This document shows, in pieces, positions 1 through 64,000 of a stretch of DNA of 64,000 nt. The notes under the pieces are model-generated. The model worked only from the letters and a program-made list of their open reading frames with translations, was not told the DNA's origin and did no database searches. Within the stretch, counting starts at the first letter, position 1; each line of letters begins with the position of its first letter. Made by a program: the position numbers and the translations under genes. Source of the stretch: Leptolyngbya sp. BL0902 (lineage in GTDB: Bacteria; Cyanobacteriota; Cyanobacteriia; Phormidesmidales; Phormidesmidaceae); contig NZ_CP046155.1 of NCBI RefSeq assembly GCF_016403105.1, forward strand, positions 3,811,906 through 3,875,905, written 5' to 3'.

Positions 1-501
1 GAGACCCGCGTGGGCGGCGATGGCGGCGGTGGAGTTGGCCAGGTTTCCGGTGCTGGCGCAGGAGACTGTGGTAAAGCCCAGTTCGCGGGCACGGGTCAAT
101 GCCACAGAGACCACCCGATCCTTGAAGCTGAGGGTGGGCATGTTGACGGCGTCGTTTTTAATGTAAAGCTCTTTCAGGCCCAGGCGACGCGCCAGACGGT
201 TGGCCCGCACCAGGGGGGTCATCCCGGTGCCCACGTCGATCACATCATCGGTGCTGACAGGCAGAAACTCTTTGTAGCGCCAGATCGACAGAGGGCCAGC
301 CTGAATGCTGCTGCGAGACACCCGCTGACGAATGGCGTCGTAGTCGTAGGCGACTTCCAGGGGGCCAAAGCACACATCTTCGCAAACGTGCTTAGCGGTG
401 GCTTCATACATTTCGCCGCACTCGCGACACTTCAGCCCGGTGAAGGTGGGGGCGTGGGTCTTGGCGGACTGGGTGACAAGGCGTTCGAGGGACTGCGTCA
501 T
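1..501 (-). CDS. thrC: threonine synthase, N-terminal part (cut by window edge)
   Basis: PLP enzyme converting O-phosphohomoserine to threonine. Reading the minus strand from the ATG at 501 gives 167 residues with no stop before the window edge. The start MTQSLERLVTQ is followed by a zinc-ribbon-like cysteine pattern (CRECGEMY about residues 25-32, then further cysteines near 43 and 47). The PLP-lysine motif SFKDR lies near residue 133, followed by CASTGNLANSTAA, which is typical of the threonine synthase/dehydratase fold. The family is usually over 400 residues, so more than half lies outside the window. It is transcribed away from ntcA. The family call is secure. Confidence 0.93.
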   Translation of the reverse strand, partial: MTQSLERLVTQSAKTHAPTFTGLKCRECGEMYEATAKHVCEDVCFGPLEVAYDYDAIRQRVSRSSIQAGPLSIWRYKEFLPVSTDDVIDVGTGMTPLVRANRLARRLGLKELYIKNDAVNMPTLSFKDRVVSVALTRARELGFTTVSCASTGNLANSTAAIAAHAGL

Positions 502-992
502 GGGAATAGAAACCTGTAACTGCAACAACTTAAACGATGGAAACGCCTGGGGAATGGGTTACTCAGACCTTCATTGCGTTTCGTTGAGCGAACTGTAGCA
601 CGACCACCAAATCGTTACCAACTATACCCGACCAAAAAAGTCGGATATCCCTGAAACCCTTGTGTTAAGGCTGGTTGAGATAGGTTGACCGGGTGTTTTT
701 CAGAGGATATTCTGCCTTGAGGCGCAAAAAAAAGTTGAAAATTTTGTGGCTTTGGCTGCAAAAAATAGCTGGCGAGGGCCAAAAAGTAATCCACTATACA
801 AACGCGTCCCAGGTAGTTAAGGTTAAGTGTTCTAAAGTCATGGAACGCTTGCATTACTCTGTGCCCCATGCTAGAAGGGCTGTCCATCCATTGACGTCGC
901 AGCATCCCTCGATTTCTAGGTGGACAAGGATTTGAAGAGTCCTGGGATCCCAGGAATAGCTGAAGTTTCCGTGATGGCCTTAGCAAAACGTT
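502..992. other. intergenic region between divergent thrC and ntcA
   Basis: About 490 bp without a convincing gene. Open frames of 80 and 130 codons on either strand have no family resemblance and unnatural composition. The AT-rich middle (about 715-835) carries the NtcA box listed separately. The leader from there to the ntcA ATG is about 160 nt, which fits a long 5' UTR. I see no clear terminator or RNA gene. Confidence 0.6.
786..799 (+). promoter_or_regulatory. NtcA-binding box upstream of ntcA (autoregulation)
   Basis: The 14 bases GTAATCCACTATAC match the NtcA consensus GTA-N8-TAC exactly. A -10-like hexamer TTAAGT begins at 823, 23 bases after the box. That spacing is typical of class II NtcA-activated promoters, in which the box replaces the -35 element. 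The site faces ntcA, whose promoter is autoregulated in several studied cyanobacteria. The motif is seen directly; binding is inferred. Confidence 0.7.
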
Positions 993-1664
993 ATGGTAGT
1001 GACCCAAGATAAACCGCTTGCCAATGTCTTTCGCCAGCTTTCGGGCGGGGCTTTCCCTCCAGTCGTAGAGTCTTACGAGCGCGGCAAAACGATTTTCTTC
1101 CCTGGAGATCCGGCGGAGCGGGTATACTTTCTGCTGAAAGGAGCCGTCAAGCTATCGCGGGTCTACGAAGCGGGTGAAGAAATTACCGTGGCCCTGCTGC
1201 GGGAAAACAGCGTATTCGGCGTCCTCTCCCTGATTACCGGAAACCGCTCCGACCGCTTCTACCATTCCGTCGCCTTCACCCCGGTTGAGCTGCTATCGGT
1301 GCCCATCGAACAGGTGGAGCAAGCCCTAGAGGAAAACCCCGAACTGGCCATGGTGATGCTGCGAGGGCTGTCCTCCCGCATCCTGCAAACGGAAATGATG
1401 ATCGAAACCCTGGCCCATCGGGATATGGGATCTCGCCTGGTCAGCTTTTTGCTGATTCTCTGCCGCGACTTTGGCGTGCCCAGCCAAGACGGCATCACCA
1501 TCGACCTCAAACTCTCTCACCAGGCCATCGCCGAAGCCATCGGCTCCACCCGCGTCACCGTCACCCGCCTGCTGGGGGATCTACGCCAGGAAGGGATGAT
1601 TTCCATCTACAAAAAGAAAATCACCGTCCACGACCCTGTGAATCTCAGCCAGCAGTTTACCTAG
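993..1664 (+). CDS. ntcA: global nitrogen regulator NtcA (CRP/FNR family)
   Basis: Transcription factor that senses 2-oxoglutarate and activates nitrogen-assimilation genes in cyanobacteria. The 223-residue length equals the family norm. From memory the sequence is near-identical to known NtcA: cyclic-nucleotide-like sensor core with [20 protein letters not shown] (about residues 34-53) and [15 protein letters not shown], the dimer helix around [23 protein letters not shown], and the helix-turn-helix [20 protein letters not shown] (about 173-192) that reads GTA-N8-TAC. The start [13 protein letters not shown] matches the usual NtcA start. A perfect NtcA box lies about 200 bp upstream, pointing to autoregulation. 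No partner gene is obvious downstream. Confidence 0.97.
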
Positions 1665-1773
1665 GTCGGTCGTCTATTCAAAGATCAGTATCAGTAAATG
1701 AACCTTGGCTGTTTTGGGTCAGGGCTGACTGCGCTTAGACTGATAGTGAGCGTTTAGCCGTTAGGCCAGTGCT

Positions 1774-2028
1774 ATGTTGACTAATAATTCTAAGTCGCAG
1801 CCCTCCCGGCGTTCCGATAGCCCCGATCTCGCGCTAAAGGCCATCGCTTACAGCCTTGACTGCCTAATTCCTGGGTTTTATCTGTGGCTGGGGCCAATTA
1901 AGCTGCGTCTGGGCGGCAGCTTGCCAGAAAAAGACGATCCCGGCATTATTCACAGCAAAGCTGGTGTTGCAGTTGTTTTGCCGGGGTATCGCCTTTTCAG
2001 CACCTATCAGGGCACCTATGACCCTTGA
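1774..2028 (+). CDS. small hypothetical protein
   Basis: An 84-residue frame I do not recognise. The N-terminus is polar (MLTNNSKSQPSRRSDSPD). The middle is hydrophobic (LALKAIAYSLDCLIPGFYLWLGPIKL) and could be one membrane helix or a buried core; the C-terminus is aromatic and glycine-rich. It lies alone between ntcA and tmk with no strong Shine-Dalgarno sequence. The composition looks protein-like rather than like an antisense shadow, but without a comparison it remains a tentative gene. Confidence 0.4.
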   Translation: MLTNNSKSQPSRRSDSPDLALKAIAYSLDCLIPGFYLWLGPIKLRLGGSLPEKDDPGIIHSKAGVAVVLPGYRLFSTYQGTYDP

Positions 2029-2099
2029 TGGTGCTAGTTCCTCAGTGGTGCATTGCTCCGCGAATGCACTCTACCAAACTTGATTCCATCCTCCTATTA

Positions 2100-2122
2100 C
2101 CGTAGGGTGGGCATTGCCCACC
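2100..2122. repeat. short palindromic dispersed repeat
   Basis: Contains GGTGGGCATTGCCCACC, an inverted repeat with an imperfect centre, preceded by CGTAGG. Decayed relatives of this GTAGGGTGGGCA-type motif occur at about 9328 (GTAGGATGGGCATTGTCCAC) and 23785 (GTAGGGTGCACAACGCC) and 27718 in the same window. It is intergenic, upstream of tmk, and looks like a small cyanobacterial dispersed repeat. Confidence 0.5.
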
Positions 2123-2223
2123 GTTAATCCTGCCGTTATGGCTGGGCTTGTGGGTGTTGGGTTGTGCGTTGTGGCCCCTAACCTACGGGCTTTGTGTGAG
2201 GGGGGAACTGTGCGGGGTAAGTT

Positions 2224-2907
2224 ATGCGGGGAAAGCTAATTGTATTTGAGGGGGTGGAGGGCTGCGGCAAGTCTACCCAGCTTCAGCAGTTGCGGGAAAG
2301 TTTGGCGCAGAGTGCGGCTTTTCAAGCGCTACAAAACCAGGGGATTATCCCCGAATTACTGACGACCCGCGAACCCGGTGGCACAGACCTAGGGATAGGG
2401 CTGCGGCGGCTCTTGTTGGAAGATTATGGGGAGGTGGCCATTGCTCCACGGGCGGAACTGTTGCTCTACGCCGCCGACCGGGCGCAGCATATCGAAGAAA
2501 TGATTCTGCCCACGCTGGAGGCCGGAAGTTGGGTGTTGTGTGATCGCTTCACCGATTCCACCGTGGCCTACCAGGGCTATGGTCGGGGGTTAGATTTGGG
2601 GCTGATTCAGGAACTCAATCAGGTAGCGACGGCGGGATTGGTGCCAGATTTGACGATTTGGCTGAAGCTCGATGTGGAGCAGGGACTCGCCAGGGCGCAG
2701 CGGCGGGGGGCGCAGGATCGCATGGAGCAGGCGGAATTGGCCTTCCATCAACGGGTGCAGCAGGGGTTTGAAACCCTGGCCCAGCAATTTCCAGACCAAC
2801 GGGCTACCATTGACGGGGCACAGTCTGCCGATGCGGTGGCGGCGGCGATTCATACCGTGGTTCAGGACTATTTGGCGGAATGGTACAAGCCCTTTTTGGC
2901 GATTTAG
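2224..2907 (+). CDS. tmk: thymidylate kinase
   Basis: Phosphorylates dTMP to dTDP in the dTTP pathway. The 227-residue protein has the P-loop GVEGCGKST at residues 9-17, the TREPGGTDLG motif (about 50-59) that binds substrate, the DRFTDSTVAYQGYGRGLD block near residue 105, and a LID region RRGAQDRME near 160. It is slightly longer than the usual 205-215 residues. Its last 28 bases overlap the start of holB in another frame, so the two genes are probably translationally coupled, an arrangement (tmk-holB) common in bacteria. Confidence 0.95.
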   Translation: MRGKLIVFEGVEGCGKSTQLQQLRESLAQSAAFQALQNQGIIPELLTTREPGGTDLGIGLRRLLLEDYGEVAIAPRAELLLYAADRAQHIEEMILPTLEAGSWVLCDRFTDSTVAYQGYGRGLDLGLIQELNQVATAGLVPDLTIWLKLDVEQGLARAQRRGAQDRMEQAELAFHQRVQQGFETLAQQFPDQRATIDGAQSADAVAAAIHTVVQDYLAEWYKPFLAI

Positions 2908-3857
2908 TCGGTCAAGAAACGGCCATTGCTCTGCTGGCGAGGGCGGTGGATCAGCGGCGGGTGGCTCCGGCCTACCTGTTTGCGGGGCCAAATGGCGTGG
3001 GGCGGCGGCTAGCAGCGGAACGCTTTGCCGAAGTGCTGTTTGCCCCCGATTCCAACCTACTGACAGGCCCAGATCCCACCCCCAACCAACGCCGCCGCAT
3101 TGCCCAGCGCAACCACCCCGACCTGCTTTGGGTGGAGCCCACCTATCTGCACCAGGGCAACCTGGTCTCCGCCTCTGCCGCCGCCGAACAGGGCATTACC
3201 CGCAAAAGTGCGCCCCAAATTCGCCTAGAGCAGGTGCGGCAAATTGCCCAATTCCTCAGCCGTCCGCCGCTGGAATCGCCCCGCTGTGTGGTGGTGCTGG
3301 AATCCGCCGAAACCATGGCCGAAGGTGCTGCCAACGGGCTGCTGAAAACCCTGGAAGAACCGGGACAGGCCACGATTATCCTGCTGGCCCCTGGCCCCCA
3401 AGCCCTGCTGCCCACCCTGGTGTCTCGCTGCCAAACCATTCCCTTTCAGCGGTTAAACGGGGACGACTTGACCACGGTGCTGCAACGGGTGGGCCAAACC
3501 GAAGTTCTCAACCAGCCCCAGGTGCTGGCCATGGCCCAGGGCAGTCCCGGACAGGCCATTGCCGCCTATGAGCAATTACAAGCCATCCCCACCGAACTCC
3601 TGCAAGCTCTGCACCAGCCCCCCCGCAGTCTCCGTGCCGCCCTCGACCAGGGCCGTCAAGTGGCCAAAACCCTGGATACCGAGTCTCAACTGTGGCTGCT
3701 GGATTATCTGCTGAACTGGTATTGGCAAACCTATCCCGTAGAAAGCGCCCAGTGGTTGCCCCACTTGGAAAAGGCCAAGGGCTACCTGCGCCGTTTCGTG
3801 CAGCCCCGCCTGGTGTGGGAAGTCATGTTTATGGAACTCGCCAATCTAGGCCACTAG
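2880..3857 (+). CDS. holB: DNA polymerase III subunit delta prime
   Basis: Clamp-loader subunit of the replicase; 325 residues. The AAA+ core begins LFGDLVGQETAIALL and carries a degenerate Walker A, GPNGVGRR, in which the catalytic lysine is arginine. This agrees with delta prime being a non-ATP-hydrolysing clamp-loader subunit. The delta-prime motif AANGLLKTLEEP (about 142-153) and sensor-like LVSRCQTIPF follow. The start at 2880 lies inside the end of tmk; moving it downstream would lose the conserved N-terminal helix, so the overlap is probably real. Confidence 0.92.
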   Translation: MVQALFGDLVGQETAIALLARAVDQRRVAPAYLFAGPNGVGRRLAAERFAEVLFAPDSNLLTGPDPTPNQRRRIAQRNHPDLLWVEPTYLHQGNLVSASAAAEQGITRKSAPQIRLEQVRQIAQFLSRPPLESPRCVVVLESAETMAEGAANGLLKTLEEPGQATIILLAPGPQALLPTLVSRCQTIPFQRLNGDDLTTVLQRVGQTEVLNQPQVLAMAQGSPGQAIAAYEQLQAIPTELLQALHQPPRSLRAALDQGRQVAKTLDTESQLWLLDYLLNWYWQTYPVESAQWLPHLEKAKGYLRRFVQPRLVWEVMFMELANLGH

Positions 3858-3930
3858 CCTGCCTTTTAAGCTCACAACAACTCCCGATGAAAAACCGTTA
3901 TAAACATAGAGAGGCTTTGGGGAATTAGGG

Positions 3931-4704
3931 ATGAATATTTATCGGCTGCGAGCCTTTCGGGACAACTACATTTTTGTGCTCCACGATCCCAACACCCGTC
4001 AATCGGCGGTGGTCGATCCAGGGGATGCGGCTCCCGTTTTGCACTGGTTGGATCAGCATGGCGCAAATCTCATCGCCATTTTCAACACCCACCATCACAG
4101 CGATCATGTGGGTGGAAATCAGCGGTTACTCAGCCGTTTTCCAGAGGCCAAAGTCTATGGCGGTGCTGAGGATCGGGGCCGAATCCCAGGGCAAACGGTC
4201 TTTTTGCAGGAAGGGGATCGGGTTTCCTTGGGAGATCGCACCGGAGAGGTTATCTTTGTCCCTGGCCACACCCGTGCCCATATCGCCTACTACTTCCCTC
4301 CAAATCGGGGTGAAGATTGGGGCGAGTTATTCTGTGGAGATACCCTATTTGCCGGGGGCTGCGGGCGTTTGTTTGAAGGCACCCCCGCCCAAATGGTCGA
4401 TTCCCTCACCAAATTACGCCAACTGCCCGACACCACACGGGTCTGGTGCGCCCACGAATACACCCTCAATAATTTACGCTTTGCCATCACTGTAGACGCC
4501 CACAATTCCGCACTTAGTCAGCGCTTGCGGCAGGTAGAAATTTCTCGCCAACAAGATCAGGAAACCGTACCTTCAGAACTGGGATTAGAAAAGCAAACCA
4601 ATCCCTTTTTGCGGTGGGATGATCCGGCTATTCGAGCCGCCGTGGAGGGCCAAGATGCTGCCCAAACCTTTGCTCGTTTGCGCGGCAAAAAAGATTTATT
4701 TTAG
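3931..4704 (+). CDS. gloB: hydroxyacylglutathione hydrolase (glyoxalase II)
   Basis: Metallo-beta-lactamase-fold thioesterase hydrolysing S-lactoylglutathione to lactate and glutathione in methylglyoxal detoxification. 257 residues, the family norm. Metal ligands are visible: [10 protein letters not shown] (about 53-62), [11 protein letters not shown] (about 112), and the bridging aspartate in [17 protein letters not shown] (about 132). [13 protein letters not shown] near residue 170 is the family signature, and the C-terminal helices with TNPFLR contribute to glutathione binding. The start [15 protein letters not shown] is typical. It stands alone, 73 bp after holB. Confidence 0.95.
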
Positions 4705-4898
4705 CCACCATAGAATGTTGGCTCGCGTGTAATACTAAATCTGGCTCGTTTGCCCCCGGTATCATTAGCGGGCGAGGAGACCTCACCCCTACCGTTGGCG
4801 GGGTTAGGAATCGGGGGGTACTAACTCGAATTAGGCATAAAGTACTCTGGCTAAGGGATGACAAACTTCAGTGGCAAGAAAATCAACTCTTCACTGAT

Positions 4899-5261
4899 TT
4901 AGCCATCCATGCTGCTAATTTCCACGGGCTTTTCCCAGCCAATCAGCACAATGCACCCCTCTGGGCTGGCCACCTGATGCTGGCTACCGGGGGGATTAAT
5001 GGTGAGCGTTCCCGCCGAATAGCGCCCGTGATCATCCTCCTGAGCCCCCCACAGGACGAGGATATGCTCAAACCCTGGATGACGATGGCGGGGCACCGAA
5101 GCTCCTGGCTGATAGCGCAATAGGGCCAGTTGGGCCGGGGTATCTTGCCCTTGGCAGAGGGGGTAAATTTCCACCCCAGGCCGGAAGGGTTGCCAGGGTA
5201 GCTGGTCTTGGTGCTGGCCGATATTAAACAAGTCTGCAAGGATGGTCTGGCTGGGAATCAT
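4899..5261 (-). CDS. cupin-domain protein (ChrR-like)
   Basis: A 120-residue single-domain cupin. The metal-binding cupin motif 1 is visible as PGASVPRHRHPGFEHILVLWG (about residues 54-74), followed by YSAGTLTINPPGSQHQVASPEGC as motif 2. This layout matches the C-terminal cupin of ChrR-type zinc anti-sigma factors and related stand-alone proteins. No ECF sigma factor gene is adjacent, so a regulatory role cannot be assumed; it may be an enzyme or metal-binding protein. The start MIPSQTILADLF is the first ATG. Confidence 0.8.
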   Translation of the reverse strand: MIPSQTILADLFNIGQHQDQLPWQPFRPGVEIYPLCQGQDTPAQLALLRYQPGASVPRHRHPGFEHILVLWGAQEDDHGRYSAGTLTINPPGSQHQVASPEGCIVLIGWEKPVEISSMDG

Positions 5262-5531
5262 AGGGCTGGGTTCCTAAAGGACGGGCTCGTTGCCTGGGAT
5301 GATCTGGATTATAGGGACAGGGTTGGGCGAGGGGATGGACAGGGCCACTGGCAGACGGATTGGAAGGACAGCCTGGAAGATAGGCTGAAAGGATGATTGG
5401 CGGCGGATGAGGCACCTAATCCACCGCAGCAAAGGGGTAAGATAAACGGGTTAGGCGGGGCATCCCATGCCGTTTAGGAACCTTGGTGTTCGTAGGCGTG
5501 GTTAGTCTGAGCGAGTCGGCAAAATAGGTTA

Positions 5532-8500
5532 ATGGCAACACTACACATTGGTTGGTTTCCGCAGGCACAGCAGTTTTTCCTTTGGGGGGAAGCCTGGAAG
5601 CCATTGCCCCAGGAGGGGTTTGCCGCCTGGGAACAGGTACACCTCCACCCCTACGCCATCGACCAAGCCGAACTCAATGCGCTGTTGACCCGGCTCCAGC
5701 AGGCCATCCTTGGCAAAGGCGAAGGGACGCTATTGCCTGCGGCCCTTACCGCTGGGGGCACCCGCCGCAAAGCCATGACCAGCAGCGGAAAACGCACCGC
5801 CAAATCAACGCGCAAGGGTTCTGAACCCAGTTGGGGGCAGTGCGTCCTGCATTTGCCGTCGCATTTAGATATTCCTAGCCAAACCGATACCGATAATCAG
5901 GGCAGCCACAGCCAGACCGATCACGACCTCGACAATCCGGCTGTATATAGCGCCATTCACCCCATTCATTCCGCCTATGGAGGGGCAGAGGATCCTGATA
6001 ATGGGCCTAGTGACGGGGCTGAGATTCCGGCGGTGAAGGTGCTGCACCCGTGGCAACTTCAGGGCTGGTGGCTGTCGGCCTCCGATGCCTTGCCGCTGCT
6101 CTTGGCGCTGCCTTTGGGACAGGGGGTGGAACTGGGGGCCGATACTCTTGGGGCCGATACCCGCTTTTGGGGGCACATCGCCCGCTGGGGGCTGAGTTTG
6201 CTGGCGCGGGGCAAGGTACTGCCGACGATTGAACTCACTAGCCAAACCCTAGCGGCGGGCTGGCGACCGTTGTTTGACAGTGCTGCCGATCAGGAGCGCC
6301 TGCGGAATTTTTCCCACACCATACCTGCGTTGTGCCGAAGTTATTTGGCCCTGGGCAAGGCGGAACCCAGCCTTAGTTGCATGGCCCCATGGACGGCACC
6401 CCAGGAACTTTTGGTTAGCCTGCTAACGGCCCAGGTGGATCATCAGATGCGCCAAGCGGCCCAGGAGCAACCCCTCAGCCTCAGCAACCTGGGTCAAGAA
6501 CTGCCCCTCCAGCCCTGGCTTCAGGCGTTGACGCAGGCCCGCAATACCCTAGAAGCGCCCCCGGTGGCGGCGAAGCGGCTCCAGGAAGCCCTCACCACCT
6601 GGACAACTCCCCTACAAACCCTGGCGGCGGATCCGGCCTACCAGTTTCGGCTGCGGCTGGTGTTGCAGCCTCCGGATACCCTAGAAAATCCCTGGGAACT
6701 GCGCTACCACCTGCAATCCGTGGCGGTGCCCGACTGGCAACCCAGCGCCGAATACATCTGGCAGCATCCCGTGGCGGAACTGCGGCACCAGGGGGCGATC
6801 CTGCAAGATCCCCAGGAAACCCTGCTGGCTGGCCTAGGCCGCGCCGCCCGATTTTATGACCCCATCCGCGACAGCCTACACCAGCCCCATCCCACCCACT
6901 GCACCCTCGACCCGATCCAGGCGTACCAGTTCATCAAAGCCTCGGCCTGGGTACTCCAGGACAACGGCGTGGAGGTGGCCTTTCCCCCCGGTTTGGCCCC
7001 TTCGATGGATGACACCCGCAGCCGTTTGGGGCTGAAAGTCCAGGCGGAAGTACCCCCCAGCCAGCAGCGGCAGCGCTTGGGCCTCAAGAGTCTGCTGAAT
7101 TTCAAGTGGGAACTGTCCCTGGCCGGGGAAACCCTCAGCGCCAAGGAGTTCCAGCAGCTCATTCGCCAAGGGTCGCCCCTGGTGGAAATTAACGGCAAAT
7201 GGGTAGAACTGCGGCCCCAGGATGTGAAGGCGGCTCAGCGATTTTTGGAGGGCCAGAAAACGGCGGCTCCCCTGTCGGTGGAGGATGCCCTGCGGATCAG
7301 CACCGGGGACACGCAACTGATCGACAAGCTGCCCGTCGTCAGCTTCGAGGCATCGGGATCTCTACAACAACTGATCGACACCCTGACCACCGGGAACCAA
7401 ACCCTGGCGGAAATGGCGGAACCGCCGGGATTCAAGGGCAAACTGCGTCCCTACCAAGCCCGTGGCGTCTCCTGGCTGGCCTTTTTGGAACAGTGGGGTC
7501 TGGGGGCCTGCCTTGCGGACGACATGGGTTTGGGCAAAACCATCCAACTGATCGCCTTTTTGCTGCACCTGCAAGCCAACGACTGGCTAGAGTCTCCGGT
7601 GCTGCTGGTGTGCCCCACCTCGGTGCTGGGCAACTGGGCCAAGGAGGTGCAGCGCTTTGCCCCCAAGCTCAAAACCCTGGTCTACCACGGCGACAAACGC
7701 CCCAAGGGCAGCACCTTCGCCAAACTTGCCACCACCAAGTCCCTGGTTATCACCAGCTATGCCCTGATGCATCGCGACCTCAAATCCCTGCAAGCGGTGG
7801 ACTGGCAGTGCCTGGTGCTGGATGAGGCCCAGAACATCAAAAACGCCGAGGCCAAACAGTCCAAGGCCGTCCGCCAGATCGAGGCCCAGTTTCGCATTGC
7901 CCTGACCGGAACCCCGGTGGAAAACCGCCTGACCGAGCTGTGGTCGATTATGGATTTCCTCAATCCGGGCTATTTGGGGCCAAAAAACTTCTTCCAGCGT
8001 CGCTTTGCCACCCCCATCGAGCGTTACGGCGATGTGGCCTCCCTCAAGACCCTGAAATCCCTGGTGCAGCCCTTCATTCTGCGCCGCCTGAAGACCGACC
8101 GTACCATCATCCAAGACTTGCCCGAAAAGCAGGAAATGACCGTCTTCTGCGGCCTCTCCGCCGAACAGGCCAACCTCTACCAACAAACCGTCGATGCCGC
8201 CCTGGCCAGTATCGACGACACTAGCGGCGTGCAGCGCAAGGGGCAAATCCTGGCTCTGCTAACCCGGCTCAAACAAATCTGCAACCACCCGGCCCTATTT
8301 TTGCAGGAATCCGGCCTGGGCCTGAAGGGTCGCTCTGTGAAGCTGCAACGGCTGGATGAAATGGTGGAAGAACTCGTCGCCGCCGGAGATCGCGCCCTGA
8401 TTTTCACCCAGTTTGCCGAGTGGGGCAAACTGCTGCAAAAGCATTTCAACTCCCACCTGGGCCACGAATCGCTGTTCCTCTACGGCAGCACCAGCCAAAC

Positions 8501-8885
8501 CCAGCGCTCGGCCATGGTAGACCGCTTCCAAAATGACCCCGCCGCCCCCCGCCTGTTCATCCTCTCCCTCAAGGCCGGAGGGGTGGGCCTCAACCTCACC
8601 CGCGCCAACCACGTTTTCCACTTCGACCGCTGGTGGAACCCCGCCGTAGAAAACCAAGCCACCGACCGCGCCTTCCGCATTGGCCAAACTCGCAATGTGC
8701 AAGTCCATAAGTTCGTCTGCTCCGGCACCCTAGAGGAACGCATCCACGAGATGATCGAAAGCAAGAAAGCTCTCTCGGAGCAGGTGGTCAGCGCTGGCGA
8801 AAACTGGCTGACGGAACTCGACACCGACCAACTGAGAACGTTGCTATTATTAGATCGCGGTGCGGTGATTGATGAGGGGGATTAG
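5532..8885 (+). CDS. SNF2-family DEAD/DEAH ATP-dependent helicase
   Basis: A 1117-residue SWI2/SNF2 ATPase. The N-terminal 600 residues are the SNF2-associated region found in bacterial members, with a low-complexity acidic/Gln-rich insert at about 110-160. The ATPase core begins about residue 640: Walker A ADDMGLGKTIQ near 662, DEAQNIKN (DEAQ box) near 763, the TGTPVENRL motif near 793. The second RecA lobe has ALIFTQFAEWGKLL near 955, then LSLKAGGVGLNLTRANHVFH and RWWNPAVENQATDRAFRIGQ. Such proteins translocate on double-stranded DNA and are housekeeping or defence-associated. A shorter-diverged paralogue sits at the other end of the window. No methylase or nuclease neighbour supports a defence role here. 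Confidence 0.93.
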   Translation: MATLHIGWFPQAQQFFLWGEAWKPLPQEGFAAWEQVHLHPYAIDQAELNALLTRLQQAILGKGEGTLLPAALTAGGTRRKAMTSSGKRTAKSTRKGSEPSWGQCVLHLPSHLDIPSQTDTDNQGSHSQTDHDLDNPAVYSAIHPIHSAYGGAEDPDNGPSDGAEIPAVKVLHPWQLQGWWLSASDALPLLLALPLGQGVELGADTLGADTRFWGHIARWGLSLLARGKVLPTIELTSQTLAAGWRPLFDSAADQERLRNFSHTIPALCRSYLALGKAEPSLSCMAPWTAPQELLVSLLTAQVDHQMRQAAQEQPLSLSNLGQELPLQPWLQALTQARNTLEAPPVAAKRLQEALTTWTTPLQTLAADPAYQFRLRLVLQPPDTLENPWELRYHLQSVAVPDWQPSAEYIWQHPVAELRHQGAILQDPQETLLAGLGRAARFYDPIRDSLHQPHPTHCTLDPIQAYQFIKASAWVLQDNGVEVAFPPGLAPSMDDTRSRLGLKVQAEVPPSQQRQRLGLKSLLNFKWELSLAGETLSAKEFQQLIRQGSPLVEINGKWVELRPQDVKAAQRFLEGQKTAAPLSVEDALRISTGDTQLIDKLPVVSFEASGSLQQLIDTLTTGNQTLAEMAEPPGFKGKLRPYQARGVSWLAFLEQWGLGACLADDMGLGKTIQLIAFLLHLQANDWLESPVLLVCPTSVLGNWAKEVQRFAPKLKTLVYHGDKRPKGSTFAKLATTKSLVITSYALMHRDLKSLQAVDWQCLVLDEAQNIKNAEAKQSKAVRQIEAQFRIALTGTPVENRLTELWSIMDFLNPGYLGPKNFFQRRFATPIERYGDVASLKTLKSLVQPFILRRLKTDRTIIQDLPEKQEMTVFCGLSAEQANLYQQTVDAALASIDDTSGVQRKGQILALLTRLKQICNHPALFLQESGLGLKGRSVKLQRLDEMVEELVAAGDRALIFTQFAEWGKLLQKHFNSHLGHESLFLYGSTSQTQRSAMVDRFQNDPAAPRLFILSLKAGGVGLNLTRANHVFHFDRWWNPAVENQATDRAFRIGQTRNVQVHKFVCSGTLEERIHEMIESKKALSEQVVSAGENWLTELDTDQLRTLLLLDRGAVIDEGD

Positions 8886-9006
8886 ATTACTCGATAGATT
8901 ACGACGCATTGAGAGTTACTCTAGCTAGTTAACTAACTGAATCTCAAGGGTCAAGTCGTAAATCGTTAAGTTTGCTAATAGAAAATCTAAGATAGAAGAA
9001 TCACTC

Positions 9007-9327
9007 ATGGCACTCAACGATTTTAGATCTGTATTTTTCCCTTACTGCTTAGAAAAGCAACCTGACGGACGATATGTAGTCCTCAACAGAGAATATAAAC
9101 CACTTGGCTTCAAGACTAGAAAATATATCACCTATGAAGAATATCCCATTTGTGTTGAGCTGAAAGGGCTAGGGCCAGCAAGAGCAGAAAAGCTATCTTG
9201 TCACGGTGATCCCAACATGGATGTGATTTATCTATACGATGATAGTTGTGTGCCAACAAAGAGTGCTGAACACATGAATAACTATCTTGAGCGACTAAAG
9301 ATATTGGCCAAGTTAAAAGTCCAGTAA
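9007..9327 (+). CDS. hypothetical protein at edge of AT-rich island
   Basis: A 106-residue protein (MALNDFRSVFFPYCLEKQ...) I do not recognise with confidence. It is rich in Tyr, Lys and Glu, has no membrane helix, and a mid-region GLGPARAEKLS resembling a helix-hairpin-helix turn but too short to call. Codon use is more AT-rich than in the flanking helicase gene, marking the start of the accessory island. About 120 bp of AT-rich sequence separate it from the helicase; the palindromic-repeat relative at about 9328 follows it directly. Confidence 0.6.
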   Translation: MALNDFRSVFFPYCLEKQPDGRYVVLNREYKPLGFKTRKYITYEEYPICVELKGLGPARAEKLSCHGDPNMDVIYLYDDSCVPTKSAEHMNNYLERLKILAKLKVQ

Positions 9328-9433
9328 GTAGGATGGGCATTGTCCACTACCTAACTCTATTAAATCTATGCCCTTAGCTATCGCCCTTGAATCTGCGACC
9401 ATAGAAACCGACTCCCATAGCCAGGAACAGTCT

Positions 9434-9661
9434 ATGTTGTCACCAGAACTCAAAGCACAAGTCCTTAGCTTGCCGCCCGATGATCGGCTTACGCTGATTG
9501 CTGTAATTGTTGAATCCCTCAAAAATAGGACGATTACTCAATCTGACCGCTCTAGCACTATTCAACGGATGAGGGGATTGTTAAAAACCGATCAGCCTGC
9601 ACCAACTGACGAAGAAGTGGCAGCAATGCTAGAAGAGCGGAGAGTAACAAACGCATTTTAG
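9434..9661 (+). CDS. probable antitoxin of a type II system (VapB-like)
   Basis: Small acidic protein (75 residues from the ATG at 9434; 97 if read from 9368). The C-terminal part MRGLLKTDQPAPTDEEVAAMLEERR is typical of cyanobacterial antitoxins that sit before PIN-domain toxins. The ATG at 9434 is preceded by AGGA at a suitable distance. The extra upstream reading MPLAIALESATIETDSH is about 80 percent identical in DNA to the start of the DUF433 gene at 10423 and looks like a copied fragment, so I prefer 9434. No toxin follows; the gene appears solitary. Confidence 0.6.
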   Translation: MLSPELKAQVLSLPPDDRLTLIAVIVESLKNRTITQSDRSSTIQRMRGLLKTDQPAPTDEEVAAMLEERRVTNAF

Positions 9662-9763
9662 CAAGTAGCTGCACCACTGCTAACTACACCTACACAGTGA
9701 AAATCATCTGCGCTATCAAATCATCCTTATCTCTACTAAAGTCATTTATTTGGAGTAATCGTA

Positions 9764-9979
9764 ATGGTTTCAATAGAACTGATTTCGACCTTAAGAGAGC
9801 TAAGTCGTTCAGATAAATTCTATATCATGCAACTGCTAATCTCAGAACTTGCCCAGCAGGAAACCGACCTGATTCAGCCAGATCAAGCTTATCCCGTGTG
9901 GTCGCCCTATGATGCAGACGAAGCCGCAGATACGATGTTAAAAGCTTTACAATCTGCCAAAGCTCAAAACCATGGTTAA
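9764..9979 (+). CDS. small protein coupled to retropepsin-like gene
   Basis: A 71-residue helical, acidic protein (MVSIELISTLRELSRSDKFYIMQLLISELA...). The pattern of an N-terminal helical segment and a C-terminal segment with PVWSPYDADEAADTMLKAL resembles small antitoxin-like proteins of cyanobacteria. Its stop overlaps the start of the next gene (the ATG at 9972 lies within its last four codons), so the two are translationally coupled. Function unknown; role as a partner or regulator of the protease-like protein is inference from position only. Confidence 0.6.
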   Translation: MVSIELISTLRELSRSDKFYIMQLLISELAQQETDLIQPDQAYPVWSPYDADEAADTMLKALQSAKAQNHG

Positions 9980-10400
9980 TACTGAGCGATATCCATTTCT
10001 TTCCGGCGACCCAGCATTAGGAGAAGCGAGTTTTCGCCCATATTTGCCCTTCACCCTAGAGTATAAAGAGAAGACCATCACTTCAACGGGGCTACTCGAT
10101 ACTGGGGCCAGCGTAAACGTACTGCCCTATTCACTAGGAATCGACCTTGGCTACGAGTGGGAAAGACAAACCACAGCCCTAAGTTTGACAGGAAATTTAG
10201 CCCAGTATGAGGCGCGTGTCGTCATCGGTCAAGTAACCGTTGGACAGTTTGAGCCCGTACAACTCGTATTCGCCTGGACACAAGCCACCAACGTGCCACT
10301 TATCCTAGGACAGGTCAATTTCTTTATGGAATTCGATGTTTGTTTCTACCGTTCGCAGCTAGAGTTTGCCGTTAGTCCAAAATCTTCTGCCGCATCGTAA
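9972..10400 (+). CDS. retropepsin-like aspartyl protease domain protein
   Basis: A 142-residue protein with the retroviral-type aspartyl protease signature: LLDTGASVNVLP at about residues 41-52 (catalytic Asp in DTGA) and a downstream hydrophobic-Gly motif PLILGQVNFF near 116-125 matching the conserved I-L-G element. Single-domain retropepsins act as homodimers, each monomer supplying one Asp. It has no signal peptide or membrane helix, so a cytoplasmic protein is expected. It overlaps the preceding small gene by 8 bases and is followed 22 bp later by the DUF433/DUF5615 pair. Whether it is proteolytically active cannot be told from sequence. Confidence 0.75.
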   Translation: MVNTERYPFLSGDPALGEASFRPYLPFTLEYKEKTITSTGLLDTGASVNVLPYSLGIDLGYEWERQTTALSLTGNLAQYEARVVIGQVTVGQFEPVQLVFAWTQATNVPLILGQVNFFMEFDVCFYRSQLEFAVSPKSSAAS

Positions 10401-10422
10401 GCTCATTATCCTGATTAAATCC

Positions 10423-10755
10423 ATGCCCCTAGCCATTGCCCTTGAACCCGCGCCCATAGAAACCGATCCCCAAGGGGTTGTACGAGTCGCCAAAACTCGC
10501 GTCACCCTGGATACCGTTGTAACGGCTTTCCTTGAAGGATGCACCCCAGAGGCAATCGGAGAGCAGTACCCATCCTTACCAATTTCAGATATTTACCTTG
10601 TCATCGGTTACTACCTCAGACATCGAGATGAGGTACATACTTACCTTGCAGAACGCCAACAGCGGGCCGAATTAATCCAACAAGAAGCTGAGCAACGTTT
10701 TAGCCCTGAGGGCATACGTGCTCGACTCCTAGCTAGGCGAAATGCGGCTAGGTAG
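10423..10755 (+). CDS. DUF433 family antitoxin
   Basis: A 110-residue protein with the DUF433 helix-turn-helix core: GVVRVAKTRVTLDTVVTAF, then EGCTPEAIGEQYPSLPISDIY and VIGYYLRHRDEV. DUF433 proteins commonly precede PIN-like DUF5615 proteins as type II antitoxins that bind their own promoter. I chose the ATG at 10423 (MPLAIALEPAP...) because family members start this way; an earlier in-frame start would overlap the retropepsin gene. It ends 5 bp before the toxin gene. Confidence 0.85.
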   Translation: MPLAIALEPAPIETDPQGVVRVAKTRVTLDTVVTAFLEGCTPEAIGEQYPSLPISDIYLVIGYYLRHRDEVHTYLAERQQRAELIQQEAEQRFSPEGIRARLLARRNAAR

Positions 10756-10760
10756 CCAAG

Positions 10761-11114
10761 ATGATTAAATTCCTGGCTGACGAAAATTTTAATAACCAGA
10801 TTGTACGTGGGATTCTTCGCCAAGCTCCCGCCATTGATATTGTTCGCGTTCAGGATGTTAATCTCTCTGGAGTAGATGATCCTACGGTTTTGGCTTGGGC
10901 TGCTGACGCAGGACGCATTGTTCTAACCCACGATGTTGCTACGATGATGACCTTTGCCTACCAACGTATTCAAGATGGATTATCCATGCCTGGATTATTT
11001 GAAGTGAGTCGTCGTGTTCCAATAGGTTTGGCCATAGAAGAGATTATCTTAATCGCTGAATGTAGTCTCGATGACGAGTGGGAAGGCCAAGTTAGGTTTC
11101 TTCCTTTGCGATAG
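10761..11114 (+). CDS. DUF5615 PIN-like toxin
   Basis: A 117-residue PIN-like (Mut7-C type) domain protein: MIKFLADENFNNQIVRGI carries the first acidic motif (D7, E8), VDDPTVLAWAADAGRIVLTHD the second, with DVATM following. These acidic positions are those expected to hold metal for RNA cleavage. Together with the DUF433 gene 5 bp upstream it forms a standard toxin-antitoxin pair; both members look intact. Confidence 0.85.
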   Translation: MIKFLADENFNNQIVRGILRQAPAIDIVRVQDVNLSGVDDPTVLAWAADAGRIVLTHDVATMMTFAYQRIQDGLSMPGLFEVSRRVPIGLAIEEIILIAECSLDDEWEGQVRFLPLR

Positions 11115-11146
11115 ATAAGAATCACAATTCCTGAAAACTTTGAGTT

Positions 11147-11326
11147 ATGAAAACCTTCACAGCAATTATCGAACGAGACACCGACACCAACCTCTACGTT
11201 GGCTATGTTCCAGGCTTCCCTGGCGCACACTCCCAAGGAGAGACCCTAGCCGAATTACACGAAAATCTGCGCGAAGTCATCGAAATGCTTTTGGAAGATG
11301 AGGAAATAGCGCACAATTACGTTTAG
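11147..11326 (+). CDS. solitary HicB-like antitoxin
   Basis: A 59-residue protein reading MKTFTAIIERDTDTNLYVGY, then VPGFPGAHSQGETLAELHEN and a C-terminal EVIEMLLEDEE. This is the RNase-H-like HicB fold with its typical pattern. No HicA toxin (a small double-stranded RNA-binding-like protein) is next to it on either side, and the protein stops soon after the core, without the DNA-binding tail some HicB proteins carry. It is therefore an orphan or a remnant of a HicAB pair. It ends 6 bp before the MntA gene. Confidence 0.8.
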   Translation: MKTFTAIIERDTDTNLYVGYVPGFPGAHSQGETLAELHENLREVIEMLLEDEEIAHNYV

Positions 11327-11332
11327 AACGAT

Positions 11333-11674
11333 ATGGCCATGCAAGATCGTCAAGTAATAAATACACAAATTCCCATCGACTACGAGAAAATTTCTGAATT
11401 TTGCCAGCGCTGGAACATTACCGAGCTAGCACTATTTGGCTCTGTCCTACGCGATGATTTTCAGCCAGAAAATAGCGACATTGACGTACTGGTCTCCTTT
11501 ACCCAGGATGCCCACTGGACACTGTTTGATTTAGTAGACATGGAAGAAGATATTCAAGCCATCTTTCAACGAAAAGTCGATTTGGTCAGTCGTCGCGGTA
11601 TTGAACGTAGTCAAAACCATCTCCGCCGCCAAGCCATCCTTACCTCAGCCAAAGTTATCTATGCTGCCGCGTGA
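11333..11674 (+). CDS. mntA: MntA-type nucleotidyltransferase antitoxin
   Basis: A 113-residue minimal nucleotidyltransferase with the signature ALFGSVLRDDFQPENSDIDV (about residues 35-54); the two aspartates of SDIDVLV are the metal ligands. Known MntA proteins neutralise HepT RNase toxins by adding AMP to a tyrosine in the toxin. The next frame, overlapping by 14 bases, is a HepT gene that carries an in-frame stop, so this antitoxin seems to have lost its target. A nearer start at the second Met (residue 3) is also possible. Confidence 0.85.
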   Translation: MAMQDRQVINTQIPIDYEKISEFCQRWNITELALFGSVLRDDFQPENSDIDVLVSFTQDAHWTLFDLVDMEEDIQAIFQRKVDLVSRRGIERSQNHLRRQAILTSAKVIYAAA

Positions 11675-12005
11675 ACTCGATTATCTACAAGATATGCTGA
11701 ATGCAGCAAGGCTAGCCCAAGACTTTGTAGCTGGGATCGATTGGCAAACCTTTGAGCTTGATTTAATGCGCTAAGCGGCGGTCACTCGTCAATTTGAAAT
11801 TATTGGGGAAGCAGCCCATAGAATCTCCTCTGAAACTCAAGCCTCACTTCCAACTATTCCCTGGCCTAAAATTATTGGGATGCGAAATCGTTTAATCCAT
11901 GAATATGATGCAGTCGATATTGAAACTATTTGGAACACAATTCATATGGCCTTGCCTGATTTAATCTCTGTATTAAAAGCTATCAGCTCTACTGAAGAAG
12001 CGTAA
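11661..12005 (+). pseudogene. hepT: HepT RNase toxin interrupted by in-frame stop
   Basis: Read from the ATG at 11661, the frame encodes a HEPN-domain HepT protein of 114 codons with a TAA at codon 38 (11772-11774). On both sides the frame matches HepT: MLPRELDYLQDMLNAARLAQ before, and AAVTRQFEIIGEAAHRIS, PWPKIIGMRNRLIHEYD after. The active-site motif R-x4-H-x-Y (RNRLIHEY) is intact. At the stop position the family usually has a polar residue, so a CAA (or GAA) to TAA change explains it. No frameshift is needed, and the rest of the frame is undamaged, so the loss is probably recent. An alternative is sequencing error. Confidence 0.85.
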
Positions 12006-12165
12006 GGTTTTAAGTGAGTCAATTAAGCAGATCTTTTAGCTACTTAATTAAATGAAAAGCGTCGCCTGTCATATACTTTCAGAGGGCGTTTGAAAAGCCG
12101 GATAGTCAGTAAAAAAGCTCACACGGTATAGGCTGTACATACAAACGTTCAACCCCGTGAGAGCC

Positions 12166-12729
12166 ATGAGTAAAGCCTACACCAGCAACTTAACCCGCGA
12201 CCAGTATGAGTTGATTGAACCCCTCTTGCCCCCAGCTAAGCCCGGTGGTCGCCCTCGAACGGTCTGCCTCTGGGCGGTGCTGAACGCCATCTTCTACCTG
12301 GTCAAACAGGGGTATACGTGGCGCGACCTGCCGAGCGACTTTCCGGCGTGGCAAACGGTCTACACGTACTATCGAACCTGGGTGAAAGACGGCACCTGGG
12401 ATGCGATTCACGACCGATTACGGGCCTGGGTGCGGGTCTCGGAAGGCCGACCGGAAAGCCCATCGGAGGTGATTTTGGACAGTCAAAGCGTCGCTACTGC
12501 GCCGATGGTGCATCGAGCCGTGGGCTTTGATGCGGCCAAAAAGACGAAGGGACGGAAGCGGCATGGCGTGGTTGATACCTTGGGCTTGGTGATGGCGGTG
12601 GTGGCCACGGCAGCCAGCGTCAGCGAGCGAGACGGTGGGAAACTAGCATTGCACAAACTTGCATCAGATGGGAGCGGCCATGGCCTGCATTTATTTGGTG
12701 TGGGTGGATGGGGGCTACAGCGGGTTTAA
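12166..12729 (+). CDS. IS5-family transposase, N-terminal frame
   Basis: From the ATG at 12166 this frame gives the DUF4096-like N-terminal domain (LTRDQYELIEPLLPP...GRPRTVCLWAVLNAIFYLVK, then TWRDLPSDFPAWQTVYTYY) and the start of the DDE domain with the first catalytic aspartate in ILDSQSV. After residue about 164 the sequence stops resembling a transposase (SDGSGHGLHLFG...) because the reading frame shifts near 12655; the rest lies one base over. Alone it lacks the second Asp and the Glu and cannot be active. Confidence 0.85.
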   Translation: MSKAYTSNLTRDQYELIEPLLPPAKPGGRPRTVCLWAVLNAIFYLVKQGYTWRDLPSDFPAWQTVYTYYRTWVKDGTWDAIHDRLRAWVRVSEGRPESPSEVILDSQSVATAPMVHRAVGFDAAKKTKGRKRHGVVDTLGLVMAVVATAASVSERDGGKLALHKLASDGSGHGLHLFGVGGWGLQRV

Positions 12730-12958
12730 GTTTCTCCAGTGGACGATGGACACCTTGGGCTGGATTGTTGAAGTGGTGTTGCGCCCGAAGGAGGCCAAGG
12801 GGTTTGTTCTCGTCAAAAAACGTTGGATTGTGGAGCGCACCTTTGGCTGGTTGCGCTGGTCACGACGACTGGTGCAGGACTACGAGCAACTTCCCGAAAA
12901 TGCCGAGGCCATGCTCAAAATCGCCATGATCCGGATCATGGTGCGGCGTCTAGCGTAA
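12659..12958 (+). CDS. IS5-family transposase, C-terminal frame
   Basis: The continuation of the DDE domain in the next frame: HQMGAAMACIYLVWVDGGYSG has the second catalytic Asp, and RWIVERTFGWLRWSRRLVQDYE has the catalytic Glu. Joining the two frames near LALHKL/HQMG restores a normal transposase of about 260 residues. It requires a +1 shift or reflects a one-base insertion. Some IS5 subgroups do use programmed frameshifting, but I see no clear slippery heptamer here, so an inactivating mutation is as likely. Confidence 0.8.
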   Translation: MHQMGAAMACIYLVWVDGGYSGFKFLQWTMDTLGWIVEVVLRPKEAKGFVLVKKRWIVERTFGWLRWSRRLVQDYEQLPENAEAMLKIAMIRIMVRRLA

Positions 12959-13004
12959 TTCGCTACACCCTACCCCCTTTTCAAACGCCCCCTTAACCCA
13001 AATC

Positions 13005-13649
13005 TTACCCAGCCTGAAACCGCTCCATCAACCACCGCATTAGCGTCCCGTCATCCTCCGTTTGGGAACGGTCTAGGGCTTCCATCACCACCGCCATATC
13101 CAAACCGGGCAACACCTCTGATACGGCAATTTCGCCACTGCGCCGAGCCGCCACCGAAAACGCAATCACCCGCCGCGCTGCGACATGAACCACCCAATAT
13201 TCCGCCACTCCCAACCGCTCGCAGAGTAGCCGCTTTGCCCCTAAATCGTCCCGAAAGGAACTGGCCCCCACTTCAATTACCAGGGTCGGCGGGCCATAGC
13301 GGTTAACGTCGATAGGCGCGTTGTCCTGGGGAGGCAAACAAAAGCCCTCTCCCAGGTAAAAGGCCACATCTGGCTGACACCCCTGCTCCCCGGCCTTGTA
13401 GAAACTGCAATTGGTAAACCCCGCTACACGCAGCCCCTTGACCAGCGCAAATAGGTTAACCACATTGGTAATCACCGTATTCTGCCGTCCGTGCCCCGAC
13501 CCCAAAGTCGCCATCTCCACCCTCATCTCGCCATGGTCAAAATAGCCACGCCCATCGCGGTATGGGGGAGCATCCATGGTGACGACAAAATCTTCCCAGG
13601 TGGCCGCCATCCAAGCATCCGTCTGGATTGGCAGTGTCGAGAGAACCAT
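13005..13649 (-). CDS. Uma2-family (DUF820) putative endonuclease
   Basis: A 214-residue member of the Uma2 family, a PD-(D/E)XK-fold group strongly expanded in cyanobacteria. Visible are the acidic motif QPDVAFYLGE, the core LVIEVGASSFRDDLGAKR (E-x-K-like arrangement) and the conserved GVAEYWVV strand. N-terminal WEDFVVTMD also fits. The function of Uma2 proteins is unknown; nuclease activity is inferred from the fold. Its stop is 12 bp from the right end of the IS. Confidence 0.85.
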   Translation of the reverse strand: MVLSTLPIQTDAWMAATWEDFVVTMDAPPYRDGRGYFDHGEMRVEMATLGSGHGRQNTVITNVVNLFALVKGLRVAGFTNCSFYKAGEQGCQPDVAFYLGEGFCLPPQDNAPIDVNRYGPPTLVIEVGASSFRDDLGAKRLLCERLGVAEYWVVHVAARRVIAFSVAARRSGEIAVSEVLPGLDMAVVMEALDRSQTEDDGTLMRWLMERFQAG

Positions 13650-13796
13650 ACAACGATTGCTCTAGAAACAAAGGAAGCTAAGACGTATTATAGCGATTTT
13701 CCTGAACCGCCCTTAGCCTGTGGGATATAGGTGGTGCATGCGCCCAGGCATTGGGTCTGCAAAGACCTCAAAATCCTTTTTGCCAGAAAAATGGCC

Positions 13797-13824
13797 AAAA
13801 AAAAGGAGAGCCGTTCAGCTCTCC
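13797..13824 (-). terminator. rho-independent terminator of glgX
   Basis: On the minus strand, a perfect 7-bp stem GGAGAGC/GCTCTCC with a 6-base loop is followed by eight T residues. It lies about 85 bases after the glgX stop. The orientation serves glgX only. Confidence 0.85.
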
Positions 13825-13909
13825 CTACCATCAGGGTGCATCTAATATCATATTAACCCAAAAAGAGCATGAGGGGTGAGACCCCCTATTAATTTTTTCT
13901 AAGGTTGAT

Positions 13910-15982
13910 TCAGGGCTGATTTTGGCAAAGGAGCACGACGGCAGAGCGGGCGCTGACGGGGTAGAGGTAGCTATCGACGGGGGGAGCACTTTCAGGGTAG
14001 CAAAAGTCGTCGGGGGGGAAGAGCGCGGTATCCACAATGCGGTGCCAGCGGTGGGGCCAATCGAGGTGGGGCAGGTCAAAGACCAGCACCTCCCAGTAGG
14101 CGTTGAGCATAACGTGGATTTGTTCTTTGGTGGCGGGGTGGCGCAGGGTGAAGGCGAGGCTGTGGGAGCTGTCTGACCAGTCAGGCTGGTGCAGGCGGCA
14201 CCCGTGCCAAACGATGTGCGGTTCGGGATGCCAGGTGTTGGTAACGCGCAATAGTTGCTCGACCTGAAGGATTTTCAGGTTTTGGGTAAAGTGGATGATG
14301 CCTTGGGTGAAGCGCAGCAGGTCGCGTTCTTTTTCCACGTCGTCCCAGTTGAACCAGCTCAGGGCGTTGTTTTGGCAGTAGGCGTTGTTGTTGCCCCGTT
14401 GGCTGCGGCGGATTTCGTCGCCCATCAGCAGCATGGGGGTGCCCTGGGCCATAAACAGCAGGGTGAGGAAGTTGCGAATCTGCCGTTGCCGCAGGTGTTC
14501 GATGGCGGGGGTATCGGTGGGGCCTTCTTCGCCGCAGTTCCAGCTATAGTTGGCGTCGGTGCCGTCGCGGTTATTTTCCTGGTTGGCCTCGTTATATTTT
14601 TGGTTGTAGGAAACGAGGTCGTTGAGGGTAAACCCATCGTGGCAGGTGACGAAGTGGATGCTGCGGTTGGGTTCGCGGTTGGGTTTTTGGTAAATGTCGG
14701 GGCTACCCAGCAGGCGGGCGGCCAGATCGGGTACGGCTCCACGGTCGCCTTTGACAAACTGGCGCACATGGTCGCGATAGGGGCCGTTCCACTCGGCAAA
14801 GCGGTCGCCAATGAACGTTCCCACCTGGTAAAGTCCGGCGGCGTCCCAGGCTTCGGCAATCAGCTTGGTTCCGGCCAAAATCGGGTCAGATTCAATGCTC
14901 CACAGAATCGGCGGATCTTCTAGGGGGTTGCCTGCCAAATCCCGCGACAGCACCGAGGCCAGGTCAAACCGAAAGCCATCGACGTGCATTTGAGACACCC
15001 AGTAGCGCAGGCTGTCCAAAATCAGTCGCCCCACCACTGCATGGCTGGCCTTGAGGGTGTTGCCACAGCCTGTGTAGTTGGAGTAGTGGGCCAGGTCGTT
15101 GTCTTCTAGGAGGTAGTAGGTTTCGTTGTCGATGCCCTTGAAGCTGAGGGTGGGGCCTTCGTGGTTGCCCTCGGCGGAGTGGTTAAACACCACATCCAAA
15201 ATCACCTCAATGCCCGCCCGGTGCAGGGCTTTCACCATATCCCGAAATTCGTTGACGGGGCCGAGGGGGTCTTTACGGGAGCTATAGCCTCGGTGGGGGG
15301 CAAAGAAACCCAGGGTGCTGTAGCCCCAGTAGTTTTGCAGGCCGGGCTGCACATCCTGGGGGTCGAACTGGTGGATGGGCAGCAGTTCGACGGCGGTGAT
15401 GCCAAGGTCTTGGAGGTAGGGAATTTTGTCGATAATGCCCGAAAAGGTACCCCGTTCCTCTTCGGGCAACCCAGAGGAGGGGTGCTGGGTGAAGCCGCCG
15501 ACGTGCATTTCATAGATCACGCTTTTGGCGTAGGGAATCCGCAGCATCCGGTCTCCCTCCCAGTCGTAGCTGCGGTTGTCTACCACGACTCCTTTTAGGG
15601 CAGTGGCGCAGTTGTCCCCCGGCAGAATCGCCGCCTTGCGGTCGTAGATATCATCCCCCACCACGGCGCGGGCGTAGGGATCGAGCAGCACCTTTTGGGG
15701 ATCAAACCGATGGCCGCTCTCTGGATCAAAGGGGCCATGCACCCGGTAGGCATAGATTTGCCCTACCTTCAACCCAGGCACAAAGACGTGCCAATAGTAG
15801 GAGGTGCGGTTCCACTGGGGGTCGAGGGCAATGACCCGGCTGGGATGGACGATGTTCTCTGAGTCGAACAGCAATAGCTCGACCCCCGTGGCGTGTTTGG
15901 AATAGAGACAAAAGTTAATCCCAATGGCGTAGACGGTGGCCCCAAGGGGATAGCTTTGCCCAGGCAGAACGGTGGACGGCAT
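13910..15982 (-). CDS. glgX: glycogen debranching enzyme GlgX (isoamylase type)
   Basis: Hydrolyses alpha-1,6 branches of glycogen. 690 residues from the chosen ATG at 15982 (MPSTVLPGQSYPLGATVY); a longer in-frame start exists but adds sequence unlike the family. An N-terminal CBM48 domain is followed by the GH13 barrel: VILDVVFNHSAEGN, VDGFRFDLASVL (catalytic nucleophile Asp), KLIAEAWDAAG (acid/base Glu) and FVTCHDGFTLNDLV (third carboxylate). All catalytic residues are present. It is followed by a clear terminator and preceded, 90 bp upstream, by the glycine oxidase-like gene on the same strand. Confidence 0.95.
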   Translation of the reverse strand: MPSTVLPGQSYPLGATVYAIGINFCLYSKHATGVELLLFDSENIVHPSRVIALDPQWNRTSYYWHVFVPGLKVGQIYAYRVHGPFDPESGHRFDPQKVLLDPYARAVVGDDIYDRKAAILPGDNCATALKGVVVDNRSYDWEGDRMLRIPYAKSVIYEMHVGGFTQHPSSGLPEEERGTFSGIIDKIPYLQDLGITAVELLPIHQFDPQDVQPGLQNYWGYSTLGFFAPHRGYSSRKDPLGPVNEFRDMVKALHRAGIEVILDVVFNHSAEGNHEGPTLSFKGIDNETYYLLEDNDLAHYSNYTGCGNTLKASHAVVGRLILDSLRYWVSQMHVDGFRFDLASVLSRDLAGNPLEDPPILWSIESDPILAGTKLIAEAWDAAGLYQVGTFIGDRFAEWNGPYRDHVRQFVKGDRGAVPDLAARLLGSPDIYQKPNREPNRSIHFVTCHDGFTLNDLVSYNQKYNEANQENNRDGTDANYSWNCGEEGPTDTPAIEHLRQRQIRNFLTLLFMAQGTPMLLMGDEIRRSQRGNNNAYCQNNALSWFNWDDVEKERDLLRFTQGIIHFTQNLKILQVEQLLRVTNTWHPEPHIVWHGCRLHQPDWSDSSHSLAFTLRHPATKEQIHVMLNAYWEVLVFDLPHLDWPHRWHRIVDTALFPPDDFCYPESAPPVDSYLYPVSARSAVVLLCQNQP

Positions 15983-16071
15983 AGGGGCACTCTCAACAAC
16001 CAGCAGGATACAGAACGCCGAAGTGGCTCTTGAGATTCTACCGGACAGCCCCCAACGGCCCCAACTCCGCG

Positions 16072-17205
16072 CTAGCCCAAGACCCAATCCCGCACCGCCA
16101 AAGCCGTGGCCGGGGCGAGGAGCACGCCGTTGCGATAGTGTCCGGTGGCCAGCATCCCATTGGCGCAGCCTTCTAGGGGTTTGAGGACGGGGGCGGCTTG
16201 GCCCTGGGGGCGGGGGCGCAGGCCAAACCAGCGGTCGGTGATGGTGCCCTGGGCGAGGGCGGGGCAGTAGGCGATGGCTCCCTGAAGCACCTCGTCTAGG
16301 AGGCTGGGATCGGGGGGATGGGAGAGAAAGTCGGCGATGGCCGCCGCCGGATCGTCGGGATGGGCCGGAAATTCTACGGTGGCCCCAATCCAGTAATCCC
16401 CACCGCCCAGGGGGACGAGGTGAATATCGTTGCCGTTAATCACTAGGGGAGAGGACGGATTGCCCAAGGGTTGCGCCAGATGAAGCCGCAAGCCCTGGCC
16501 CAACACTGGCCCCAGCACCGTCGGCTGCGGTAGCGAAGCGGTGAGGGGCGTACTGCCCAGCCCCGCCGCCACAATGACCCTATCGGTGGGGAAGGTTTGA
16601 CCAGCGGTTTGCACCCCAGTACAGATAGTCGTAGCGCCGGAGGTAGCGGTTTCAAATCCAATCACAGCCTCCCCAAACTGAAAGGAGACCCCTCGCTGAC
16701 GGGCCGCTGTCACCAAAGCCTGGGTCAGTTCCGTGGGGTTAACCTGGATATCCTGGGGAGAGTACACCCCCACCACAGCACGGCTCACGTCTAAATAGGG
16801 GCAGCGCTCTAGGATTTGCTCCGGTGTCCAAAGCTCTAACGAATACCCTTGGGCCTGACGGATAGCCTGAAGCGATTGCCACCGGGGCAGGTCTTCGATA
16901 TCAAAACAAATCTTGAGAATACCCTGATTGCGCTGGATGAGCTGGCCCGTGGCGGCCTCCAGCTCAGCCAAGAGGGTGGGGTAGCGGCGCAGGCTTTGTT
17001 CCCGCAGCCGCCAGTTGCGCCCTTTCGCCTTTTGGCTAATCACCGCCATTGCCACGCCCAAGGCCGCTCCGGTGGAACCGCTGGCGGGGGCATGGGCGTC
17101 GATGACGGTGATATGTAAATCGGGGCTTTGGCTGAGTTCGTAGGCGATGGTGGCCCCGATCACGCCACAGCCCACAATCACCACACGGTTCAAGGGCAAG
17201 GACAA
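16072..17205 (-). CDS. thiO: FAD-dependent oxidoreductase, glycine oxidase (ThiO)-like
   Basis: DAO-family flavoenzyme; the closest match by eye is ThiO, which makes the glycine imine used for the thiazole of thiamine. The Rossmann motif VVIVGCGVIGATIAYEL starts almost at the N-terminus. STGAALGVAMAVIS, then late GDYWIGATVEF and a C-terminal GHYRNGVLLAPATA are DAO/ThiO hallmarks. There is no ATG in the right place: a TTG at 17205, one base after the stop of the upstream psbQ, fits best, while an upstream ATG at 17280 would overlap psbQ by 74 bp and add unnatural residues. Symbol is provisional. Confidence 0.8.
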   Translation of the reverse strand: MSLPLNRVVIVGCGVIGATIAYELSQSPDLHITVIDAHAPASGSTGAALGVAMAVISQKAKGRNWRLREQSLRRYPTLLAELEAATGQLIQRNQGILKICFDIEDLPRWQSLQAIRQAQGYSLELWTPEQILERCPYLDVSRAVVGVYSPQDIQVNPTELTQALVTAARQRGVSFQFGEAVIGFETATSGATTICTGVQTAGQTFPTDRVIVAAGLGSTPLTASLPQPTVLGPVLGQGLRLHLAQPLGNPSSPLVINGNDIHLVPLGGGDYWIGATVEFPAHPDDPAAAIADFLSHPPDPSLLDEVLQGAIAYCPALAQGTITDRWFGLRPRPQGQAAPVLKPLEGCANGMLATGHYRNGVLLAPATALAVRDWVLG

Positions 17206-17206
17206 C

Positions 17207-17662
17207 CTACTGGAAGGTGGGCACGAGGCTGAGGAAGCTATCGAAATCGTCCAGGGCGTTGCGGTACTCCTGGCCAGCAATCACCTGTTGGCGATTGGCG
17301 GCGGCTTCATCCAAGCGTTCTAGGTGAACATAGAGTTCTTGGGCCAGTGCTTGGGCCTTTTCCTTATCTTTGGGCAGCAGGGTGGCGGCGAGGCGATTCA
17401 CCCGCGCCCGCAGTTCGCCCATGGGGCCGTGAATGAAGCTCTGCACGTTCACCCAATCTTCTTTTTGGATGTAGCCCGCCAGTTCGGGGAAGCGATCCCG
17501 CAGGTTGGCTACCCCAGGGCTATAGAGTTCGACCTGTTGCAGCACTGCCGGGGTATAGGTCGGGGGTGCTTTGCTGGCGGGGCCACCGCCACAGGCCACC
17601 AGCGTGGTCGCAATCACAGCCAGCAGAATTCCGAGCAGAGGTCTAAACCGTCCCATCATCAT
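17207..17662 (-). CDS. psbQ: photosystem II lipoprotein PsbQ (CyanoQ)
   Basis: Lumenal extrinsic subunit that stabilises the oxygen-evolving side of photosystem II. From the ATG at 17662 it has a lipoprotein signal (GRFRPLLGILLAVIATTLVA) ending in the lipobox LVAC; the Cys would carry lipid. The mature part, a four-helix bundle, contains ELYSPGVANLRDRFPELAGYI, VNVQSFIHGPMGELRARV and LPKDKEKAQALAQELYVHLE, a recognisable PsbQ pattern. Three successive ATGs and one 30 bp further upstream leave the start uncertain. The gene is followed directly by the glycine oxidase-like gene. Confidence 0.92.
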   Translation of the reverse strand: MMMGRFRPLLGILLAVIATTLVACGGGPASKAPPTYTPAVLQQVELYSPGVANLRDRFPELAGYIQKEDWVNVQSFIHGPMGELRARVNRLAATLLPKDKEKAQALAQELYVHLERLDEAAANRQQVIAGQEYRNALDDFDSFLSLVPTFQ

Positions 17663-17811
17663 GGTGTCTACGTCTCTCAAAACAGGATACATACGCCCCC
17701 AGTTGGGCCTTTGGGCAAATGCCCTATGTATTTTACGCCCCTAGGTGGGGGTTTATGTGAGGATGCAGCAGAACGTTATGCAGGATAGGCCATAGACGAG
17801 GAACAAAGCCC

Positions 17812-17831
17812 AGCCCCGGTCAAACCGGGCT
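17812..17831 (-). terminator. candidate terminator hairpin after the 17831 gene
   Basis: AGCCC-CGGT pairs with ACCG-GGCT (one bulged C, 3-base loop) right at the stop of the minus-strand gene; the following bases on that strand are GGGCTTTGTTCC, only weakly T-rich. A plausible but imperfect terminator. Confidence 0.4.
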
Positions 17832-19888
17832 TAGTTTCTGACAAATCCGCCCACATCGGGGCGATAGCGGGCCACAAAGCCACCCTGGCTGTCGTAGATG
17901 GCCACCTGGCGGTTGACCTGGTGGCTGAGGGTTGTCACCTGTTCAATCAGCGATTGGGTTTGGGGGGTCAGCGTCTGGGTAAAGCCAAAGGTGCCATCGG
18001 CGGCGACGGGGGTAATGGCTTGGCGCAGAGCCTCGGCATGGGGAGTGGCCAGGGTAATCTTCACCTGGGTGGGATCTTCTCGCACGGTGCAGGATCCCCC
18101 CACCTCCGAGCAAATCGTACCTAGGGTCGTGGTGAGACTTTGAATGGCCACCGCTCCCCGCAGCCGCCCTTGAGCATTCAGCAGAGCGGGCTCATAGGTT
18201 TCGAGCAGCAGCGCCCCCTCTTCGGCCAAGACAGTACCCAAAGGAATTTGCTGGGCACTGGCCACCGCCCGCTGCCAGTGGTTTACCGCCAAAGACCATT
18301 GGCCCTGGGCCTCGTAGGCGGCGGCGGCGCGGGCGGCGCGGATGGCTTGGTCGTAGTTGTGGGCGCTGGCATTTTCCAACTGGCCCTGGTGGGTGGTGCG
18401 GTGCAGGTGTTGTTGATACTCCCGCATTTGGGCCTGGGCCTGCTCATAGATCAGCGTGCCCTGGGGAATGAGGGACAGCCCCTTAATCGCGGCCTGCCAC
18501 TCCTTGATGGCCAGTTGCCAGCCCGCCAGGGAACTCGCTGTTTCCATGCGCTGCTGGGCCAAGATTCCGGTTTGGATGGCGGTATTAAAGTTGGCCTCGG
18601 CCTCCTCTTCCGCTACGATACGACGGCCAATAGCGCTGTGATTGGTGCGGTACTCACTGCGTTTCTTTTGGGCATAGTCGTAGGCAGGGCTGGTGTCGGG
18701 CACCGTTTCGAGCTGGTCGATGGCCTGCCGCCACAGTTGATGGATCGTCACCCAGCGCTCCACAGTGTGGGGCGGGTTTTGGCTGAGGTCGGCGGCTCTA
18801 GCGGCGGTGGTCTTGGCTTGAAGGATGGCCTGCACCGCCCGCAGTTCCTGGCGATAGCGCTGCAAATCGACCTGGGCGGCTTCGTAGGCCCCTGACCAGG
18901 AGGGAATGGGGGCAAGACGGTCAATGGCCCGCTGCAAGTCTCCCTGCGCCGCGTTCAAATCTGTGGCGCTGGGAGAAAACGCCAGGGTTTCCTGGGCTTG
19001 CCCATAGTAGGCTTGGGCCTCCGCCAAACGTTCGCACCGCCCCACCACGCAGGGCCGAGTTAGCGCCACCGCAAACAGCCCGCTAGACACCAAAATCACC
19101 CCCGCCACGCCATAGCTCCAGTAATCGCGCAGCCCCTGGGAGAGGAGGCCCAGGATGTCTGGCCCTGGGGGATCGGGCTCCCCTAGCGGCTCATCGTTAG
19201 GATCGCCCCACAGCGCTAGGGCCAGGGAGGTAGCGCCCAGGCCAACCCCATCGGATTCAGGGCACGGTTCATCGGGTTCTTGGCCCCAGTGCTGAACCAT
19301 CTGGGGAGCGGAGGACGGATCATCAACCGCTGCCTCCCCAGGGTTGACCTGGGCGATACCGCCAGCCGCGTCACCATCGGCAGAACCATAGGCGGAGACC
19401 TCGGTGGCAGACGGATTCGTAGTCGTCCAATGGGGCAATTCTGAAGGGCTCGTTGCCGGGTGGATGGGGTTGTCCGTAGCGAGGTTGTCTGTAGCGGGGT
19501 TGTCCGTAGCGGGGGTGTTTGTAACAGGAAACAGCACCGCAGCGGTATCGGCCAGTCGCCAGGTGAGGGTGTGCATGGCGTAGGGACGGTGCGCCGCCCT
19601 CAGCTTCAGGAACAGCCGCACCGCAATCATCGACTGATCCTCCCAGGGTGATCCCTCCAGGCTGACGGTAGCTAGGGCGGCGTAGAGGCATCGCCCTAGG
19701 GCCTGGAACAGGGCGGCGGGGTCTTTCACTTCCGGGGTGCGGTGCTGGCCCAGCACCAGCAGGCGTCCCTGGTGCTCTAGGCAGGTGACGGCTAGGCCGG
19801 GGTGGAGGCTCTGTTGGCGCAGGTGGATGGCCATGGCCTGGTTAAGGCTGGCCAAGCTGGTTAGGTCAGAAACGGGGGTGGAGACCAT
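17831..19888 (-). CDS. large unknown single-pass membrane protein
   Basis: A 685-residue protein I cannot assign to a named family. Residues 1-115 form a small alpha/beta domain; 120-240 is low-complexity, with a short repeat of the type ATDNP read four times; one membrane helix lies at about 263-285 (YGVAGVILVSSGLFAVAL). The rest (290-600) is helical, Ala/Gln-rich, with TPR-like segments such as WQAAIKGLSLIPQGTLIYEQ and the related HWQRAVASAQQIPLG, suggesting repeats of about 80 residues. The C-terminus (QVNRQVAIYDSQGGFVARYR) is a short beta domain. It looks like a cyanobacterial-specific envelope or scaffold protein. No operon partner is evident. Confidence 0.75.
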   Translation of the reverse strand: MVSTPVSDLTSLASLNQAMAIHLRQQSLHPGLAVTCLEHQGRLLVLGQHRTPEVKDPAALFQALGRCLYAALATVSLEGSPWEDQSMIAVRLFLKLRAAHRPYAMHTLTWRLADTAAVLFPVTNTPATDNPATDNLATDNPIHPATSPSELPHWTTTNPSATEVSAYGSADGDAAGGIAQVNPGEAAVDDPSSAPQMVQHWGQEPDEPCPESDGVGLGATSLALALWGDPNDEPLGEPDPPGPDILGLLSQGLRDYWSYGVAGVILVSSGLFAVALTRPCVVGRCERLAEAQAYYGQAQETLAFSPSATDLNAAQGDLQRAIDRLAPIPSWSGAYEAAQVDLQRYRQELRAVQAILQAKTTAARAADLSQNPPHTVERWVTIHQLWRQAIDQLETVPDTSPAYDYAQKKRSEYRTNHSAIGRRIVAEEEAEANFNTAIQTGILAQQRMETASSLAGWQLAIKEWQAAIKGLSLIPQGTLIYEQAQAQMREYQQHLHRTTHQGQLENASAHNYDQAIRAARAAAAYEAQGQWSLAVNHWQRAVASAQQIPLGTVLAEEGALLLETYEPALLNAQGRLRGAVAIQSLTTTLGTICSEVGGSCTVREDPTQVKITLATPHAEALRQAITPVAADGTFGFTQTLTPQTQSLIEQVTTLSHQVNRQVAIYDSQGGFVARYRPDVGGFVRN

Positions 19889-20080
19889 AGCATCACCGAA
19901 GGATCGAAGGATTGATCATAGTTCACACCAAAGGAATCGCTCTAGGTGGCAGCGGTTCCCGGCATCGTGTGGCTCCATGGACGGCACTTGCCCTCTAAGT
20001 ATGCTAATGCTAGTTCAAGGCCACCATTCTGAGACAATCAATTCAGATCAAAGCGGCCACCCAGGCCGGAGGGGGATGGG

Positions 20081-20797
20081 ATGTTGATTTTGATTGTGGA
20101 GGACGAAGCGGATATTGCTCGCCTGATTCGCCTATATCTAGAAAAAGAGGGCTTTGCCTGCGAGGTGTGTGAAGACGGCGAAACCGCCCTGCGCTACCAG
20201 CAAACCCTCCAGCCAGACCTGATGATTTTAGACGTGATGATCCCCAAACTGGACGGCCTGGAGGTCTGTGCCCGCGTCCGTCAGGGGCCAGGGGCCAAGG
20301 ATCCCTACATCCTTATGCTGACCGCCCGAGGCGAAGAACTAGATCGCATCATTGGTCTCTCCACCGGGGCCGACGACTACATGGTAAAGCCCTTCAGCCC
20401 CAGGGAACTGGTGGCCAGGGTGCGGGCCTTGCTGCGCCGTAGTTTGCGCCACGGAGCCGAAACCACGGGCCAAACCTACCAAACTACCCACTTCACCGTC
20501 GATCTCACCCAGCGCGTGGCCCAGCGCCATCTCGCCGATGGAGACTCCGAAACCCTCGACCTCACCCCCCTCGAATTTGACCTGCTGGCCACGTTTATGA
20601 GCTATCCAGGCCGCGTCTGGAGCCGCCAACACCTCATTGAAAAACTCTGGGGCGACGATTTCTTCGGCGATGAGCGGGTGGTGGATACCCACATTGCTCG
20701 GCTGCGAAAGAAAATTGAACCCGACTCCTCCCAGCCCGTCCATGTCAAAACCGTGACGGGGGTGGGCTATCGGTTTGAGGACACGCCCCAACCCTAA
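20081..20797 (+). CDS. OmpR/PhoB-family response regulator
   Basis: A 238-residue two-component transcription factor. Receiver domain 1-120: acidic pocket VEDEAD, phosphoacceptor Asp in LMILDVMIPK (about residue 51), Thr in MLTARG and Lys in YMVKPFSP. Winged-helix output domain about 140-235 with LDLTPLEFDLLATFMSYPG and RVVDTHIARLRKKIEPD plus GVGYRF. A good Shine-Dalgarno (GGAGGGG) precedes the ATG. No histidine kinase gene is adjacent, so it is an orphan here; I cannot say which cyanobacterial Rre it corresponds to. Confidence 0.93.
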   Translation: MLILIVEDEADIARLIRLYLEKEGFACEVCEDGETALRYQQTLQPDLMILDVMIPKLDGLEVCARVRQGPGAKDPYILMLTARGEELDRIIGLSTGADDYMVKPFSPRELVARVRALLRRSLRHGAETTGQTYQTTHFTVDLTQRVAQRHLADGDSETLDLTPLEFDLLATFMSYPGRVWSRQHLIEKLWGDDFFGDERVVDTHIARLRKKIEPDSSQPVHVKTVTGVGYRFEDTPQP

Positions 20798-20824
20798 CCG
20801 CATCCCAAGGCTGCTGTACCCGCC

Positions 20825-21400
20825 ATGAAACGACCGACCGACCGATTCTTCAACACCATCTACGCCATCGATCCAGCCACCAATGCCTACATGATTGAAG
20901 CCGCCCTCGATGACTATGGCGACATTTTCAACGAGTGGGATCCGGCCCCCTTCAAACGGCGCGAACTCGATCCCGACCTTCAGATTTACCTAGAGGGCAG
21001 TTCCGACGAAATTTCCTTCCGCTACCCCGTGGAGCTGATCTTTACCCTGCCCGCCGAAAAACGTTGCGAAGCCACTGAACAAGAGGTACGAGTGGGTTTG
21101 AGAAACAGCTTTACCTTCAAGCTCTACGTGCTACGGAAGGAGATTCGCACCATTAATCTGCTCACCCTGCGCTATGTGCTGATGGGGCTAGGTACCCTCT
21201 GGGCCGCCCGTCTGATCTCGGTTCCTGCCGAAGCCTATGCCATTACCAGCGTTCTCACCGAGGGCTTATTTATCGGGGGATGGGTGTTTTTGTGGGAGGC
21301 CGTTTCCCTCTTTTTCTTTTCCAACCGCGATATCTACCAGCGCTACCGCACCTATACTCGCCTGCGCGATGCCCTGGTTATCTTCCAGGAATCCGCCTAG
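20825..21400 (+). CDS. conserved membrane protein of unknown function
   Basis: 191 residues. The N-terminal 105 residues are soluble and acidic (DPATNAYMIEAALDDYGDIFNEWD, then RRELDPDLQIYLEGSSDEI). Two membrane helices follow at about 112-131 and 136-160, ending in a basic tail (NRDIYQRYRTYTRLRDAL). I do not recognise a named family. It begins 28 bp after the response regulator and is probably co-transcribed with it, so it may be an output or partner of that regulator. Its last 23 bases overlap a convergent gene. Confidence 0.75.
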   Translation: MKRPTDRFFNTIYAIDPATNAYMIEAALDDYGDIFNEWDPAPFKRRELDPDLQIYLEGSSDEISFRYPVELIFTLPAEKRCEATEQEVRVGLRNSFTFKLYVLRKEIRTINLLTLRYVLMGLGTLWAARLISVPAEAYAITSVLTEGLFIGGWVFLWEAVSLFFFSNRDIYQRYRTYTRLRDALVIFQESA

Positions 21401-21893
21401 CCGCCTCTGGAGTACCCACCGCGTCCATGGTTGTCGCCACTGCCGGATCCACGACAACCCATACGTCCTTCTCGACAGGGCGCAGATAGAGGGTAAAGGG
21501 GCGGGTTTGGCGCTGTTGGCCCCAGCCGATGCCGCCGCCCCTGAGGTGATAGGTGCCGCTGACGGCCACAGCGGGCTGCGGTTCCAGGGCGATCCAGTGG
21601 TGTTCTGTGATGCGAATGCCGCTGGCCTGGGGCACCGCCCTTGCCTCACCATCGGCCCCTAGGCCCAACTGCCGCTGAAGATCGGCCTGGGTTTGGGCCA
21701 CCTTTTGGGCCACCGCCTCGGCTACCACCGACCGAGGAGGAGCCGGATTCACCCAGCCACAGCCCCACAGCACCCCGCACAGCGCCAACCCCAGCCCGCC
21801 TCGCAGCACCGGGCGCAGGGGCTTGAGCACCAGCCGCTGGACAGCCCCAGAGAACAGGCGAGACAGCACAGGAAGGGAGATAGCAGTGCCCAT
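21378..21893 (-). CDS. putative lipoprotein of unknown function
   Basis: 171 residues from the ATG at 21893. A basic N-terminus and hydrophobic stretch (GGLGLALCGVLWGCG) ends in the lipobox-like LWGC, so a lipid-anchored envelope protein is likely. The mature part has a helical start (SVVAEAVAQKVAQTQADLQRQL) and a beta-rich C-terminus (ALEPQPAVAVSGTYHLRG, FTLYLRPVEKDVWVVVDP). It resembles conserved cyanobacterial hypothetical proteins but I cannot name a family. It converges with the 20825 gene, overlapping 23 bp at the 3' ends. Confidence 0.65.
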   Translation of the reverse strand: MGTAISLPVLSRLFSGAVQRLVLKPLRPVLRGGLGLALCGVLWGCGWVNPAPPRSVVAEAVAQKVAQTQADLQRQLGLGADGEARAVPQASGIRITEHHWIALEPQPAVAVSGTYHLRGGGIGWGQQRQTRPFTLYLRPVEKDVWVVVDPAVATTMDAVGTPEAARRIPGR

Positions 21894-22051
21894 GGCTAAG
21901 GTATCCAAACGTAGGAGGCAAGACGACGAAAACGCCGACCGAGGAAGCCCAGTCAAAACGCCAAACTAGCACCATAGTAGGCGACACTCGCCTTCCTAGC
22001 CCAGCACTCCCTGGGGGCACACGGACTTTTCTTGATGCGCTACTATTAGCG

Positions 22052-22831
22052 GTGTTTCGTTCCTTGGCCCTCCCTGTGACTCCTCTCTCCTCCCATGGCA
22101 CGCCTCTTGCACCCCAGCCTCGGCGGCGGATAAAACGCCGCAAAAAACGCCAAAAGGGCAACGCACTGCCCCTCGTGCTCTTGGGGGTGGCGCTCCTGGG
22201 CTGGGTAGGATTGCGGGCGATTCCGACCCCCTCCCTGCGCAAAATTCAAGAGGTGGTGTGGGTCAGCCATCCCCAACCCCTGGCCATGGAGGGCGGCGAT
22301 CCCTACATCCGTGCCCTGATGCGAACCATCTCGGCGGCAGAGTCCAATACCAGCCGTCCCTACACGGTGCTTTACGGCGGCGAATCCTTCTCTCCGGCCA
22401 ACCGCCATCCCAACCTTTGCGTACCCATCACCGCTGGGCCTAACACCGGGAACTGCACCACCGCTGCCGGACGCTACCAGTTCCTCACCCAAACCTGGGA
22501 GGAAAAGGCCGAAAAATATCACCCTCGCCCCCCTGCGTGGTACACCGTTTGGGGCGAATACAGCTTCGACCCAGAGTACCAAGACATGGTGGTCTACCGC
22601 TGGCTCAAAGACAACAACGCCTGGGGGTTTGACCTGTCTGTAGCTCTGCGGGAGGGGCGATTGGATGATGTATTGCGCCGCCTCTCCGGCACCTGGACGA
22701 GCCTAGGCTACGGCATCGAGTCCAACACGATGACCGCCCGCCTGCCCCGCATCTACCGCAATTTGCTGGAGGAGGAACTGCAAAATGCCCCCGCTGGCTC
22801 CTACGTCAACCCCACGGCTAGCCCGTTGTAG
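22052..22831 (+). CDS. lysozyme-like glycoside hydrolase (GH104 / lambda R type)
   Basis: A 259-residue envelope protein that probably cleaves peptidoglycan. A basic, cytoplasmic N-terminus (RRRIKRRKKRQK) and one membrane helix (about 39-57, ALPLVLLGVALLGWVG) anchor the catalytic domain outside. That domain begins ALMRTISAAESNTSRPYTVLYGG; the Glu after AA matches the catalytic Glu of lambda endolysin-type transglycosylases. HPNLCVPI, TTAAGRYQFLTQTWEE and FDPEYQDMVVYRWL are further family marks. No holin or phage gene is nearby, so it is likely a cell-wall remodelling enzyme. Confidence 0.82.
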   Translation: MFRSLALPVTPLSSHGTPLAPQPRRRIKRRKKRQKGNALPLVLLGVALLGWVGLRAIPTPSLRKIQEVVWVSHPQPLAMEGGDPYIRALMRTISAAESNTSRPYTVLYGGESFSPANRHPNLCVPITAGPNTGNCTTAAGRYQFLTQTWEEKAEKYHPRPPAWYTVWGEYSFDPEYQDMVVYRWLKDNNAWGFDLSVALREGRLDDVLRRLSGTWTSLGYGIESNTMTARLPRIYRNLLEEELQNAPAGSYVNPTASPL

Positions 22832-22880
22832 GGGGGTGCTTGCCCGGAGTTCAGCCTCGCCAGCATTTGGTTCCCGCCGT

Positions 22881-23744
22881 CTAGGCTGATGGGAGAGGGG
22901 CCGCAACCTCAATGGTGGTGCGATCCGTGAGGATTTCGTAGCCCGTTTCGCTGACCAGCACCGTATGCTCGAACTGGGCGGAGAGGGATCGATCCACCGT
23001 CACCACCGTCCACTGATCTTTGAGGGTGCGGGTTTGCTTCGATCCAGCATTCAGGATGGGCTCAATGGCTAGGGTCATGCCCGGTTGCAGGGTGACATTG
23101 GGCAACTGGCGAGTCCGGAAATTGAACACCGAGGGGGCTTCGTGCAGGTTGCGGCCCACCCCGTGCCCGGTGAAATCTTCCACCACGCTGAAGCCGTAGC
23201 TGTTGACGCAATCCTCCACGGCTCCGGCAATGTCGAGCAGGGTATTACCGGGCTTGACTTGGCTAATTCCGGCGTAGAGAGCAGCTTCCGCCGCTTCCTT
23301 GAGCCGCTGCGCCTTGGCAGACACCTCCCCCACGGCAAGGGTGATGCAGGAGTCGCCATGGAAGCCGTTGTAGTAGGCTCCGGTGTCTACCTTCAGCAAG
23401 TCACCCCGCCGGATAATGTGCCGCTTGTGGGGAATACCATGTACCACCTCATCGTTAAGGCAGGCGCAAATCGAGGCCGGAAAGCCATGATAGCCCTTAA
23501 AACTGGGGGTAGCCCCCATCTCGCGGATGCGCTTCTCGGCGTGGGCATCAAGGTCGGCGGTAGACATTCCCGGCTCCACCATCGCCTCAATTTCCTTGAG
23601 CACCGTCGCCACAATGCGGGCCGACTGGCGCATAATCGCAATCTCCGCTTCCGACTTCAACTCCACCCCCCGGACTCGACGGCTGCGCTTGGGCAGGGTG
23701 GGCGTGGCGCTGTGGCCAGACATGAGCTTAGTCAAAAAGTTCAT
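22881..23744 (-). CDS. map: methionine aminopeptidase (copy 1)
   Basis: Removes the initiator Met from nascent proteins. 287 residues; after a 25-residue basic extension the type I core runs [20 protein letters not shown] to the C-terminus. Metal ligands are visible: Asp in [15 protein letters not shown] (two Asp), His in [13 protein letters not shown], Glu in LAIEPIL and in QFEHTVLV. A second, more N-terminally extended map lies at 51386, so the genome has at least two; the division of labour is unknown. Confidence 0.94.
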
Positions 23745-23834
23745 AGCGGAGAGGGGAGAGGGGTTAGGGATTGGGGGTTAGGCGTAGGGTGCACAACGCC
23801 AAGGCGAGACTGCGTCAACGCGAAGCAAGGCACC

Positions 23835-23896
23835 ATCCCAACAAATCCGTTACAGGAAACCATGCATCCCAACGAATCCATTACAGGAAACCATGC
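23835..23896. repeat. two tandem 31-bp repeats
   Basis: Two adjacent 31-base copies (23835-23865 and 23866-23896) beginning ATCCCAAC and ending ACAGGAAACCATGC, differing at two positions. They lie between the map and MBL-fold genes, next to a relative of the GTAGGGTGCA repeat. No coding potential. Confidence 0.8.
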
Positions 23897-23934
23897 ACGA
23901 CCCTGCCCAGAGATGGGCTGGCATCACCCCTTAC

Positions 23935-24720
23935 CTAGTGTAAGGGCACTGCGGGGGCAGAGCGCAGATCCAGCTTCAGCGTTTGCCCAACTTTGGGCTG
24001 CATCACCTGAGTACCCAAGCCCTTAGCTTGCAGGGCCGTTTGCAGCGCCTCCGCCCCGCCCATCGCCTTCAGCAGGGAGATGAGCAGGCCGCTGTACTGC
24101 ACTTCTCCAGCATCGGCGGTGGGCAAAATTACCTGGGGTTGCAGCCAGTCTGCCAGTTCTAGGGCACCCTTTTGGCCGCGAATGATGGGGCCAACCAGGG
24201 GCAGGGCCAAATCTAGCACGGGGGTGATGACGACATCAATCGGGCCTTCATCTTTGAGGCTGGGGGCATGGAAGCCGTGGGGTTCGTAGAACAACGCATG
24301 ACCTGTCGCTGTTTCCCGCAGGATGTAGCCGTTTTCTGTGGTGGTGGGGCCTATGGGAGAGCCAGGAACCGCCTGGATCGTCACGCTATCGGCCAGGGTA
24401 AACCGCTCGCCGTGGGCCAGGGCTGTGACTTGGGTAAACCCCAAAGCCTGGGCCACCTTGGCCGCACTGGCAGAACCAACCACGGGAATCGCCTTATCTA
24501 GGGCTTTTAGAGTGGGCGGATGGGCGTGGTCTTCTAGCCCCTGACTCAGCAAAATGAGATCAATATTGTCGGGCAGGGCGCGGGGCTGGGGATGCGATCC
24601 TTTAAACAGCCACGCCTGCTGGCCAAAGACCAACTCTCCCACCAGCCAGGGGTCGATGAGGATACGCCGCCCCCCCAATTCAATCAGCCAAGAATTACTA
24701 TCTAGCCAGGTTGCATCCAT
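23935..24720 (-). CDS. MBL-fold metal-dependent hydrolase-like protein
   Basis: 261 residues from the ATG at 24720 (MDATWLDSNSWLIELGG...); an upstream ATG would add 36 unlikely residues. The beginning WLIELGGRRILIDPWLVG is typical of UPF0173-like metallo-beta-lactamase-fold proteins. The usual H-x-H-x-D-H motif is replaced by LSQGLEDHAHPP, keeping only its second half, and later motifs (DVVITPVLDLALP, PQVILPTADAG) fit the same fold. The altered metal site means catalysis may be changed. Substrate unknown. The next gene upstream is 134 bp away on the same strand. Confidence 0.75.
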   Translation of the reverse strand: MDATWLDSNSWLIELGGRRILIDPWLVGELVFGQQAWLFKGSHPQPRALPDNIDLILLSQGLEDHAHPPTLKALDKAIPVVGSASAAKVAQALGFTQVTALAHGERFTLADSVTIQAVPGSPIGPTTTENGYILRETATGHALFYEPHGFHAPSLKDEGPIDVVITPVLDLALPLVGPIIRGQKGALELADWLQPQVILPTADAGEVQYSGLLISLLKAMGGAEALQTALQAKGLGTQVMQPKVGQTLKLDLRSAPAVPLH

Positions 24721-24854
24721 CGCCGTTGCCCGCGCTCCTAGGTAGCTTTGAGCTAATTGTAAACGAATCTTAAGAAGCTGAGGACGCGCCCCCCGGATCG
24801 CACGGGCCAGACACCCTTGCCCCAGCACGGCACAAAAACCATTAGATGGCGAAT

Positions 24855-25877
24855 CTAGGCATCATCCTGGGGACTGGTGGTTGATCTGGGGCCTGCCTGC
24901 TTAGTGTTCCTCGCCGTGCCCTCCTGGGCTGGCCGGATCTGCACCACGGGGTTGTGTCCTTGGGCCAAGATAGCCACCTGCCGAGTTTGGGGCTGAAGCA
25001 CAACAATTTGATGATCCCCAAGCTGAAAGACGGCCAGATCTCCGGCCAGGTGGGTCGCATAGCGGACAGGCCAAGATAGCACCGGGGTTTCGAGAGCCAA
25101 CGCCAGCTGTTGGTGAGTGGTAAGATGCTGCGCCACCAGACCCGGTCGCGGCACATTCAGCCCATAGCGCCATGCGCTGGTGTGGGGCGATCCCCCCGGC
25201 GGGTGCAGTTCTGGAACGGGGCCAAACCTGTCAATTCTCTGAGGTTCTAGGGCTGCAAAAGCCGCTGAGGCAATTGGCTCTGCCCCAGAACCATCTAGGT
25301 TCATTTGCATGGGCTGATCGGCCAAACTTTTGAAGTACAGCACGTAGTCTGCGCTGGGCTGCAACTGCGAGACAGGCACCACGGTCACTTGGGTCAGCAG
25401 GGTTGCTTGGCTGCTAAGGGCATACCATCCCACCAGCACCAAGTAGCTAACGCTGTGAATCAGCGCATTGGCCTTCAGCGCCGTTGTCGCCGACCGGGGC
25501 CGCTGCCGCAATAGCGCCCATACAAAGGGATACTCAATCACCAGCGTTATCCCCAAAGCTAGGCCCACAGCCCCCCAGAGCCAACCCCAGGCCGTGGCCA
25601 AAGTAACGGCTGGATGGTGGGACAACCACCCCGGCAACAGCCTCAACCCCACCAAGGTCGAGGCTAAGTTGGCCAGCACCATCACCCCAAAAGACCGCCA
25701 CCGAGGGGTATGAAAGACCCTGGTCAGAATCCCAGATTCCAGATAACCAATCCCCAGGTTGCCCAGCAACAGGGGCAAGCCACCCGCCCACAGGAGGGCA
25801 CTGCCACTGTTAGCTTGGGCAGGATAGGGCCAGAGGGCAAGGGCTAGACCGATCAGCAGCCAAGGCAGGTATATCAT
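24855..25877 (-). CDS. membrane protein with periplasmic domain, unknown
   Basis: 340 residues. An N-terminal signal-like helix (IYLPWLLIGLALALWPYPAQA), then about four further hydrophobic helices up to residue 160 (for example SALLWAGGLPLLLGNLGIGYL, WLWGAVGLALGITLVIEY and HSVSYLVLVGWYALSS). Residues 165-320 are soluble and beta-rich, ending in a disordered Thr/Gln/Ser tail. I do not recognise the family. It ends 4 bp from the Uma2 gene upstream (25881), so it may be co-transcribed with it. Confidence 0.65.
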   Translation of the reverse strand: MIYLPWLLIGLALALWPYPAQANSGSALLWAGGLPLLLGNLGIGYLESGILTRVFHTPRWRSFGVMVLANLASTLVGLRLLPGWLSHHPAVTLATAWGWLWGAVGLALGITLVIEYPFVWALLRQRPRSATTALKANALIHSVSYLVLVGWYALSSQATLLTQVTVVPVSQLQPSADYVLYFKSLADQPMQMNLDGSGAEPIASAAFAALEPQRIDRFGPVPELHPPGGSPHTSAWRYGLNVPRPGLVAQHLTTHQQLALALETPVLSWPVRYATHLAGDLAVFQLGDHQIVVLQPQTRQVAILAQGHNPVVQIRPAQEGTARNTKQAGPRSTTSPQDDA

Positions 25878-25880
25878 GGG

Positions 25881-26450
25881 CTAACGGTTGTCAGGAAATT
25901 CAACATCTTCGTAGAGGGCGGTCAGGGGGGCGGAGAAGTTCAGGCTGGCGAGGGCAAAGTCGCCTTCGGTGTAATAGTGCAGTACCCAAAGTCCTGCCTC
26001 ATTGCGCTGAAAGGACTCTACTCGTTGATGGCGAGTGTTAACCAGCACATATTCTTCTAGGGTTTCTAAGGTTTGATAGTCGGCAAACTTATCCCCTCGA
26101 TCAAAGGCTTCCGTAGACTCTGACAGCACTTCAATCATTAACTTAGGAAAGCATTTGTAGGTGTTGTTTGCCCGATCTCGCTCGTCACACGTCACCATCA
26201 CATCGGGATAGTAAAAACAATTGCGCGTCTCAATGCGGGCCTTCATATCGGCAATGTAAACCCGACAACCACTACCTCGAACGTGGTTACGCAGCAAGGC
26301 TGCCAGGTTAACGGTAATGGTGACATGGGCATCGCTGGCCCCAGCCATGGCGTAGGCTTCGCCGTCGATAAACTCATGTTTGGCAGGGCTTTCGGCTTCT
26401 AATTGCAAATATTCTTGGGCGGTGAGGGAAGGCTGGGGAGAGGCCACCAT
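25881..26450 (-). CDS. Uma2-family (DUF820) putative endonuclease
   Basis: 189-residue Uma2 protein with the full family pattern: LTAQEYLQLEAESPAKHEFI, DGEAYAMAGASDAHVTITVN, the PD-(D/E)XK core YYPDVMVTCDERD and KLMIEVLSESTEAFDRGDK, then LEEYVLVNTRHQRVE. It is closer to the textbook Uma2 sequence than the copy at 13005. Its start is 10 bp after the stop of the PD-(D/E)XK coiled-coil gene; both are on the minus strand and may form an operon. Confidence 0.9.
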   Translation of the reverse strand: MVASPQPSLTAQEYLQLEAESPAKHEFIDGEAYAMAGASDAHVTITVNLAALLRNHVRGSGCRVYIADMKARIETRNCFYYPDVMVTCDERDRANNTYKCFPKLMIEVLSESTEAFDRGDKFADYQTLETLEEYVLVNTRHQRVESFQRNEAGLWVLHYYTEGDFALASLNFSAPLTALYEDVEFPDNR

Positions 26451-26459
26451 AGGACGTAT

Positions 26460-27053
26460 TTACCAACTCTGGGGCTGAAAGCGGTCATCATTCAGAATAA
26501 CAACGCCATCTCCCGATTGCGCCATCACAAACAGCCCCTTGCGATAGGCATAGCGGGCTACCTCATCAGGCACGACCATTCCGGCCACGGCTCCCATGGC
26601 TTGCACATCGCCATAGCGAGGCATCAGGCGCTTAAATTTGCTCAAGCGTTCTAGGTGTTCATCCACATCGGTCTGGGTAAGTTTGCTTTTCACTTCCACC
26701 AAAACCGCCTCTGTCGTGTTGACCACCAACAGGTCAATTTCGATGCCCTCGTCACCACGCTGCACGGCAATGCCATCGTGGAACTCGTGGACAGCAATAC
26801 CCCGTTCTTGAAACAGACGCACCACCGCAGGACGCACCTGCCACTCCACAAACTCGCCGAGGCGGTTGCCCAGTTTCCCCAGTTGCTCGTTGAATTGCTG
26901 GTTTTGTTGTCGCAACAGCCGCTCGGTTTCCTGGAATCGTCGCTCGGTTTCCTGGAATCGCCGTTCGGTTTCTTGAGCTTGGCGTTTGGTTTCTTTTTGC
27001 GCTTCGGCGAGTTCGCCCAAAATGCGCCAGACTTCTTCGGAGGTGGTGGCCAT
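26460..27053 (-). CDS. coiled-coil PD-(D/E)XK (DUF3782-like) protein
   Basis: 197 residues. Residues 15-70 form a coiled coil with heptads of ETERRFQ read three times, encoded by an almost perfect 21-bp tandem DNA repeat (about 26923-26975). The C-terminal domain has the restriction-nuclease-like core GDEGIEIDLLVVNTTEAVLVEVKSKLT (Asp, Glu-x-Lys). This architecture is common in cyanobacterial DUF3782/DUF3782-like proteins of unknown role. The putative nuclease activity is inferred from the motif only. Adjacent Uma2 shares the fold. Confidence 0.75.
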   Translation of the reverse strand: MATTSEEVWRILGELAEAQKETKRQAQETERRFQETERRFQETERLLRQQNQQFNEQLGKLGNRLGEFVEWQVRPAVVRLFQERGIAVHEFHDGIAVQRGDEGIEIDLLVVNTTEAVLVEVKSKLTQTDVDEHLERLSKFKRLMPRYGDVQAMGAVAGMVVPDEVARYAYRKGLFVMAQSGDGVVILNDDRFQPQSW

Positions 27054-27173
27054 GGTGGTTGATCGCCTTTAATCGGCTAAAGCAGTTAGGATCTATAGTA
27101 GCTGAGCCACCAAGCACCCTACGGAGCTTCATCATCATTAGCCTGTAAGCCAAAGCCTGAAAGGAAGAAGCCG

Positions 27174-27587
27174 ATGACGGGTTCATCTGATTCCAATTTA
27201 CCTCGGCAAAATTTATCGAAACCACCCTTGGTCGATCAAAACTATATCGACTACTGGCGGCAACAGTCTGTCAGGCAATCGGAACAACAGCGGCAGGCGA
27301 TGGATCAGGCGTGGCAGGAGGTGCGGCAGATGGCGCAATGTTTGCGGCAGGAGTTTGGAGCGCAGCGGATCGTGGTGTTTGGCTCTCTGGTACGAGGTCG
27401 TTTTACCCCCGATTCTGACATTGATTTAGCCGCCGATCATATTCCCCCCGCCCGATATTTTGAGGCGGTGGCCAGGGTGAATGATCTCAGCGCCCGCTGG
27501 GTGGATCTCAAGCCGCTAGAGGCGCTGACGGGCTATTTTCGCGAGAGAGTGTTGGCGACGGGGGTAGATATTGATGAAAGCCATTAG
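27174..27587 (+). CDS. MNT-type nucleotidyltransferase (antitoxin-like)
   Basis: 137 residues: an N-terminal helical arm (NYIDYWRQQSVRQSEQQRQA) followed by a minimal nucleotidyltransferase domain with IVVFGSLVRGRFTPDSDIDL (about 68-87), whose SDIDL aspartates bind metal. Such proteins normally accompany a HEPN RNase toxin. Here the only downstream frame, overlapping the stop by 14 bases, is a 46-residue piece resembling a HEPN C-terminus. It is unrelated in detail to the MntA at 11333, so this is a second, independent system. Confidence 0.8.
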   Translation: MTGSSDSNLPRQNLSKPPLVDQNYIDYWRQQSVRQSEQQRQAMDQAWQEVRQMAQCLRQEFGAQRIVVFGSLVRGRFTPDSDIDLAADHIPPARYFEAVARVNDLSARWVDLKPLEALTGYFRERVLATGVDIDESH

Positions 27588-27714
27588 TGCTGCGGCGATG
27601 CGTGAACTTGCGGCGGATTTGGTTGGAAATTATCCTGCGGTTTGGGGCAATGTACAAACCGATGTCAGAGCCTTTGTAGATTGGCTAAGGGCCTTGGCCA
27701 CTGAGATATCTTAG
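27574..27714 (+). pseudogene. probable remnant of a HEPN toxin (C-terminal fragment)
   Basis: A 46-codon frame starting with ATG inside the end of the nucleotidyltransferase gene, at the place and overlap expected of the toxin partner. The product contains LVGNYPAVWGNVQTDVRAF and VDWLRAL, which resemble the last helix of HEPN proteins paired with this nucleotidyltransferase class; the core with the R-x4-6-H motif is absent. The simplest reading is an internal deletion that joined the first codons to the last helix. It could also be an unrelated short frame. Confidence 0.45.
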
Positions 27715-28257
27715 AACGTAGGGTGCATTCGCGGCTTTAGTCATGTTTGGCAACGCCTTGATCGCTTGGATGAGCCGCAATGCACCACCGGGGAATTGGA
27801 GATAGCCAATTAAGATTTGATAGGAGATATCTTAGGCAGAGGCTAGGGTAGGCCATGCTTACCCTACGCCTACTCTATCTAACCTGAGTTCGGGATAAGC
27901 CAGGGGCTTCAATCGTTAAAAACTCGCTTCCGGCTCCGACGCTGGCCCTCACCCTAAATCCCTCTCCCTTGGGGAGAGGGACTTTGAAACTCTAGCTCCC
28001 CCTCTCCCCGTGGGCTACTACGTACACATAAGTCATCGATGCTGAGCTTGCCAGGGATGGATCCCCCCTAGCCCCCCTTACCAAGGGGGGAACCGGATTC
28101 AAAGTCCCCCTTTTCAAGGGGGATTTAGGGGGATCTGCCAGCATTTGGCGAGTGACAACGAGATCTGTGTACGTAGTAGCTCCCCGTGGGAGAGGGGGCT
28201 GGGGGGTGAGGGCTGACTGGGCATTGGGCCACGGAGCTTAATCCGAACTGAGGTTAT
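27715..28257. other. gene-free repeat-rich region with nested elements
   Basis: No plausible gene. It begins with a decayed GTAGGGTGCA repeat (27718). From about 27945 to 28213 there is a GC-rich hairpin repeat whose ends are complementary (GCCCTCACC at the left, GGTGAGGGC at the right) and whose arms read CCCTCTCCC/GGGAGAGGG. A 165-bp MITE listed separately is inserted inside this repeat. The remainder up to the methyltransferase stop is unremarkable. Confidence 0.7.
28015..28179. mobile_element. 165-bp MITE with 14-bp TIRs and 11-bp target duplication
   Basis: The ends are exact inverted repeats, CTACTACGTACACA (28015-28028) and TGTGTACGTAGTAG (28166-28179). Both sides are flanked by the same 11 bases, CTCCCCGTGGG (28004-28014 and 28180-28190), a target-site duplication. 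Removing the element and one copy restores an uninterrupted hairpin repeat. It encodes nothing; inside are two GC hairpins (CCCCCCTT/AAGGGGGG at 28072-28090 and CCCCCTT/AAGGGGG at 28106-28122) enclosed by GATCCCCC/GGGGGATC arms, so it could fold into a cruciform. No related transposase is in this window; 11-bp duplications would fit an IS4-type enzyme. Confidence 0.85.
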
Positions 28258-29613
28258 CTACGCCATTTGTTCGGGCAAAACGTAGAGGAAAACCTCTAGT
28301 TTGCCGAGGGCATCGGCAACTTGTTGGGCGGCGGCTTCTGGGGTGATGGGTTCTAGGGTAAGGAGGTTGACCGGGTGGGTTTGCTGCCAGAAATTTACCA
28401 GTGCCGCAAAGGGTTGGGGGCCATTCCACAGTTGCAGCAAGAGGGCGGCGACGTCGTAGCTAATGGTGACGGGGCTGAGGGTGGGCAAGCTTAAAAAGGT
28501 GCTGATGATAAATGGCCCATTTTGCTGAATGGCCTCTAGGGCGGCTTCTTTGACGGCCTCCGTTCGCAGTTGAGGGTGCAGCGTGATCCGTGAATTGAGC
28601 CAGTCTCCTAAGCTCCATTCGGCTACGGGTAGCGGTTCTGGGCCTTGGCGAGGATGGGTACACCAAAAGTCTAGAAGCCGATGGGCGGGGTTGAGCAGTT
28701 CATAAATGGTCAGCATGGTTTCGGGCGTACTTTCTGATAGCCCCATGGCCAAATAGCTGGGTAAATTATCAGGCTCTCTGAAAAGATCGGTCAGGTTCCA
28801 GCGCCGCCATTCCACCATGCTGAGGAACTCTAAATCAGCCCGCCGCAGCCCATCAAACATATCGCTAATGCGATAGCCCTTATCTCCTTTAAGCAACTGA
28901 TTGGCCAGTAAAAATTCTTTGTTACCATCCTGATCCGGATCTTCCAGTTTAGGATTCCAGGTCATTTTCTTGAGGAAAACCTCTGGCTTTAGCTCTTTCA
29001 TGATGTCGATCACGATAGGAACTGCCATTTCTTCGGCTTCTTCTTCCATCAGCCCCATTAAGTTAAAGAGTTCTTGGGCTTGAAAGAAGGTTTGTCGTTG
29101 CAGGGCACTGTGTAAATTGGCACGAATAATCCCTTCCGGCTTGAGGACAGACTTAAACGCGGCTAGCCCCTCGGCAATGTCATCAAAGAAGTACAGGGTT
29201 TCATCGCAGTTGATATAGTCAAACTGGATGCCAAGCTGAGCAATATCTTCAATAGAAAGCACATGAAACTCAGCACAGTTTTCATAACCATGGTAGGCTA
29301 CCCGTTGCTGAGCCAGTTCGATGGATCGGGGGGAAAGATCGATGCCAATCACCTTAGCGCCAGGATTGGCCTTGGCCATGGCGAGAGCTTTATACCCGGT
29401 ACCGCAACCTGCATCTAAAACTACTTTATCTGCCGTTTCTACCACACGGCGTTTTTGCAGGTAAGCAGGAGTGGTTAGGTTCAAGTAAAATAGCTCGTTG
29501 CCCACCTCCCTGGGCACCATATCGATGGGATAGCGGGGATAGGGGCCAAAATCAAACTGTCGCCGCATCCGTTCTAAAAATTCTGCATGGGATTCGGAGG
29601 AGGGAATAGTCAT
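28258..29613 (-). CDS. SAM-dependent methyltransferase, two-part protein
   Basis: 451 residues. The methyltransferase domain (about 50-185) has motif I KVVLDAGCGTGYKALAMAKA, an acidic motif II VIGIDLSPRSIELAQQR, and FDYINCDETLYFFDD as motif IV region. Residues 190-451 are a helical domain of unknown function (with LSMVEWRRWNLTDLFREP and repeated hydrophobic helices), unlike simple small-molecule methyltransferases. The N-terminus (FLERMRRQFDFGPYPRYPID) is found in methyltransferases of bacterial polysaccharide or peptide modification. Substrate unknown. It lies 240 bp downstream of the pilin gene on the same strand but is separated from it by a terminator. Confidence 0.82.
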   Translation of the reverse strand: MTIPSSESHAEFLERMRRQFDFGPYPRYPIDMVPREVGNELFYLNLTTPAYLQKRRVVETADKVVLDAGCGTGYKALAMAKANPGAKVIGIDLSPRSIELAQQRVAYHGYENCAEFHVLSIEDIAQLGIQFDYINCDETLYFFDDIAEGLAAFKSVLKPEGIIRANLHSALQRQTFFQAQELFNLMGLMEEEAEEMAVPIVIDIMKELKPEVFLKKMTWNPKLEDPDQDGNKEFLLANQLLKGDKGYRISDMFDGLRRADLEFLSMVEWRRWNLTDLFREPDNLPSYLAMGLSESTPETMLTIYELLNPAHRLLDFWCTHPRQGPEPLPVAEWSLGDWLNSRITLHPQLRTEAVKEAALEAIQQNGPFIISTFLSLPTLSPVTISYDVAALLLQLWNGPQPFAALVNFWQQTHPVNLLTLEPITPEAAAQQVADALGKLEVFLYVLPEQMA

Positions 29614-29768
29614 GGCTCAGATAATAATCAACGTTGCTCTATTGTATTCACCAATGCTGAAAGGTTGAACCTCATCGTCATTAAGCATAACGACGACGCT
29701 AACTCTACCTTTTGCCATAGCAAACCACCCTTAGCAGATAGTCGCTTTTATAGCCGTTTCAAACATTA

Positions 29769-29803
29769 TAAAAAAGGCCACTCGAAACACGAGTAGCCTT
29801 TTT
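29769..29803 (-). terminator. terminator of the pilin gene
   Basis: An 11-bp stem AAGGC-CACTCG/CGAGTAGCCTT with one mismatch and loop AAACA; on the minus strand it is followed by TTTTTTATA. It lies about 55 bases after the pilin stop and upstream of the methyltransferase, so the two genes are probably separate units. Confidence 0.85.
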
Positions 29804-29856
29804 ATAGTGTTGCTAACTAACCCAAAAGGTCAGGTTCGCTAACCTCTTACTAAGCT

Positions 29857-30423
29857 CTACTTACAATCAGGCCGTTTTGCGAGGGGAGCAGTAACCTCAG
29901 CGTTTGCCAAACCTTCATTGGCAATCTGAGCAACAGGAACGACGCCAGGAGCACCGCCGATGCAGAACAGAGCAGTGGTGGTGGAGTTGCCGCCGCTGTC
30001 TTGCAGAGTGTAGGAAACGCCCGTGTAGGCTAGCAGAACGGGGTCAATGGGTTTAGCACTTACAAAAGCAGACTTAGGCAGGGTGCCACCAGTGGGGGCA
30101 GCTAGAGTATTGGCGGTAGTACCATCACCATAGGTGTAGAACTGGGTGGTGGTTTGGATACCTAGACCTAGCAGGTCAATCCGGTTAGCGAAGGTGGGGT
30201 TTTCTAGGCGGTAAGCTTGTTGGCCACGGTTGATGGAACCCACGTAGGAGGTGGCTTCAGACTGACGGGCGCGGTTGGCTTGGTTGAGGAACGCGGGCAG
30301 AGCGATAGCAGCCAGAATACCGATGATGATGATAACCACCAGTAGTTCAATCAAAGTGAAGCCGCCGTCTTCTTTCTTTTGGATGAGGTGTTGCAGCAGC
30401 TTGAAGTTCCAAGTGGATTTCAT
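29857..30423 (-). CDS. pilA: type IV pilin (PilA-like)
   Basis: 188-residue major or minor pilin. A leader of 20 residues ends in the prepilin peptidase site GG/FTLIELLVVIIIIGILAAIA, with the conserved Glu at +5 and the long N-terminal helix. Then LPAFLNQANRARQSEA, a beta-rich head and two Cys (residues about 155 and 187) able to form the C-terminal disulfide loop. AAGGAG lies 11 bases before the ATG. It resembles the cyanobacterial PilA1 family needed for motility and DNA uptake. No other pilus genes are adjacent, as is usual for cyanobacterial pilA. Confidence 0.93.
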   Translation of the reverse strand: MKSTWNFKLLQHLIQKKEDGGFTLIELLVVIIIIGILAAIALPAFLNQANRARQSEATSYVGSINRGQQAYRLENPTFANRIDLLGLGIQTTTQFYTYGDGTTANTLAAPTGGTLPKSAFVSAKPIDPVLLAYTGVSYTLQDSGGNSTTTALFCIGGAPGVVPVAQIANEGLANAEVTAPLAKRPDCK

Positions 30424-30761
30424 AATGGGGTGTCTCCTTGAGAAGCAGGTATAGTTTGTTCGCTTCTTGGACTAACTTACCCACTTGGCTCAGGTTTCAT
30501 ATCACCTCCGGCAAAATTTCTTTTTGCAGGCCGGAGTCTGCACCTTAGAAAGGCGCGAAAAGCTTGCTGAATGGGGCTTCTGGAAATTTGTGTGATTTTG
30601 TAACATTCCCCGGATGGAGCGATAGGCGCTTCGCTGACGGTGTGGGTATTGCCTGGGGCACGGGGGTAAGCCGTTGTCGAATGGGCACGACCTACCCCAC
30701 CTAGGGCGATTGGGTTGGCCACCTTACCCCTGGCAACCGCAGCAATGGGCTACAGTTCGCC
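30424..30761. other. pilA upstream region with hairpin and mini-ORF
   Basis: About 340 bp without a normal gene. Reading the minus strand toward pilA, a hairpin (CTCCGGC, 30530-30536 pairing with GCCGGAG, 30506-30512; inner GCAAAA/TTTTGC stem possible) overlaps a perfect Shine-Dalgarno, GGAGGTGAT, which precedes a seven-codon frame MKPEPSG ending in TAA. About 60 bases later the pilA Shine-Dalgarno follows. This looks like a leader peptide or structured 5' UTR. The part nearer 30761 carries a GTAGG-type repeat relative and nothing else. Confidence 0.5.
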
Positions 30762-31160
30762 CTACTCCTGCAAAAACTGGATGAAATCGGCTATGGCTGC
30801 TTCGACTCCGGCACTGGGGTTGAGTAAATACCGTGCTTGGAGAAGGATCCATCGATTTTGGATTCGAGCTCGGCGAGCCGCTCGTTCTCCTTCCTCAAGG
30901 CTTCGTTGCTTTGCTTCAGCTCGTTCATTCGCAGTGCGTGCTGCTTCTCGATTTCGACGGTCCCATTCAACGCAAAAACCAACCAGCGCCACCACGAGGG
31001 CGGCCACGGTACATCGGTTGCTCCAGGTGCGGGCGTTGGCGACGTATCCGAGGAGGGTGAAGTCGGTTTCATCGTAAAACCTCAGAAAGGCGATGCTGAT
31101 GATCAGGAGCGTGAGCAGGGTGCCCGGAAGCAGCGAGAGAAAATTAACCCAGCGGTTCAT
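30762..31160 (-). CDS. tandem-array membrane coiled-coil protein, copy A (last)
   Basis: Promoter-distal copy of five paralogues; 132 residues, the shortest. Same plan as the others: TM helix 1 about 7-29 (FLSLLPGTLLTLLIISIAFL), a loop DETDFTLLGYVANARTW, TM helix 2 about 50-66, then a charged tail WDRRNREAARTANERAEAKQ, here without the long EEEARRR repeats, and a C-terminal helix NRWILLQARYLLNPSAGVEA. It ends FLQE because a TAG replaces the TAT/TAC Tyr codon that the other copies have before their last three residues. A TATAAT box lies 30 bases before the ATG. Not recognised as a known family. Confidence 0.8.
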   Translation of the reverse strand: MNRWVNFLSLLPGTLLTLLIISIAFLRFYDETDFTLLGYVANARTWSNRCTVAALVVALVGFCVEWDRRNREAARTANERAEAKQRSLEEGERAARRARIQNRWILLQARYLLNPSAGVEAAIADFIQFLQE

Positions 31161-31222
31161 GCCAAACGGGGGGCGTGCCGATTGACCCCATTATACGGGG
31201 CATCCTTGAGGGCAGGCCGAGG

Positions 31223-31783
31223 CTACAGTTCGCCATACTCCTGCAAAAACTGCACAAAATCCGCTATGGCTGCTTCGACTTCGGTACTGGGGTTGAGTAA
31301 ATACCGTGCTTGGAGAACGATCCATCGATTTTGGATTCGAGCTCGGCGAGCCGCTCGTTCTCTTTCCTCAAGGCTTCGTTGCCTTTCCTCAGCTCGTTCA
31401 TTCGCTGCTCGTGCTGCGTCCTCCTCTCTTCGCTTTCTTTCCTCAGCTCGTTCATTCGCTGCTCGTGCTGCGTCCTCCTCTCTTCGTCGAGCCTCTTCCT
31501 CTCTTCGTCGAGCCTCTTCCTCTCTTTGCTCTCTTGCCTCAGCTCGTTCATTCGCAATGCGTGCTGCTTCTCGATTTCGACGGTCCCATTCAGTGCAAAA
31601 ACCAACCAGCGCCACCACGAGGGCGGCCACGGTACATCGGTTGCTCCAGGTGCGGGCGTTGGCGACGTATCCGAGGAGGGTGAAGTCGGTTTCATCGTAG
31701 AACCTCAGAAAGGCGATGCTGATGATCAGGAGCGTGAGCAGGGTGCCCGGAAGCAGCGAGAGAAAATTAACCCAGCGGTTCAT
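31223..31783 (-). CDS. tandem-array membrane coiled-coil protein, copy B (longest)
   Basis: 186-residue paralogue. The first 66 residues match the other copies nearly exactly. The tail is expanded: relative to copy C an 18-residue block (RREEDAARAANERAEERK) is present twice in tandem, a 54-bp duplication. The tail is a long charged coiled coil of EARRREEE- and AANERAEE-type repeats, expected to extend into the cytoplasm or periplasm. It ends QFLQEYGEL. TATAAT lies 30 bases before the ATG (31813-31818), and the 62-bp spacer upstream resembles those of the other copies. Confidence 0.85.
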   Translation of the reverse strand: MNRWVNFLSLLPGTLLTLLIISIAFLRFYDETDFTLLGYVANARTWSNRCTVAALVVALVGFCTEWDRRNREAARIANERAEAREQREEEARRREEEARRREEDAARAANERAEERKRREEDAARAANERAEERQRSLEERERAARRARIQNRWIVLQARYLLNPSTEVEAAIADFVQFLQEYGEL

Positions 31784-31845
31784 GCCAAACGGGGGGCGTA
31801 CCGATTGACCCCATTATACGGGGCATCCTGAAGGGCAGGCCGGGG

Positions 31846-32352
31846 CTACAGTTCGCCGTACTCCTGCAAAAACTGAATGAAATCGGCTATGGCTGCTTCG
31901 ACTTCGGTACTGGGGTTGAGTAAATACCGTGCTTGAAGAACGATCCATCGATTTTGGATTCGAGCTCGGCGAGCCGCTCGTTCTCTTTCCTCAAGGCTTC
32001 GTTGCCTTTCCTCAGCTCGTTCATTCGCTGCTCGTGCTGCGTCCTCCTCTCTTCGTCGAGCCTCTTCCTCTCTTCGTCGAGCCTCTTCCTCTCTTTGCTC
32101 TCTTGCCTCAGCTCGTTCATTCGCAATGCGTGCTGCTTCTCGATTTCGACGGTCCCATTCAGTGCAAAAACCAACCAGCGCCACCACGAGGGCGGCCACG
32201 GTACATCGGTTGCTCCAGGTGCGGGCGTTGGTGACGTATCCGAGGAGGGTGAAGTCGGTTTCATCGTAAAACCTCAGAAAGGCGATGCTGATAATCAGGA
32301 TCGTGAGCAGGGTGCCCGGAAGCAGTGAGAGAAAATTAACCCAGCGGTTCAT
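31846..32352 (-). CDS. tandem-array membrane coiled-coil protein, copy C
   Basis: 168-residue paralogue; two N-terminal membrane helices, then a coiled coil AREQREEEARRREEEARRRE, DAARAANERAEERQRSLEER and the conserved end RARIQNRWIVLQARYLLNPS...EYGEL. It differs from copy B by lacking one 18-residue block. The spacer before the next copy (32353-32414) is identical in sequence to the spacer between copies D and E. TATAAT at 32382-32387, 30 bases before the ATG. Confidence 0.85.
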   Translation of the reverse strand: MNRWVNFLSLLPGTLLTILIISIAFLRFYDETDFTLLGYVTNARTWSNRCTVAALVVALVGFCTEWDRRNREAARIANERAEAREQREEEARRREEEARRREEDAARAANERAEERQRSLEERERAARRARIQNRWIVLQARYLLNPSTEVEAAIADFIQFLQEYGEL

Positions 32353-32414
32353 GCCAAACGGGGGGCGTGCCGATTGACCTCATTATACGAGCCATCCTTG
32401 AGGGCAGGCTGAGG

Positions 32415-32879
32415 CTACAGTTCACCATACTCCTGCAAAAACTGAATGAAATCGGCTATGGCTGCTTCGCCTTCGGCGCTGGGGTTGAGTAAATACCGTG
32501 CTTGGAGAAGGATCCATCGATTTTGGATTCGAGCTCGGCGAGCCGCTCGTTCGTTTTCCTCAGTTCGCTCATTCGCTGCTCGTGCTTCTGCTGATTCTCT
32601 TCGTCGAGCCTCCTCCTCTCTTCGCGCTCTTTCCTCATCTCGTTCATTCGCAGTGCGTGCTGCTTCTCGATTTCGACGGTCCCATTCAGTGCAAAAACCA
32701 ACCAGCGCCACCACGAGGGCGGCCACGGTACATCGGTTGCTCCAGGTGCGGGTGTTGGCGACGTATCCGAGGAGGGTGAAGTCGGTTTCATCGTAAAACC
32801 TCAGAAAGGCGATGCTGATAATCAGGATCGTGAGCAGGGTGCCCGGAAGCAGTGAGAGAAAATTAACCCAGCGGTTCAT
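32415..32879 (-). CDS. tandem-array membrane coiled-coil protein, copy D
   Basis: 154 residues, identical in protein sequence to copy E. Its tail differs in type from B and C: ANERDEERARREEEARRRES, AEARAANERTEENERAARRA. In DNA I see only two silent differences from copy E across the gene, so D and E are a very recent duplication (period 527 bp). TATAAT at 32909-32914. No Shine-Dalgarno is visible before this or any other copy. Confidence 0.85.
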   Translation of the reverse strand: MNRWVNFLSLLPGTLLTILIISIAFLRFYDETDFTLLGYVANTRTWSNRCTVAALVVALVGFCTEWDRRNREAARTANERDEERARREEEARRRESAEARAANERTEENERAARRARIQNRWILLQARYLLNPSAEGEAAIADFIQFLQEYGEL

Positions 32880-32941
32880 GCCAAACGGGGGGCGTGCCGA
32901 TTGACCTCATTATACGAGCCATCCTTGAGGGCAGGCTGAGG

Positions 32942-33406
32942 CTACAGTTCACCATACTCCTGCAAAAACTGAATGAAATCGGCTATGGCTGCTTCGCCTT
33001 CGGCGCTGGGGTTGAGTAAATACCGTGCTTGGAGAAGGATCCATCGATTTTGGATTCGAGCTCGGCGAGCCGCTCGTTCGTTTTCCTCAGTTCGCTCATT
33101 CGCTGCTCGTGCTTCTGCTGATTCTCTTCGTCGAGCCTCCTCCTCTCTTCGCGCTCTTTCCTCATCTCGTTCATTCGCAGTGCGTGCTGCTTCTCGATTT
33201 CGACGGTCCCATTCAGTGCAAAAACCAACCAGCGCCACCACGAGGGCGGCCACGGTACATCGGTTGCTCCAGGTGCGGGTGTTGGCGACGTATCCGAGGA
33301 GGGTGAAGTCGGTTTCATCGTAGAACCTCAGAAAGGCGATGCTGATAATCAGGATCGTGAGCAGGGTGCCCGGAAGCAGTGAGAGAAAGTTAACCCAGCG
33401 GTTCAT
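32942..33406 (-). CDS. tandem-array membrane coiled-coil protein, copy E (first)
   Basis: 154 residues; first copy in the direction of transcription. Domains as in copy D. Its upstream sequence differs from that of the other four copies after about 10 bases (CGTATTCGGCGTTTTTCC in place of the common spacer) but still has a TATAAT box (33433-33438), 27 bases before the ATG. This is the outer edge of the duplicated unit. I do not recognise the family; a membrane-anchored coiled-coil scaffold or sensor is the most that can be inferred. The divergent neighbour is a secreted M48 protease. Confidence 0.85.
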   Translation of the reverse strand: MNRWVNFLSLLPGTLLTILIISIAFLRFYDETDFTLLGYVANTRTWSNRCTVAALVVALVGFCTEWDRRNREAARTANERDEERARREEEARRRESAEARAANERTEENERAARRARIQNRWILLQARYLLNPSAEGEAAIADFIQFLQEYGEL

Positions 33407-33612
33407 GCCAAGGAAAAACGCCGAATACGTCCATTATACGGGGCACCTTTGGGGCGTGTTAATGTGCCGTCAGAACGCCCAAGTCGCCGCTGGGAGCATC
33501 GCTCGATGGATGGGGCTAGATGGGTTAGGGTGATGGGGAACTCAACCGCCTCCTTGGCCGACATGGGGAGGAAGATCGATCCGCCGCCCAACGCCTGAAA
33601 AGAGAGCCTGCC

Positions 33613-35598
33613 ATGGTACGCAACACGATGAAACGTGCGAAACGTTTTTTGGCCTTCACCTTGGCGGCCTATGGGCTGGCCTTGGGGGCCAATTTCGCCT
33701 ACGGAATGAGCAGCCCAACTTGGGCGACAGACCCAACGGCGGCGGCGGTTGCGGCGGAGAATCCTCTAGAACGGCGGACTCAACACCAGGATATACAGGA
33801 TACAGAGGAGTCTGCGGACGGGGTGGAGGCGGTGGTAGAGTCCCGTCCTACCCTGGAAGCGATGGACGCACCCGACCCAGAAGCAATCTCAGAACCCGGG
33901 GCAGCGACAGAAACGGAGTGGGAACTGGGAGTAGAGTGGGAGTCTGAAACGCCTTGGCCCTTGGGCAATCGCAACCCGGCTGAGGCAGAGGCCCAGAATG
34001 CTGTTGGCCCTGGGGAAGCTGTTGCGGAGGACGGGCCAGACGCGGAGACCGAGGCCGCAGCGGAGCAGCCTTCAACAACAGAAGCGTCCTCGGCAGGGGA
34101 GTCCTCAGAGGTAGAAGCTTCAGATGCAGAGTCCCCAGGAGCAGAGTCCCCAGAAGCAGAGTCCTCAGAGGCCGCCTCATCGATAGATCGGGCGCGGTTA
34201 TTCATCGGGCTTTCGGAGGATCAAGTTAAGCGCAGTCAGCTTTTGATGGAGGCAGATCAGCATTTTCTGGCGGGAGATCGGGCGGCGGCGAATGCGCTCT
34301 ATCGTCAGGCGAAGGAGGCCAAATGGCTGGCGGAAATGACCAGCGGTGAAGTCATTGTGCCCATCACCGACCCCGAAGATCTGTCTCCGGCGGGTCGGGT
34401 GTATTGGCGCGAAGCCCAGGCCGGATTGGATTCTGGCTTTCCCAACCGGGTGTTGGTACCGCTAGAACTGTTGGTACGAGACTATCCTGACTTTTTGCCC
34501 GCCCAGTCTCTCTATGGGCGCTACTTGATCCAGCAGGGGCGCACGGAGGAGGCGCGGCAACTCCTAGAGTCCTTGGCGCTGCGGTTTCCCTACCATCCCG
34601 ATGTGCTGAACGCCCAAATTCAGCTTCAGATGGCTCAGGAGCAGTGGATTGAAGCGGCGATCACCGCCAACCAGTTTGCCCTGCTTAACCCCGAACACCC
34701 CGATGCCGGAGCCATGGAGCAACTGGCCCAGGAGAACTTCAACCGCTTCCGAGGCCAGATCAACGCTAACCTCACCCGCAACCTGGTAGGCAACATCATC
34801 ACGGGCGCGGCCAGCTACTTCCTCACCGGGGGGCTGTTTGGCCCCTTCACTGCCCTCAACTCCGGCATTTTGATGATGCAGGGGGAAAGCGTGCTGGGGC
34901 AGCAGGTGGCGGATCAGGTCAAGCGTCAGTTGCCCATCGTCACCGACCCGGAGGTGCGGGACTACGTCAACGAGATTGGCCACAAACTCGCCGCCCTGGC
35001 CGGACGGGATGAGTTTAACTACAGCTTTGAGGTGGTGATGGATGAGAATCTCAACGCCTTTGCCCTGCCGGGAGGAAAGATCTTCATCAACGCCGGAGCC
35101 ATCACCAATAGCTATTCCGAAGCAGAACTGGCCGGACTGCTGGGCCACGAAATTTCCCATGCGGTGCTATCCCATGGATTCCAAATGGTGACTCAGGGCA
35201 ACCTCACCGCCAGCCTTGCGGCCTTTATCCCCGTGCCCCAGGTGGCCAACATCGCCGCCAACCTGTTGGTAGCCAGCTATTCCCGCGATATGGAGCGTCA
35301 GTCCGACATTTTGGGCACTAAGCTCCTCGCCACCGGGAACTATGCCGCCGACGGCCTCCACAACCTGATGACCACCCTCGAAGCCGAACACGGCAATCGC
35401 GGCGTCACCTGGTTTGCCTCCCACCCCAACCCTGGGGAGCGGGTGAGCTACATCAAACAACTCATCGACCAAGGCGGCTTCGACCGCTACACCTACGAAG
35501 GCGTGGAAAAGCACCTGACTGTGCGCCTCAAAACCCTCCAGCTCATCAACGAGTACAAACTGGAGAACAGCCGCCAGGATAAGCTTCCCCGCCGTTAG
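33613..35598 (+). CDS. secreted M48-family metalloprotease with TPR-like region
   Basis: 661 residues. A signal peptide (RFLAFTLAAYGLALGANFAYG) is followed by about 150 residues of acidic Glu/Ala/Ser/Pro low complexity, with a repeat of the type AESPEAESSEA near 170-190. Helical TPR-like repeats span about 205-370 (ADQHFLAGDRAAANALYRQA, YGRYLIQQGRTEEARQLLES). The M48 peptidase domain follows, with the zinc motif LLGHEISHAVLSHG at about 508-521 and the third ligand Glu in SRDMERQSDILG. It resembles BepA-type proteases, which use TPRs in outer membrane protein quality control, but here the TPRs come before the peptidase. Divergent from the tandem array. Confidence 0.9.
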   Translation: MVRNTMKRAKRFLAFTLAAYGLALGANFAYGMSSPTWATDPTAAAVAAENPLERRTQHQDIQDTEESADGVEAVVESRPTLEAMDAPDPEAISEPGAATETEWELGVEWESETPWPLGNRNPAEAEAQNAVGPGEAVAEDGPDAETEAAAEQPSTTEASSAGESSEVEASDAESPGAESPEAESSEAASSIDRARLFIGLSEDQVKRSQLLMEADQHFLAGDRAAANALYRQAKEAKWLAEMTSGEVIVPITDPEDLSPAGRVYWREAQAGLDSGFPNRVLVPLELLVRDYPDFLPAQSLYGRYLIQQGRTEEARQLLESLALRFPYHPDVLNAQIQLQMAQEQWIEAAITANQFALLNPEHPDAGAMEQLAQENFNRFRGQINANLTRNLVGNIITGAASYFLTGGLFGPFTALNSGILMMQGESVLGQQVADQVKRQLPIVTDPEVRDYVNEIGHKLAALAGRDEFNYSFEVVMDENLNAFALPGGKIFINAGAITNSYSEAELAGLLGHEISHAVLSHGFQMVTQGNLTASLAAFIPVPQVANIAANLLVASYSRDMERQSDILGTKLLATGNYAADGLHNLMTTLEAEHGNRGVTWFASHPNPGERVSYIKQLIDQGGFDRYTYEGVEKHLTVRLKTLQLINEYKLENSRQDKLPRR

Positions 35599-35764
35599 GC
35601 TGGCCATCGCGGTTCCCTCGCCTACGGGGGAACTGCGGTGGAAGGACGATTAAAGAAATAAGAGGCCTTGCTCAGCCCCTTGCGCGTCATACACTGACCC
35701 CCAAATGACTGTACGCCGTACAACCATCTATGCCGTGCCGCGTCGGATCAACGGTGAATTAATA

Positions 35765-35846
35765 TGGGCAGAGCGAGACTCGAACTCGCACGACCGAAGT
35801 CGCCACATTTTGAGTGTGGTGCGTCTACCAATTTCGCCATCCGCCC
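35765..35846 (-). tRNA. tRNA-Leu (anticodon CAA)
   Basis: Minus strand 5' end GGGCGGATGGCGAAATTGG. Acceptor stem GGGCGGA/TCTGCCC with one G-U pair; D-arm TGGTAGACGC; anticodon stem CCACA/TGTGG with loop CTCAAAA, anticodon CAA reading UUG; long class II variable arm (CGACTTCGGTCGT); T-arm GCGAGTTCGAGTCTCGC. Discriminator A. The CCA end is not encoded. The first 22 bases lie within the end of the adjacent M48 gene. Confidence 0.95.
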
Positions 35847-36691
35847 TTGGATGAATCCCCATTATACTCAATGGCGCGGTTTTTCACCAGGGCACCGTAG
35901 GCCGGACTGCTGGCCCAGCGATCAATCTCCCTGGCCCGCAGCACCGGAACGGGGTGGGTAAGCCCTTGGGTACGCAGTTGCTTGAGGGCGTCGCCGAGGG
36001 CGTCCTGGCTCAGATCGTCGTAGGCGCGGGCTTGATCGATAAAGGCGTCCACACTCAGTTCAGAAACGAGGGACGGAGAGCCGCCGCAGAGCTTCATCAG
36101 CAACGACGCCACAATGCGCGGATCCTGAGCCACCAGCAGGGCGGCCCGGTCGCAGGTAAACTCGGCACAGCGCACCCATTCCATCAGCCGATTTTGCAGC
36201 CCCTGGGACATTTCCGCCCCAAAGGGAAGCTGGCTGGCGGCGAGGGTAATCAGGTTAGCCACCGTCAGGTAAAGGCTGTGGTCGCACTTGAGATGGCCCA
36301 GTTCGTGGGCGATCACTGCCTGAGTTTCCGCTGGGGTCAACAGTTCGATCAGGGCGGTATGGATGACGATGAAGGGTCGCTCGCCCCGCATGGCAAAGGT
36401 GTAGGCATTGGGAACGGGGTTCTGCCGCACGTAGAGCTGAGGCACGTCTAAATCGAGAATTTGGCAGGCTTCTACCAAAGCCCCATGGAGGCTGGGCAGT
36501 TGTCGCTCACTGACCTGAATGCCCGACGCCAGGTTTTCTAAATGAAAAAACGATTCCGCCAGAGGAGCCACCACCATCCGCACCAGCACATCCAATCCCG
36601 GTAGTTGTTGTAGGGCGCGGGTGGCTTCGAGATCGAGGGGATGGCGAAACTGATTGGCTTGGAGACCAGTCAGCAGAGTTTTACCAGGCAT
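35825..36691 (-). CDS. M48-family membrane-linked metallopeptidase
   Basis: 288 residues from the ATG at 36691 (MPGKTLLTGLQANQFRHPLD); a longer frame is open upstream but unlikely. The zinc motif AVIAHELGHLKCDH (about 153-166) and the third ligand Glu in RCAEFTCDRAALL are present, as in HtpX-like proteases, with hydrophobic stretches near LYLTVANLITLAASQL. The frame continues into the tRNA-Leu gene and its TAG stop is made by tRNA bases, so the last seven codons are also tRNA sequence. It is a second M48 protease within 1 kb, but a different subfamily from the one at 33613. Confidence 0.9.
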   Translation of the reverse strand: MPGKTLLTGLQANQFRHPLDLEATRALQQLPGLDVLVRMVVAPLAESFFHLENLASGIQVSERQLPSLHGALVEACQILDLDVPQLYVRQNPVPNAYTFAMRGERPFIVIHTALIELLTPAETQAVIAHELGHLKCDHSLYLTVANLITLAASQLPFGAEMSQGLQNRLMEWVRCAEFTCDRAALLVAQDPRIVASLLMKLCGGSPSLVSELSVDAFIDQARAYDDLSQDALGDALKQLRTQGLTHPVPVLRAREIDRWASSPAYGALVKNRAIEYNGDSSKGGWRNW

Positions 36692-36999
36692 AGGCGGGCC
36701 AAGGGTAGGATGATCAGGGCGCAAGGCTCCTTCCCCTAGGGTAATACAGGCCCCCAAGGACGGGTAGCGCTGGCCCAGTGGCTCAGGCTTTTCGGTATCC
36801 CCGGCGACCCCCTAGGCTTGCTCAGCCTGGTGGACTGGCAAAACCTGCTAGAACCCACGCCTGTGGAAGGGGCAGGAGACCTGACCCCTACATGAACCCA
36901 ATGCGGTAGAGGCGCAATTCTCACGTCCGCCCCAGAATCCTTTGTCAGCCAGTCTCTAGCAGGATTTCGTATGGCCCCCATCCAAGACCGTCATGAAAT

Positions 37000-37314
37000 C
37001 TACGACTCAGCCTGGGATTCAGAGTTTACACAGGTCAAAAACCCTTCCTGATTTGTCAGGTTTAAGGCGGGCTGAAAGCCGGGATAGCACCGTACCAGCA
37101 CCGTATCGCTGCTGCGGGTGACATACAGAACATGGATGGGGTTGCCATTAAGGATGGCGGGCACTAGGCGCGGCGGCAGAGGAGCCGTGGCCCAGGTGGG
37201 CACCCAGAGCCCCAAGCCCACAACGCCCAACGCCGTGAGTAGACCTAGGGCAAGAAACCCCAAAATTGCCCAGCGCCCAAGGCGGAGGGGTTTCAGCAAG
37301 GTTTTTATGGCCAT
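37000..37314 (-). CDS. small membrane-anchored hypothetical protein
   Basis: 104 residues: a basic N-terminus (MAIKTLLKPLRLGRW), one strong membrane helix (about 16-40, AILGFLALGLLTALGVVGLG), then a short extracytoplasmic domain with one Cys pair (CYPGF...TCVNS). I do not know the family. Two of its features, the strong positive-inside N-terminus and natural codon use, support a real gene. It is followed by 240 bp of empty sequence. Confidence 0.6.
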   Translation of the reverse strand: MAIKTLLKPLRLGRWAILGFLALGLLTALGVVGLGLWVPTWATAPLPPRLVPAILNGNPIHVLYVTRSSDTVLVRCYPGFQPALNLTNQEGFLTCVNSESQAES

Positions 37315-37407
37315 AACAAAAACTCGGCAGTATGAGGATGCTTTGATCCTCCACCACCGAGCCTTATAAACAGCGATAGCTTAAGCAAGTTGTAAGGTTC
37401 GCTGGCT

Positions 37408-37779
37408 CTAAATATCTAGCCCCAGGGCACCGAGAATAAACTTGAGCAGGGAGCTCACGATAGCCAAGGCAATGGCCCCCATGATGGCACTCCAGATGCC
37501 CCAGCGCAGGCGGAAACCGTCAACTAACCAGGCCGCAAGGCCAAACACAATGATGGAGCCCAAGAGCGGGACAATTCCTAGGGTTAAAATGAAAACGCCC
37601 GTGCGAAATGCAGACGGGAAAAATCCCCAAAAGCCATCAAAGGCTCCAATAATAGCCCCACCTAGAAGCGCTTTAATCGGACTATCAATCTCAACCCCAA
37701 CGGGAGGAATTTTTGAAATGATTAGCAAGCCAACCGCTAGGACAATAACACTAATCAAAAAGTAAATGATTGGGCTCAT
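37408..37779 (-). CDS. four-helix membrane protein (phage-holin-IV-like)
   Basis: 123 residues with four membrane helices (about 4-21, 37-55, 63-87 and 96-121). The pattern with GGAIIGAFDGFWGFFP, LTLGIVPLLGSIIVFGLAAWLVDGF and a C-terminal helix resembles the phage holin superfamily IV proteins that are common, non-phage, small membrane proteins in cyanobacteria. AAGG-type Shine-Dalgarno upstream is weak. No lysin gene is adjacent, so a lysis role is not implied. Confidence 0.7.
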   Translation of the reverse strand: MSPIIYFLISVIVLAVGLLIISKIPPVGVEIDSPIKALLGGAIIGAFDGFWGFFPSAFRTGVFILTLGIVPLLGSIIVFGLAAWLVDGFRLRWGIWSAIMGAIALAIVSSLLKFILGALGLDI

Positions 37780-37997
37780 TGGGGATACTCCTCACACAGG
37801 GTTTCTTAACAATCTATAAATTATCGGTAGGGGCAGATCGGCAGACTAGGGCCTTGGGGAAGGGCCTAGCCGTCTCTCCTGATCTCCTATACGGGAGATA
37901 GCTTCGCTGCCCACTTCGGAATTTTACCCCAGAAGGAAACGGCTTTTCCTCAAGTGTTAAGGATCATGATGGGCCGCTAGGATGGTGGGGCAGACCT

Positions 37998-38528
37998 CTA
38001 AGCTGTGAGGCCCAGGGCTTCAGCAAGGGCCTTGAGGACATCAGCCTCTCGTTCGCTAATTCGGCTACCACCAATGCCTAGAAAGCTACTTTCCCGCTGA
38101 GATTCGGCCACCCGCTGAGCAATGGACATCAGCCAAGTCTTAAATTCCGTCGCCTGGGCTCCAGTTACTTTTTGATCTAGAATGGCCGAAATCACCTGGA
38201 AACTCTCCACAGCCCGATCTCGAGCATCCTTAGACTTCTTAAAGGTTTGAATAATCCCTAGCAGTTCAAACTGCTTTTTAAGAATTAGTTGTTCTCCCGT
38301 GAGGGATTCTTTAGCGTCCTTTTCAGCCAGGGCCGCTACCAGGGCTGGCATAAGATCCCCCGACAGATCCGTACGCCTTAAATCTTCGGTGACAATTGTT
38401 ACGCCAGCGATGAGTTCTTGGAGAAAGGAAATAGGGTCAACCTTATCAGCCAAACATACCGCCATCACCGCTTCCATCGGAGCTTGCAGAAGCGCTGTCC
38501 ACTCTTCTTCCGTAAAGTTTTGCCGCAT
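37998..38528 (-). CDS. conserved hypothetical helical protein
   Basis: 176 residues from the ATG at 38528 (MRQNFTEEEWTALLQAPM); a TTG four codons upstream is possible. It is entirely alpha-helical, with an N-terminal part EAVMAVCLADKVDPISFLQE and a C-terminal AQATEFKTWLMSIAQRVAES and ISEREADVLKALAEALGL. The layout is reminiscent of TerB-like proteins but the metal-binding acidic residues are not clear. Codon use is more AT-rich than average for the window. Function unknown. Confidence 0.7.
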   Translation of the reverse strand: MRQNFTEEEWTALLQAPMEAVMAVCLADKVDPISFLQELIAGVTIVTEDLRRTDLSGDLMPALVAALAEKDAKESLTGEQLILKKQFELLGIIQTFKKSKDARDRAVESFQVISAILDQKVTGAQATEFKTWLMSIAQRVAESQRESSFLGIGGSRISEREADVLKALAEALGLTA

Positions 38529-38794
38529 AACCTTTCTCAAACCACAACACAGACATGCTTAGGCATACCATACGCCATTAACAATAGGGGCTAAACCTAT
38601 GAAATGTATAGGTTTCCCTCGGTTGGTCAAAGTTTTGCTAGGCTAGCTTCACCTTGGCGCAAGGTTTGGAGGGCTACAACCGTGACGTGGATCACAGTTT
38701 TCAGGGGCAACCTTGGGGTACCTGTGAGCTTAGGGCATCGGTGAGAGGTGGCCCGGATCGATCAACCGTTGTTCACGATGGAACATGAGCCGCT

Positions 38795-39526
38795 ATGTCG
38801 TTTTCTCCTGAGACCTGTGGGCCGTTCTGGATGGGTGCTGCCGACGTGGTGGGCGATGCTCCTACGGGTATGGCACTAGACCCCCAGGCCAAATCCCAGT
38901 CCGCTGACCCAGGGCCAGAGGAAACCCTTTTGTTTGAAGGTCGCTATGCCGGACAGATGGATATGGCGGCAGACGTGGGCACCGTGGGACAGTATCTCAA
39001 CGGCCATCGCTGTTGGTTCCCTCGCTGTGCTCATCCCATGCAGGTTTCGCCCATTTCAGATCATGGCTACGCCTTAGTCGTCGGGCGTTTTTCAGTACTA
39101 GGCTATGAGGTAGAGCCCCAGGTGGGCCTTTACCTTTCGCCCCTTGATCATGGCATTTATCGCATTGATACGATGCCCATTCCAGGCTACGTGCCACCGG
39201 GCTATGACGTGAATTTTCAGTCGGTGTTGACCCTCCGCGAAGAACACCCCCAGGGGGCTCCCCTCACCCAGGTAGACTGGACGCTCACCCTCACCGTCGG
39301 TATCCATAAGCCCCGATTTCTCAACGCGCTGCCCCAAGCCTTGGTCAAGGCATCAGGCGATAAACTCCTTAACCAGGTGGTGCGTCAGGTATCCAAACGC
39401 TTGACCCGCAAGGTGCAGGAGGACTTTCATCACACCCGCTGTCTGCCCTTACCTGAGAGCTACCACCGTCACCATTTTTGGTCTCACTGGGGCAAAACCC
39501 CTAACCGCCAAGACGTTGAGACGTGA
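38795..39526 (+). CDS. DUF1997-family protein
   Basis: 243 residues. After a variable N-terminus the conserved domain (about 45-215) runs FEGRYAGQMDMAADVGTVGQY, RCAHPMQVSPISDHGYALVV, FSVLGYEVEPQVGLYLSP and a C-terminal NALPQALVKASGDKLLNQVV. DUF1997 is found in cyanobacteria and plastids, is SRPBCC-like, and has no fixed function. It is isolated: 250 bp upstream lies the convergent helical gene, downstream a convergent DUF4079 gene. Confidence 0.85.
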   Translation: MSFSPETCGPFWMGAADVVGDAPTGMALDPQAKSQSADPGPEETLLFEGRYAGQMDMAADVGTVGQYLNGHRCWFPRCAHPMQVSPISDHGYALVVGRFSVLGYEVEPQVGLYLSPLDHGIYRIDTMPIPGYVPPGYDVNFQSVLTLREEHPQGAPLTQVDWTLTLTVGIHKPRFLNALPQALVKASGDKLLNQVVRQVSKRLTRKVQEDFHHTRCLPLPESYHRHHFWSHWGKTPNRQDVET

Positions 39527-39532
39527 ACCCAA

Positions 39533-39579
39533 AACCAAAGCCTGCGGCGGAGAAAAGATCTCAACCACAGGCTCTGGTT
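39533..39579. terminator. inverted repeat between convergent genes
   Basis: AACCAAAGCCTG (39533-39544) pairs with CAGGCTCTGGTT (39568-39579), one mismatch, 23-base loop. It lies between the convergent DUF1997 and DUF4079 genes. On the minus strand it is followed by TTGGG only, so it is a candidate terminator without a strong T-run. Confidence 0.35.
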
Positions 39580-39613
39580 CGGTATCTAGGCGAGGGGCCG
39601 CAATCAGGCCAAC

Positions 39614-40075
39614 CTACAGGTTAGACAGCAGTCGTTGGACGATTTGCACCCCCGTCAGCGCCTGCCAGCCAAATAAGCCCACCAGAATCACATTGAGGGA
39701 AATGTGGCTGAGGCGGGCGGTTTCGCTACCCTTTTGCATGAAGGGAACTAGGGCAGCGGAGGTGGTAATGAGTCCGGCCATCCCTAAGCCCACCAGTAGG
39801 TGCGGCCCCACAAACAGCTTGCCGCTTTCGAGGTAGGTGGCTCCCATGCCGCCGATGGTGCCCAACACCATAAACGCCATCAGCACAGAGCCCACCTTGT
39901 GGTGCTTGAGGGCAAACTTGCCTTTGATCAGTTCCTTGCGGGTTTCGGCATCGGCGAGGCGGGTGCGACGGGCCTGAATACCCAAATACATCGCATAGAG
40001 GGTAGCGGCCAACAACACCCACATCAAGACAGGGTGAACAAAATTAAGCCAGGGCTGGAAGGTGTCTGCGGTCAT
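39614..40075 (-). CDS. DUF4079 membrane protein
   Basis: 153 residues, four membrane helices, with conserved His residues in FVHPVLMWVLLAATLYAMYL (helix 1), KFALKHHKVGSVLMAFMVLG (helix 2) and LFVGPHLLVGLGMAGLIT (helix 3) that suggest haem binding in the manner of cytochrome b561-like proteins. DUF4079 is conserved in cyanobacteria and chloroplast-bearing organisms; its function is unknown. Confidence 0.85.
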   Translation of the reverse strand: MTADTFQPWLNFVHPVLMWVLLAATLYAMYLGIQARRTRLADAETRKELIKGKFALKHHKVGSVLMAFMVLGTIGGMGATYLESGKLFVGPHLLVGLGMAGLITTSAALVPFMQKGSETARLSHISLNVILVGLFGWQALTGVQIVQRLLSNL

Positions 40076-40154
40076 AGTGAGGGGTGAAAAGCTTAAGGTT
40101 TCTTAAATGATTATACGGTCACGCTTCTGGCCTTGGCAAAGCGGAAACCGCGTT

Positions 40155-40580
40155 CTAATCCCTTGGGGTGGGGAAGGGGGAGCAGGTTTGATCGACACAG
40201 GCAGGGTAGGCAGGTTGATAGAGATCGGCCCGTTGGCCAAAGAGTTGATAGCGGTGGTCGCGAATGTAGGCATAGACCTGATCCCCCGTAGATTTGGCAC
40301 CGGGTAAAGCTCGATAAGCCGCCACCAGCCCTTGCAGAATGGGCATTTGGCGACCAATCTCCTCAGCCGCATCGCTGCCTTGCCAGCGGCGGCTAGGTTG
40401 GGCCAAGTCAATCACAATCATGCCCGCTTCCCCATCGGCAGGGGTCAGGCCAAAGGGAGCTAGGGCCGCGTTATCCTGCATGGGCACATACTGAAAGCGC
40501 TGCCCTTGGTCTACGGTTTCTAGCACCCGCACCAGGTTGACACAGAGATTGCAGTGGCCGTCGTAGATGATGCAGTACAT
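40155..40580 (-). CDS. DCC-family thiol-disulfide oxidoreductase-like (DUF393)
   Basis: 141 residues with the eponymous motif YDGHCNLCVNLVR at about residues 6-18 (D-x-x-C-x-x-C) that resembles the thioredoxin active site, followed by FQYVPMQDNAA and MPILQGLVAAYRALPG. These small proteins occur widely and are thought to act as thiol oxidoreductases; substrate unknown. It is on the same strand as, and 75 bp from, the DUF4079 gene downstream. Confidence 0.85.
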   Translation of the reverse strand: MYCIIYDGHCNLCVNLVRVLETVDQGQRFQYVPMQDNAALAPFGLTPADGEAGMIVIDLAQPSRRWQGSDAAEEIGRQMPILQGLVAAYRALPGAKSTGDQVYAYIRDHRYQLFGQRADLYQPAYPACVDQTCSPFPTPRD

Positions 40581-40652
40581 GGGGGTTATCGACGATTGGT
40601 GACAAAACAGCGTGACGAAGCCGCGTGACGAGGCAGCGCGAACAAACCGGGT

Positions 40653-40687
40653 AAAAAAATCCCAGGATTCTTCTGGAACCCTGGGAT
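40653..40687 (-). terminator. terminator of ftsH
   Basis: On the minus strand an 8-bp perfect stem ATCCCAGG/CCTGGGAT with a 13-base loop is followed by a run of seven T (shared with the stem base). It lies 27 bases after the ftsH stop. Confidence 0.88.
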
Positions 40688-40713
40688 AAGGAGAATCAAC
40701 GTTAGGTTACGGC

Positions 40714-42555
40714 CTAGGCGATAGACGCCATCCGCACATCGCTGGTGGCCAGCAATTGCTGGAGCTCGTCGGCATCGACGGTTTCCTTATCCACCAGCAT
40801 CCGGGCCAGTTGGTCGAGGATGTGGCGGTTGCCGACCAGCACATCCTTGGCGCGGCGGTAGGCTTCGTCCACCAGGGAACGCACTTCAGAATCGATGGTG
40901 GCGGCGGTTTCTTCAGAGAAATCGCGCTCGGCGGCAATGTCGCGGCCCAGGAACATGTTGCCCTGCTGGCGACCGAGGGCCACGGGGCCGAGTTTGTCGC
41001 TCATGCCGAAGCGAGTCACCATTTGGCGGGCCACGCGGGCCACCTGTTGCAGGTCGTTGGATGCCCCGGTGGTGACTTCCTCTTCGCCAAAGATGATTTC
41101 CTCAGCGATGCGGCCACCGAGGGCCACGGCCATCTGGTTTTGCAGGTAGGAGCGGGAATAGAGGCCCGATTCCAGGCGATCTTCGCTGGGGGTAAACCAG
41201 GTGAGACCACCCGCCCGACCGCGAGGGATGATGCTGATTTTCTGCACGGGGTCGTAGTCCGGCATCAGGGCACCGACGAGGGCGTGACCCGCTTCGTGGT
41301 AAGCGACCAGTTCCTTGCGGCGTTCGCTCATGACGCGGTCTTTCTTCTCAGGGCCAGCCAGCACCCGGTCGATGGCGTCGTTCACCTCATCCATGGAGAT
41401 TTCGGTGAGGTTGCGACGGGCGGCGAGGATGGCGGCCTCGTTCAGCAGGTTGGACAGGTCGGCCCCGGTGAAGCCAGGGGTACGACGGGCGATCTTTTGC
41501 AGATCCACATCCTTGGAGAAGGTTTTGCCACGGGCGTGGACGTTGAGGATTTCCAAGCGTCCGGCGTAGTCGGGCCGATCCACCACCACCTGGCGGTCAA
41601 AGCGACCGGGGCGCAGTAGGGCGGCATCCAGCACGTCGGGGCGGTTGGTAGCGGCGATGATGATGATCCCGGTGTTGCCCTCAAAGCCGTCCATTTCGGT
41701 CAGCAGTTGGTTGAGGGTTTGTTCCCGTTCGTCGTTGCCGCCGCCGAGACCTGCACCCCGCTGACGACCCACGGCGTCAATCTCGTCGATGAACACGATA
41801 CAGGGCGCGTTGGCCTTGGCCTGTTCAAACAGGTCGCGGACGCGGGAGGCACCGACCCCGACGAACATCTCCACAAACTCAGAACCGGAGATGGAGAAGA
41901 AGGGTACCCCCGCTTCGCCCGCAACGGCCTTGGCCAGCAGGGTTTTACCCGTCCCCGGAGGCCCAACCAGCAGCACGCCCTTAGGAATTTTGGCCCCCAC
42001 GGCGGTGAAGCGGTCGGCGTTCTTGAGGAAGTCCACCACTTCGGTGAGTTCCAGCTTGGCCTGCTCAATGCCAGCCACATCGCCAAAGGTGACTTGGGTT
42101 TGGGGCTCCATCTGCACGCGGGCCTTGGACTTGCCAAAGTTCATGGCTTGGCTACCGGGGCCATTTTGGGCGCGGCGCAGCACAAAGAACAGCACCACCA
42201 GCAGCAGCACCGGAATCAACAGGGTACTAAAGGCGCGAACCCAAACGCTGTCGTCGCTTTGGGGCAGCACCACAATGTCCACATTGTTGGTTTCTAGGGT
42301 GCTGATCAGTTCGGGATCGTTGGGCAGGTTGACGATGATTTGGCCGTTGCCCGCCGGATCCGTGAACCGGGCGCGGGTGCGGTCAGAGCTGATGCTGACC
42401 CGCTCGATTTGATTGCCTTGCACAGCGTCTAGGAACTTGCTGTAGCGCCAAGTCTGGGTTTCTACCCCAGAGCCATCAAAGATGGCCGTGGCCAGGGCGA
42501 TGACCACCACCACCAGCAGTGCGTATAGACCTGCATTTCTCCACCGTTTATTCAC
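40714..42555 (-). CDS. ftsH: ATP-dependent zinc metalloprotease FtsH
   Basis: 613 residues. Membrane AAA protease; in cyanobacteria such proteins degrade damaged D1 during photosystem II repair. Two membrane helices (about 9-26 and 108-126) flank a short lumenal domain. AAA: Walker A GPPGTGKT, Walker [15 protein letters not shown], pore loop [18 protein letters not shown] near [20 protein letters not shown]. The peptidase has zinc ligands in [10 protein letters not shown] and the distal Asp in GASNDLQQ. Full length and intact. It is one of several FtsH homologues expected in a cyanobacterium; which one I cannot say. A strong terminator follows. Confidence 0.96.
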
Positions 42556-42731
42556 CGGGGTAATGCCTCCACTAATGTGTTGAACGTGTTGTTGAACGGG
42601 AACCGTGTTGTGTCAGAAACAGGGTTATCTCAGATTGGGTTTCGAGTAAACCGTTTAATTAGAAGATTATTAACTAATGTTAACGTTATCTGCCGGAATG
42701 GGCCATCTTCTAGCCGAATTCTGTTCTGAGT

Positions 42732-43538
42732 TTAGCCTTCGGCGACCTCGAAGAGAGCCCGTAACTCCCGCAGGCCATCGGCTTGGGGGTTAAACACCAG
42801 TCTACTGTGATTGGCTATCACCGTGTGAATTGGGATGATCTGCACCACCGCATTGGTATAGGCCAATCCTTCGAGCTGCGAGACCACCGCTGGCCCCCAA
42901 GGATCTTGGCAAACGGGGAGGCCCTGATTCTGTAAATGGGCTAACATCTGCTGCCTTGCGATCCCGGGCAGGAGACCATCCGCTAGGGGCGGCGTCCACC
43001 ATTGCCCCTGACCCCAGCCCCAGAGGTTGCCCGTGCTGGTCTCCAGCCAGTGACCTGCGGCGTCGGTCAAAATGGCCTCGGCGGCTCCCTGGCATTGGGC
43101 TTGGTGGAGCGCCAGCCAACTGCCCAGGTAGTTCCCGGTTTTGTGGTTGGGGATCGCTCGCTGGTAGGGTTCACCCATGGCTACCCAGGCGGTGATGCCA
43201 TGGCGCTGCTTTTGGGACAAATCGACAGGTAAGGGGCGTCCGGTAATCAACTCCCGCCCGTCGGGGAAGCAGGTGATCCGCAGGACGGGAAAGGTCTGCT
43301 GCACCCAGTTCGCTCCCTGGCGCACCCGATCCCAATCTGGTGCTGACCACTGAAAGGTTTCTATCGTACGGCGTAGGCGCTGAAGGTGATCATCCCACCC
43401 CGTGAGGGGATGATCGAGGTGGTGCTGATAAATTCGCAGGGTCGTAAAGGCGGTTGCCCCGTAGAGAAACGCAGGGTCGTTGACGGCAAGGGAAATGGTG
43501 TCCCCTTCCATGGGTTGGCCATTGAACCAGTAGACCAT
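42732..43538 (-). CDS. class IV aminotransferase (aminodeoxychorismate lyase-like)
   Basis: 268 residues of the PLP fold type IV family. The N-terminus MVYWFNGQPMEGDTISLAVN and DPAFLYGATAFTTLRIYQ are typical, the PLP lysine lies in PNHKTGNYLGSW (about 132-143), and the phosphate-binding region in LETSTGNLWGWG and GLLPGIARQQML. Size and pattern fit 4-amino-4-deoxychorismate lyase (PabC) for folate, though branched-chain or D-amino acid aminotransferases look alike. It ends 190 bp from ftsH upstream in the same direction. Confidence 0.82.
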   Translation of the reverse strand: MVYWFNGQPMEGDTISLAVNDPAFLYGATAFTTLRIYQHHLDHPLTGWDDHLQRLRRTIETFQWSAPDWDRVRQGANWVQQTFPVLRITCFPDGRELITGRPLPVDLSQKQRHGITAWVAMGEPYQRAIPNHKTGNYLGSWLALHQAQCQGAAEAILTDAAGHWLETSTGNLWGWGQGQWWTPPLADGLLPGIARQQMLAHLQNQGLPVCQDPWGPAVVSQLEGLAYTNAVVQIIPIHTVIANHSRLVFNPQADGLRELRALFEVAEG

Positions 43539-43585
43539 CGGGCGAGTTCATCTAAGGTAGCGGCTGGGGACAGAATGACCGGGGG

Positions 43586-43945
43586 TTAGCTGCCGCGATA
43601 GGTGCTGTAGGACCAGGGAGAGACCAGCAGCGGCACATGATAGTGACTGGTGGGATCGGCCACGGTGAAGCGGATGGGGATTTGATCCAAAAAGGGTGGC
43701 TCGGAGAGGGCGGCTCCGGTGGTGGCAAAGTAGGCCGCCACATCAAAGGTAATTTCGTAGGTGCCCTTCAGGAGTTCATCGCCGTCTAACAGGGGTTCGC
43801 TGGTGCGGCCATCGCTGTTGGTTTCCACGGTTTTCAGTGCCGTTTTGATGTCGGCATCATTATTGATGGCCCAGACTGTGAGCCGCAACGAAGCGGCGGG
43901 TTTACCCAGGGCTGTATCAAGGACGTGGGTGGTAAGTCGGCCCAT
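43586..43945 (-). CDS. uraH: 5-hydroxyisourate hydrolase
   Basis: 119 residues from the ATG at 43945 ([19 protein letters not shown]). Transthyretin-like enzyme of the urate pathway. Active-site residues are visible: His in TTHVLD, Arg in PIRFTVAD, His in [11 protein letters not shown] and the C-terminal tetrapeptide YRGS that marks hydrolases as opposed to transthyretin. An upstream in-frame start would add 11 residues. No other purine catabolic gene is adjacent; the aminotransferase is 47 bp further along the strand. Confidence 0.93.
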
Positions 43946-44195
43946 TGTGAAGGTGCAGGTTTCTAGTCGTACAGTCAAAGCATATAGTAAGACGCTCGCT
44001 GGAGGGCGGCTCTACGGAAAGATTTCATGCTAGGGCTGGCCTGGGTCATCGGCCACCGCTAATCCTTGGGCGTTTGGGCCATGCAGATTCGGCCAGCCCC
44101 AGGGTAAACGGTCTCATTACCCCAACGCGATGGAAATCGGGTCTATCATGCAGACAGTAGGCACCGCTTGAAGCCAATCCTAGAGTATTTCCACC

Positions 44196-44756
44196 ATGCC
44201 CCATCCCACAGGCCCCCAGGAACAGCGCCAGCCCCCTGCCTCCCGACGGCGATCCTTTCTGAAATACCTCGTCGGCGGCAGTATGGGAGCCATTGCCCTA
44301 GGGTTGCTCCGTCCCAATGACGGCTCAGCCCAGGATTTGGAACAACTGTGTTCCACCTTTCCCCACAATTCCCGCTGCCAAGACTATTTACCCGGAGTGC
44401 CCGCCCTAGATGTCGATGGCACTCCCCTAGCGGTTGATACCTGGTTGCCCTCGACGACTCCCGGCGAACCCGTAGCGGTGACGGGGATCCCCAACCAAAT
44501 CACCTACCTCGTCATCCTCGATGGGCCAAGCCTTGCCCCCTACGGCCTCAATCCCCGCTGTCCTCACCTAGGCTGCACAGTGGATTGGAACACCGATCAG
44601 CAGCGCTTTATCTGCCCCTGCCATGGATCTCAGTTTGATGGGGTTGGCCAAGTGGTGCGCGGCCCTGCCAACCAACCGCTGCCCCTAGTCACTGTGATAG
44701 AACGACAAAATCAAGTGAGGCTGGTGGCTCAAGCCCCTATTCTGGATCCTCGCTAA
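44196..44756 (+). CDS. Rieske iron-sulfur protein with Tat signal
   Basis: 186 residues. The N-terminus has a perfect twin-arginine signal, SRRRSFLKYLVGGSMGAIAL, then a spacer with two Cys (LCSTFPHNSRCQDYLPG) before the Rieske domain. The 2Fe-2S ligands are CPHLGCTVDW and ICPCHGSQFD (about residues 127-150). The domain order and length differ from the canonical cytochrome b6f PetC, in which the membrane helix is followed by a glycine-rich hinge. It is more likely a paralogue (PetC2/PetC3-like) or another periplasmic/lumenal electron carrier. No cytochrome b6f gene is near. Confidence 0.85.
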   Translation: MPHPTGPQEQRQPPASRRRSFLKYLVGGSMGAIALGLLRPNDGSAQDLEQLCSTFPHNSRCQDYLPGVPALDVDGTPLAVDTWLPSTTPGEPVAVTGIPNQITYLVILDGPSLAPYGLNPRCPHLGCTVDWNTDQQRFICPCHGSQFDGVGQVVRGPANQPLPLVTVIERQNQVRLVAQAPILDPR

Positions 44757-44943
44757 GGCGGGTTCTCGTCCAGGCGGTCAGCGGAGGAACCCAGATCAAC
44801 CCCAAATATCTCCCAGAAATATCCCCTAGGAGGATGACGTTCTAAAGGATGGCGATAATCTGGCTGCAAAGCGGTTTCCCGTCTAGTGGAACTATGGTCG
44901 ATAATAGAAAGCCCATGCCGTCATACGTTCACCCTAGCGCCCC

Positions 44944-47900
44944 ATGACTCACGCTTTCCTTGATCGCCTCCACAGCCCAGAGCGTCCCGTCCTTGTGTTT
45001 GACGGAGCCATGGGCACGAACTTGCAGGTGCAAAACCTGACGGCAGAGGATTTTGGTGGCCCAGAGTACGAAGGCTGCAATGAATACCTGGTCGCCACCA
45101 AGCCCGAAGCCGTGGCCCAAGTGCATCGCGCCTTTTTGGAGGCCGGGGCCGATGTGATTGAAACCGACACCTTCGGCGGCACCAGTATCGTGCTGGCGGA
45201 GTACGACCTGGCGGATCGGGCCTACGAACTGAACAAAACCGCTGCGGAGTTAGCCCGTCGGGTGGCGGATGAGTTTTCCACACCGGACAAGCCCCGCTTT
45301 GTCGCGGGTTCCATGGGGCCGGGGACAAAGCTGCCCACCCTGGGCCACATCGACTTCGACACCCTCAAGGATGCCTACGTGGAGCAGGCCCGTGGGCTCA
45401 TCGACGGCGGGGTAGACCTGATGCTGGTGGAAACCTGTCAGGACGTGCTGCAAATTAAAGCCGCCCTCAACGGCATCGAAGAAGCCTTTGCCCAACTGGG
45501 CAAGCGCCTGCCTTTGATGGTGTCGGTGACGATGGAGCAGCAGGGCACCATGCTGGTGGGCACCGAAATGGCGGCGGCTCTGGCGATTCTGGAACCCTAC
45601 CCCATCGACATCCTCGGCCTCAACTGCGCCACCGGGCCAGATTTGATGAAGGATCACATCAAACATTTGGCTGAACAGTCGCCCTTTGCTATTTCCTGTA
45701 TCCCCAATGCGGGACTGCCGGAAAACGTGGGAGGCCACGCGGTCTATCGCCTCACCCCGATGGAACTACGGATGTCGCTGATGCACTTTGTCGAGGACTT
45801 GGGCGTGCAGGTCATCGGCGGCTGTTGTGGCACCCGTCCTGAACACATTGCCCAACTGGCAGAATTGGCGAAGGATCTGCGGCCCAAGGAACGGCCTGTG
45901 CGGTCAATTCAAAGTGCAGAAGGCAAAGTTCAAAATTCTGATCCCCGTCCGGCGCTTAACTATGTGCCCTCAGCGGCCTCGATCTACAGCACTCAGCCCT
46001 ACGAGCAGGACAATTCTTTCCTGATTGTGGGGGAACGGCTGAATGCCAGCGGCTCGAAAAAGTGTCGGGAAATGCTGAACGCCGAGGACTGGGATGGTCT
46101 GGTGGCCCTGGCGCGGGAACAGGTCAAAGAAGGTGCCCACGTCCTCGATGTCAACGTGGACTATGTGGGCCGCGACGGCGAGCGGGATATGCACGAGCTG
46201 GTCTCTCGCCTGGTGACGAACGTCACCCTGCCGCTAATGCTGGACTCCACCGAGTGGCAAAAAATGGAGGCGGGGCTAAAGGTGGCCGGGGGCAAGTGCA
46301 TCCTCAACTCCACCAACTACGAGGACGGCGACGAGCGCTTCTTTAAGGTGCTAGAACTGGCCAAGAAGTACGGGGCCGGAATTGTGGTCGGCACCATCGA
46401 CGAAGACGGCATGGCCCGCACGGCGGAGAAGAAATTCCAAATCGCCCAACGCGCCTACCGGGACGCCCTGGAATACGGCATTCCCGCCCACGAAATTTTC
46501 TTCGATACCCTGGCCCTGCCCATTTCCACCGGGATTGAAGAAGACCGCGTCAACGGCAAAGAAACCCTCGAATCGATTCGGATGATTACCGAAAACCTGC
46601 CCGGTTGCCACATCATGCTGGGGGTATCGAACGTGTCCTTTGGCCTTAATCCCGCCGCCCGTGTCACTTTGAACTCGGTGTTCCTCCATGAGGCGATGCA
46701 GGTTGGGCTGGATGGCGCGATTGTGAGTGCCGCCAAGATTTTGCCCCTGGCCAAAATTGAGCCGGATCATCAGCAGGTCTGCCGAGATTTGATCTACGAC
46801 CGCCGCGAATTTGACGGCGACATCGTCACCTACGATCCCCTCACCAAGCTCACCACCCTGTTTGAAGGCAAGAGCCTGAAGAAAAAAGAGGCCATTGCCA
46901 AAGATCTGCCCATTGATGAACAGCTCAAGCAGCACATCATCGACGGCGAGCGCATCGGCCTAGAAGATGCCCTGGCCAAGGCCCTGGAAACCTACCCGCC
47001 GCTGGAAATCATCAACACCTTCCTGCTGGACGGCATGAAGGTGGTCGGCGAACTGTTCGGCTCTGGCCAGATGCAGTTGCCCTTTGTGCTGCAATCGGCC
47101 CAAACCATGAAAGCCGCCGTGGCCTACCTCGAACCCTTCATGGAAAAGGCCGATAGCGACGGCTCCGGCAAGGGCACCTTCATCATCGCCACGGTGAAGG
47201 GCGACGTCCACGACATCGGCAAAAACCTGGTGGACATCATCCTGTCCAACAACGGTTACAAGGTGGTTAACCTCGGCATCAAACAGCCTGTGGAAGCCAT
47301 CATCCAAGCCTACCGGGAACACCACGCCGACTGCATCGCCATGAGCGGCCTGCTGGTGAAATCCACGGCCTTCATGAAGGACAACCTAGAAACCTTCAAC
47401 CAAGAGGGCATCACCGTCCCCGTTATCCTCGGCGGCGCGGCGCTGACCCCCAAATTTGTCAACGATGACTGCCAAAAAACCTATAAGGGCAAGGTGGTCT
47501 ACGGCAAAGACGCCTTCTCCGACCTGCACTTTATGGACAAGCTCATGCCCGCCAAGGCCGAGGGTAAGTGGGATGACCTGAAGGGCTTTTTGGATGAGGA
47601 GTTGGTAGAAGGCGAGGAAGTTCAAAATTCAAAAGGCAAAGTTCAAAGTTCGGATGCGGAAACGGACTCCACCACCGCCGAGGCCCCTGTTGAGATTGAC
47701 ATCGACACTACTCGCTCCGATGCCGTCGATCCTACTATCCCCCGCCCCACGCCGCCCTTCTGGGGAACCAAGGTACTGACTCCGGCGGATATTGACCTGG
47801 AGGAAGTCTTTGACTACCTGGACTTGCAGGCGCTTTTCGTGGGCCAGTGGCAGTTCCGCAAACCCCAGGAGCAATCCCGCGAGGAATACGATGCCTTCCT

Positions 47901-48594
47901 GCAAGAAACGGTGCATCCGATTCTGGACAACTGGAAACAGCGGATTTTGGCGGAAAACCTGCTCCATCCTCAGATTGTCTACGGTTACTTCCCCTGCTTG
48001 GCGGAAGGGAATAGTCTGCACATCTACGATCCCGTTGTGGTTGAGGAAATGCAAAATGCAAAATGCAAAATGCAAGATTTCCCGGAACCCATCGCTACTT
48101 TCACCTTCCCGCGCCAAAAATCCCTGCGGCGGCTCTGCATTGCCGACTTCTTCTTGCCGAAGGAGATGGCTAAACCAGGGGAATTTGACGTGTTCCCCAT
48201 GCAGGCGGTGACGGTGGGCGAAATTGCCACGGAATTTGCCCAAAAGCTCTTCCAAGCCGACCAATACACCGACTATCTCTACTACTACGGCCTATCGGTA
48301 CAGGTGGCGGAGGCATTGGCAGAATGGTGCCACGCCCGCGTGCGACGGGAACTGGGCTTTGGCGATTTGGAACCCGAAACCCTGCGGGAAATCCTGCAAC
48401 AGCGCTACCAAGGATCTCGCTATAGCTTTGGCTATCCCGCCTGCCCCAACATGGCCGACCAGCCGATTCAACTGGACTTGCTCCAGACGGATCGCATCGG
48501 CATGACCATCGACGAAAGCGAGCAGCTCTATCCCGAGCAATCTACCACGGCGATCATCGCCTACCACCCCACGGCCAAGTACTTTAGTGCTTAG
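44944..48594 (+). CDS. metH: cobalamin-dependent methionine synthase
   Basis: 1216 residues; transfers methyl from methyltetrahydrofolate to homocysteine through B12. Order: homocysteine domain (1-325) with zinc cysteines in LNCATGP and IGGCCGTRP; pterin-binding domain (about 355-620); B12 cap and binding domain (about 640-900) with the His loop [11 protein letters not shown]; reactivation (SAM) domain (about 935-1216). Three short low-complexity runs interrupt the inter-domain or loop regions ([38 protein letters not shown]) and are coded by dispersed DNA repeats listed separately, inserted in frame. All catalytic motifs are intact. Confidence 0.96.
45906..45941 (+). repeat. in-frame short repeat insertion 1 in metH
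   Basis: ATTCAAAGTGCAGAAGGCAA followed by AGTTCAAAATTCTG. AT-rich, unlike the surrounding GC-rich gene, and related to repeat 2 (shared GGCAAAGTTCAAA). It lies in the linker between the homocysteine and folate domains. Confidence 0.7.
47619..47650 (+). repeat. in-frame short repeat insertion 2 in metH
   Basis: GTTCAAAATTCAAAAGGCAA then AGTTCAAAGTTC: a set of TTCAAA-type units. It codes for [11 protein letters not shown] in the linker between the B12 and reactivation domains. Confidence 0.75.
48047..48074 (+). repeat. four perfect heptamers AAATGCA in metH
   Basis: The heptamer AAATGCA is repeated four times without error (28 bp), in frame within the reactivation domain, encoding MQNAKCKMQ. 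It matches the type of short tandemly repeated repetitive (STRR) sequences described in filamentous cyanobacteria. Confidence 0.88.
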
Positions 48595-48870
48595 GGTATA
48601 GCCCCTGTGCAGTCGGGGATGCCTAGCCTGGGCAGGGGAGGTATCGGCCCCGGTGCGGAGTGAGGCGGATGCATCTTCCGGCCTCTGAGGCATCGGTCTT
48701 GGGGCGCACTGGGATGTCGCCGGCCTATCCGGCCTTGAAACTGTCCTGGTTTCGCCCACACTCTGAGAACGAAGGGGCTACGGTAGACCTACGTTTTGCC
48801 ACCGTGATCTACCCTCGTGATCTACCCTATGGCCTCCTCTCCCTCACCTATCGCTTCCCCGCTCCTCCCT

Positions 48871-49611
48871 ATGTCGTCTTCAGACAGTTCTGAATCCCAG
48901 CCGCTGTCGGTTGTTCCCTCGCCCCAGTCCCGTTGTTCGCCATGGCTCACCCCCATCGCCTACGGGCTAGGGCAATATCTGGTACTGCCCAGCTACTTTG
49001 GCCCCATCACCATCACCGGGCAGGCACACATCCCCACCCATGGCCCCGTCATTTTGGCCCCCACCCACCGCGCCCGCTGGGATTCCATTGTGCTGCCCTT
49101 GGCCGCAGGGCGTCCGGCGACGGGGCGAGATTTGCGCTTTATGGTCACGGATGATGAGGTGAAGGGGATGCAGGGCTGGTTTATTCGGCGTTTGGGCGGG
49201 TTTCCGGTGAATGTGCGTCGCCCTAGCGTGGCCAGCCTGCGCCACGGTCGCGATTTGTTGCTTAACCAAGAAATGCTCGTCATCTACCCCGAAGGCGGCA
49301 TTCGGCGCGAGGATCGGGTGCATCCCCTCAAACCCGGTCTAGCCCGCCTTGCGGTGCAGGCCGAAGCCGCCCAAGCCAACCTCAATGTTCACATCCTGCC
49401 CGTGGATATTTTCTATGGCGAAGCCTATCCCCGGTGGCGCTGCCCGGTGCAAATCCACATCGGCGCACCCCTCATGGTTCAGGCTTATCTCCAGGGTGGC
49501 ACCGCTCCCGATGCCCTCAAAACGGCGGCTCAGCAGATTACCACTGACCTAAAAAAACAGCTCGTGGCCCTGGTGGCGCAACGGCAGACTCTCGCCACAA
49601 CCGCCGATTAG
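48871..49611 (+). CDS. plsC: 1-acyl-glycerol-3-phosphate acyltransferase family protein
   Basis: 246 residues from the ATG at 48871; an ATG at 48817 would add 18 Pro/Ser-rich residues. Catalytic motif I is APTHRARWDS (H-x4-D), motif II RRLGGFPVNVRR, and motif III LVIYPEGGIRR, the classic PlsC set for transferring an acyl chain to lysophosphatidic acid. The region before motif I (YLVLPSYFGPITITGQAHIP) anchors it at the membrane. Cyanobacteria carry several PlsC homologues; this one may use another acceptor. The next gene is convergent. Confidence 0.85.
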   Translation: MSSSDSSESQPLSVVPSPQSRCSPWLTPIAYGLGQYLVLPSYFGPITITGQAHIPTHGPVILAPTHRARWDSIVLPLAAGRPATGRDLRFMVTDDEVKGMQGWFIRRLGGFPVNVRRPSVASLRHGRDLLLNQEMLVIYPEGGIRREDRVHPLKPGLARLAVQAEAAQANLNVHILPVDIFYGEAYPRWRCPVQIHIGAPLMVQAYLQGGTAPDALKTAAQQITTDLKKQLVALVAQRQTLATTAD

Positions 49612-49889
49612 TCGCCCCCTTCTCCTGGCCACAGCAAGCGCACCGCCAGCAGCCCAAAGCCCACGGCGGCCACGGCCTTCACCAAGCGTTCTGGCAAAAT
49701 CTGGGACGTGCCTTCCCCAATCACCACGCCCAAAAAGCTGGCAAGCAGCAAAGCCGCTGCTGTGCCTAGAAAAACCGCTTTGGGGTGCTTGGAACTTCCC
49801 CCTAGGGCAATGGCCGCCAGTTGGCTTTTGTCGCCTAACTCTGAGATAAACACGGCGGTGAAGCTGAGGGCAAGAAGGTTCCAGTCCAT
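49608..49889 (-). CDS. GDT1/TMEM165 (UPF0016) half-size transporter, downstream member
   Basis: 93 residues from the ATG at 49889 (MDWNLLALSFTAVFISELGDKSQL). Carries one copy of the family motif E-x-G-D-[KR]-[ST] (ELGDKSQ at about 18-24) and three membrane helices, half of the usual six-helix protein with two motifs. Members export Mn2+ or Ca2+ (Mnx in Synechocystis is a full-length form). The other half is the gene immediately upstream, so a heterodimer is expected. The last four bases overlap convergently with plsC. Confidence 0.85.
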   Translation of the reverse strand: MDWNLLALSFTAVFISELGDKSQLAAIALGGSSKHPKAVFLGTAAALLLASFLGVVIGEGTSQILPERLVKAVAAVGFGLLAVRLLWPGEGGD

Positions 49890-49953
49890 GGGGTTGGGTG
49901 AGAGGGTTGGATGGGCGACGATGGGGAAAGGGGAAATCGGCTTGGGCTTGGGA

Positions 49954-50028
49954 TGAGTCGAATAAAACTGAGTCGAATAAAATTGAGTTGAATAAAACTG
50001 AGTCGAATAAAGATAAGTCGGATAAGAC
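49954..50028. repeat. 15-bp minisatellite, five copies
   Basis: Five units of 15 bp, the first four near-identical (TGAGTCGAATAAAAC), the fifth diverged (TAAGTCGGATAAGAC). It lies in the 192-bp gap between the two half-transporter genes and has no stop-free meaning on the coding strand other than a spurious YSTQF repeat. AT-rich relative to its surroundings. Confidence 0.9.
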
Positions 50029-50081
50029 TGAGGCAAACCTTGGGGCATTGACGGTGCCCTCACAGGGGAACCAACGCCCCC

Positions 50082-50495
50082 CTACAGGTGGGTAATATCC
50101 CACAGCAGCCAGACGGTGATGCCCAGCAACAAGGCTCCGGCAGCGGTATCGAGGGCCTGGGGGGGCACCCGGCGAGCCAGCCATTGCCCCAGCAGCACCC
50201 CAATGAGGCTGGTGGCAATTAGGGCAGAACCAGCCCCCAAAAAGACAATCCAGGGGGCTTCCGCCTGGGCACTCATTAAAAGCGTCGTTACCTGGGTTTT
50301 GTCGCCCAGTTCCGCCAAAAAGATGGTGACAAAGGTGGATAAAAACACCCGCCGAAACGAAACGCGGGCCGAGGTATCTGGGGGCGAAACCGTTGACGAA
50401 GAGGGCGGCGAGGAGGGAGTCACAGCGCTAGGGCCAGAAAGAAACAGCAGCAATCCGTGGAGCCGTGAACACAGGGTTTCGGGTAAACCACGCAA
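50082..50495 (-). CDS. GDT1/TMEM165 (UPF0016) half-size transporter, upstream member
   Basis: 137 residues. After a Pro/Ser-rich N-terminus (to about residue 45) come three membrane helices with one motif copy, FLAELGDKTQVTTLLMSAQ (about 58-76). Together with the following gene this makes the complete six-helix, two-motif fold of GDT1-type cation transporters. The start may lie further in (the tail SGPSAVTPSSPP is unlikely to be conserved). A repeat of the type CCCACGGCAAC lies upstream (about 50535-50590). Confidence 0.85.
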   Translation of the reverse strand: MRGLPETLCSRLHGLLLFLSGPSAVTPSSPPSSSTVSPPDTSARVSFRRVFLSTFVTIFLAELGDKTQVTTLLMSAQAEAPWIVFLGAGSALIATSLIGVLLGQWLARRVPPQALDTAAGALLLGITVWLLWDITHL

Positions 50496-50657
50496 GTTTA
50501 TGTTTTCATTATTTCTTCATTATCTGCAACGATTGGCCCCACGGCAACCTCTGCAACGCCTGATCCTACGGCAACAGGCCCCACGGCAACTCACCGACGA
50601 CAGCGCCGCTCTCACGCCGCACAGACCAGGGTACCCTAGGCTGAGAAATCGCCCGCG

Positions 50658-51029
50658 CTACTCCGAGAGGTCGGGGTCAATCCAGCCCACGGCTTGGTTA
50701 AAGCGTTCCATTTCGGGGCTGCTTTCGCCATACTGATCTTCGATGTGCTGCTGGCAACAGTCGATGGCAAACTCATTGAGGTCGTCGGGGGCGATGCCAA
50801 ACATGGTTTCAAAGGTGTGGGGCGTCACCCGACAAAACTCTGGGCGGGTGTCGTAGATGGAACAGTTGCGGGCCTCGGCATTGTAGTGAATACACCAGCC
50901 ATCGTCCCCCACCAGGCTGAGGTATTGCTGAAGCTGATCGGGGGTGAGGTAGTCCTCTAGGTCGGGGCGCTCGCTGGGGTCGAGGAAGCAGCAGGCTCCG
51001 CATTGGGCTACGCATTGCCAGGTGGTCAT
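50658..51029 (-). CDS. YkgJ-family cysteine cluster protein
   Basis: 123 residues. The Cys pattern CVAQCGACC at the N-terminus, then GWCIHYNAEARNCSIYDTRP and FCRV (about 46-67) matches the YkgJ zinc- or iron-chelating family, and later CCQQHIE adds two more. The function of the family is unknown; metal binding is inferred. It is divergent from psb30. Confidence 0.88.
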   Translation of the reverse strand: MTTWQCVAQCGACCFLDPSERPDLEDYLTPDQLQQYLSLVGDDGWCIHYNAEARNCSIYDTRPEFCRVTPHTFETMFGIAPDDLNEFAIDCCQQHIEDQYGESSPEMERFNQAVGWIDPDLSE

Positions 51030-51192
51030 AGCAGGTTATGTCCTTGGGAGAATGGCCGAGGGTCGATGCCGAAGGGCAACACCGCCTTAGAATTTTGTTA
51101 AGTTATCTAAAATAGACGGGCCGTAAGCGGGTAAAATAAGCCACAAGCAATTTGCCGGCTTTCATTCTAGTAGGTCTGTGTTGGGAGGATCC

Positions 51193-51312
51193 ATGAGCTT
51201 TTTGAGTAGCATCAACTTCGAGCTAATTGCCCAGTTAGCCATGTTGGCCATGATTGTTATCGCTGGCCCCACCATCGTCTTTTTGCTATTTCTGCGCGGC
51301 GGCGACCTGTAA
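51193..51312 (+). CDS. psb30: photosystem II protein Psb30 (Ycf12)
   Basis: A 39-residue single-helix subunit at the edge of the photosystem II core near PsbJ/PsbE. The sequence SINFELIAQLAMLAMIVIAG, then PTIVFLLFLRGGDL, aligns well with the known Psb30 pattern (NFEVIAQLTMIAMI...GP...LLAVRRGNL). A Shine-Dalgarno GGAGG sits 4 bases before the ATG. A hairpin terminator follows about 30 bases after the stop, so it is monocistronic. Too short for automatic gene lists with a 60-codon limit. Confidence 0.9.
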   Translation: MSFLSSINFELIAQLAMLAMIVIAGPTIVFLLFLRGGDL

Positions 51313-51340
51313 GGCTTCAGGACGCCAACCAGAAAAAATG

Positions 51341-51370
51341 CGGGGGTGTCCGACGGGGCCCCCCTCTTTT
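51341..51370 (+). terminator. terminator after psb30
   Basis: GGGGG (51342-51346) pairs with CCCCC (51360-51364) around a 13-base loop, followed by TCTTTT. Positioned 29 bases after the psb30 stop, orientation plus; also close to the end of the convergent map gene. Confidence 0.7.
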
Positions 51371-51385
51371 ATGGGCTGAGCCAGT

Positions 51386-52346
51386 CTAGGCCAGCACTTT
51401 GGCCGGGGAGAGCGTCAGGACTTCTACGCCCATTTTGGTGACGGCGACGGTGTGCTCAAACTGGGCGGAGAGTTGACGATCTACGGTGAGGGCCGTCCAG
51501 CCGTCCTCCAGAATTTCGGCTTCGTGGGAGCCGATGTTGATCATGGGCTCGATGGTAAACACCATGCCGGGGCGCAGTTTTTTGCCTTTGCCGCGCACGC
51601 CATAGTGGGGCACCTGGGGAGCGGTATGGAAGATGCGATGGACGCCGTGGCCGACGAAATCGCGCACCACCGAAAAGCCCTCGGCTTCGGCATATTCCTG
51701 AATGGCAGCCCCAATGTCGCCGATGCGAGCACCGGGTTTGACCTCACGGATGCCGCGCCACATACATTCTTCGGTGACTTCCACCAGCTTGCGGACTTTG
51801 GGGGCCACATCGCCCACCAAGAAGGTGCGGGAGGTGTCGCCGTGGTAGCCATCCACAATGGGAGTGACGTCGATGTTGATGATGTCGCCATTGCGCAGGA
51901 TTTCGTCGGCGCTGGGGATGCCGTGGCAAATCACCTCATTGACGCTGGTGCAGATGGATTTTGGGAAAGGCATAACGCTACCTTCATAGCCGAGGGGGGC
52001 GCTGATGGCTCCCCGCTTTTGAGTCCAGGCTTCGGCTAGGTCGTTGAGTTCGAGGGTACTGATGCCCGGTTTGACGTAGGGGGTTAGGTAATCTAAGAGC
52101 TGTGCCGCCGTTTGGCAAGCTTTTCGCATTTTCTCCAGTTCGCGGCTGGAGAGCAGGGTGATCACATCGGGGGAGGTTTTTTGTTCTTCCACGGTCGGTT
52201 TTAGGGGATGGATAGGGACTTGGGGGATGGCAGGAATCGCCCCTGGGACAGCCGGGGCAACGGGTTCTATGGTAAAGAAAAATTCGCCCGTTCGGGGTAG
52301 GGACGGGCTCGGTTGCCGAACTCCAACCCCGACAGCGCCGCTTGGG

Positions 52347-52375
<29 letters not shown>
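51386..52375 (-). CDS. map: methionine aminopeptidase (copy 2)
   Basis: 329 residues at most; the core starts near VITLLSSRELEKMRKACQTA (about residue 70) and the preceding Pro-rich stretch may be non-coding, as the first ATG overlaps the end of purF by 29 bp. Type I fold with ligands Asp in IINIDVTPIVDGYHGD, His in VGHGVHRIFHTAP, Glu in VFTIEPMI and QFEHTVAV. Compared with copy 1, the pattern VNEVICHGIPS and the GKKLRPG loop are different, so it is an older paralogue rather than a recent duplicate. Confidence 0.9.
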
Positions 52376-53867
<1,492 letters not shown>

Positions 53868-54168
53868 TGCAATGGTGGGGTAAGGGATCGGCGGGAGGGG
53901 CAACGGTGATAATCCTGTCTTGGGGGAGGGACAGGCCGGGGCAGCGGCAGGACGCGGAAATGGCAGCACAAAGAACCTGCTGATCAACCGGGGGAAAGGT
54001 CAATCAGGAGCTAATGTCACCCAGGTCGCCACTGGGGAATATTTCATCCGTGGCGCACAGGGTTAAGGGAGGTTTAATCATCCATCCTCGCCCGATCTTA
54101 TCAAATCATAGGAACGGCTGGCCCTAGGTTGATCTAGGGCAGCCATTGAACGCCTACCAGAATAGGCC
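53868..54168. other. intergenic region between crtI and purF
   Basis: About 300 bp with no gene. Contains the open reading upstream of the purF ATG, which I regard as untranslated. I see no clear terminator for crtI; both neighbours are on the minus strand and purF needs its own promoter here, which I cannot pick out. Confidence 0.5.
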
Positions 54169-55812
54169 CTAGCGCACGCTCAGCTCAGGGCTGGCCTTGC
54201 CGCTGACGATGGCGGGGTCGATGGCGAAATCTTCCGCAATCAGCCGCGCCGTCATTTTGGCGGACATCATCACGCTGGGGGTGCCTGCGCCCGGTTGGGT
54301 GCCTGCGCCGACCAGGTAGAGGTTGCTGATGTCTTCGCTGCGGTTGTGGCCCCGGAAAAAGGCAGACTGCACCAGCAGCGGCTCTGGGCCAAAGGCGTTG
54401 CCCTTATAGGCGTTGAGGGTGCCCTCGAAGTAGTCGGGGGTGATGTAGCTCTTGCACACCAGCCGCTCCCGCAGGTTGGGCAGATAGCCCCGGTCTTCCA
54501 GGTAGCTGAAGACGGCCTCACAGAGCTGTTCCCCGGCTTCGTCCCAGTTGATGCCGGAGTAGTTATTCGGCACGGGCACCAGGGTATAGGCGGCGTGGTG
54601 TCCGGGGGGCGCGAGGGAGGGATCGGTCAGGGTGGGCAGGTGCAGGTATTGGGAGAAGTCCTTGGAGAGCACCTTGCGGCCAAAGATATTTTTCAGCAAG
54701 CCCTCGTAGCGGGGGCCGAGGAGGATGGTGTGGTGGCAGAGCTTGTCGGACTCGGTGCCGTCGGCCTTGAAGCCAAAGTAGATCACAAACACCGACATGG
54801 ATTGCTGGGTCAGCTTCACCCGCAGATCGCTGTTCCAGAAGCGGTACTGGGGTTCGATCAGCTTACTGTAGGTGTTGGCCCAGTCGCCGTTGGAAATCAC
54901 TACATCCGCGTTGATCACGGTGCCGTCGGCGAGGGTAATGCCCGTGGCCACCTTCTTGCCGCCCTGCTGGGTGACATTGATTTTGGTGACTTCCGTGTTG
55001 TAGCGCATCTGGCCGCCCAGATCCTCAAACTTTTTCACGAAGCCCTGCACCAGCGCCCCGGTGCCGCCCATGGCAAAGTGGATGCCCCAGGTTTTTTCCA
55101 CGAAGTGAATCATGGCGTAGATGGCAGGGACAGAAAGGGGATTGCCGCCCACCAGCAGCGGCTCGAAGGTGAAGACCTGGCGCAGTTTGTGGCTTTTGAA
55201 GTAGCGGCTGCTGAAGCGGAACAGGTTACGCACCGCATCCAGGCGCAGCAGGTCGGGGGCGACTTTGAGCATATCGCCGACGGTGCCGAAGTGGGTGTAG
55301 CCGAGCTGCAAAAAGCCCCGCTCAAAAATGGCCTTGGACTGGGCCTGGAACTGCTCGTAGCCCTCTAGATCGCCCGGTTCACCGAGGGCTTGGATTTGTT
55401 GGCGGGTGTGGGCATCGTCGCCGTCGTAGTCGAAATAGGTGCCGTCGTCGAAATAAATCCGGTAGAAGGGCAGGATGGGGATGAGTTGGACGTAGCGGCT
55501 GGTGCTGGGGCCACCGGAGATGCCTTCCTTAATGCGCTTGTTTTCGTCCACGATGGTGGAAGGGAAATCTTCGGAGGTAAGATCCGCCTGGTCGCGCTCT
55601 AGGGAGAAGAGTTCTTCGATGAAGTGGGGCACCGTAATCACCGTTGGCCCCATATCAAAGGTGAAGCCCTCCATGCGGCGCACGTAGGCCCGACCACCGG
55701 GGGCGTCTAGCTTTTCCACGATGGTGGTGTCAAACCCTAGGCTTTGCAGGCGAATCCCGGCGGATAGCCCCCCAACCCCCGACCCGATGATGATGGCTTG
55801 CTTGCGGCCCAT
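54169..55812 (-). CDS. crtI: bacterial-type phytoene desaturase (CrtI)
   Basis: 547 residues. FAD motif [20 protein letters not shown] at the N-terminus and, unlike CrtP/CrtQ or CrtH, the CrtI-type blocks [56 protein letters not shown] and [20 protein letters not shown]. The C-terminus [20 protein letters not shown] completes the FAD fold. CrtI does all four desaturations from phytoene to lycopene in most bacteria. Among cyanobacteria the known case is Gloeobacter; related desaturases such as CrtO or CrtD could be confused, but the blocks above fit CrtI best. No phytoene synthase gene is adjacent. Confidence 0.85.
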
Positions 55813-55874
55813 GTGCGACTCCTGCCCAAACGGTTTACAAAGGTTTACACGTTGTTCATATCTTACTACCCTTG

Positions 55875-57638
55875 CTACCCCTGCGCCCGCACGGCAGGTT
55901 GCGGAACGGGGCCAAGGGGCTGGTTTCGCAGGGTGGTGGTGATGGCTTCGGCGGGGGCAGGCTTAGCAAAGAAAAAGCCCTGGCCTAGTTCACAGCCTAG
56001 TTTTTTTAACGCCTGAAGCTGGTCTTGGGTTTCGATACCTTCGGCCACCACCGCCAAGTCCAACTGGTTGCTGAGGGTGATGATGGTTTCCACCACCTGG
56101 TAGTTGCGGTGGCTGCGATGCATATCGCGCACAAAGGATCGGTCAATTTTCAGGACGTCTAGGGGAAAGCGGTGGAGGTAGCCCAGGGAGGAATAGCCCG
56201 TGCCAAAGTCGTCAATGCTGATTTGGATTCGACGTTCCCGCAGTGCGTCCATCAGCACTGAGGCGGCCTCAGCATTTTCCATGATGGCGCTTTCGGTAAT
56301 TTCTAGCTTTAGGTAGGCGGGGTTAGCTCCGGTTTCTGCCAGCACTTGGTCAATGTCGGCCAGCAGGGTGGGGCTGGCAAACTGCCGCACCGAGAGGTTC
56401 ACGGCCACCGTCAGGGTTGTCCAGCCCTGTTCGTGCCAGTCTCGCAGTTGTTGGCACGCTTGGCGCAGGACGACTAGCCCTGCCCGCACCACCAGCCCCG
56501 TCTCCTCTAGGCAGGGAATGAATTCTCCTGGCGGCACAAGGCCCCGCTCGGGGTGCTGCCACCGCACGAGGGCCTCTAGGCCCATCACCCGATGGGTCGC
56601 CAGACAGATGATGGGCTGGTAATAAACCACCAACTCTCCGTAGCTAAGGGCGTGCTGGAGGTCATTTTCGAGGGTGAGGCGGTGCAGCGTGGCGGCGTGC
56701 AGTTGGGGATTGAACCACTGATGACAGCCCTTGCCTTGGCGCTTGGCGCGATACATGGCGGTGTCGGCAGCCTGAAGCAGGGCTTCGGGGTCGGTGGTGG
56801 TGCTATCCCCCAGGGCCAGCCCCAGGCAGGCGGTCATAAAAATTTCGCAGTGGGAGGTTTGGAAGGGAGCATGGAAGGATTGGAGTACCGCTTCAATCCA
56901 GGTGGGCAGGGAAAAATCAGGCGGTAGGGCGGTCAGCAGGAAGCAAAACTCATCTTCGCCCACGCGGGCCAGCACATCGCCAGGGCGCAGGTGCTGCTGT
57001 AGGCGTTCGGCGATGGCCTGGAGCAACTGGTTGCCCACGGTGTAGCCAAAGGCCCCATTGACCAGTTTAAATTGGTCGCAGTCGAGGTAGGCGAGGGCAA
57101 AGTCTGTGCGCTGTTCAGCTTGCAGCAGCCCAACGCGCTCTAGGAGGTTGATGCGGCTGGGTAATTGGGTGAGGCTGTCTTGGTAGAGCAACGTTTGCAG
57201 TTCGGCGGTGCGCTGGGCCACCTTAGCCTCAAGCTGGGCATTAAAGCTGTTGAGCTGCTGGTACTGCTGCCGAATCCGCAGCATAGACCGCACCCGCGCC
57301 GTTAGTTCCATGCGGTTGATGGGTTTGCTCACAAAGTCATCGGCCCCAGCTTCTAAACATTGGGCCAGCGTATGTTTGGAGGCCAAGGCCGTCACCATAA
57401 TAATGGGCACCGACTGCCATAGGCTCATCGCCTTGATCTGCTTGCAAAGGGCTAAACCGTCTATTCCTGGCATCATCACATCCATCAGGATTAGGTCGGG
57501 CTGCTGGATAGGCAGCGTTGCCAAGGCTTTCTCACCACTTTCGACGTAGTGTAGATGATAGTCATCGCTGCTCAGGAAAGCCTCGATAACGTCGAAATTA
57601 TCCGGTTCATCATCAACAATTAAAATAGAGAATGTCAT
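55875..57638 (-). CDS. response regulator with GGDEF-EAL output (c-di-GMP turnover)
   Basis: 587 residues. Receiver domain 1-120 (DDEPDN, phospho-Asp in [10 protein letters not shown], Lys in FVSKPIN), coiled coil, GGDEF domain about 155-310, EAL domain about 325-575. The GGDEF motif reads RVGEDEF, with Glu at the second Gly, so cyclase activity is doubtful. The EAL side is intact: [34 protein letters not shown]. The most probable activity is c-di-GMP hydrolysis controlled by phosphorylation. The ATG overlaps the stop of the hybrid kinase by 4 bases, giving coupled translation. Confidence 0.93.
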
Positions 57639-60600
57639 AGGGAATGGGCCTGATTGTTGAGGAGTTTCCGAACCGTTGCAGCCAGATCTTTGAGCTTAAT
57701 GGGCTTGCTAATGTAGTCATTCATGCCCATGGCGAGGCAGCGCTCTCGGTCTTGGGGCATGGCGAAGGCGGTGAGCGCCACAATGAGGGTGTGGGCCAGG
57801 TTGGGATCGGCCCGGATTTGCCGAGTTGTCTCTAGGCCGTCTATATCGGGCATCTGAATATCCATCAAGATTAGGTCAGGACAATGATGCCTAGCCATGG
57901 CCAGCGCCTCGCGCCCCGTTTTGGCCACCTCTAGACGATAGCCCTTGGCCCCCAAATAGCTAGAAACCGTCTGAAGGTTGGCCTCGTTGTCATCCACTAA
58001 AAGCAGCAGCGGCGGGTCAGCCGAGGCGGTAGGTGTGTCTGGATCTGGGCTGGGGGCTAGGGCCAATCGGGGGGGGCCGGAAAAGGCGTGGGTGGGCAAG
58101 GTGGGCAAATCAATGGCGAACTGGCTGCCTACCCCCACCTCGCTACTCACCCGCACTTGTCCGCCATGGAGATCAACCATGCGCTGCACCAGGGCTAGCC
58201 CCAGCCCGGTGCCGCTGTATTGACGGTTGAGGGTGCTGTCGATCTGCACAAAGGGCTGGAAAAGTTTATCCAAGTCCTCCGGGGCAATGCCGATGCCCGT
58301 GTCGCTGACGGTGATCCGTAACCAGGGAGCTGCTCCAGGGGTGAGGGGATCAAGGAGTTGGGTCGCGAGGACAACGGTGCCCCCAGCAGGCGTAAATTTC
58401 ACGGCGTTGTTGAGTAGATTAATCAACACTTGGCGCAGGCGACGCTCGTCGGCGAACACCTCAGGCAGGTGATCGGGTACCTCCACCCTCAGGGTAATCT
58501 GCTTTTCCTGGGCCTGGGATTGCACAAAGGGCACACTGGAGGAGCACAGGTAGGCCATCGACACAGAGGTTGGGTCAAGGGTCATCTGCCCCGCCTCAAT
58601 TTTGGCCAGATCCAGAATGTCGTTGATCAGCTCTAGCAGGTGGTCGCCGCTGTTGGCAATGGTGCGGAGGGCGTTGTGCTGACGATCATTGAGGGGGCCA
58701 AACATCTCATCCTGTAGCCCTTCGGCCATGCCCAGAACGGCATTCAGGGGGGTGCGTAGCTCATGGCTCATATTGGCCAAGAACTCGTCCTTCATCCGGG
58801 TGGCACGGGCCAGTTCTCGGTTGGTTTGATGGAGGGCCATTTCCACCTGTTTGCGATTGCTGATATCGGTCACGCGCACCAGTTTGAGCCGCTGCCCAGC
58901 CACCGTAATCAGTCGGGTGGCAATGTTGCCCCAAAAGGTCTTCCCTGTGAACGTGCGATACTCAATTTCATGGCTCCAAACGCCCTGTTGATCAATGATG
59001 GCGTAGATCTCCTGGAGTTCCTCCTCCGTGAAGGGCTGCACCTGAAGTCGGTGGCCTGCAATGTTGACGAGCTGGTGTTTGGCCGAGGCTTCAAAGAGAT
59101 CAACGGCCCGCTGATTGCAGTCTATGGTGCGCTGTGTTTGAGGATCGACCAAGAACAGGGCATCGGTAGACTCATTAAAAATTGCCTCCCGCAAATCCCG
59201 GCTGCGAATCAGCTCCAGTTCTGTGCGCTTGCGGTGGCTGATATCGCGGATAAAGAAGACGACCTCCCCTTGCCCACAGGGAGCCACTCGCACCTCCTCA
59301 TAGCGGAGCCCCCCGTGAATAGGAACAGTCTGTTCGTAGCACTGCACCGTTTGGGTCTCGAGGGCTTTGTGAATGGCCTCTAGTTTTTGGGCGAGGTGGT
59401 GCCGAGAAGCCCCTGGGGGCAGCGCCTCCGAAAGATGCTTCCCAACGGCCCCCTGGGGATCGACGAGGTTGCCCGCAGGGGGAGAGGCCATAAACTCACG
59501 GTAAATCCCCTCCCGATTAACCCGGAAGATGAGGTCTGGTAAGGCCAGTAGGGTAGCGCGGGTGCGTTCCTCGCTGCGCTGAAGGATGGTTTGCATCACC
59601 CAGCGATCACTCACATCCATGGCAATGCCAAATAGGCGGCTGCGCTCCTCTGGGGCCGCCGCATTGAGGGCCACCTTGACAAACAAACAGCCCTGGGTGC
59701 CGTCTAACCGGGTAATAGGCAGGTCGGCGGTGCAGGGAATGCCCGTCGCTAGGGCCTGGTCAATTAAGTCCCGGAATTGATCCCAAGTGGCAGCAGAAAC
59801 GTAGGGTCGAAGATCCCCGCTGCCCTGGGTGTCATCCGCTTCATCGGTGTCCCCCAACAGCGCCATCACCTCCTTAGACCAGGTAATTTGCCGGGTGGAC
59901 ACTTCCATCTCCCACCAGCCCAGCCGCGCCACCTGCTGGGCTTCCTTCAGGCGGGCTTCGCTGCGTTGCAGTGCCTTAGTGCGCTGGGCTACCCGGTCTT
60001 CTAGTTCCCGGTTGAGTTGGGCCAGGGCACGGATGGCCTGGTCTTGCTCGAGGGCCACCTTAGCCAGGTTAGCCGCCACCTGGAGAGTATCCAACTCATG
60101 GGGATAGGGCTGACGGGGCTGCGGAAAGTACACCGCCAAGGTGCCCAACACCGGGCCATCGCTGGCAAAGATAGGAATCGACCAACAGGCCCGCAGACCA
60201 TGGGCCAAGGCCAAATCCCGAAAGTTGGCCCAGAGGGGATCGGTGGCAATATCTCCCACAATGACGGGCTGACGGCGCAGGGCAGCGGTGCCGCAGGATC
60301 CCATCGCCTCGCCCACGGCAGTCCCTCGCAGGGCTTCGCTATAGGCGGCGGGCAGGTTGGGAGCCACGCCGGGATAGAGGCGGTTATCCTCAGCGCAAAA
60401 GAGAAAGGAACAGCGACTCTCAGTCAGGTGATCCTCCAAGGCCAACACGAGGTCTGTGAGAATATCAGGCAGCGGTTCGGTGCGGGCAATGCTGGCCAAA
60501 ATGCTGCTTTGTAAGGCAAGGCGCTGCTCCGTGCGATTGCGCTCGGTCACATCAATGGCCACCCCAGCGGCCAGGGTTTTTCGATGGGGCTGGGGGAGCG

Positions 60601-62326
60601 GAAACTTAAAGCACAAAAACTCCCCAGGACTGCCATCGGGTCGCTGCCCCGGCTCCACCACCTCCAGCACGTCACCATGGTCTACAACCCAGCGATTGTG
60701 TTTGGCATAAAGGGTCGCCGCCGCATCCCCAAACACATCAAACAAGGACTGACCTTCTAGGTCTTCCAACGAGGTGTGGGGCGGTAGGGCAAAGTTGCGG
60801 TACCAGCCCTGGCTGGCATACTCCAGGGTGTGGGTATCAGGATCATTAATCCAGGCCACCACGGGGCTGTTGTCCATAAAGGTGCGAAAGCGAATTTCAC
60901 TGGCCCGCAGCGCTAGCTCCGCCTGCTTGAGATCGTCAATATCGGTGTGAGTGCCCAACATTCGCAGCGGACGGCCCGCCTCATTCCAGGCGACGATTTT
61001 GCCCAAGGACAGCACCCACTTCCATCCCCCGGCCTGGGTTTTCAGCCGAAACTCCAGTCTATAGTCTGGGATCGCCCCGGCCACGTAGGCATCGTAGGTT
61101 GCGAGGGCCACCTCCCGATCCTCCGGGTGCAGCATCTGCCGCCAACGGGCTTCGGTTTCGTGGAAGGTGGCCGGATCGTAGCCCAGCATGGTGGCGTATT
61201 CTGGGCTCACCAGCACCTCACCCGTAGTCAAATCGACATCGTAGAGGCCCTGGTTCGTTGCACTGAGGGCAAGGCGGAGACGTTCTTCGCTTTCCTGAAG
61301 TTGGCGCTCGTCCTCTAGCCGCTGCTGGGTCGCTACCATCATTTTCCCAAGCACCTGCAAGAGCTGGATCGTTTCCGCCAACCACCAGGCAACGGGCTGA
61401 CGAGCCACCAACCCAATGACCCCCACCATCGTTGCTTTATGCACCAGCGGTAGGCTCAATACGGCTCCGATGCCCTGCCGCCGCCATTGGGCTTGGTCTA
61501 GGGCCGCCGCCGCTGGCACATCGGCCACATTGGGGACGTAGACCATGTGTTCTCGCTGCAACAGGCGGTAACTCCAGGGCAACTGGTCTTCATTGGGAAT
61601 CAGCGCTGGATCGACCTTGCCCTCCACCCAGGTCTGGGCTGAGACGGTGGCAGAGCTAGGACACAGGGTGAGATAGACCCCGTCTACCCGCGTGGCGTCG
61701 CGCACCAAGTGCAGGACATGGCGGATTTCCGATTCGAGATCGGCAGCACTGATATCGACAAAACGGCTGATGATGACGGTGATCAAATGGCTGTAGTTGC
61801 GCTGGGTATACAACGTTTGGTGCAGCCGCTGCCCCCCGTGAGCCCAACCCCGAACACCCAACCCGGTGATGACCATCACCCCCAACAGTTGCCCCTGGTG
61901 GCCCGTCACCAGCAGGTAGGGATGATCTTGCTGGCTAGCCAGTTCCGAGACCGTGGGCAGGGCGGATCTGGGAAGCAGAGACAGGGCCTCAGTCATCACA
62001 TCGGCGGCGGTCAGGGTACTGAGGTCTTTTCCCTGGGCACAGGCCCGCACCACCTCGGTAGGCGTAACTACCCCCAAGGGCCGCACCCACCCCAGATCTG
62101 GTCGCTCCTCCGTCGGCTCCTCTGTCGGCCCGCCTCTCACCCCATCCATCGACCCATCCATGGGGCTGGCCACCACCACCACCCCAGACAGCGATTCCGT
62201 GAGGCGCTGGGCAAGATCCGGGATCCCTGTGGTGGGGTGTACCCAAACCACCCCCCCCTCGGTCAAATCTAAATTCGGCCAAGGGCAGGGGTTATCTTCA
62301 GTCGATGATGCACTCGTGGGGGTCAT
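57635..62326 (-). CDS. hybrid sensor kinase with CBS, GAF and PAS domains
   Basis: 1563 residues, no obvious membrane segment. Approximate order: CBS pair 25-160, GAF 195-345, PAS 350-475, PAS 480-600, GAF 620-770 with QRTKALQRSEARL coiled coil, three further PAS domains to about 1165, HisKA with MSHELRTPLNAVLGM about 1175, HATPase about 1290-1410 (NLLNNAVKFTPAGG, GTGLGLALVQRM), and C-terminal receiver about 1435-1555 with LILMDIQMPDIDG and ISKPIK. The many input domains suggest integration of light, redox or nucleotide signals; chromophore Cys residues are not evident to me. Its partner is the coupled receiver-GGDEF-EAL gene. Confidence 0.94.
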   Translation of the reverse strand: MTPTSASSTEDNPCPWPNLDLTEGGVVWVHPTTGIPDLAQRLTESLSGVVVVASPMDGSMDGVRGGPTEEPTEERPDLGWVRPLGVVTPTEVVRACAQGKDLSTLTAADVMTEALSLLPRSALPTVSELASQQDHPYLLVTGHQGQLLGVMVITGLGVRGWAHGGQRLHQTLYTQRNYSHLITVIISRFVDISAADLESEIRHVLHLVRDATRVDGVYLTLCPSSATVSAQTWVEGKVDPALIPNEDQLPWSYRLLQREHMVYVPNVADVPAAAALDQAQWRRQGIGAVLSLPLVHKATMVGVIGLVARQPVAWWLAETIQLLQVLGKMMVATQQRLEDERQLQESEERLRLALSATNQGLYDVDLTTGEVLVSPEYATMLGYDPATFHETEARWRQMLHPEDREVALATYDAYVAGAIPDYRLEFRLKTQAGGWKWVLSLGKIVAWNEAGRPLRMLGTHTDIDDLKQAELALRASEIRFRTFMDNSPVVAWINDPDTHTLEYASQGWYRNFALPPHTSLEDLEGQSLFDVFGDAAATLYAKHNRWVVDHGDVLEVVEPGQRPDGSPGEFLCFKFPLPQPHRKTLAAGVAIDVTERNRTEQRLALQSSILASIARTEPLPDILTDLVLALEDHLTESRCSFLFCAEDNRLYPGVAPNLPAAYSEALRGTAVGEAMGSCGTAALRRQPVIVGDIATDPLWANFRDLALAHGLRACWSIPIFASDGPVLGTLAVYFPQPRQPYPHELDTLQVAANLAKVALEQDQAIRALAQLNRELEDRVAQRTKALQRSEARLKEAQQVARLGWWEMEVSTRQITWSKEVMALLGDTDEADDTQGSGDLRPYVSAATWDQFRDLIDQALATGIPCTADLPITRLDGTQGCLFVKVALNAAAPEERSRLFGIAMDVSDRWVMQTILQRSEERTRATLLALPDLIFRVNREGIYREFMASPPAGNLVDPQGAVGKHLSEALPPGASRHHLAQKLEAIHKALETQTVQCYEQTVPIHGGLRYEEVRVAPCGQGEVVFFIRDISHRKRTELELIRSRDLREAIFNESTDALFLVDPQTQRTIDCNQRAVDLFEASAKHQLVNIAGHRLQVQPFTEEELQEIYAIIDQQGVWSHEIEYRTFTGKTFWGNIATRLITVAGQRLKLVRVTDISNRKQVEMALHQTNRELARATRMKDEFLANMSHELRTPLNAVLGMAEGLQDEMFGPLNDRQHNALRTIANSGDHLLELINDILDLAKIEAGQMTLDPTSVSMAYLCSSSVPFVQSQAQEKQITLRVEVPDHLPEVFADERRLRQVLINLLNNAVKFTPAGGTVVLATQLLDPLTPGAAPWLRITVSDTGIGIAPEDLDKLFQPFVQIDSTLNRQYSGTGLGLALVQRMVDLHGGQVRVSSEVGVGSQFAIDLPTLPTHAFSGPPRLALAPSPDPDTPTASADPPLLLLVDDNEANLQTVSSYLGAKGYRLEVAKTGREALAMARHHCPDLILMDIQMPDIDGLETTRQIRADPNLAHTLIVALTAFAMPQDRERCLAMGMNDYISKPIKLKDLAATVRKLLNNQAHSL

Positions 62327-62920
62327 GTGTGGTCTCTCACCCGCTCCATGAGGTTTACGGGCCTGACAGGGAAGCTATATTCGTTATCCATGACTAGCCT
62401 AGAGAGGGAGAATGGATGAAATCAACGACCTAGACCTAGGATCATGCTCCTACGCCCAACGGCCCCCGACCTGAACATGGGGTCAACAGCGGTTTGCTGC
62501 CCCAGGGCGTCTGCCGCAGCACCAACCACTCTTCCACCTAGACCAACTAACCTAGACCAACTAACCTAGACCAACCAACCTGTCTTGACTACGGGCTTTC
62601 CCCGCTTGACGCCTGAGATTGCGAGTGCCCTCAGGCTAGAAAGTTACATGATGAACTTAAGATGCCCAACTGCGAGAAAAATTTGATCTGCTCAATCAAG
62701 ACTTAATACTTTTGCGCCCCTTTCGCTAACGTTGTTGATCATGCTAAGTCGCCTTTGCTCAAAGTGGCACCTTTTACGGTAAAGAAGCCTGAATCCTGTC
62801 CGCCGATAGAGCCGTGAAGATGGCTGAATCCTTTCGGCACAGCTCAGCCTTTTGGCGGACAGACTTTTCGCAAGTGGGATCTTGCAAGACTTCAGCGCCC
62901 CCAGGATCGCTACCTTGTGC
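62327..62920. other. intergenic region between kinase and SNF2 helicase
   Basis: About 590 bp without a convincing gene. It contains a 14-bp tandem repeat at 62536-62577 and a 9-bp inverted repeat (CTGTCCGCC at 62796-62804, GGCGGACAG at 62854-62862, 49-base loop). Frames of about 80 codons on either strand lack natural composition. It may hold the promoter of the kinase gene. Confidence 0.6.
62536..62577. repeat. three tandem 14-bp repeats
   Basis: ACCTAGACCAACTA repeated three times, the third copy differing at one base. Intergenic. Confidence 0.85.
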
Positions 62921-64000
62921 CTACCCTTCACTAATCATCCGCAGTAGTTCATCAGTGGAGATCTTGCCGCTCATGTCGGTGCCCTCTAGGAGGCTGTCGG
63001 CCAGGTCGCGTTTTTGTTTGTGCAAGTCCACGATTTTTTCTTCGATGGTGTGTTGGGCCACCAGACGATAGATGGTGACGGGGCGCTGTTGGCCCATGCG
63101 GTGGGCGCGGTCGCTGGCCTGGTCTTCCACAGCGGGGTTCCACCAGGGATCCATGTGGATGACGTAATCCGCTGCGGTCAGATTAAGCCCGGTGCCCCCG
63201 GCCTTGAGGCTAATCAAAAACACATCGCCCTGGCCGGATTGGAAGGCATCCACCCGTTTTTTGCGCTCCTTGGCAGGGGTGCTGCCATCGAGGTATTGGT
63301 AGTGAACCTTCTGTTTATCCAGGAATTCCTTCAGGATGGCGAGGTGATCCACAAACTGGCTAAAAACCAGGGCTTTGTGGTTATTTTCCAGCAGTTCTTC
63401 GAGAATTTCCCCAAAGGCTTCCAGTTTGGCGCTGGGGAGTTTGGGTTCGGCCTTCACCAGGCGGGTGTTGCAGCAGGCGCGGCGCAGTTTCATAATTTCC
63501 GCCAGCACTTGCAGGTGTTTAGCCCCGCCCTCGGCCCCTGGTTCCGAGAGTTTGGCGATGGCTTCGCGGCGTAGGGCTTCGTAGAAGGCCATTTCCTGGG
63601 TGCTGAGTTCCACCTGGAGGGTGATTTCGGTGCGGGCGGGCAGTTCCTCCAGCACTTCGGTTTTGGTGCGGCGCAGGATGAAGGGCTGGATTAGCTTTTT
63701 CAGGCGGTTGCGGGCCTGTTTGTCCTGGTTGCGTTCGATGGCGTTGGCAAAGCGCTGGTTGAACTGCTCCTGGGAACCCAACAGGCCGGGGTTGATGAAC
63801 CGAAACAGGTTCCACAGTTCCCCTAGGTGGTTTTCGATGGGGGTACCCGTGGTGAGGATTTTGAAGCCGCCCTGGAGCTTCATCGCCGCCTGGGATCGTT
63901 TGGTGGCGGAGTTTTTGATCGCCTGGGCCTCATCCAGCACGATGGTTTGCCACTGCACTTCCGCCAGCATTTTGGCGACTTCTTCCTGTTGCAGCAGGCC
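62921..64000 (-). CDS. SNF2-family helicase, C-terminal part (cut by window edge)
   Basis: The frame is open to the window end, giving the last 359 residues. It starts in the middle of lobe 1 with IVLDEAQAIKNS (DEAQ box) and TTGTPIENHLGELWNLFRF; the second lobe has ALVFSQFVDHLAILKEFLDK, LISLKAGGTGLNLTAADYVI and PWWNPAVEDQASDRAHRMGQ, ending with ISTDELLRMISEG. It is a member of the same SWI2/SNF2 family as the gene at 5532, but the two differ in detail (for example HMDPWWNP versus HFDRWWNP) and are not recent copies. The Walker A region lies outside the window. Confidence 0.92.
   Translation of the reverse strand, partial: GLLQQEEVAKMLAEVQWQTIVLDEAQAIKNSATKRSQAAMKLQGGFKILTTGTPIENHLGELWNLFRFINPGLLGSQEQFNQRFANAIERNQDKQARNRLKKLIQPFILRRTKTEVLEELPARTEITLQVELSTQEMAFYEALRREAIAKLSEPGAEGGAKHLQVLAEIMKLRRACCNTRLVKAEPKLPSAKLEAFGEILEELLENNHKALVFSQFVDHLAILKEFLDKQKVHYQYLDGSTPAKERKKRVDAFQSGQGDVFLISLKAGGTGLNLTAADYVIHMDPWWNPAVEDQASDRAHRMGQQRPVTIYRLVAQHTIEEKIVDLHKQKRDLADSLLEGTDMSGKISTDELLRMISEG

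Follow-up and report, generated by a model that had tools for sequence, protein, structure and literature searches.

Tandem cyanobacterial genes for membrane coiled coils that very probably encode a further protein, nested in the +1 frame

Long same-strand nested genes with selection in both frames are, to our knowledge, rare in bacterial chromosomes, and we know of few reports of large conserved two-in-one gene families from outside the viruses. One out-of-frame nested gene in a bacterial chromosome is comS, which lies inside srfAB of Bacillus. The genes pop/ompA and laoB of E. coli are described as antisense overlapping genes (PMC7103648, PMC5810103). In the embedded spanins of phage lambda, Rz/Rz1, the coding region of the second protein lies entirely within the first gene, in the +1 frame; the two proteins are partners and include a membrane protein with a coiled-coil rod, and the embedded gene is often missed by gene callers (PMC6139136).

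The window is the whole stretch of Leptolyngbya sp. BL0902 DNA that was analysed, 64,000 nucleotides in length, and all coordinates refer to it. It includes five related outer (main-frame) genes, all on the minus strand and transcribed in the order w1, w2, w3, w4, w5, namely w1 (32942..33406, 154 aa), w2 (32415..32879, 154 aa), w3 (31846..32352, 168 aa), w4 (31223..31783, 186 aa) and w5 (30762..31160, 132 aa), where an early TAG removes the last four residues. The spacers, each containing a TATAAT on the minus strand, are at 32880..32941 (w1-w2), 32353..32414 (w2-w3), 31784..31845 (w3-w4) and 31161..31222 (w4-w5). The first-pass annotation of this DNA had described five head-to-tail genes with spacers of equal length and tail length as the chief variable, and this agrees with the coordinates, with the 62 bp found for 4/4 spacers and with the range of the outer proteins (132-186 aa). 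It had also noted near-twin copies and a recent duplication, and both stand: the w2 protein is identical to that of w1, and the genes, counted as two from the assembly alone, differ only at gene positions 18 and 84, both silent and both upstream of the start of the nested ORF described below (gene position 89). Copies w3-w5 are distinct from one another in length and sequence. The TATAAT reported before each copy is present in 5/5, but in a -35/-10 consensus scan a full pair was found only before w1 (TTAACA-18-TATAAT, 33433..33462, minus strand, 11/12 positions); this is a consensus match only and is not significant, because one site was found and 1.5 were expected by shuffling.

Nested in every copy in the window is a second ORF of 93-143 aa in the +1 frame, which begins inside the outer gene and ends before the outer stop. 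These minus-strand ORFs are at 32983..33318 in w1 (111 aa), 32456..32791 in w2 (111 aa), 31887..32264 in w3 (125 aa), 31264..31695 in w4 (143 aa) and 30791..31072 in w5 (93 aa). The earlier statement that the frames are preserved is therefore true of two frames, though that reading had missed the nested one, which is under selection of its own. One or the other of two adjacent inner codons is an ATG in all 75 members, which were selected for an intact outer-frame motif, and in 46/46 non-redundant members, about 13 of which would be expected from codon usage to lack such an ATG. The inner stop was seen in 69/75, the examined segment ending first in the remaining six. In the rearranged copies L081, L093 and L096 the inner ORF is shortened to 42-63 aa. 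Only 11/46 have a Shine-Dalgarno-like tetramer ahead of the inner ATG. The conserved ATG suggests that the nested frame would be started independently at this internal codon. That the inner frame is open carries little weight by itself for any one gene (p<0.05 in 19/46 by codon permutation, 29/46 by codon-usage resampling). Because nested ORFs tend to be discarded in gene calling, annotation may lack an entire conserved protein family.

Selection was examined in about 60 non-redundant members belonging to three subfamilies. Outer-frame fourfold-site divergence, pooled over the 46 non-redundant members kept from 73, was 0.44-0.74 in the 19 scorable columns before the inner ATG (codons 0-24), and from the inner ATG on it was <=0.20 in 24 of the 32 scorable columns and 0.34-0.64 in the remaining eight. 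In the two groups with enough sequence beyond the inner stop, silent divergence climbs again near or past that stop; it was already 0.52 in one scoring window before the stop in one group of 17 rows, and one group of 18 rows has too little sequence beyond the stop to judge. The same drop was seen in two subfamilies with different membrane sequences, from 0.60 to 0.14 (11 rows) and from 0.48 to 0.07 (7 and 5 rows), where one of the 14 rows labelled group II (L098) belongs to group I.

In 33 disjoint close pairs, the observed/expected ratios within the overlap were 5.34 for changes silent in both frames, 1.25 for outer-silent/inner-changing, 1.40 for outer-changing/inner-silent and 0.51 for changes altering both. 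Upstream of the inner ATG, the same classes in the same order gave 2.24, 2.39, 0.60 and 0.24. The outer-silent estimator separates overlap from control (1.25/5.34 versus 2.39/2.24), while the outer-changing estimator fails to do so (0.51/1.40 versus 0.24/0.60). Nine same-length pairs, drawn from the same sequences, display the dual pattern in the membrane part (p 7e-5) and in the coil (p 0.006); neither the stretch before the ATG (p 1.0) nor that after the stop (p 0.63) shows it. In the close pairs there is purifying selection on both frames within the overlap and on the outer frame only on either side. Codon choice also changes along the gene. The GCC share of Ala codons is 56 % before the overlap, 38 % in the membrane part of the overlap, 5 % in the coil and 22 % after it, and CGG and AGG make up 3 % of Arg codons in the coil versus 29 % in flanking genes and 34 % after the stop; the Arg share before the overlap comes from a single codon position and does not serve as a baseline.

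On the drop in fourfold divergence and the close-pair selection pattern, a reading of the array as single genes was rejected. Two marks of a functional overlapping pair were found, namely independent purifying selection in the second frame that is limited to the overlap, and a conserved start and stop of that frame. On this comparison of sequences, each copy is very probably dual-coding, with both frames under selection.

The outer frame would encode a small membrane protein composed of a hydrophobic hairpin, a charged Ala/Glu/Arg helix and a short C-terminal helical hairpin, the arrangement assigned to w1. The two-helix membrane part proposed earlier is likely, although the second helix is short: a 19-residue hydropathy window detected one membrane helix in 71/75 members and two in only 4/75, and with a 15-residue window the second segment has a mean of 2.2 and a minimum of 1.8. 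The inner protein, in w1 as in the family, consists of a Ser/Pro-rich tail, a Trp-rich helix and a zipper-like coil. Its Ser/Thr/Pro-rich tail would be disordered, the Trp-rich segment is probably on the membrane, and the coil is of a kind predicted to form parallel dimers. Structure prediction, which had been proposed as a check, returned helical models for the outer and the inner protein alike.

Among 124 inner ORFs, the 99 with both anchors entered the length statistics, six lack the C anchor, and 18 of 19 with another C-terminal motif fall in one class modulo 7. The coil lengths occupy only classes 1, 2, 5 and 6 modulo 7 (99/99), and none of 20,000 random draws reached the periodicity observed for the 28 distinct lengths. 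The division into groups I and II by pattern is rough, and these statistics pool all groups. Hydrophobic residues recur every 3.5 residues in both frames (48 members). As the search pattern for the C-terminal anchor itself requires Leu/Ile at three positions, only positions outside it (Asn +3, Leu +7) are evidence for a zipper; Asn is at an a position in 96/99 and Leu is at d one heptad before the anchor in 81/99. We conclude with good confidence that coil lengths are quantised at 3.5 residues and the rods phase-locked. The length data would fit a quantum imposed by either of the two frames. The first-pass annotation had envisaged a coiled coil that varies in length, and since the lengths are quantised at the helical repeat, a rigid rod is favoured over a flexible linker.

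Failure to recognise a family was borne out within the libraries searched (Pfam, NCBIfam, PHROG, PDB and PADLOC), and an undescribed family of membrane-anchored coiled coils is supported. All Pfam and NCBIfam matches of outer and inner proteins were below the curated cutoff, the strongest being that of one inner coil to NF045487 (E 2e-6, 26.6 bits versus a cutoff of 300). The best PHROG match overall (E 3e-4) is not convincing. In the inner-protein profile searches, the row L028:1796-2137 is outer frame. PDB searches gave one weak match by sequence, to a transporter fusion (E 0.008), none in a second sequence search, and none by fold at E<=0.001. No description of the family was found in open-licence PMC papers with limited word combinations.

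The outer protein was found in 63/388 sampled genomes of the class Cyanobacteriia and in 27/159 sampled genera. Positive genomes had 1-12 matches each when fragments are counted, and a fuller search of one genome gave 25. The laboratory cyanobacterium Picosynechococcus sp. PCC 7117 is among the carriers. Leptolyngbya sp. BL0902 has five further copies at four other places, and comparison of copy number across genomes revealed that the array is not unique, as arrays also exist in other genomes. The outer protein was not found in the phage, plasmid and viral collections, and an origin from phage or plasmid was rejected for lack of a match in the phage records, plasmids and viral contigs searched. 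No conserved functional neighbour was recognised among the 22 widest of the clusters formed from 686 neighbour ORFs, or at six loci, and this candidate too was rejected, as most shared neighbours among the clusters listed mark the same orthologous sites (by eye, the photosystem, gap and heme-oxygenase regions). The widest cluster, at 21 loci, is ABC-transporter-like.

We favour, as probable overall, an explanation in which the two frames encode partner rods: both products are most likely attached to the membrane, a position predicted for each, and are automatically equal in length, because both are read from the same DNA and each in-frame insertion or deletion alters both by an equal number of residues. 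Selection would retain a length only if it keeps the two ends in helical phase, and the working form would most likely be a membrane complex with the two rods side by side. Such a complex may serve as a tether, a spacer or a sensor, or in defence. With 26-76 residues between the anchors in the window, copies of different length would yield rods some 4-11 nm long. That the products are physical partners has, in our judgement, an even chance. More tentatively, at somewhat less than even chance, partner coiled coils in two frames may constitute a self-matching molecular ruler, with the arrays giving graded membrane rods.

Translation of both frames does not by itself imply partnership. The inner protein might dimerise and act alone, the overprinting being a historical accident, and the Asn at a with mostly Leu at d is as found in parallel homodimeric zippers, while the Arg/Glu/Ala-rich outer tail could be a lone helix. 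However, every inner match at E<=1e-15 overlies an outer match (listings compared by eye), with no inner ORF found apart from an outer one, and retention of the overlap across three subfamilies with different membrane parts suggests that the pair matters; we consider separate action rather unlikely. It is more doubtful still that this is a toxin-antitoxin or anti-phage module, in which the membrane protein is harmful to the cell or sets off its suicide, the nested protein keeps the membrane protein in check and arrays serve as stocks for addiction or defence. The patchy distribution and numbers per genome, the tandem arrays and the occurrence as single genes with unrelated neighbours at the loci examined would fit such a module, but long phase-locked coils are unnecessary for it, plasmid or phage copies are missing from the collections searched, and PADLOC gave no convincing match (no match for 5/6 proteins; the matches of one inner coil, E 2e-4 to 4e-3, are of coiled-coil type).

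The constraint was measured on nucleotides, and could in principle reflect an RNA structure or DNA element within a gene from which only the outer protein is made. We regard this as very improbable, as the constraint keeps to the codon phase of the inner frame, lies between its ATG and its stop and is seen again in three subfamilies, translation of that frame in silico gives a regular zipper-like coil, and there is no Rfam match at gathering scores in 29800-34000. Capture from phage of a two-component, envelope-spanning Rz/Rz1 spanin is, in turn, extremely improbable. As in spanins (PMC6139136), a gene for a membrane coiled coil here contains a putative partner gene in its +1 frame. Weak PHROG matches of coiled-coil type to Rz-like spanins were obtained for inner proteins (E 5e-4 for L027, 0.025 for L026 and 0.28 for w1) and for one outer protein (w4, E 0.064), as is usual for coiled coils, and Pfam Phage_lysis scored 11.9 bits against a cutoff of 25.4. 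However, phage records and viral contigs gave no match, and inspection by eye revealed no lysis gene in the window ORFs or in the neighbours viewed. Membership is ruled out by the missing lipobox, the pattern [LVI][ASTVI][GAS]C being absent from the first 45 residues in 124/124 inner ORFs.

If the lengths of the partner rods are locked by shared DNA, the gene overlap itself would have a testable function, and a self-matching ruler, if true, would mean that overlap can be selected on grounds other than compression of the genome. The family would also give a rich natural data set on two proteins evolving in one stretch of DNA, strengthened by internal controls on both sides of the overlap and by three subfamilies.

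The GCN4-type leucine zipper has Leu at d and a buried Asn at a. The inner coil has the same Leu d/Asn a arrangement without a DNA-binding part, and no sequence relationship is claimed. Unlike the array family, comS/srfAB is a single locus with a short peptide and a synthetase host gene, without coiled coils or a family of copies. The likeness to Rz/Rz1 (PMC6139136) is the +1-frame nesting within a membrane coiled-coil gene; the cyanobacterial genes differ in that the inner protein has no lipobox, the genes are chromosomal and amplified, no phage or lysis context was found, and the rods are length-matched and phase-locked. Finally, pop/ompA and laoB are likewise non-trivial overlaps in a bacterial chromosome, but are described as antisense (PMC7103648, PMC5810103), whereas the cyanobacterial overlap is nested on the same strand.

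The tandem array of five genes reported at 30762-33406 by the first-pass annotation is present, with all copies on the minus strand (w1 to w5 in the direction of transcription, from 33406 to 30762) and encoding proteins of 154, 154, 168, 186 and 132 aa, respectively. The other features claimed for the array were also found, namely four spacers of equal length, each exactly 62 bp, a near-identical pair, w1 and w2, which differ at two positions, both silent, and a TATAAT box upstream of all five copies. In a consensus scan, a full -35/-10 match was detected only before w1 and promoter-like sites were no more numerous than in shuffled sequence, which leaves separate promoters for w2 to w5 as no more than a possibility. 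The TATAAT in the spacers (31161-31222, 31784-31845, 32353-32414 and 32880-32941) is flanked by short inverted-repeat arms. Two spacers have CCCC-GTATAAT-GGGG and two have CTC-GTATAAT-GAG, so that the arms covary, as in an operator or hairpin. Immediately after the array, and likewise on the minus strand, comes a type IV pilin-like gene (29857-30423), identified by eye. A coiled-coil protein with tandem QETERRF repeats, which we take to resemble a DUF3782-type nuclease-like family, is encoded at 26460-27053, and a sequence like the complement of this gene adjoins a family copy at another locus, L031. Five further copies are found elsewhere in the source genome, as single genes at C1:1926854, C1:3227684 and C1:4005761, and as a tandem pair at C1:3435413-3436404.

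Each copy in the window contains a second open frame, offset by +1 and starting with ATG at 31072, 31695, 32264, 32791 and 33318 (w5 to w1, minus strand). Silent-site divergence, measured at third positions of fourfold sites of the outer frame, was examined in an ungapped 73-codon block from 46 non-redundant members (<92 % identity) of an initial 73. Among the columns that could be scored, the 19 within codons 0-24 had values of 0.44-0.74, and of the 32 from codon 25 onward, 24 had values ≤0.20 and eight had values of 0.34-0.64. This drop falls at the inner ATG. For the 3' boundary, rows were aligned on the inner C-terminus in three groups. In the group of 6 rows, values ahead of the inner stop were 0.07, 0.06 and 0.27, and past it 0.42, 0.48, 0.61 and 0.52. 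The values for the group of 17 rows (0.00, 0.13, 0.01, 0.27, 0.52 and 0.15 ahead of the stop, 0.48 past it) indicate that the inner C-terminus is unevenly constrained, and in the group of 18 the sequence past the stop was too short to judge. Codon choice in the outer frame agrees with this: the share of GCC among Ala codons is 56 % ahead of the overlap, 38 % within the membrane part of the overlap, 5 % within the coil and 22 % past the overlap, and CGG and AGG make up 3 % of Arg codons in the coil, 34 % past the inner stop and 29 % in flanking genes.

Selection on both frames was assessed by classing each nucleotide difference in 33 close, disjoint pairs by its effect on both frames, relative to all possible changes with transitions weighted 2.5. 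Before the inner ATG, observed/expected ratios were 2.24 for changes silent in both frames, 2.39 for outer-silent/inner-changing, 0.60 for outer-changing/inner-silent and 0.24 for changing both; the inner frame has no bearing there. The corresponding ratios for the overlap were 5.34, 1.25, 1.40 and 0.51. Of the outer-silent changes in the overlap, 22/118 were also inner-silent (5 % expected, p = 1e-7), and before the ATG 46/275 were, matching expectation (p = 0.75). Nine same-length pairs, taken from the same sequences as the 33, gave the dual signal in the membrane part (8/29, p = 7e-5) and in the coil as far as the inner stop (7/58, p = 0.006), and none past the inner stop (12.5/98.5, 11 % expected, p = 0.63). 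With conditioning on outer-changing substitutions, the estimator failed to separate overlap and control, and that version was left unused. Two further subfamilies have a different outer membrane part (MVSFLALLPRSLTTFLYAVAALLRFYG... and MPDFQTFITILTALLVFLLG...) and share the coil and C-terminus, and both contain an inner ORF of like build. The divergence drop was replicated in them, from 0.60 to 0.14 in one (11 non-redundant rows) and from 0.48 to 0.07 in the other (7 and 5 rows); of the 14 rows assigned to group II in this test, one is misfiled.

In a per-gene test, openness of the inner frame would not by itself convince. Misassignment of the frame was ruled out, as the outer frame is constrained throughout. 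In all 75 members, chosen for an intact outer motif, one or other of two neighbouring inner codons is ATG. All 46 non-redundant members have it, where outer codon choice predicts about 13 without one (P ~ 3e-7 assuming independent members, which these are not fully). The Arg codon immediately upstream is AGG in 13/46 (background 4.5 %), which hints at a ribosome-binding role; a Shine-Dalgarno (SD) tetramer precedes the ATG in only 11/46. We infer independent internal initiation of the inner frame; retention of the ATG makes production by frameshift less likely. The inner ORF is truncated in some rearranged copies (L081, L093 and L096). An insert read as CLKTRFAN is common to L081:2497-2985, L093:5857-6405 and L036:1080-1310 at one site, after RRN (RN in L036). 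In L081 and L093, where the inner ORF is only 42 aa, the outer membrane part continues into the inner-frame coil, and these are either natural frame-joined forms or decaying copies.

The outer protein consists of a hydrophobic hairpin with a short second helix, an Arg/Glu/Ala-rich helix and a C-terminal helical hairpin. AlphaFold2 predicts helices at 3-28, 31-41, 50-131 and 135-151 (mean pLDDT 82; 56-65 for residues 1-50). Lys and Arg average 6.0 in the 20 residues past the second helix versus 3.0 in the 23-residue loop and, by the positive-inside rule, the outer rod would lie in the cytoplasm. The inner consensus is M-x-K-T-S-x-S-S-D..., followed by GATDSPWQPSWWxWLISALSGTVEIEKQ, the coil and RLAELESK. 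A single helix is predicted (26-97, mean pLDDT 80), and none of the 124 distinct ORFs has a transmembrane window or a lipobox. Beside the C-terminal anchor, 96 of 99 coils have Asn at an a position. Leu, Ile, Val or Met occupies the d position in 95 % of coils one heptad further up and in 70 % two heptads up; Leu inside the anchor was partly required by the search pattern. Neither protein gave a match above cutoff in Pfam or NCBIfam, or a convincing one in PHROG, PADLOC or PDB. No stand-alone inner gene was found when inner and outer matches with E ≤ 1e-15 were compared by eye.

Between fixed anchors, which 6 of the 124 inner ORFs lack, the inner coil is 15-85 residues long. All 99 lengths fall into classes 1, 2, 5 and 6 modulo 7 (48, 9, 37 and 5 coils, respectively), and 18 of 19 ORFs with a different C-terminal motif fall into one class. 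With each of the 28 distinct lengths counted once, the 3.5-residue periodicity has R = 0.69, equalled in 0 of 20 000 random draws, and hydrophobic periodicity of 3.5 residues is seen in both frames (48 members). Together, these properties indicate that the tail is a rod with its ends held in rotational phase and, as both frames share the same DNA, the two rods change together. In w1 to w5, the coils are 44, 44, 58, 76 and 26 residues, or about 6.5, 6.5, 8.6, 11.3 and 3.9 nm as a straight helix.

With one copy as query, the outer family was found in 31 of 57 genomes. A 21-row profile detected it in 63 of the 388 genomes sampled from the class, representing 27 of 159 genera. The source genome is included in both genome counts. 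Two short peptide patterns retrieved 73 loci from a named genome collection; judged from title names, all are cyanobacterial and include Nodosilinea, Leptolyngbya, Phormidium, Picosynechococcus, Synechocystis, Chrysosporum and others. The viral contigs, phage records and plasmids searched yielded no copy. Arrays are also present in other genomes, with nine matches inside 6.2 kb in G338 (seven full, two partial), five in series in G054, four full and one interrupted by the contig end in G028, and three in G097. As G338 and G054 are one-contig assemblies, misassembly is in general an unlikely source of arrays of this type. Neighbouring genes were unrelated in the loci inspected, and the unit thus seems self-contained. 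A protein that is presumably TIR-domain-like and TPR-like lies close to one copy (L064:350-2701); five more loci belong to the same cluster, and none of them showed a TIR protein.

The two products would be rods of equal length associated with the membrane, the hairpin anchoring one and the Trp-rich helix the other, and most simply would function as one complex; we infer both this pairing and its purpose. Copies differing in length and C-terminal cap would then form a graded series that serves as spacers, tethers or signal-transmitting rods. Searches of the open-licence PMC literature found no description of this family. Phage spanins are known to have embedded out-of-frame partner genes, and in them the embedded partner is a lipoprotein (PMC6139136). 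The lipoprotein partner is a defining feature of spanins, and the inner ORFs here have no lipobox. We would call the arrangement a variant of a known design, the nesting of one gene inside another on the same strand, in which each of the two frames represents a protein family without a name.
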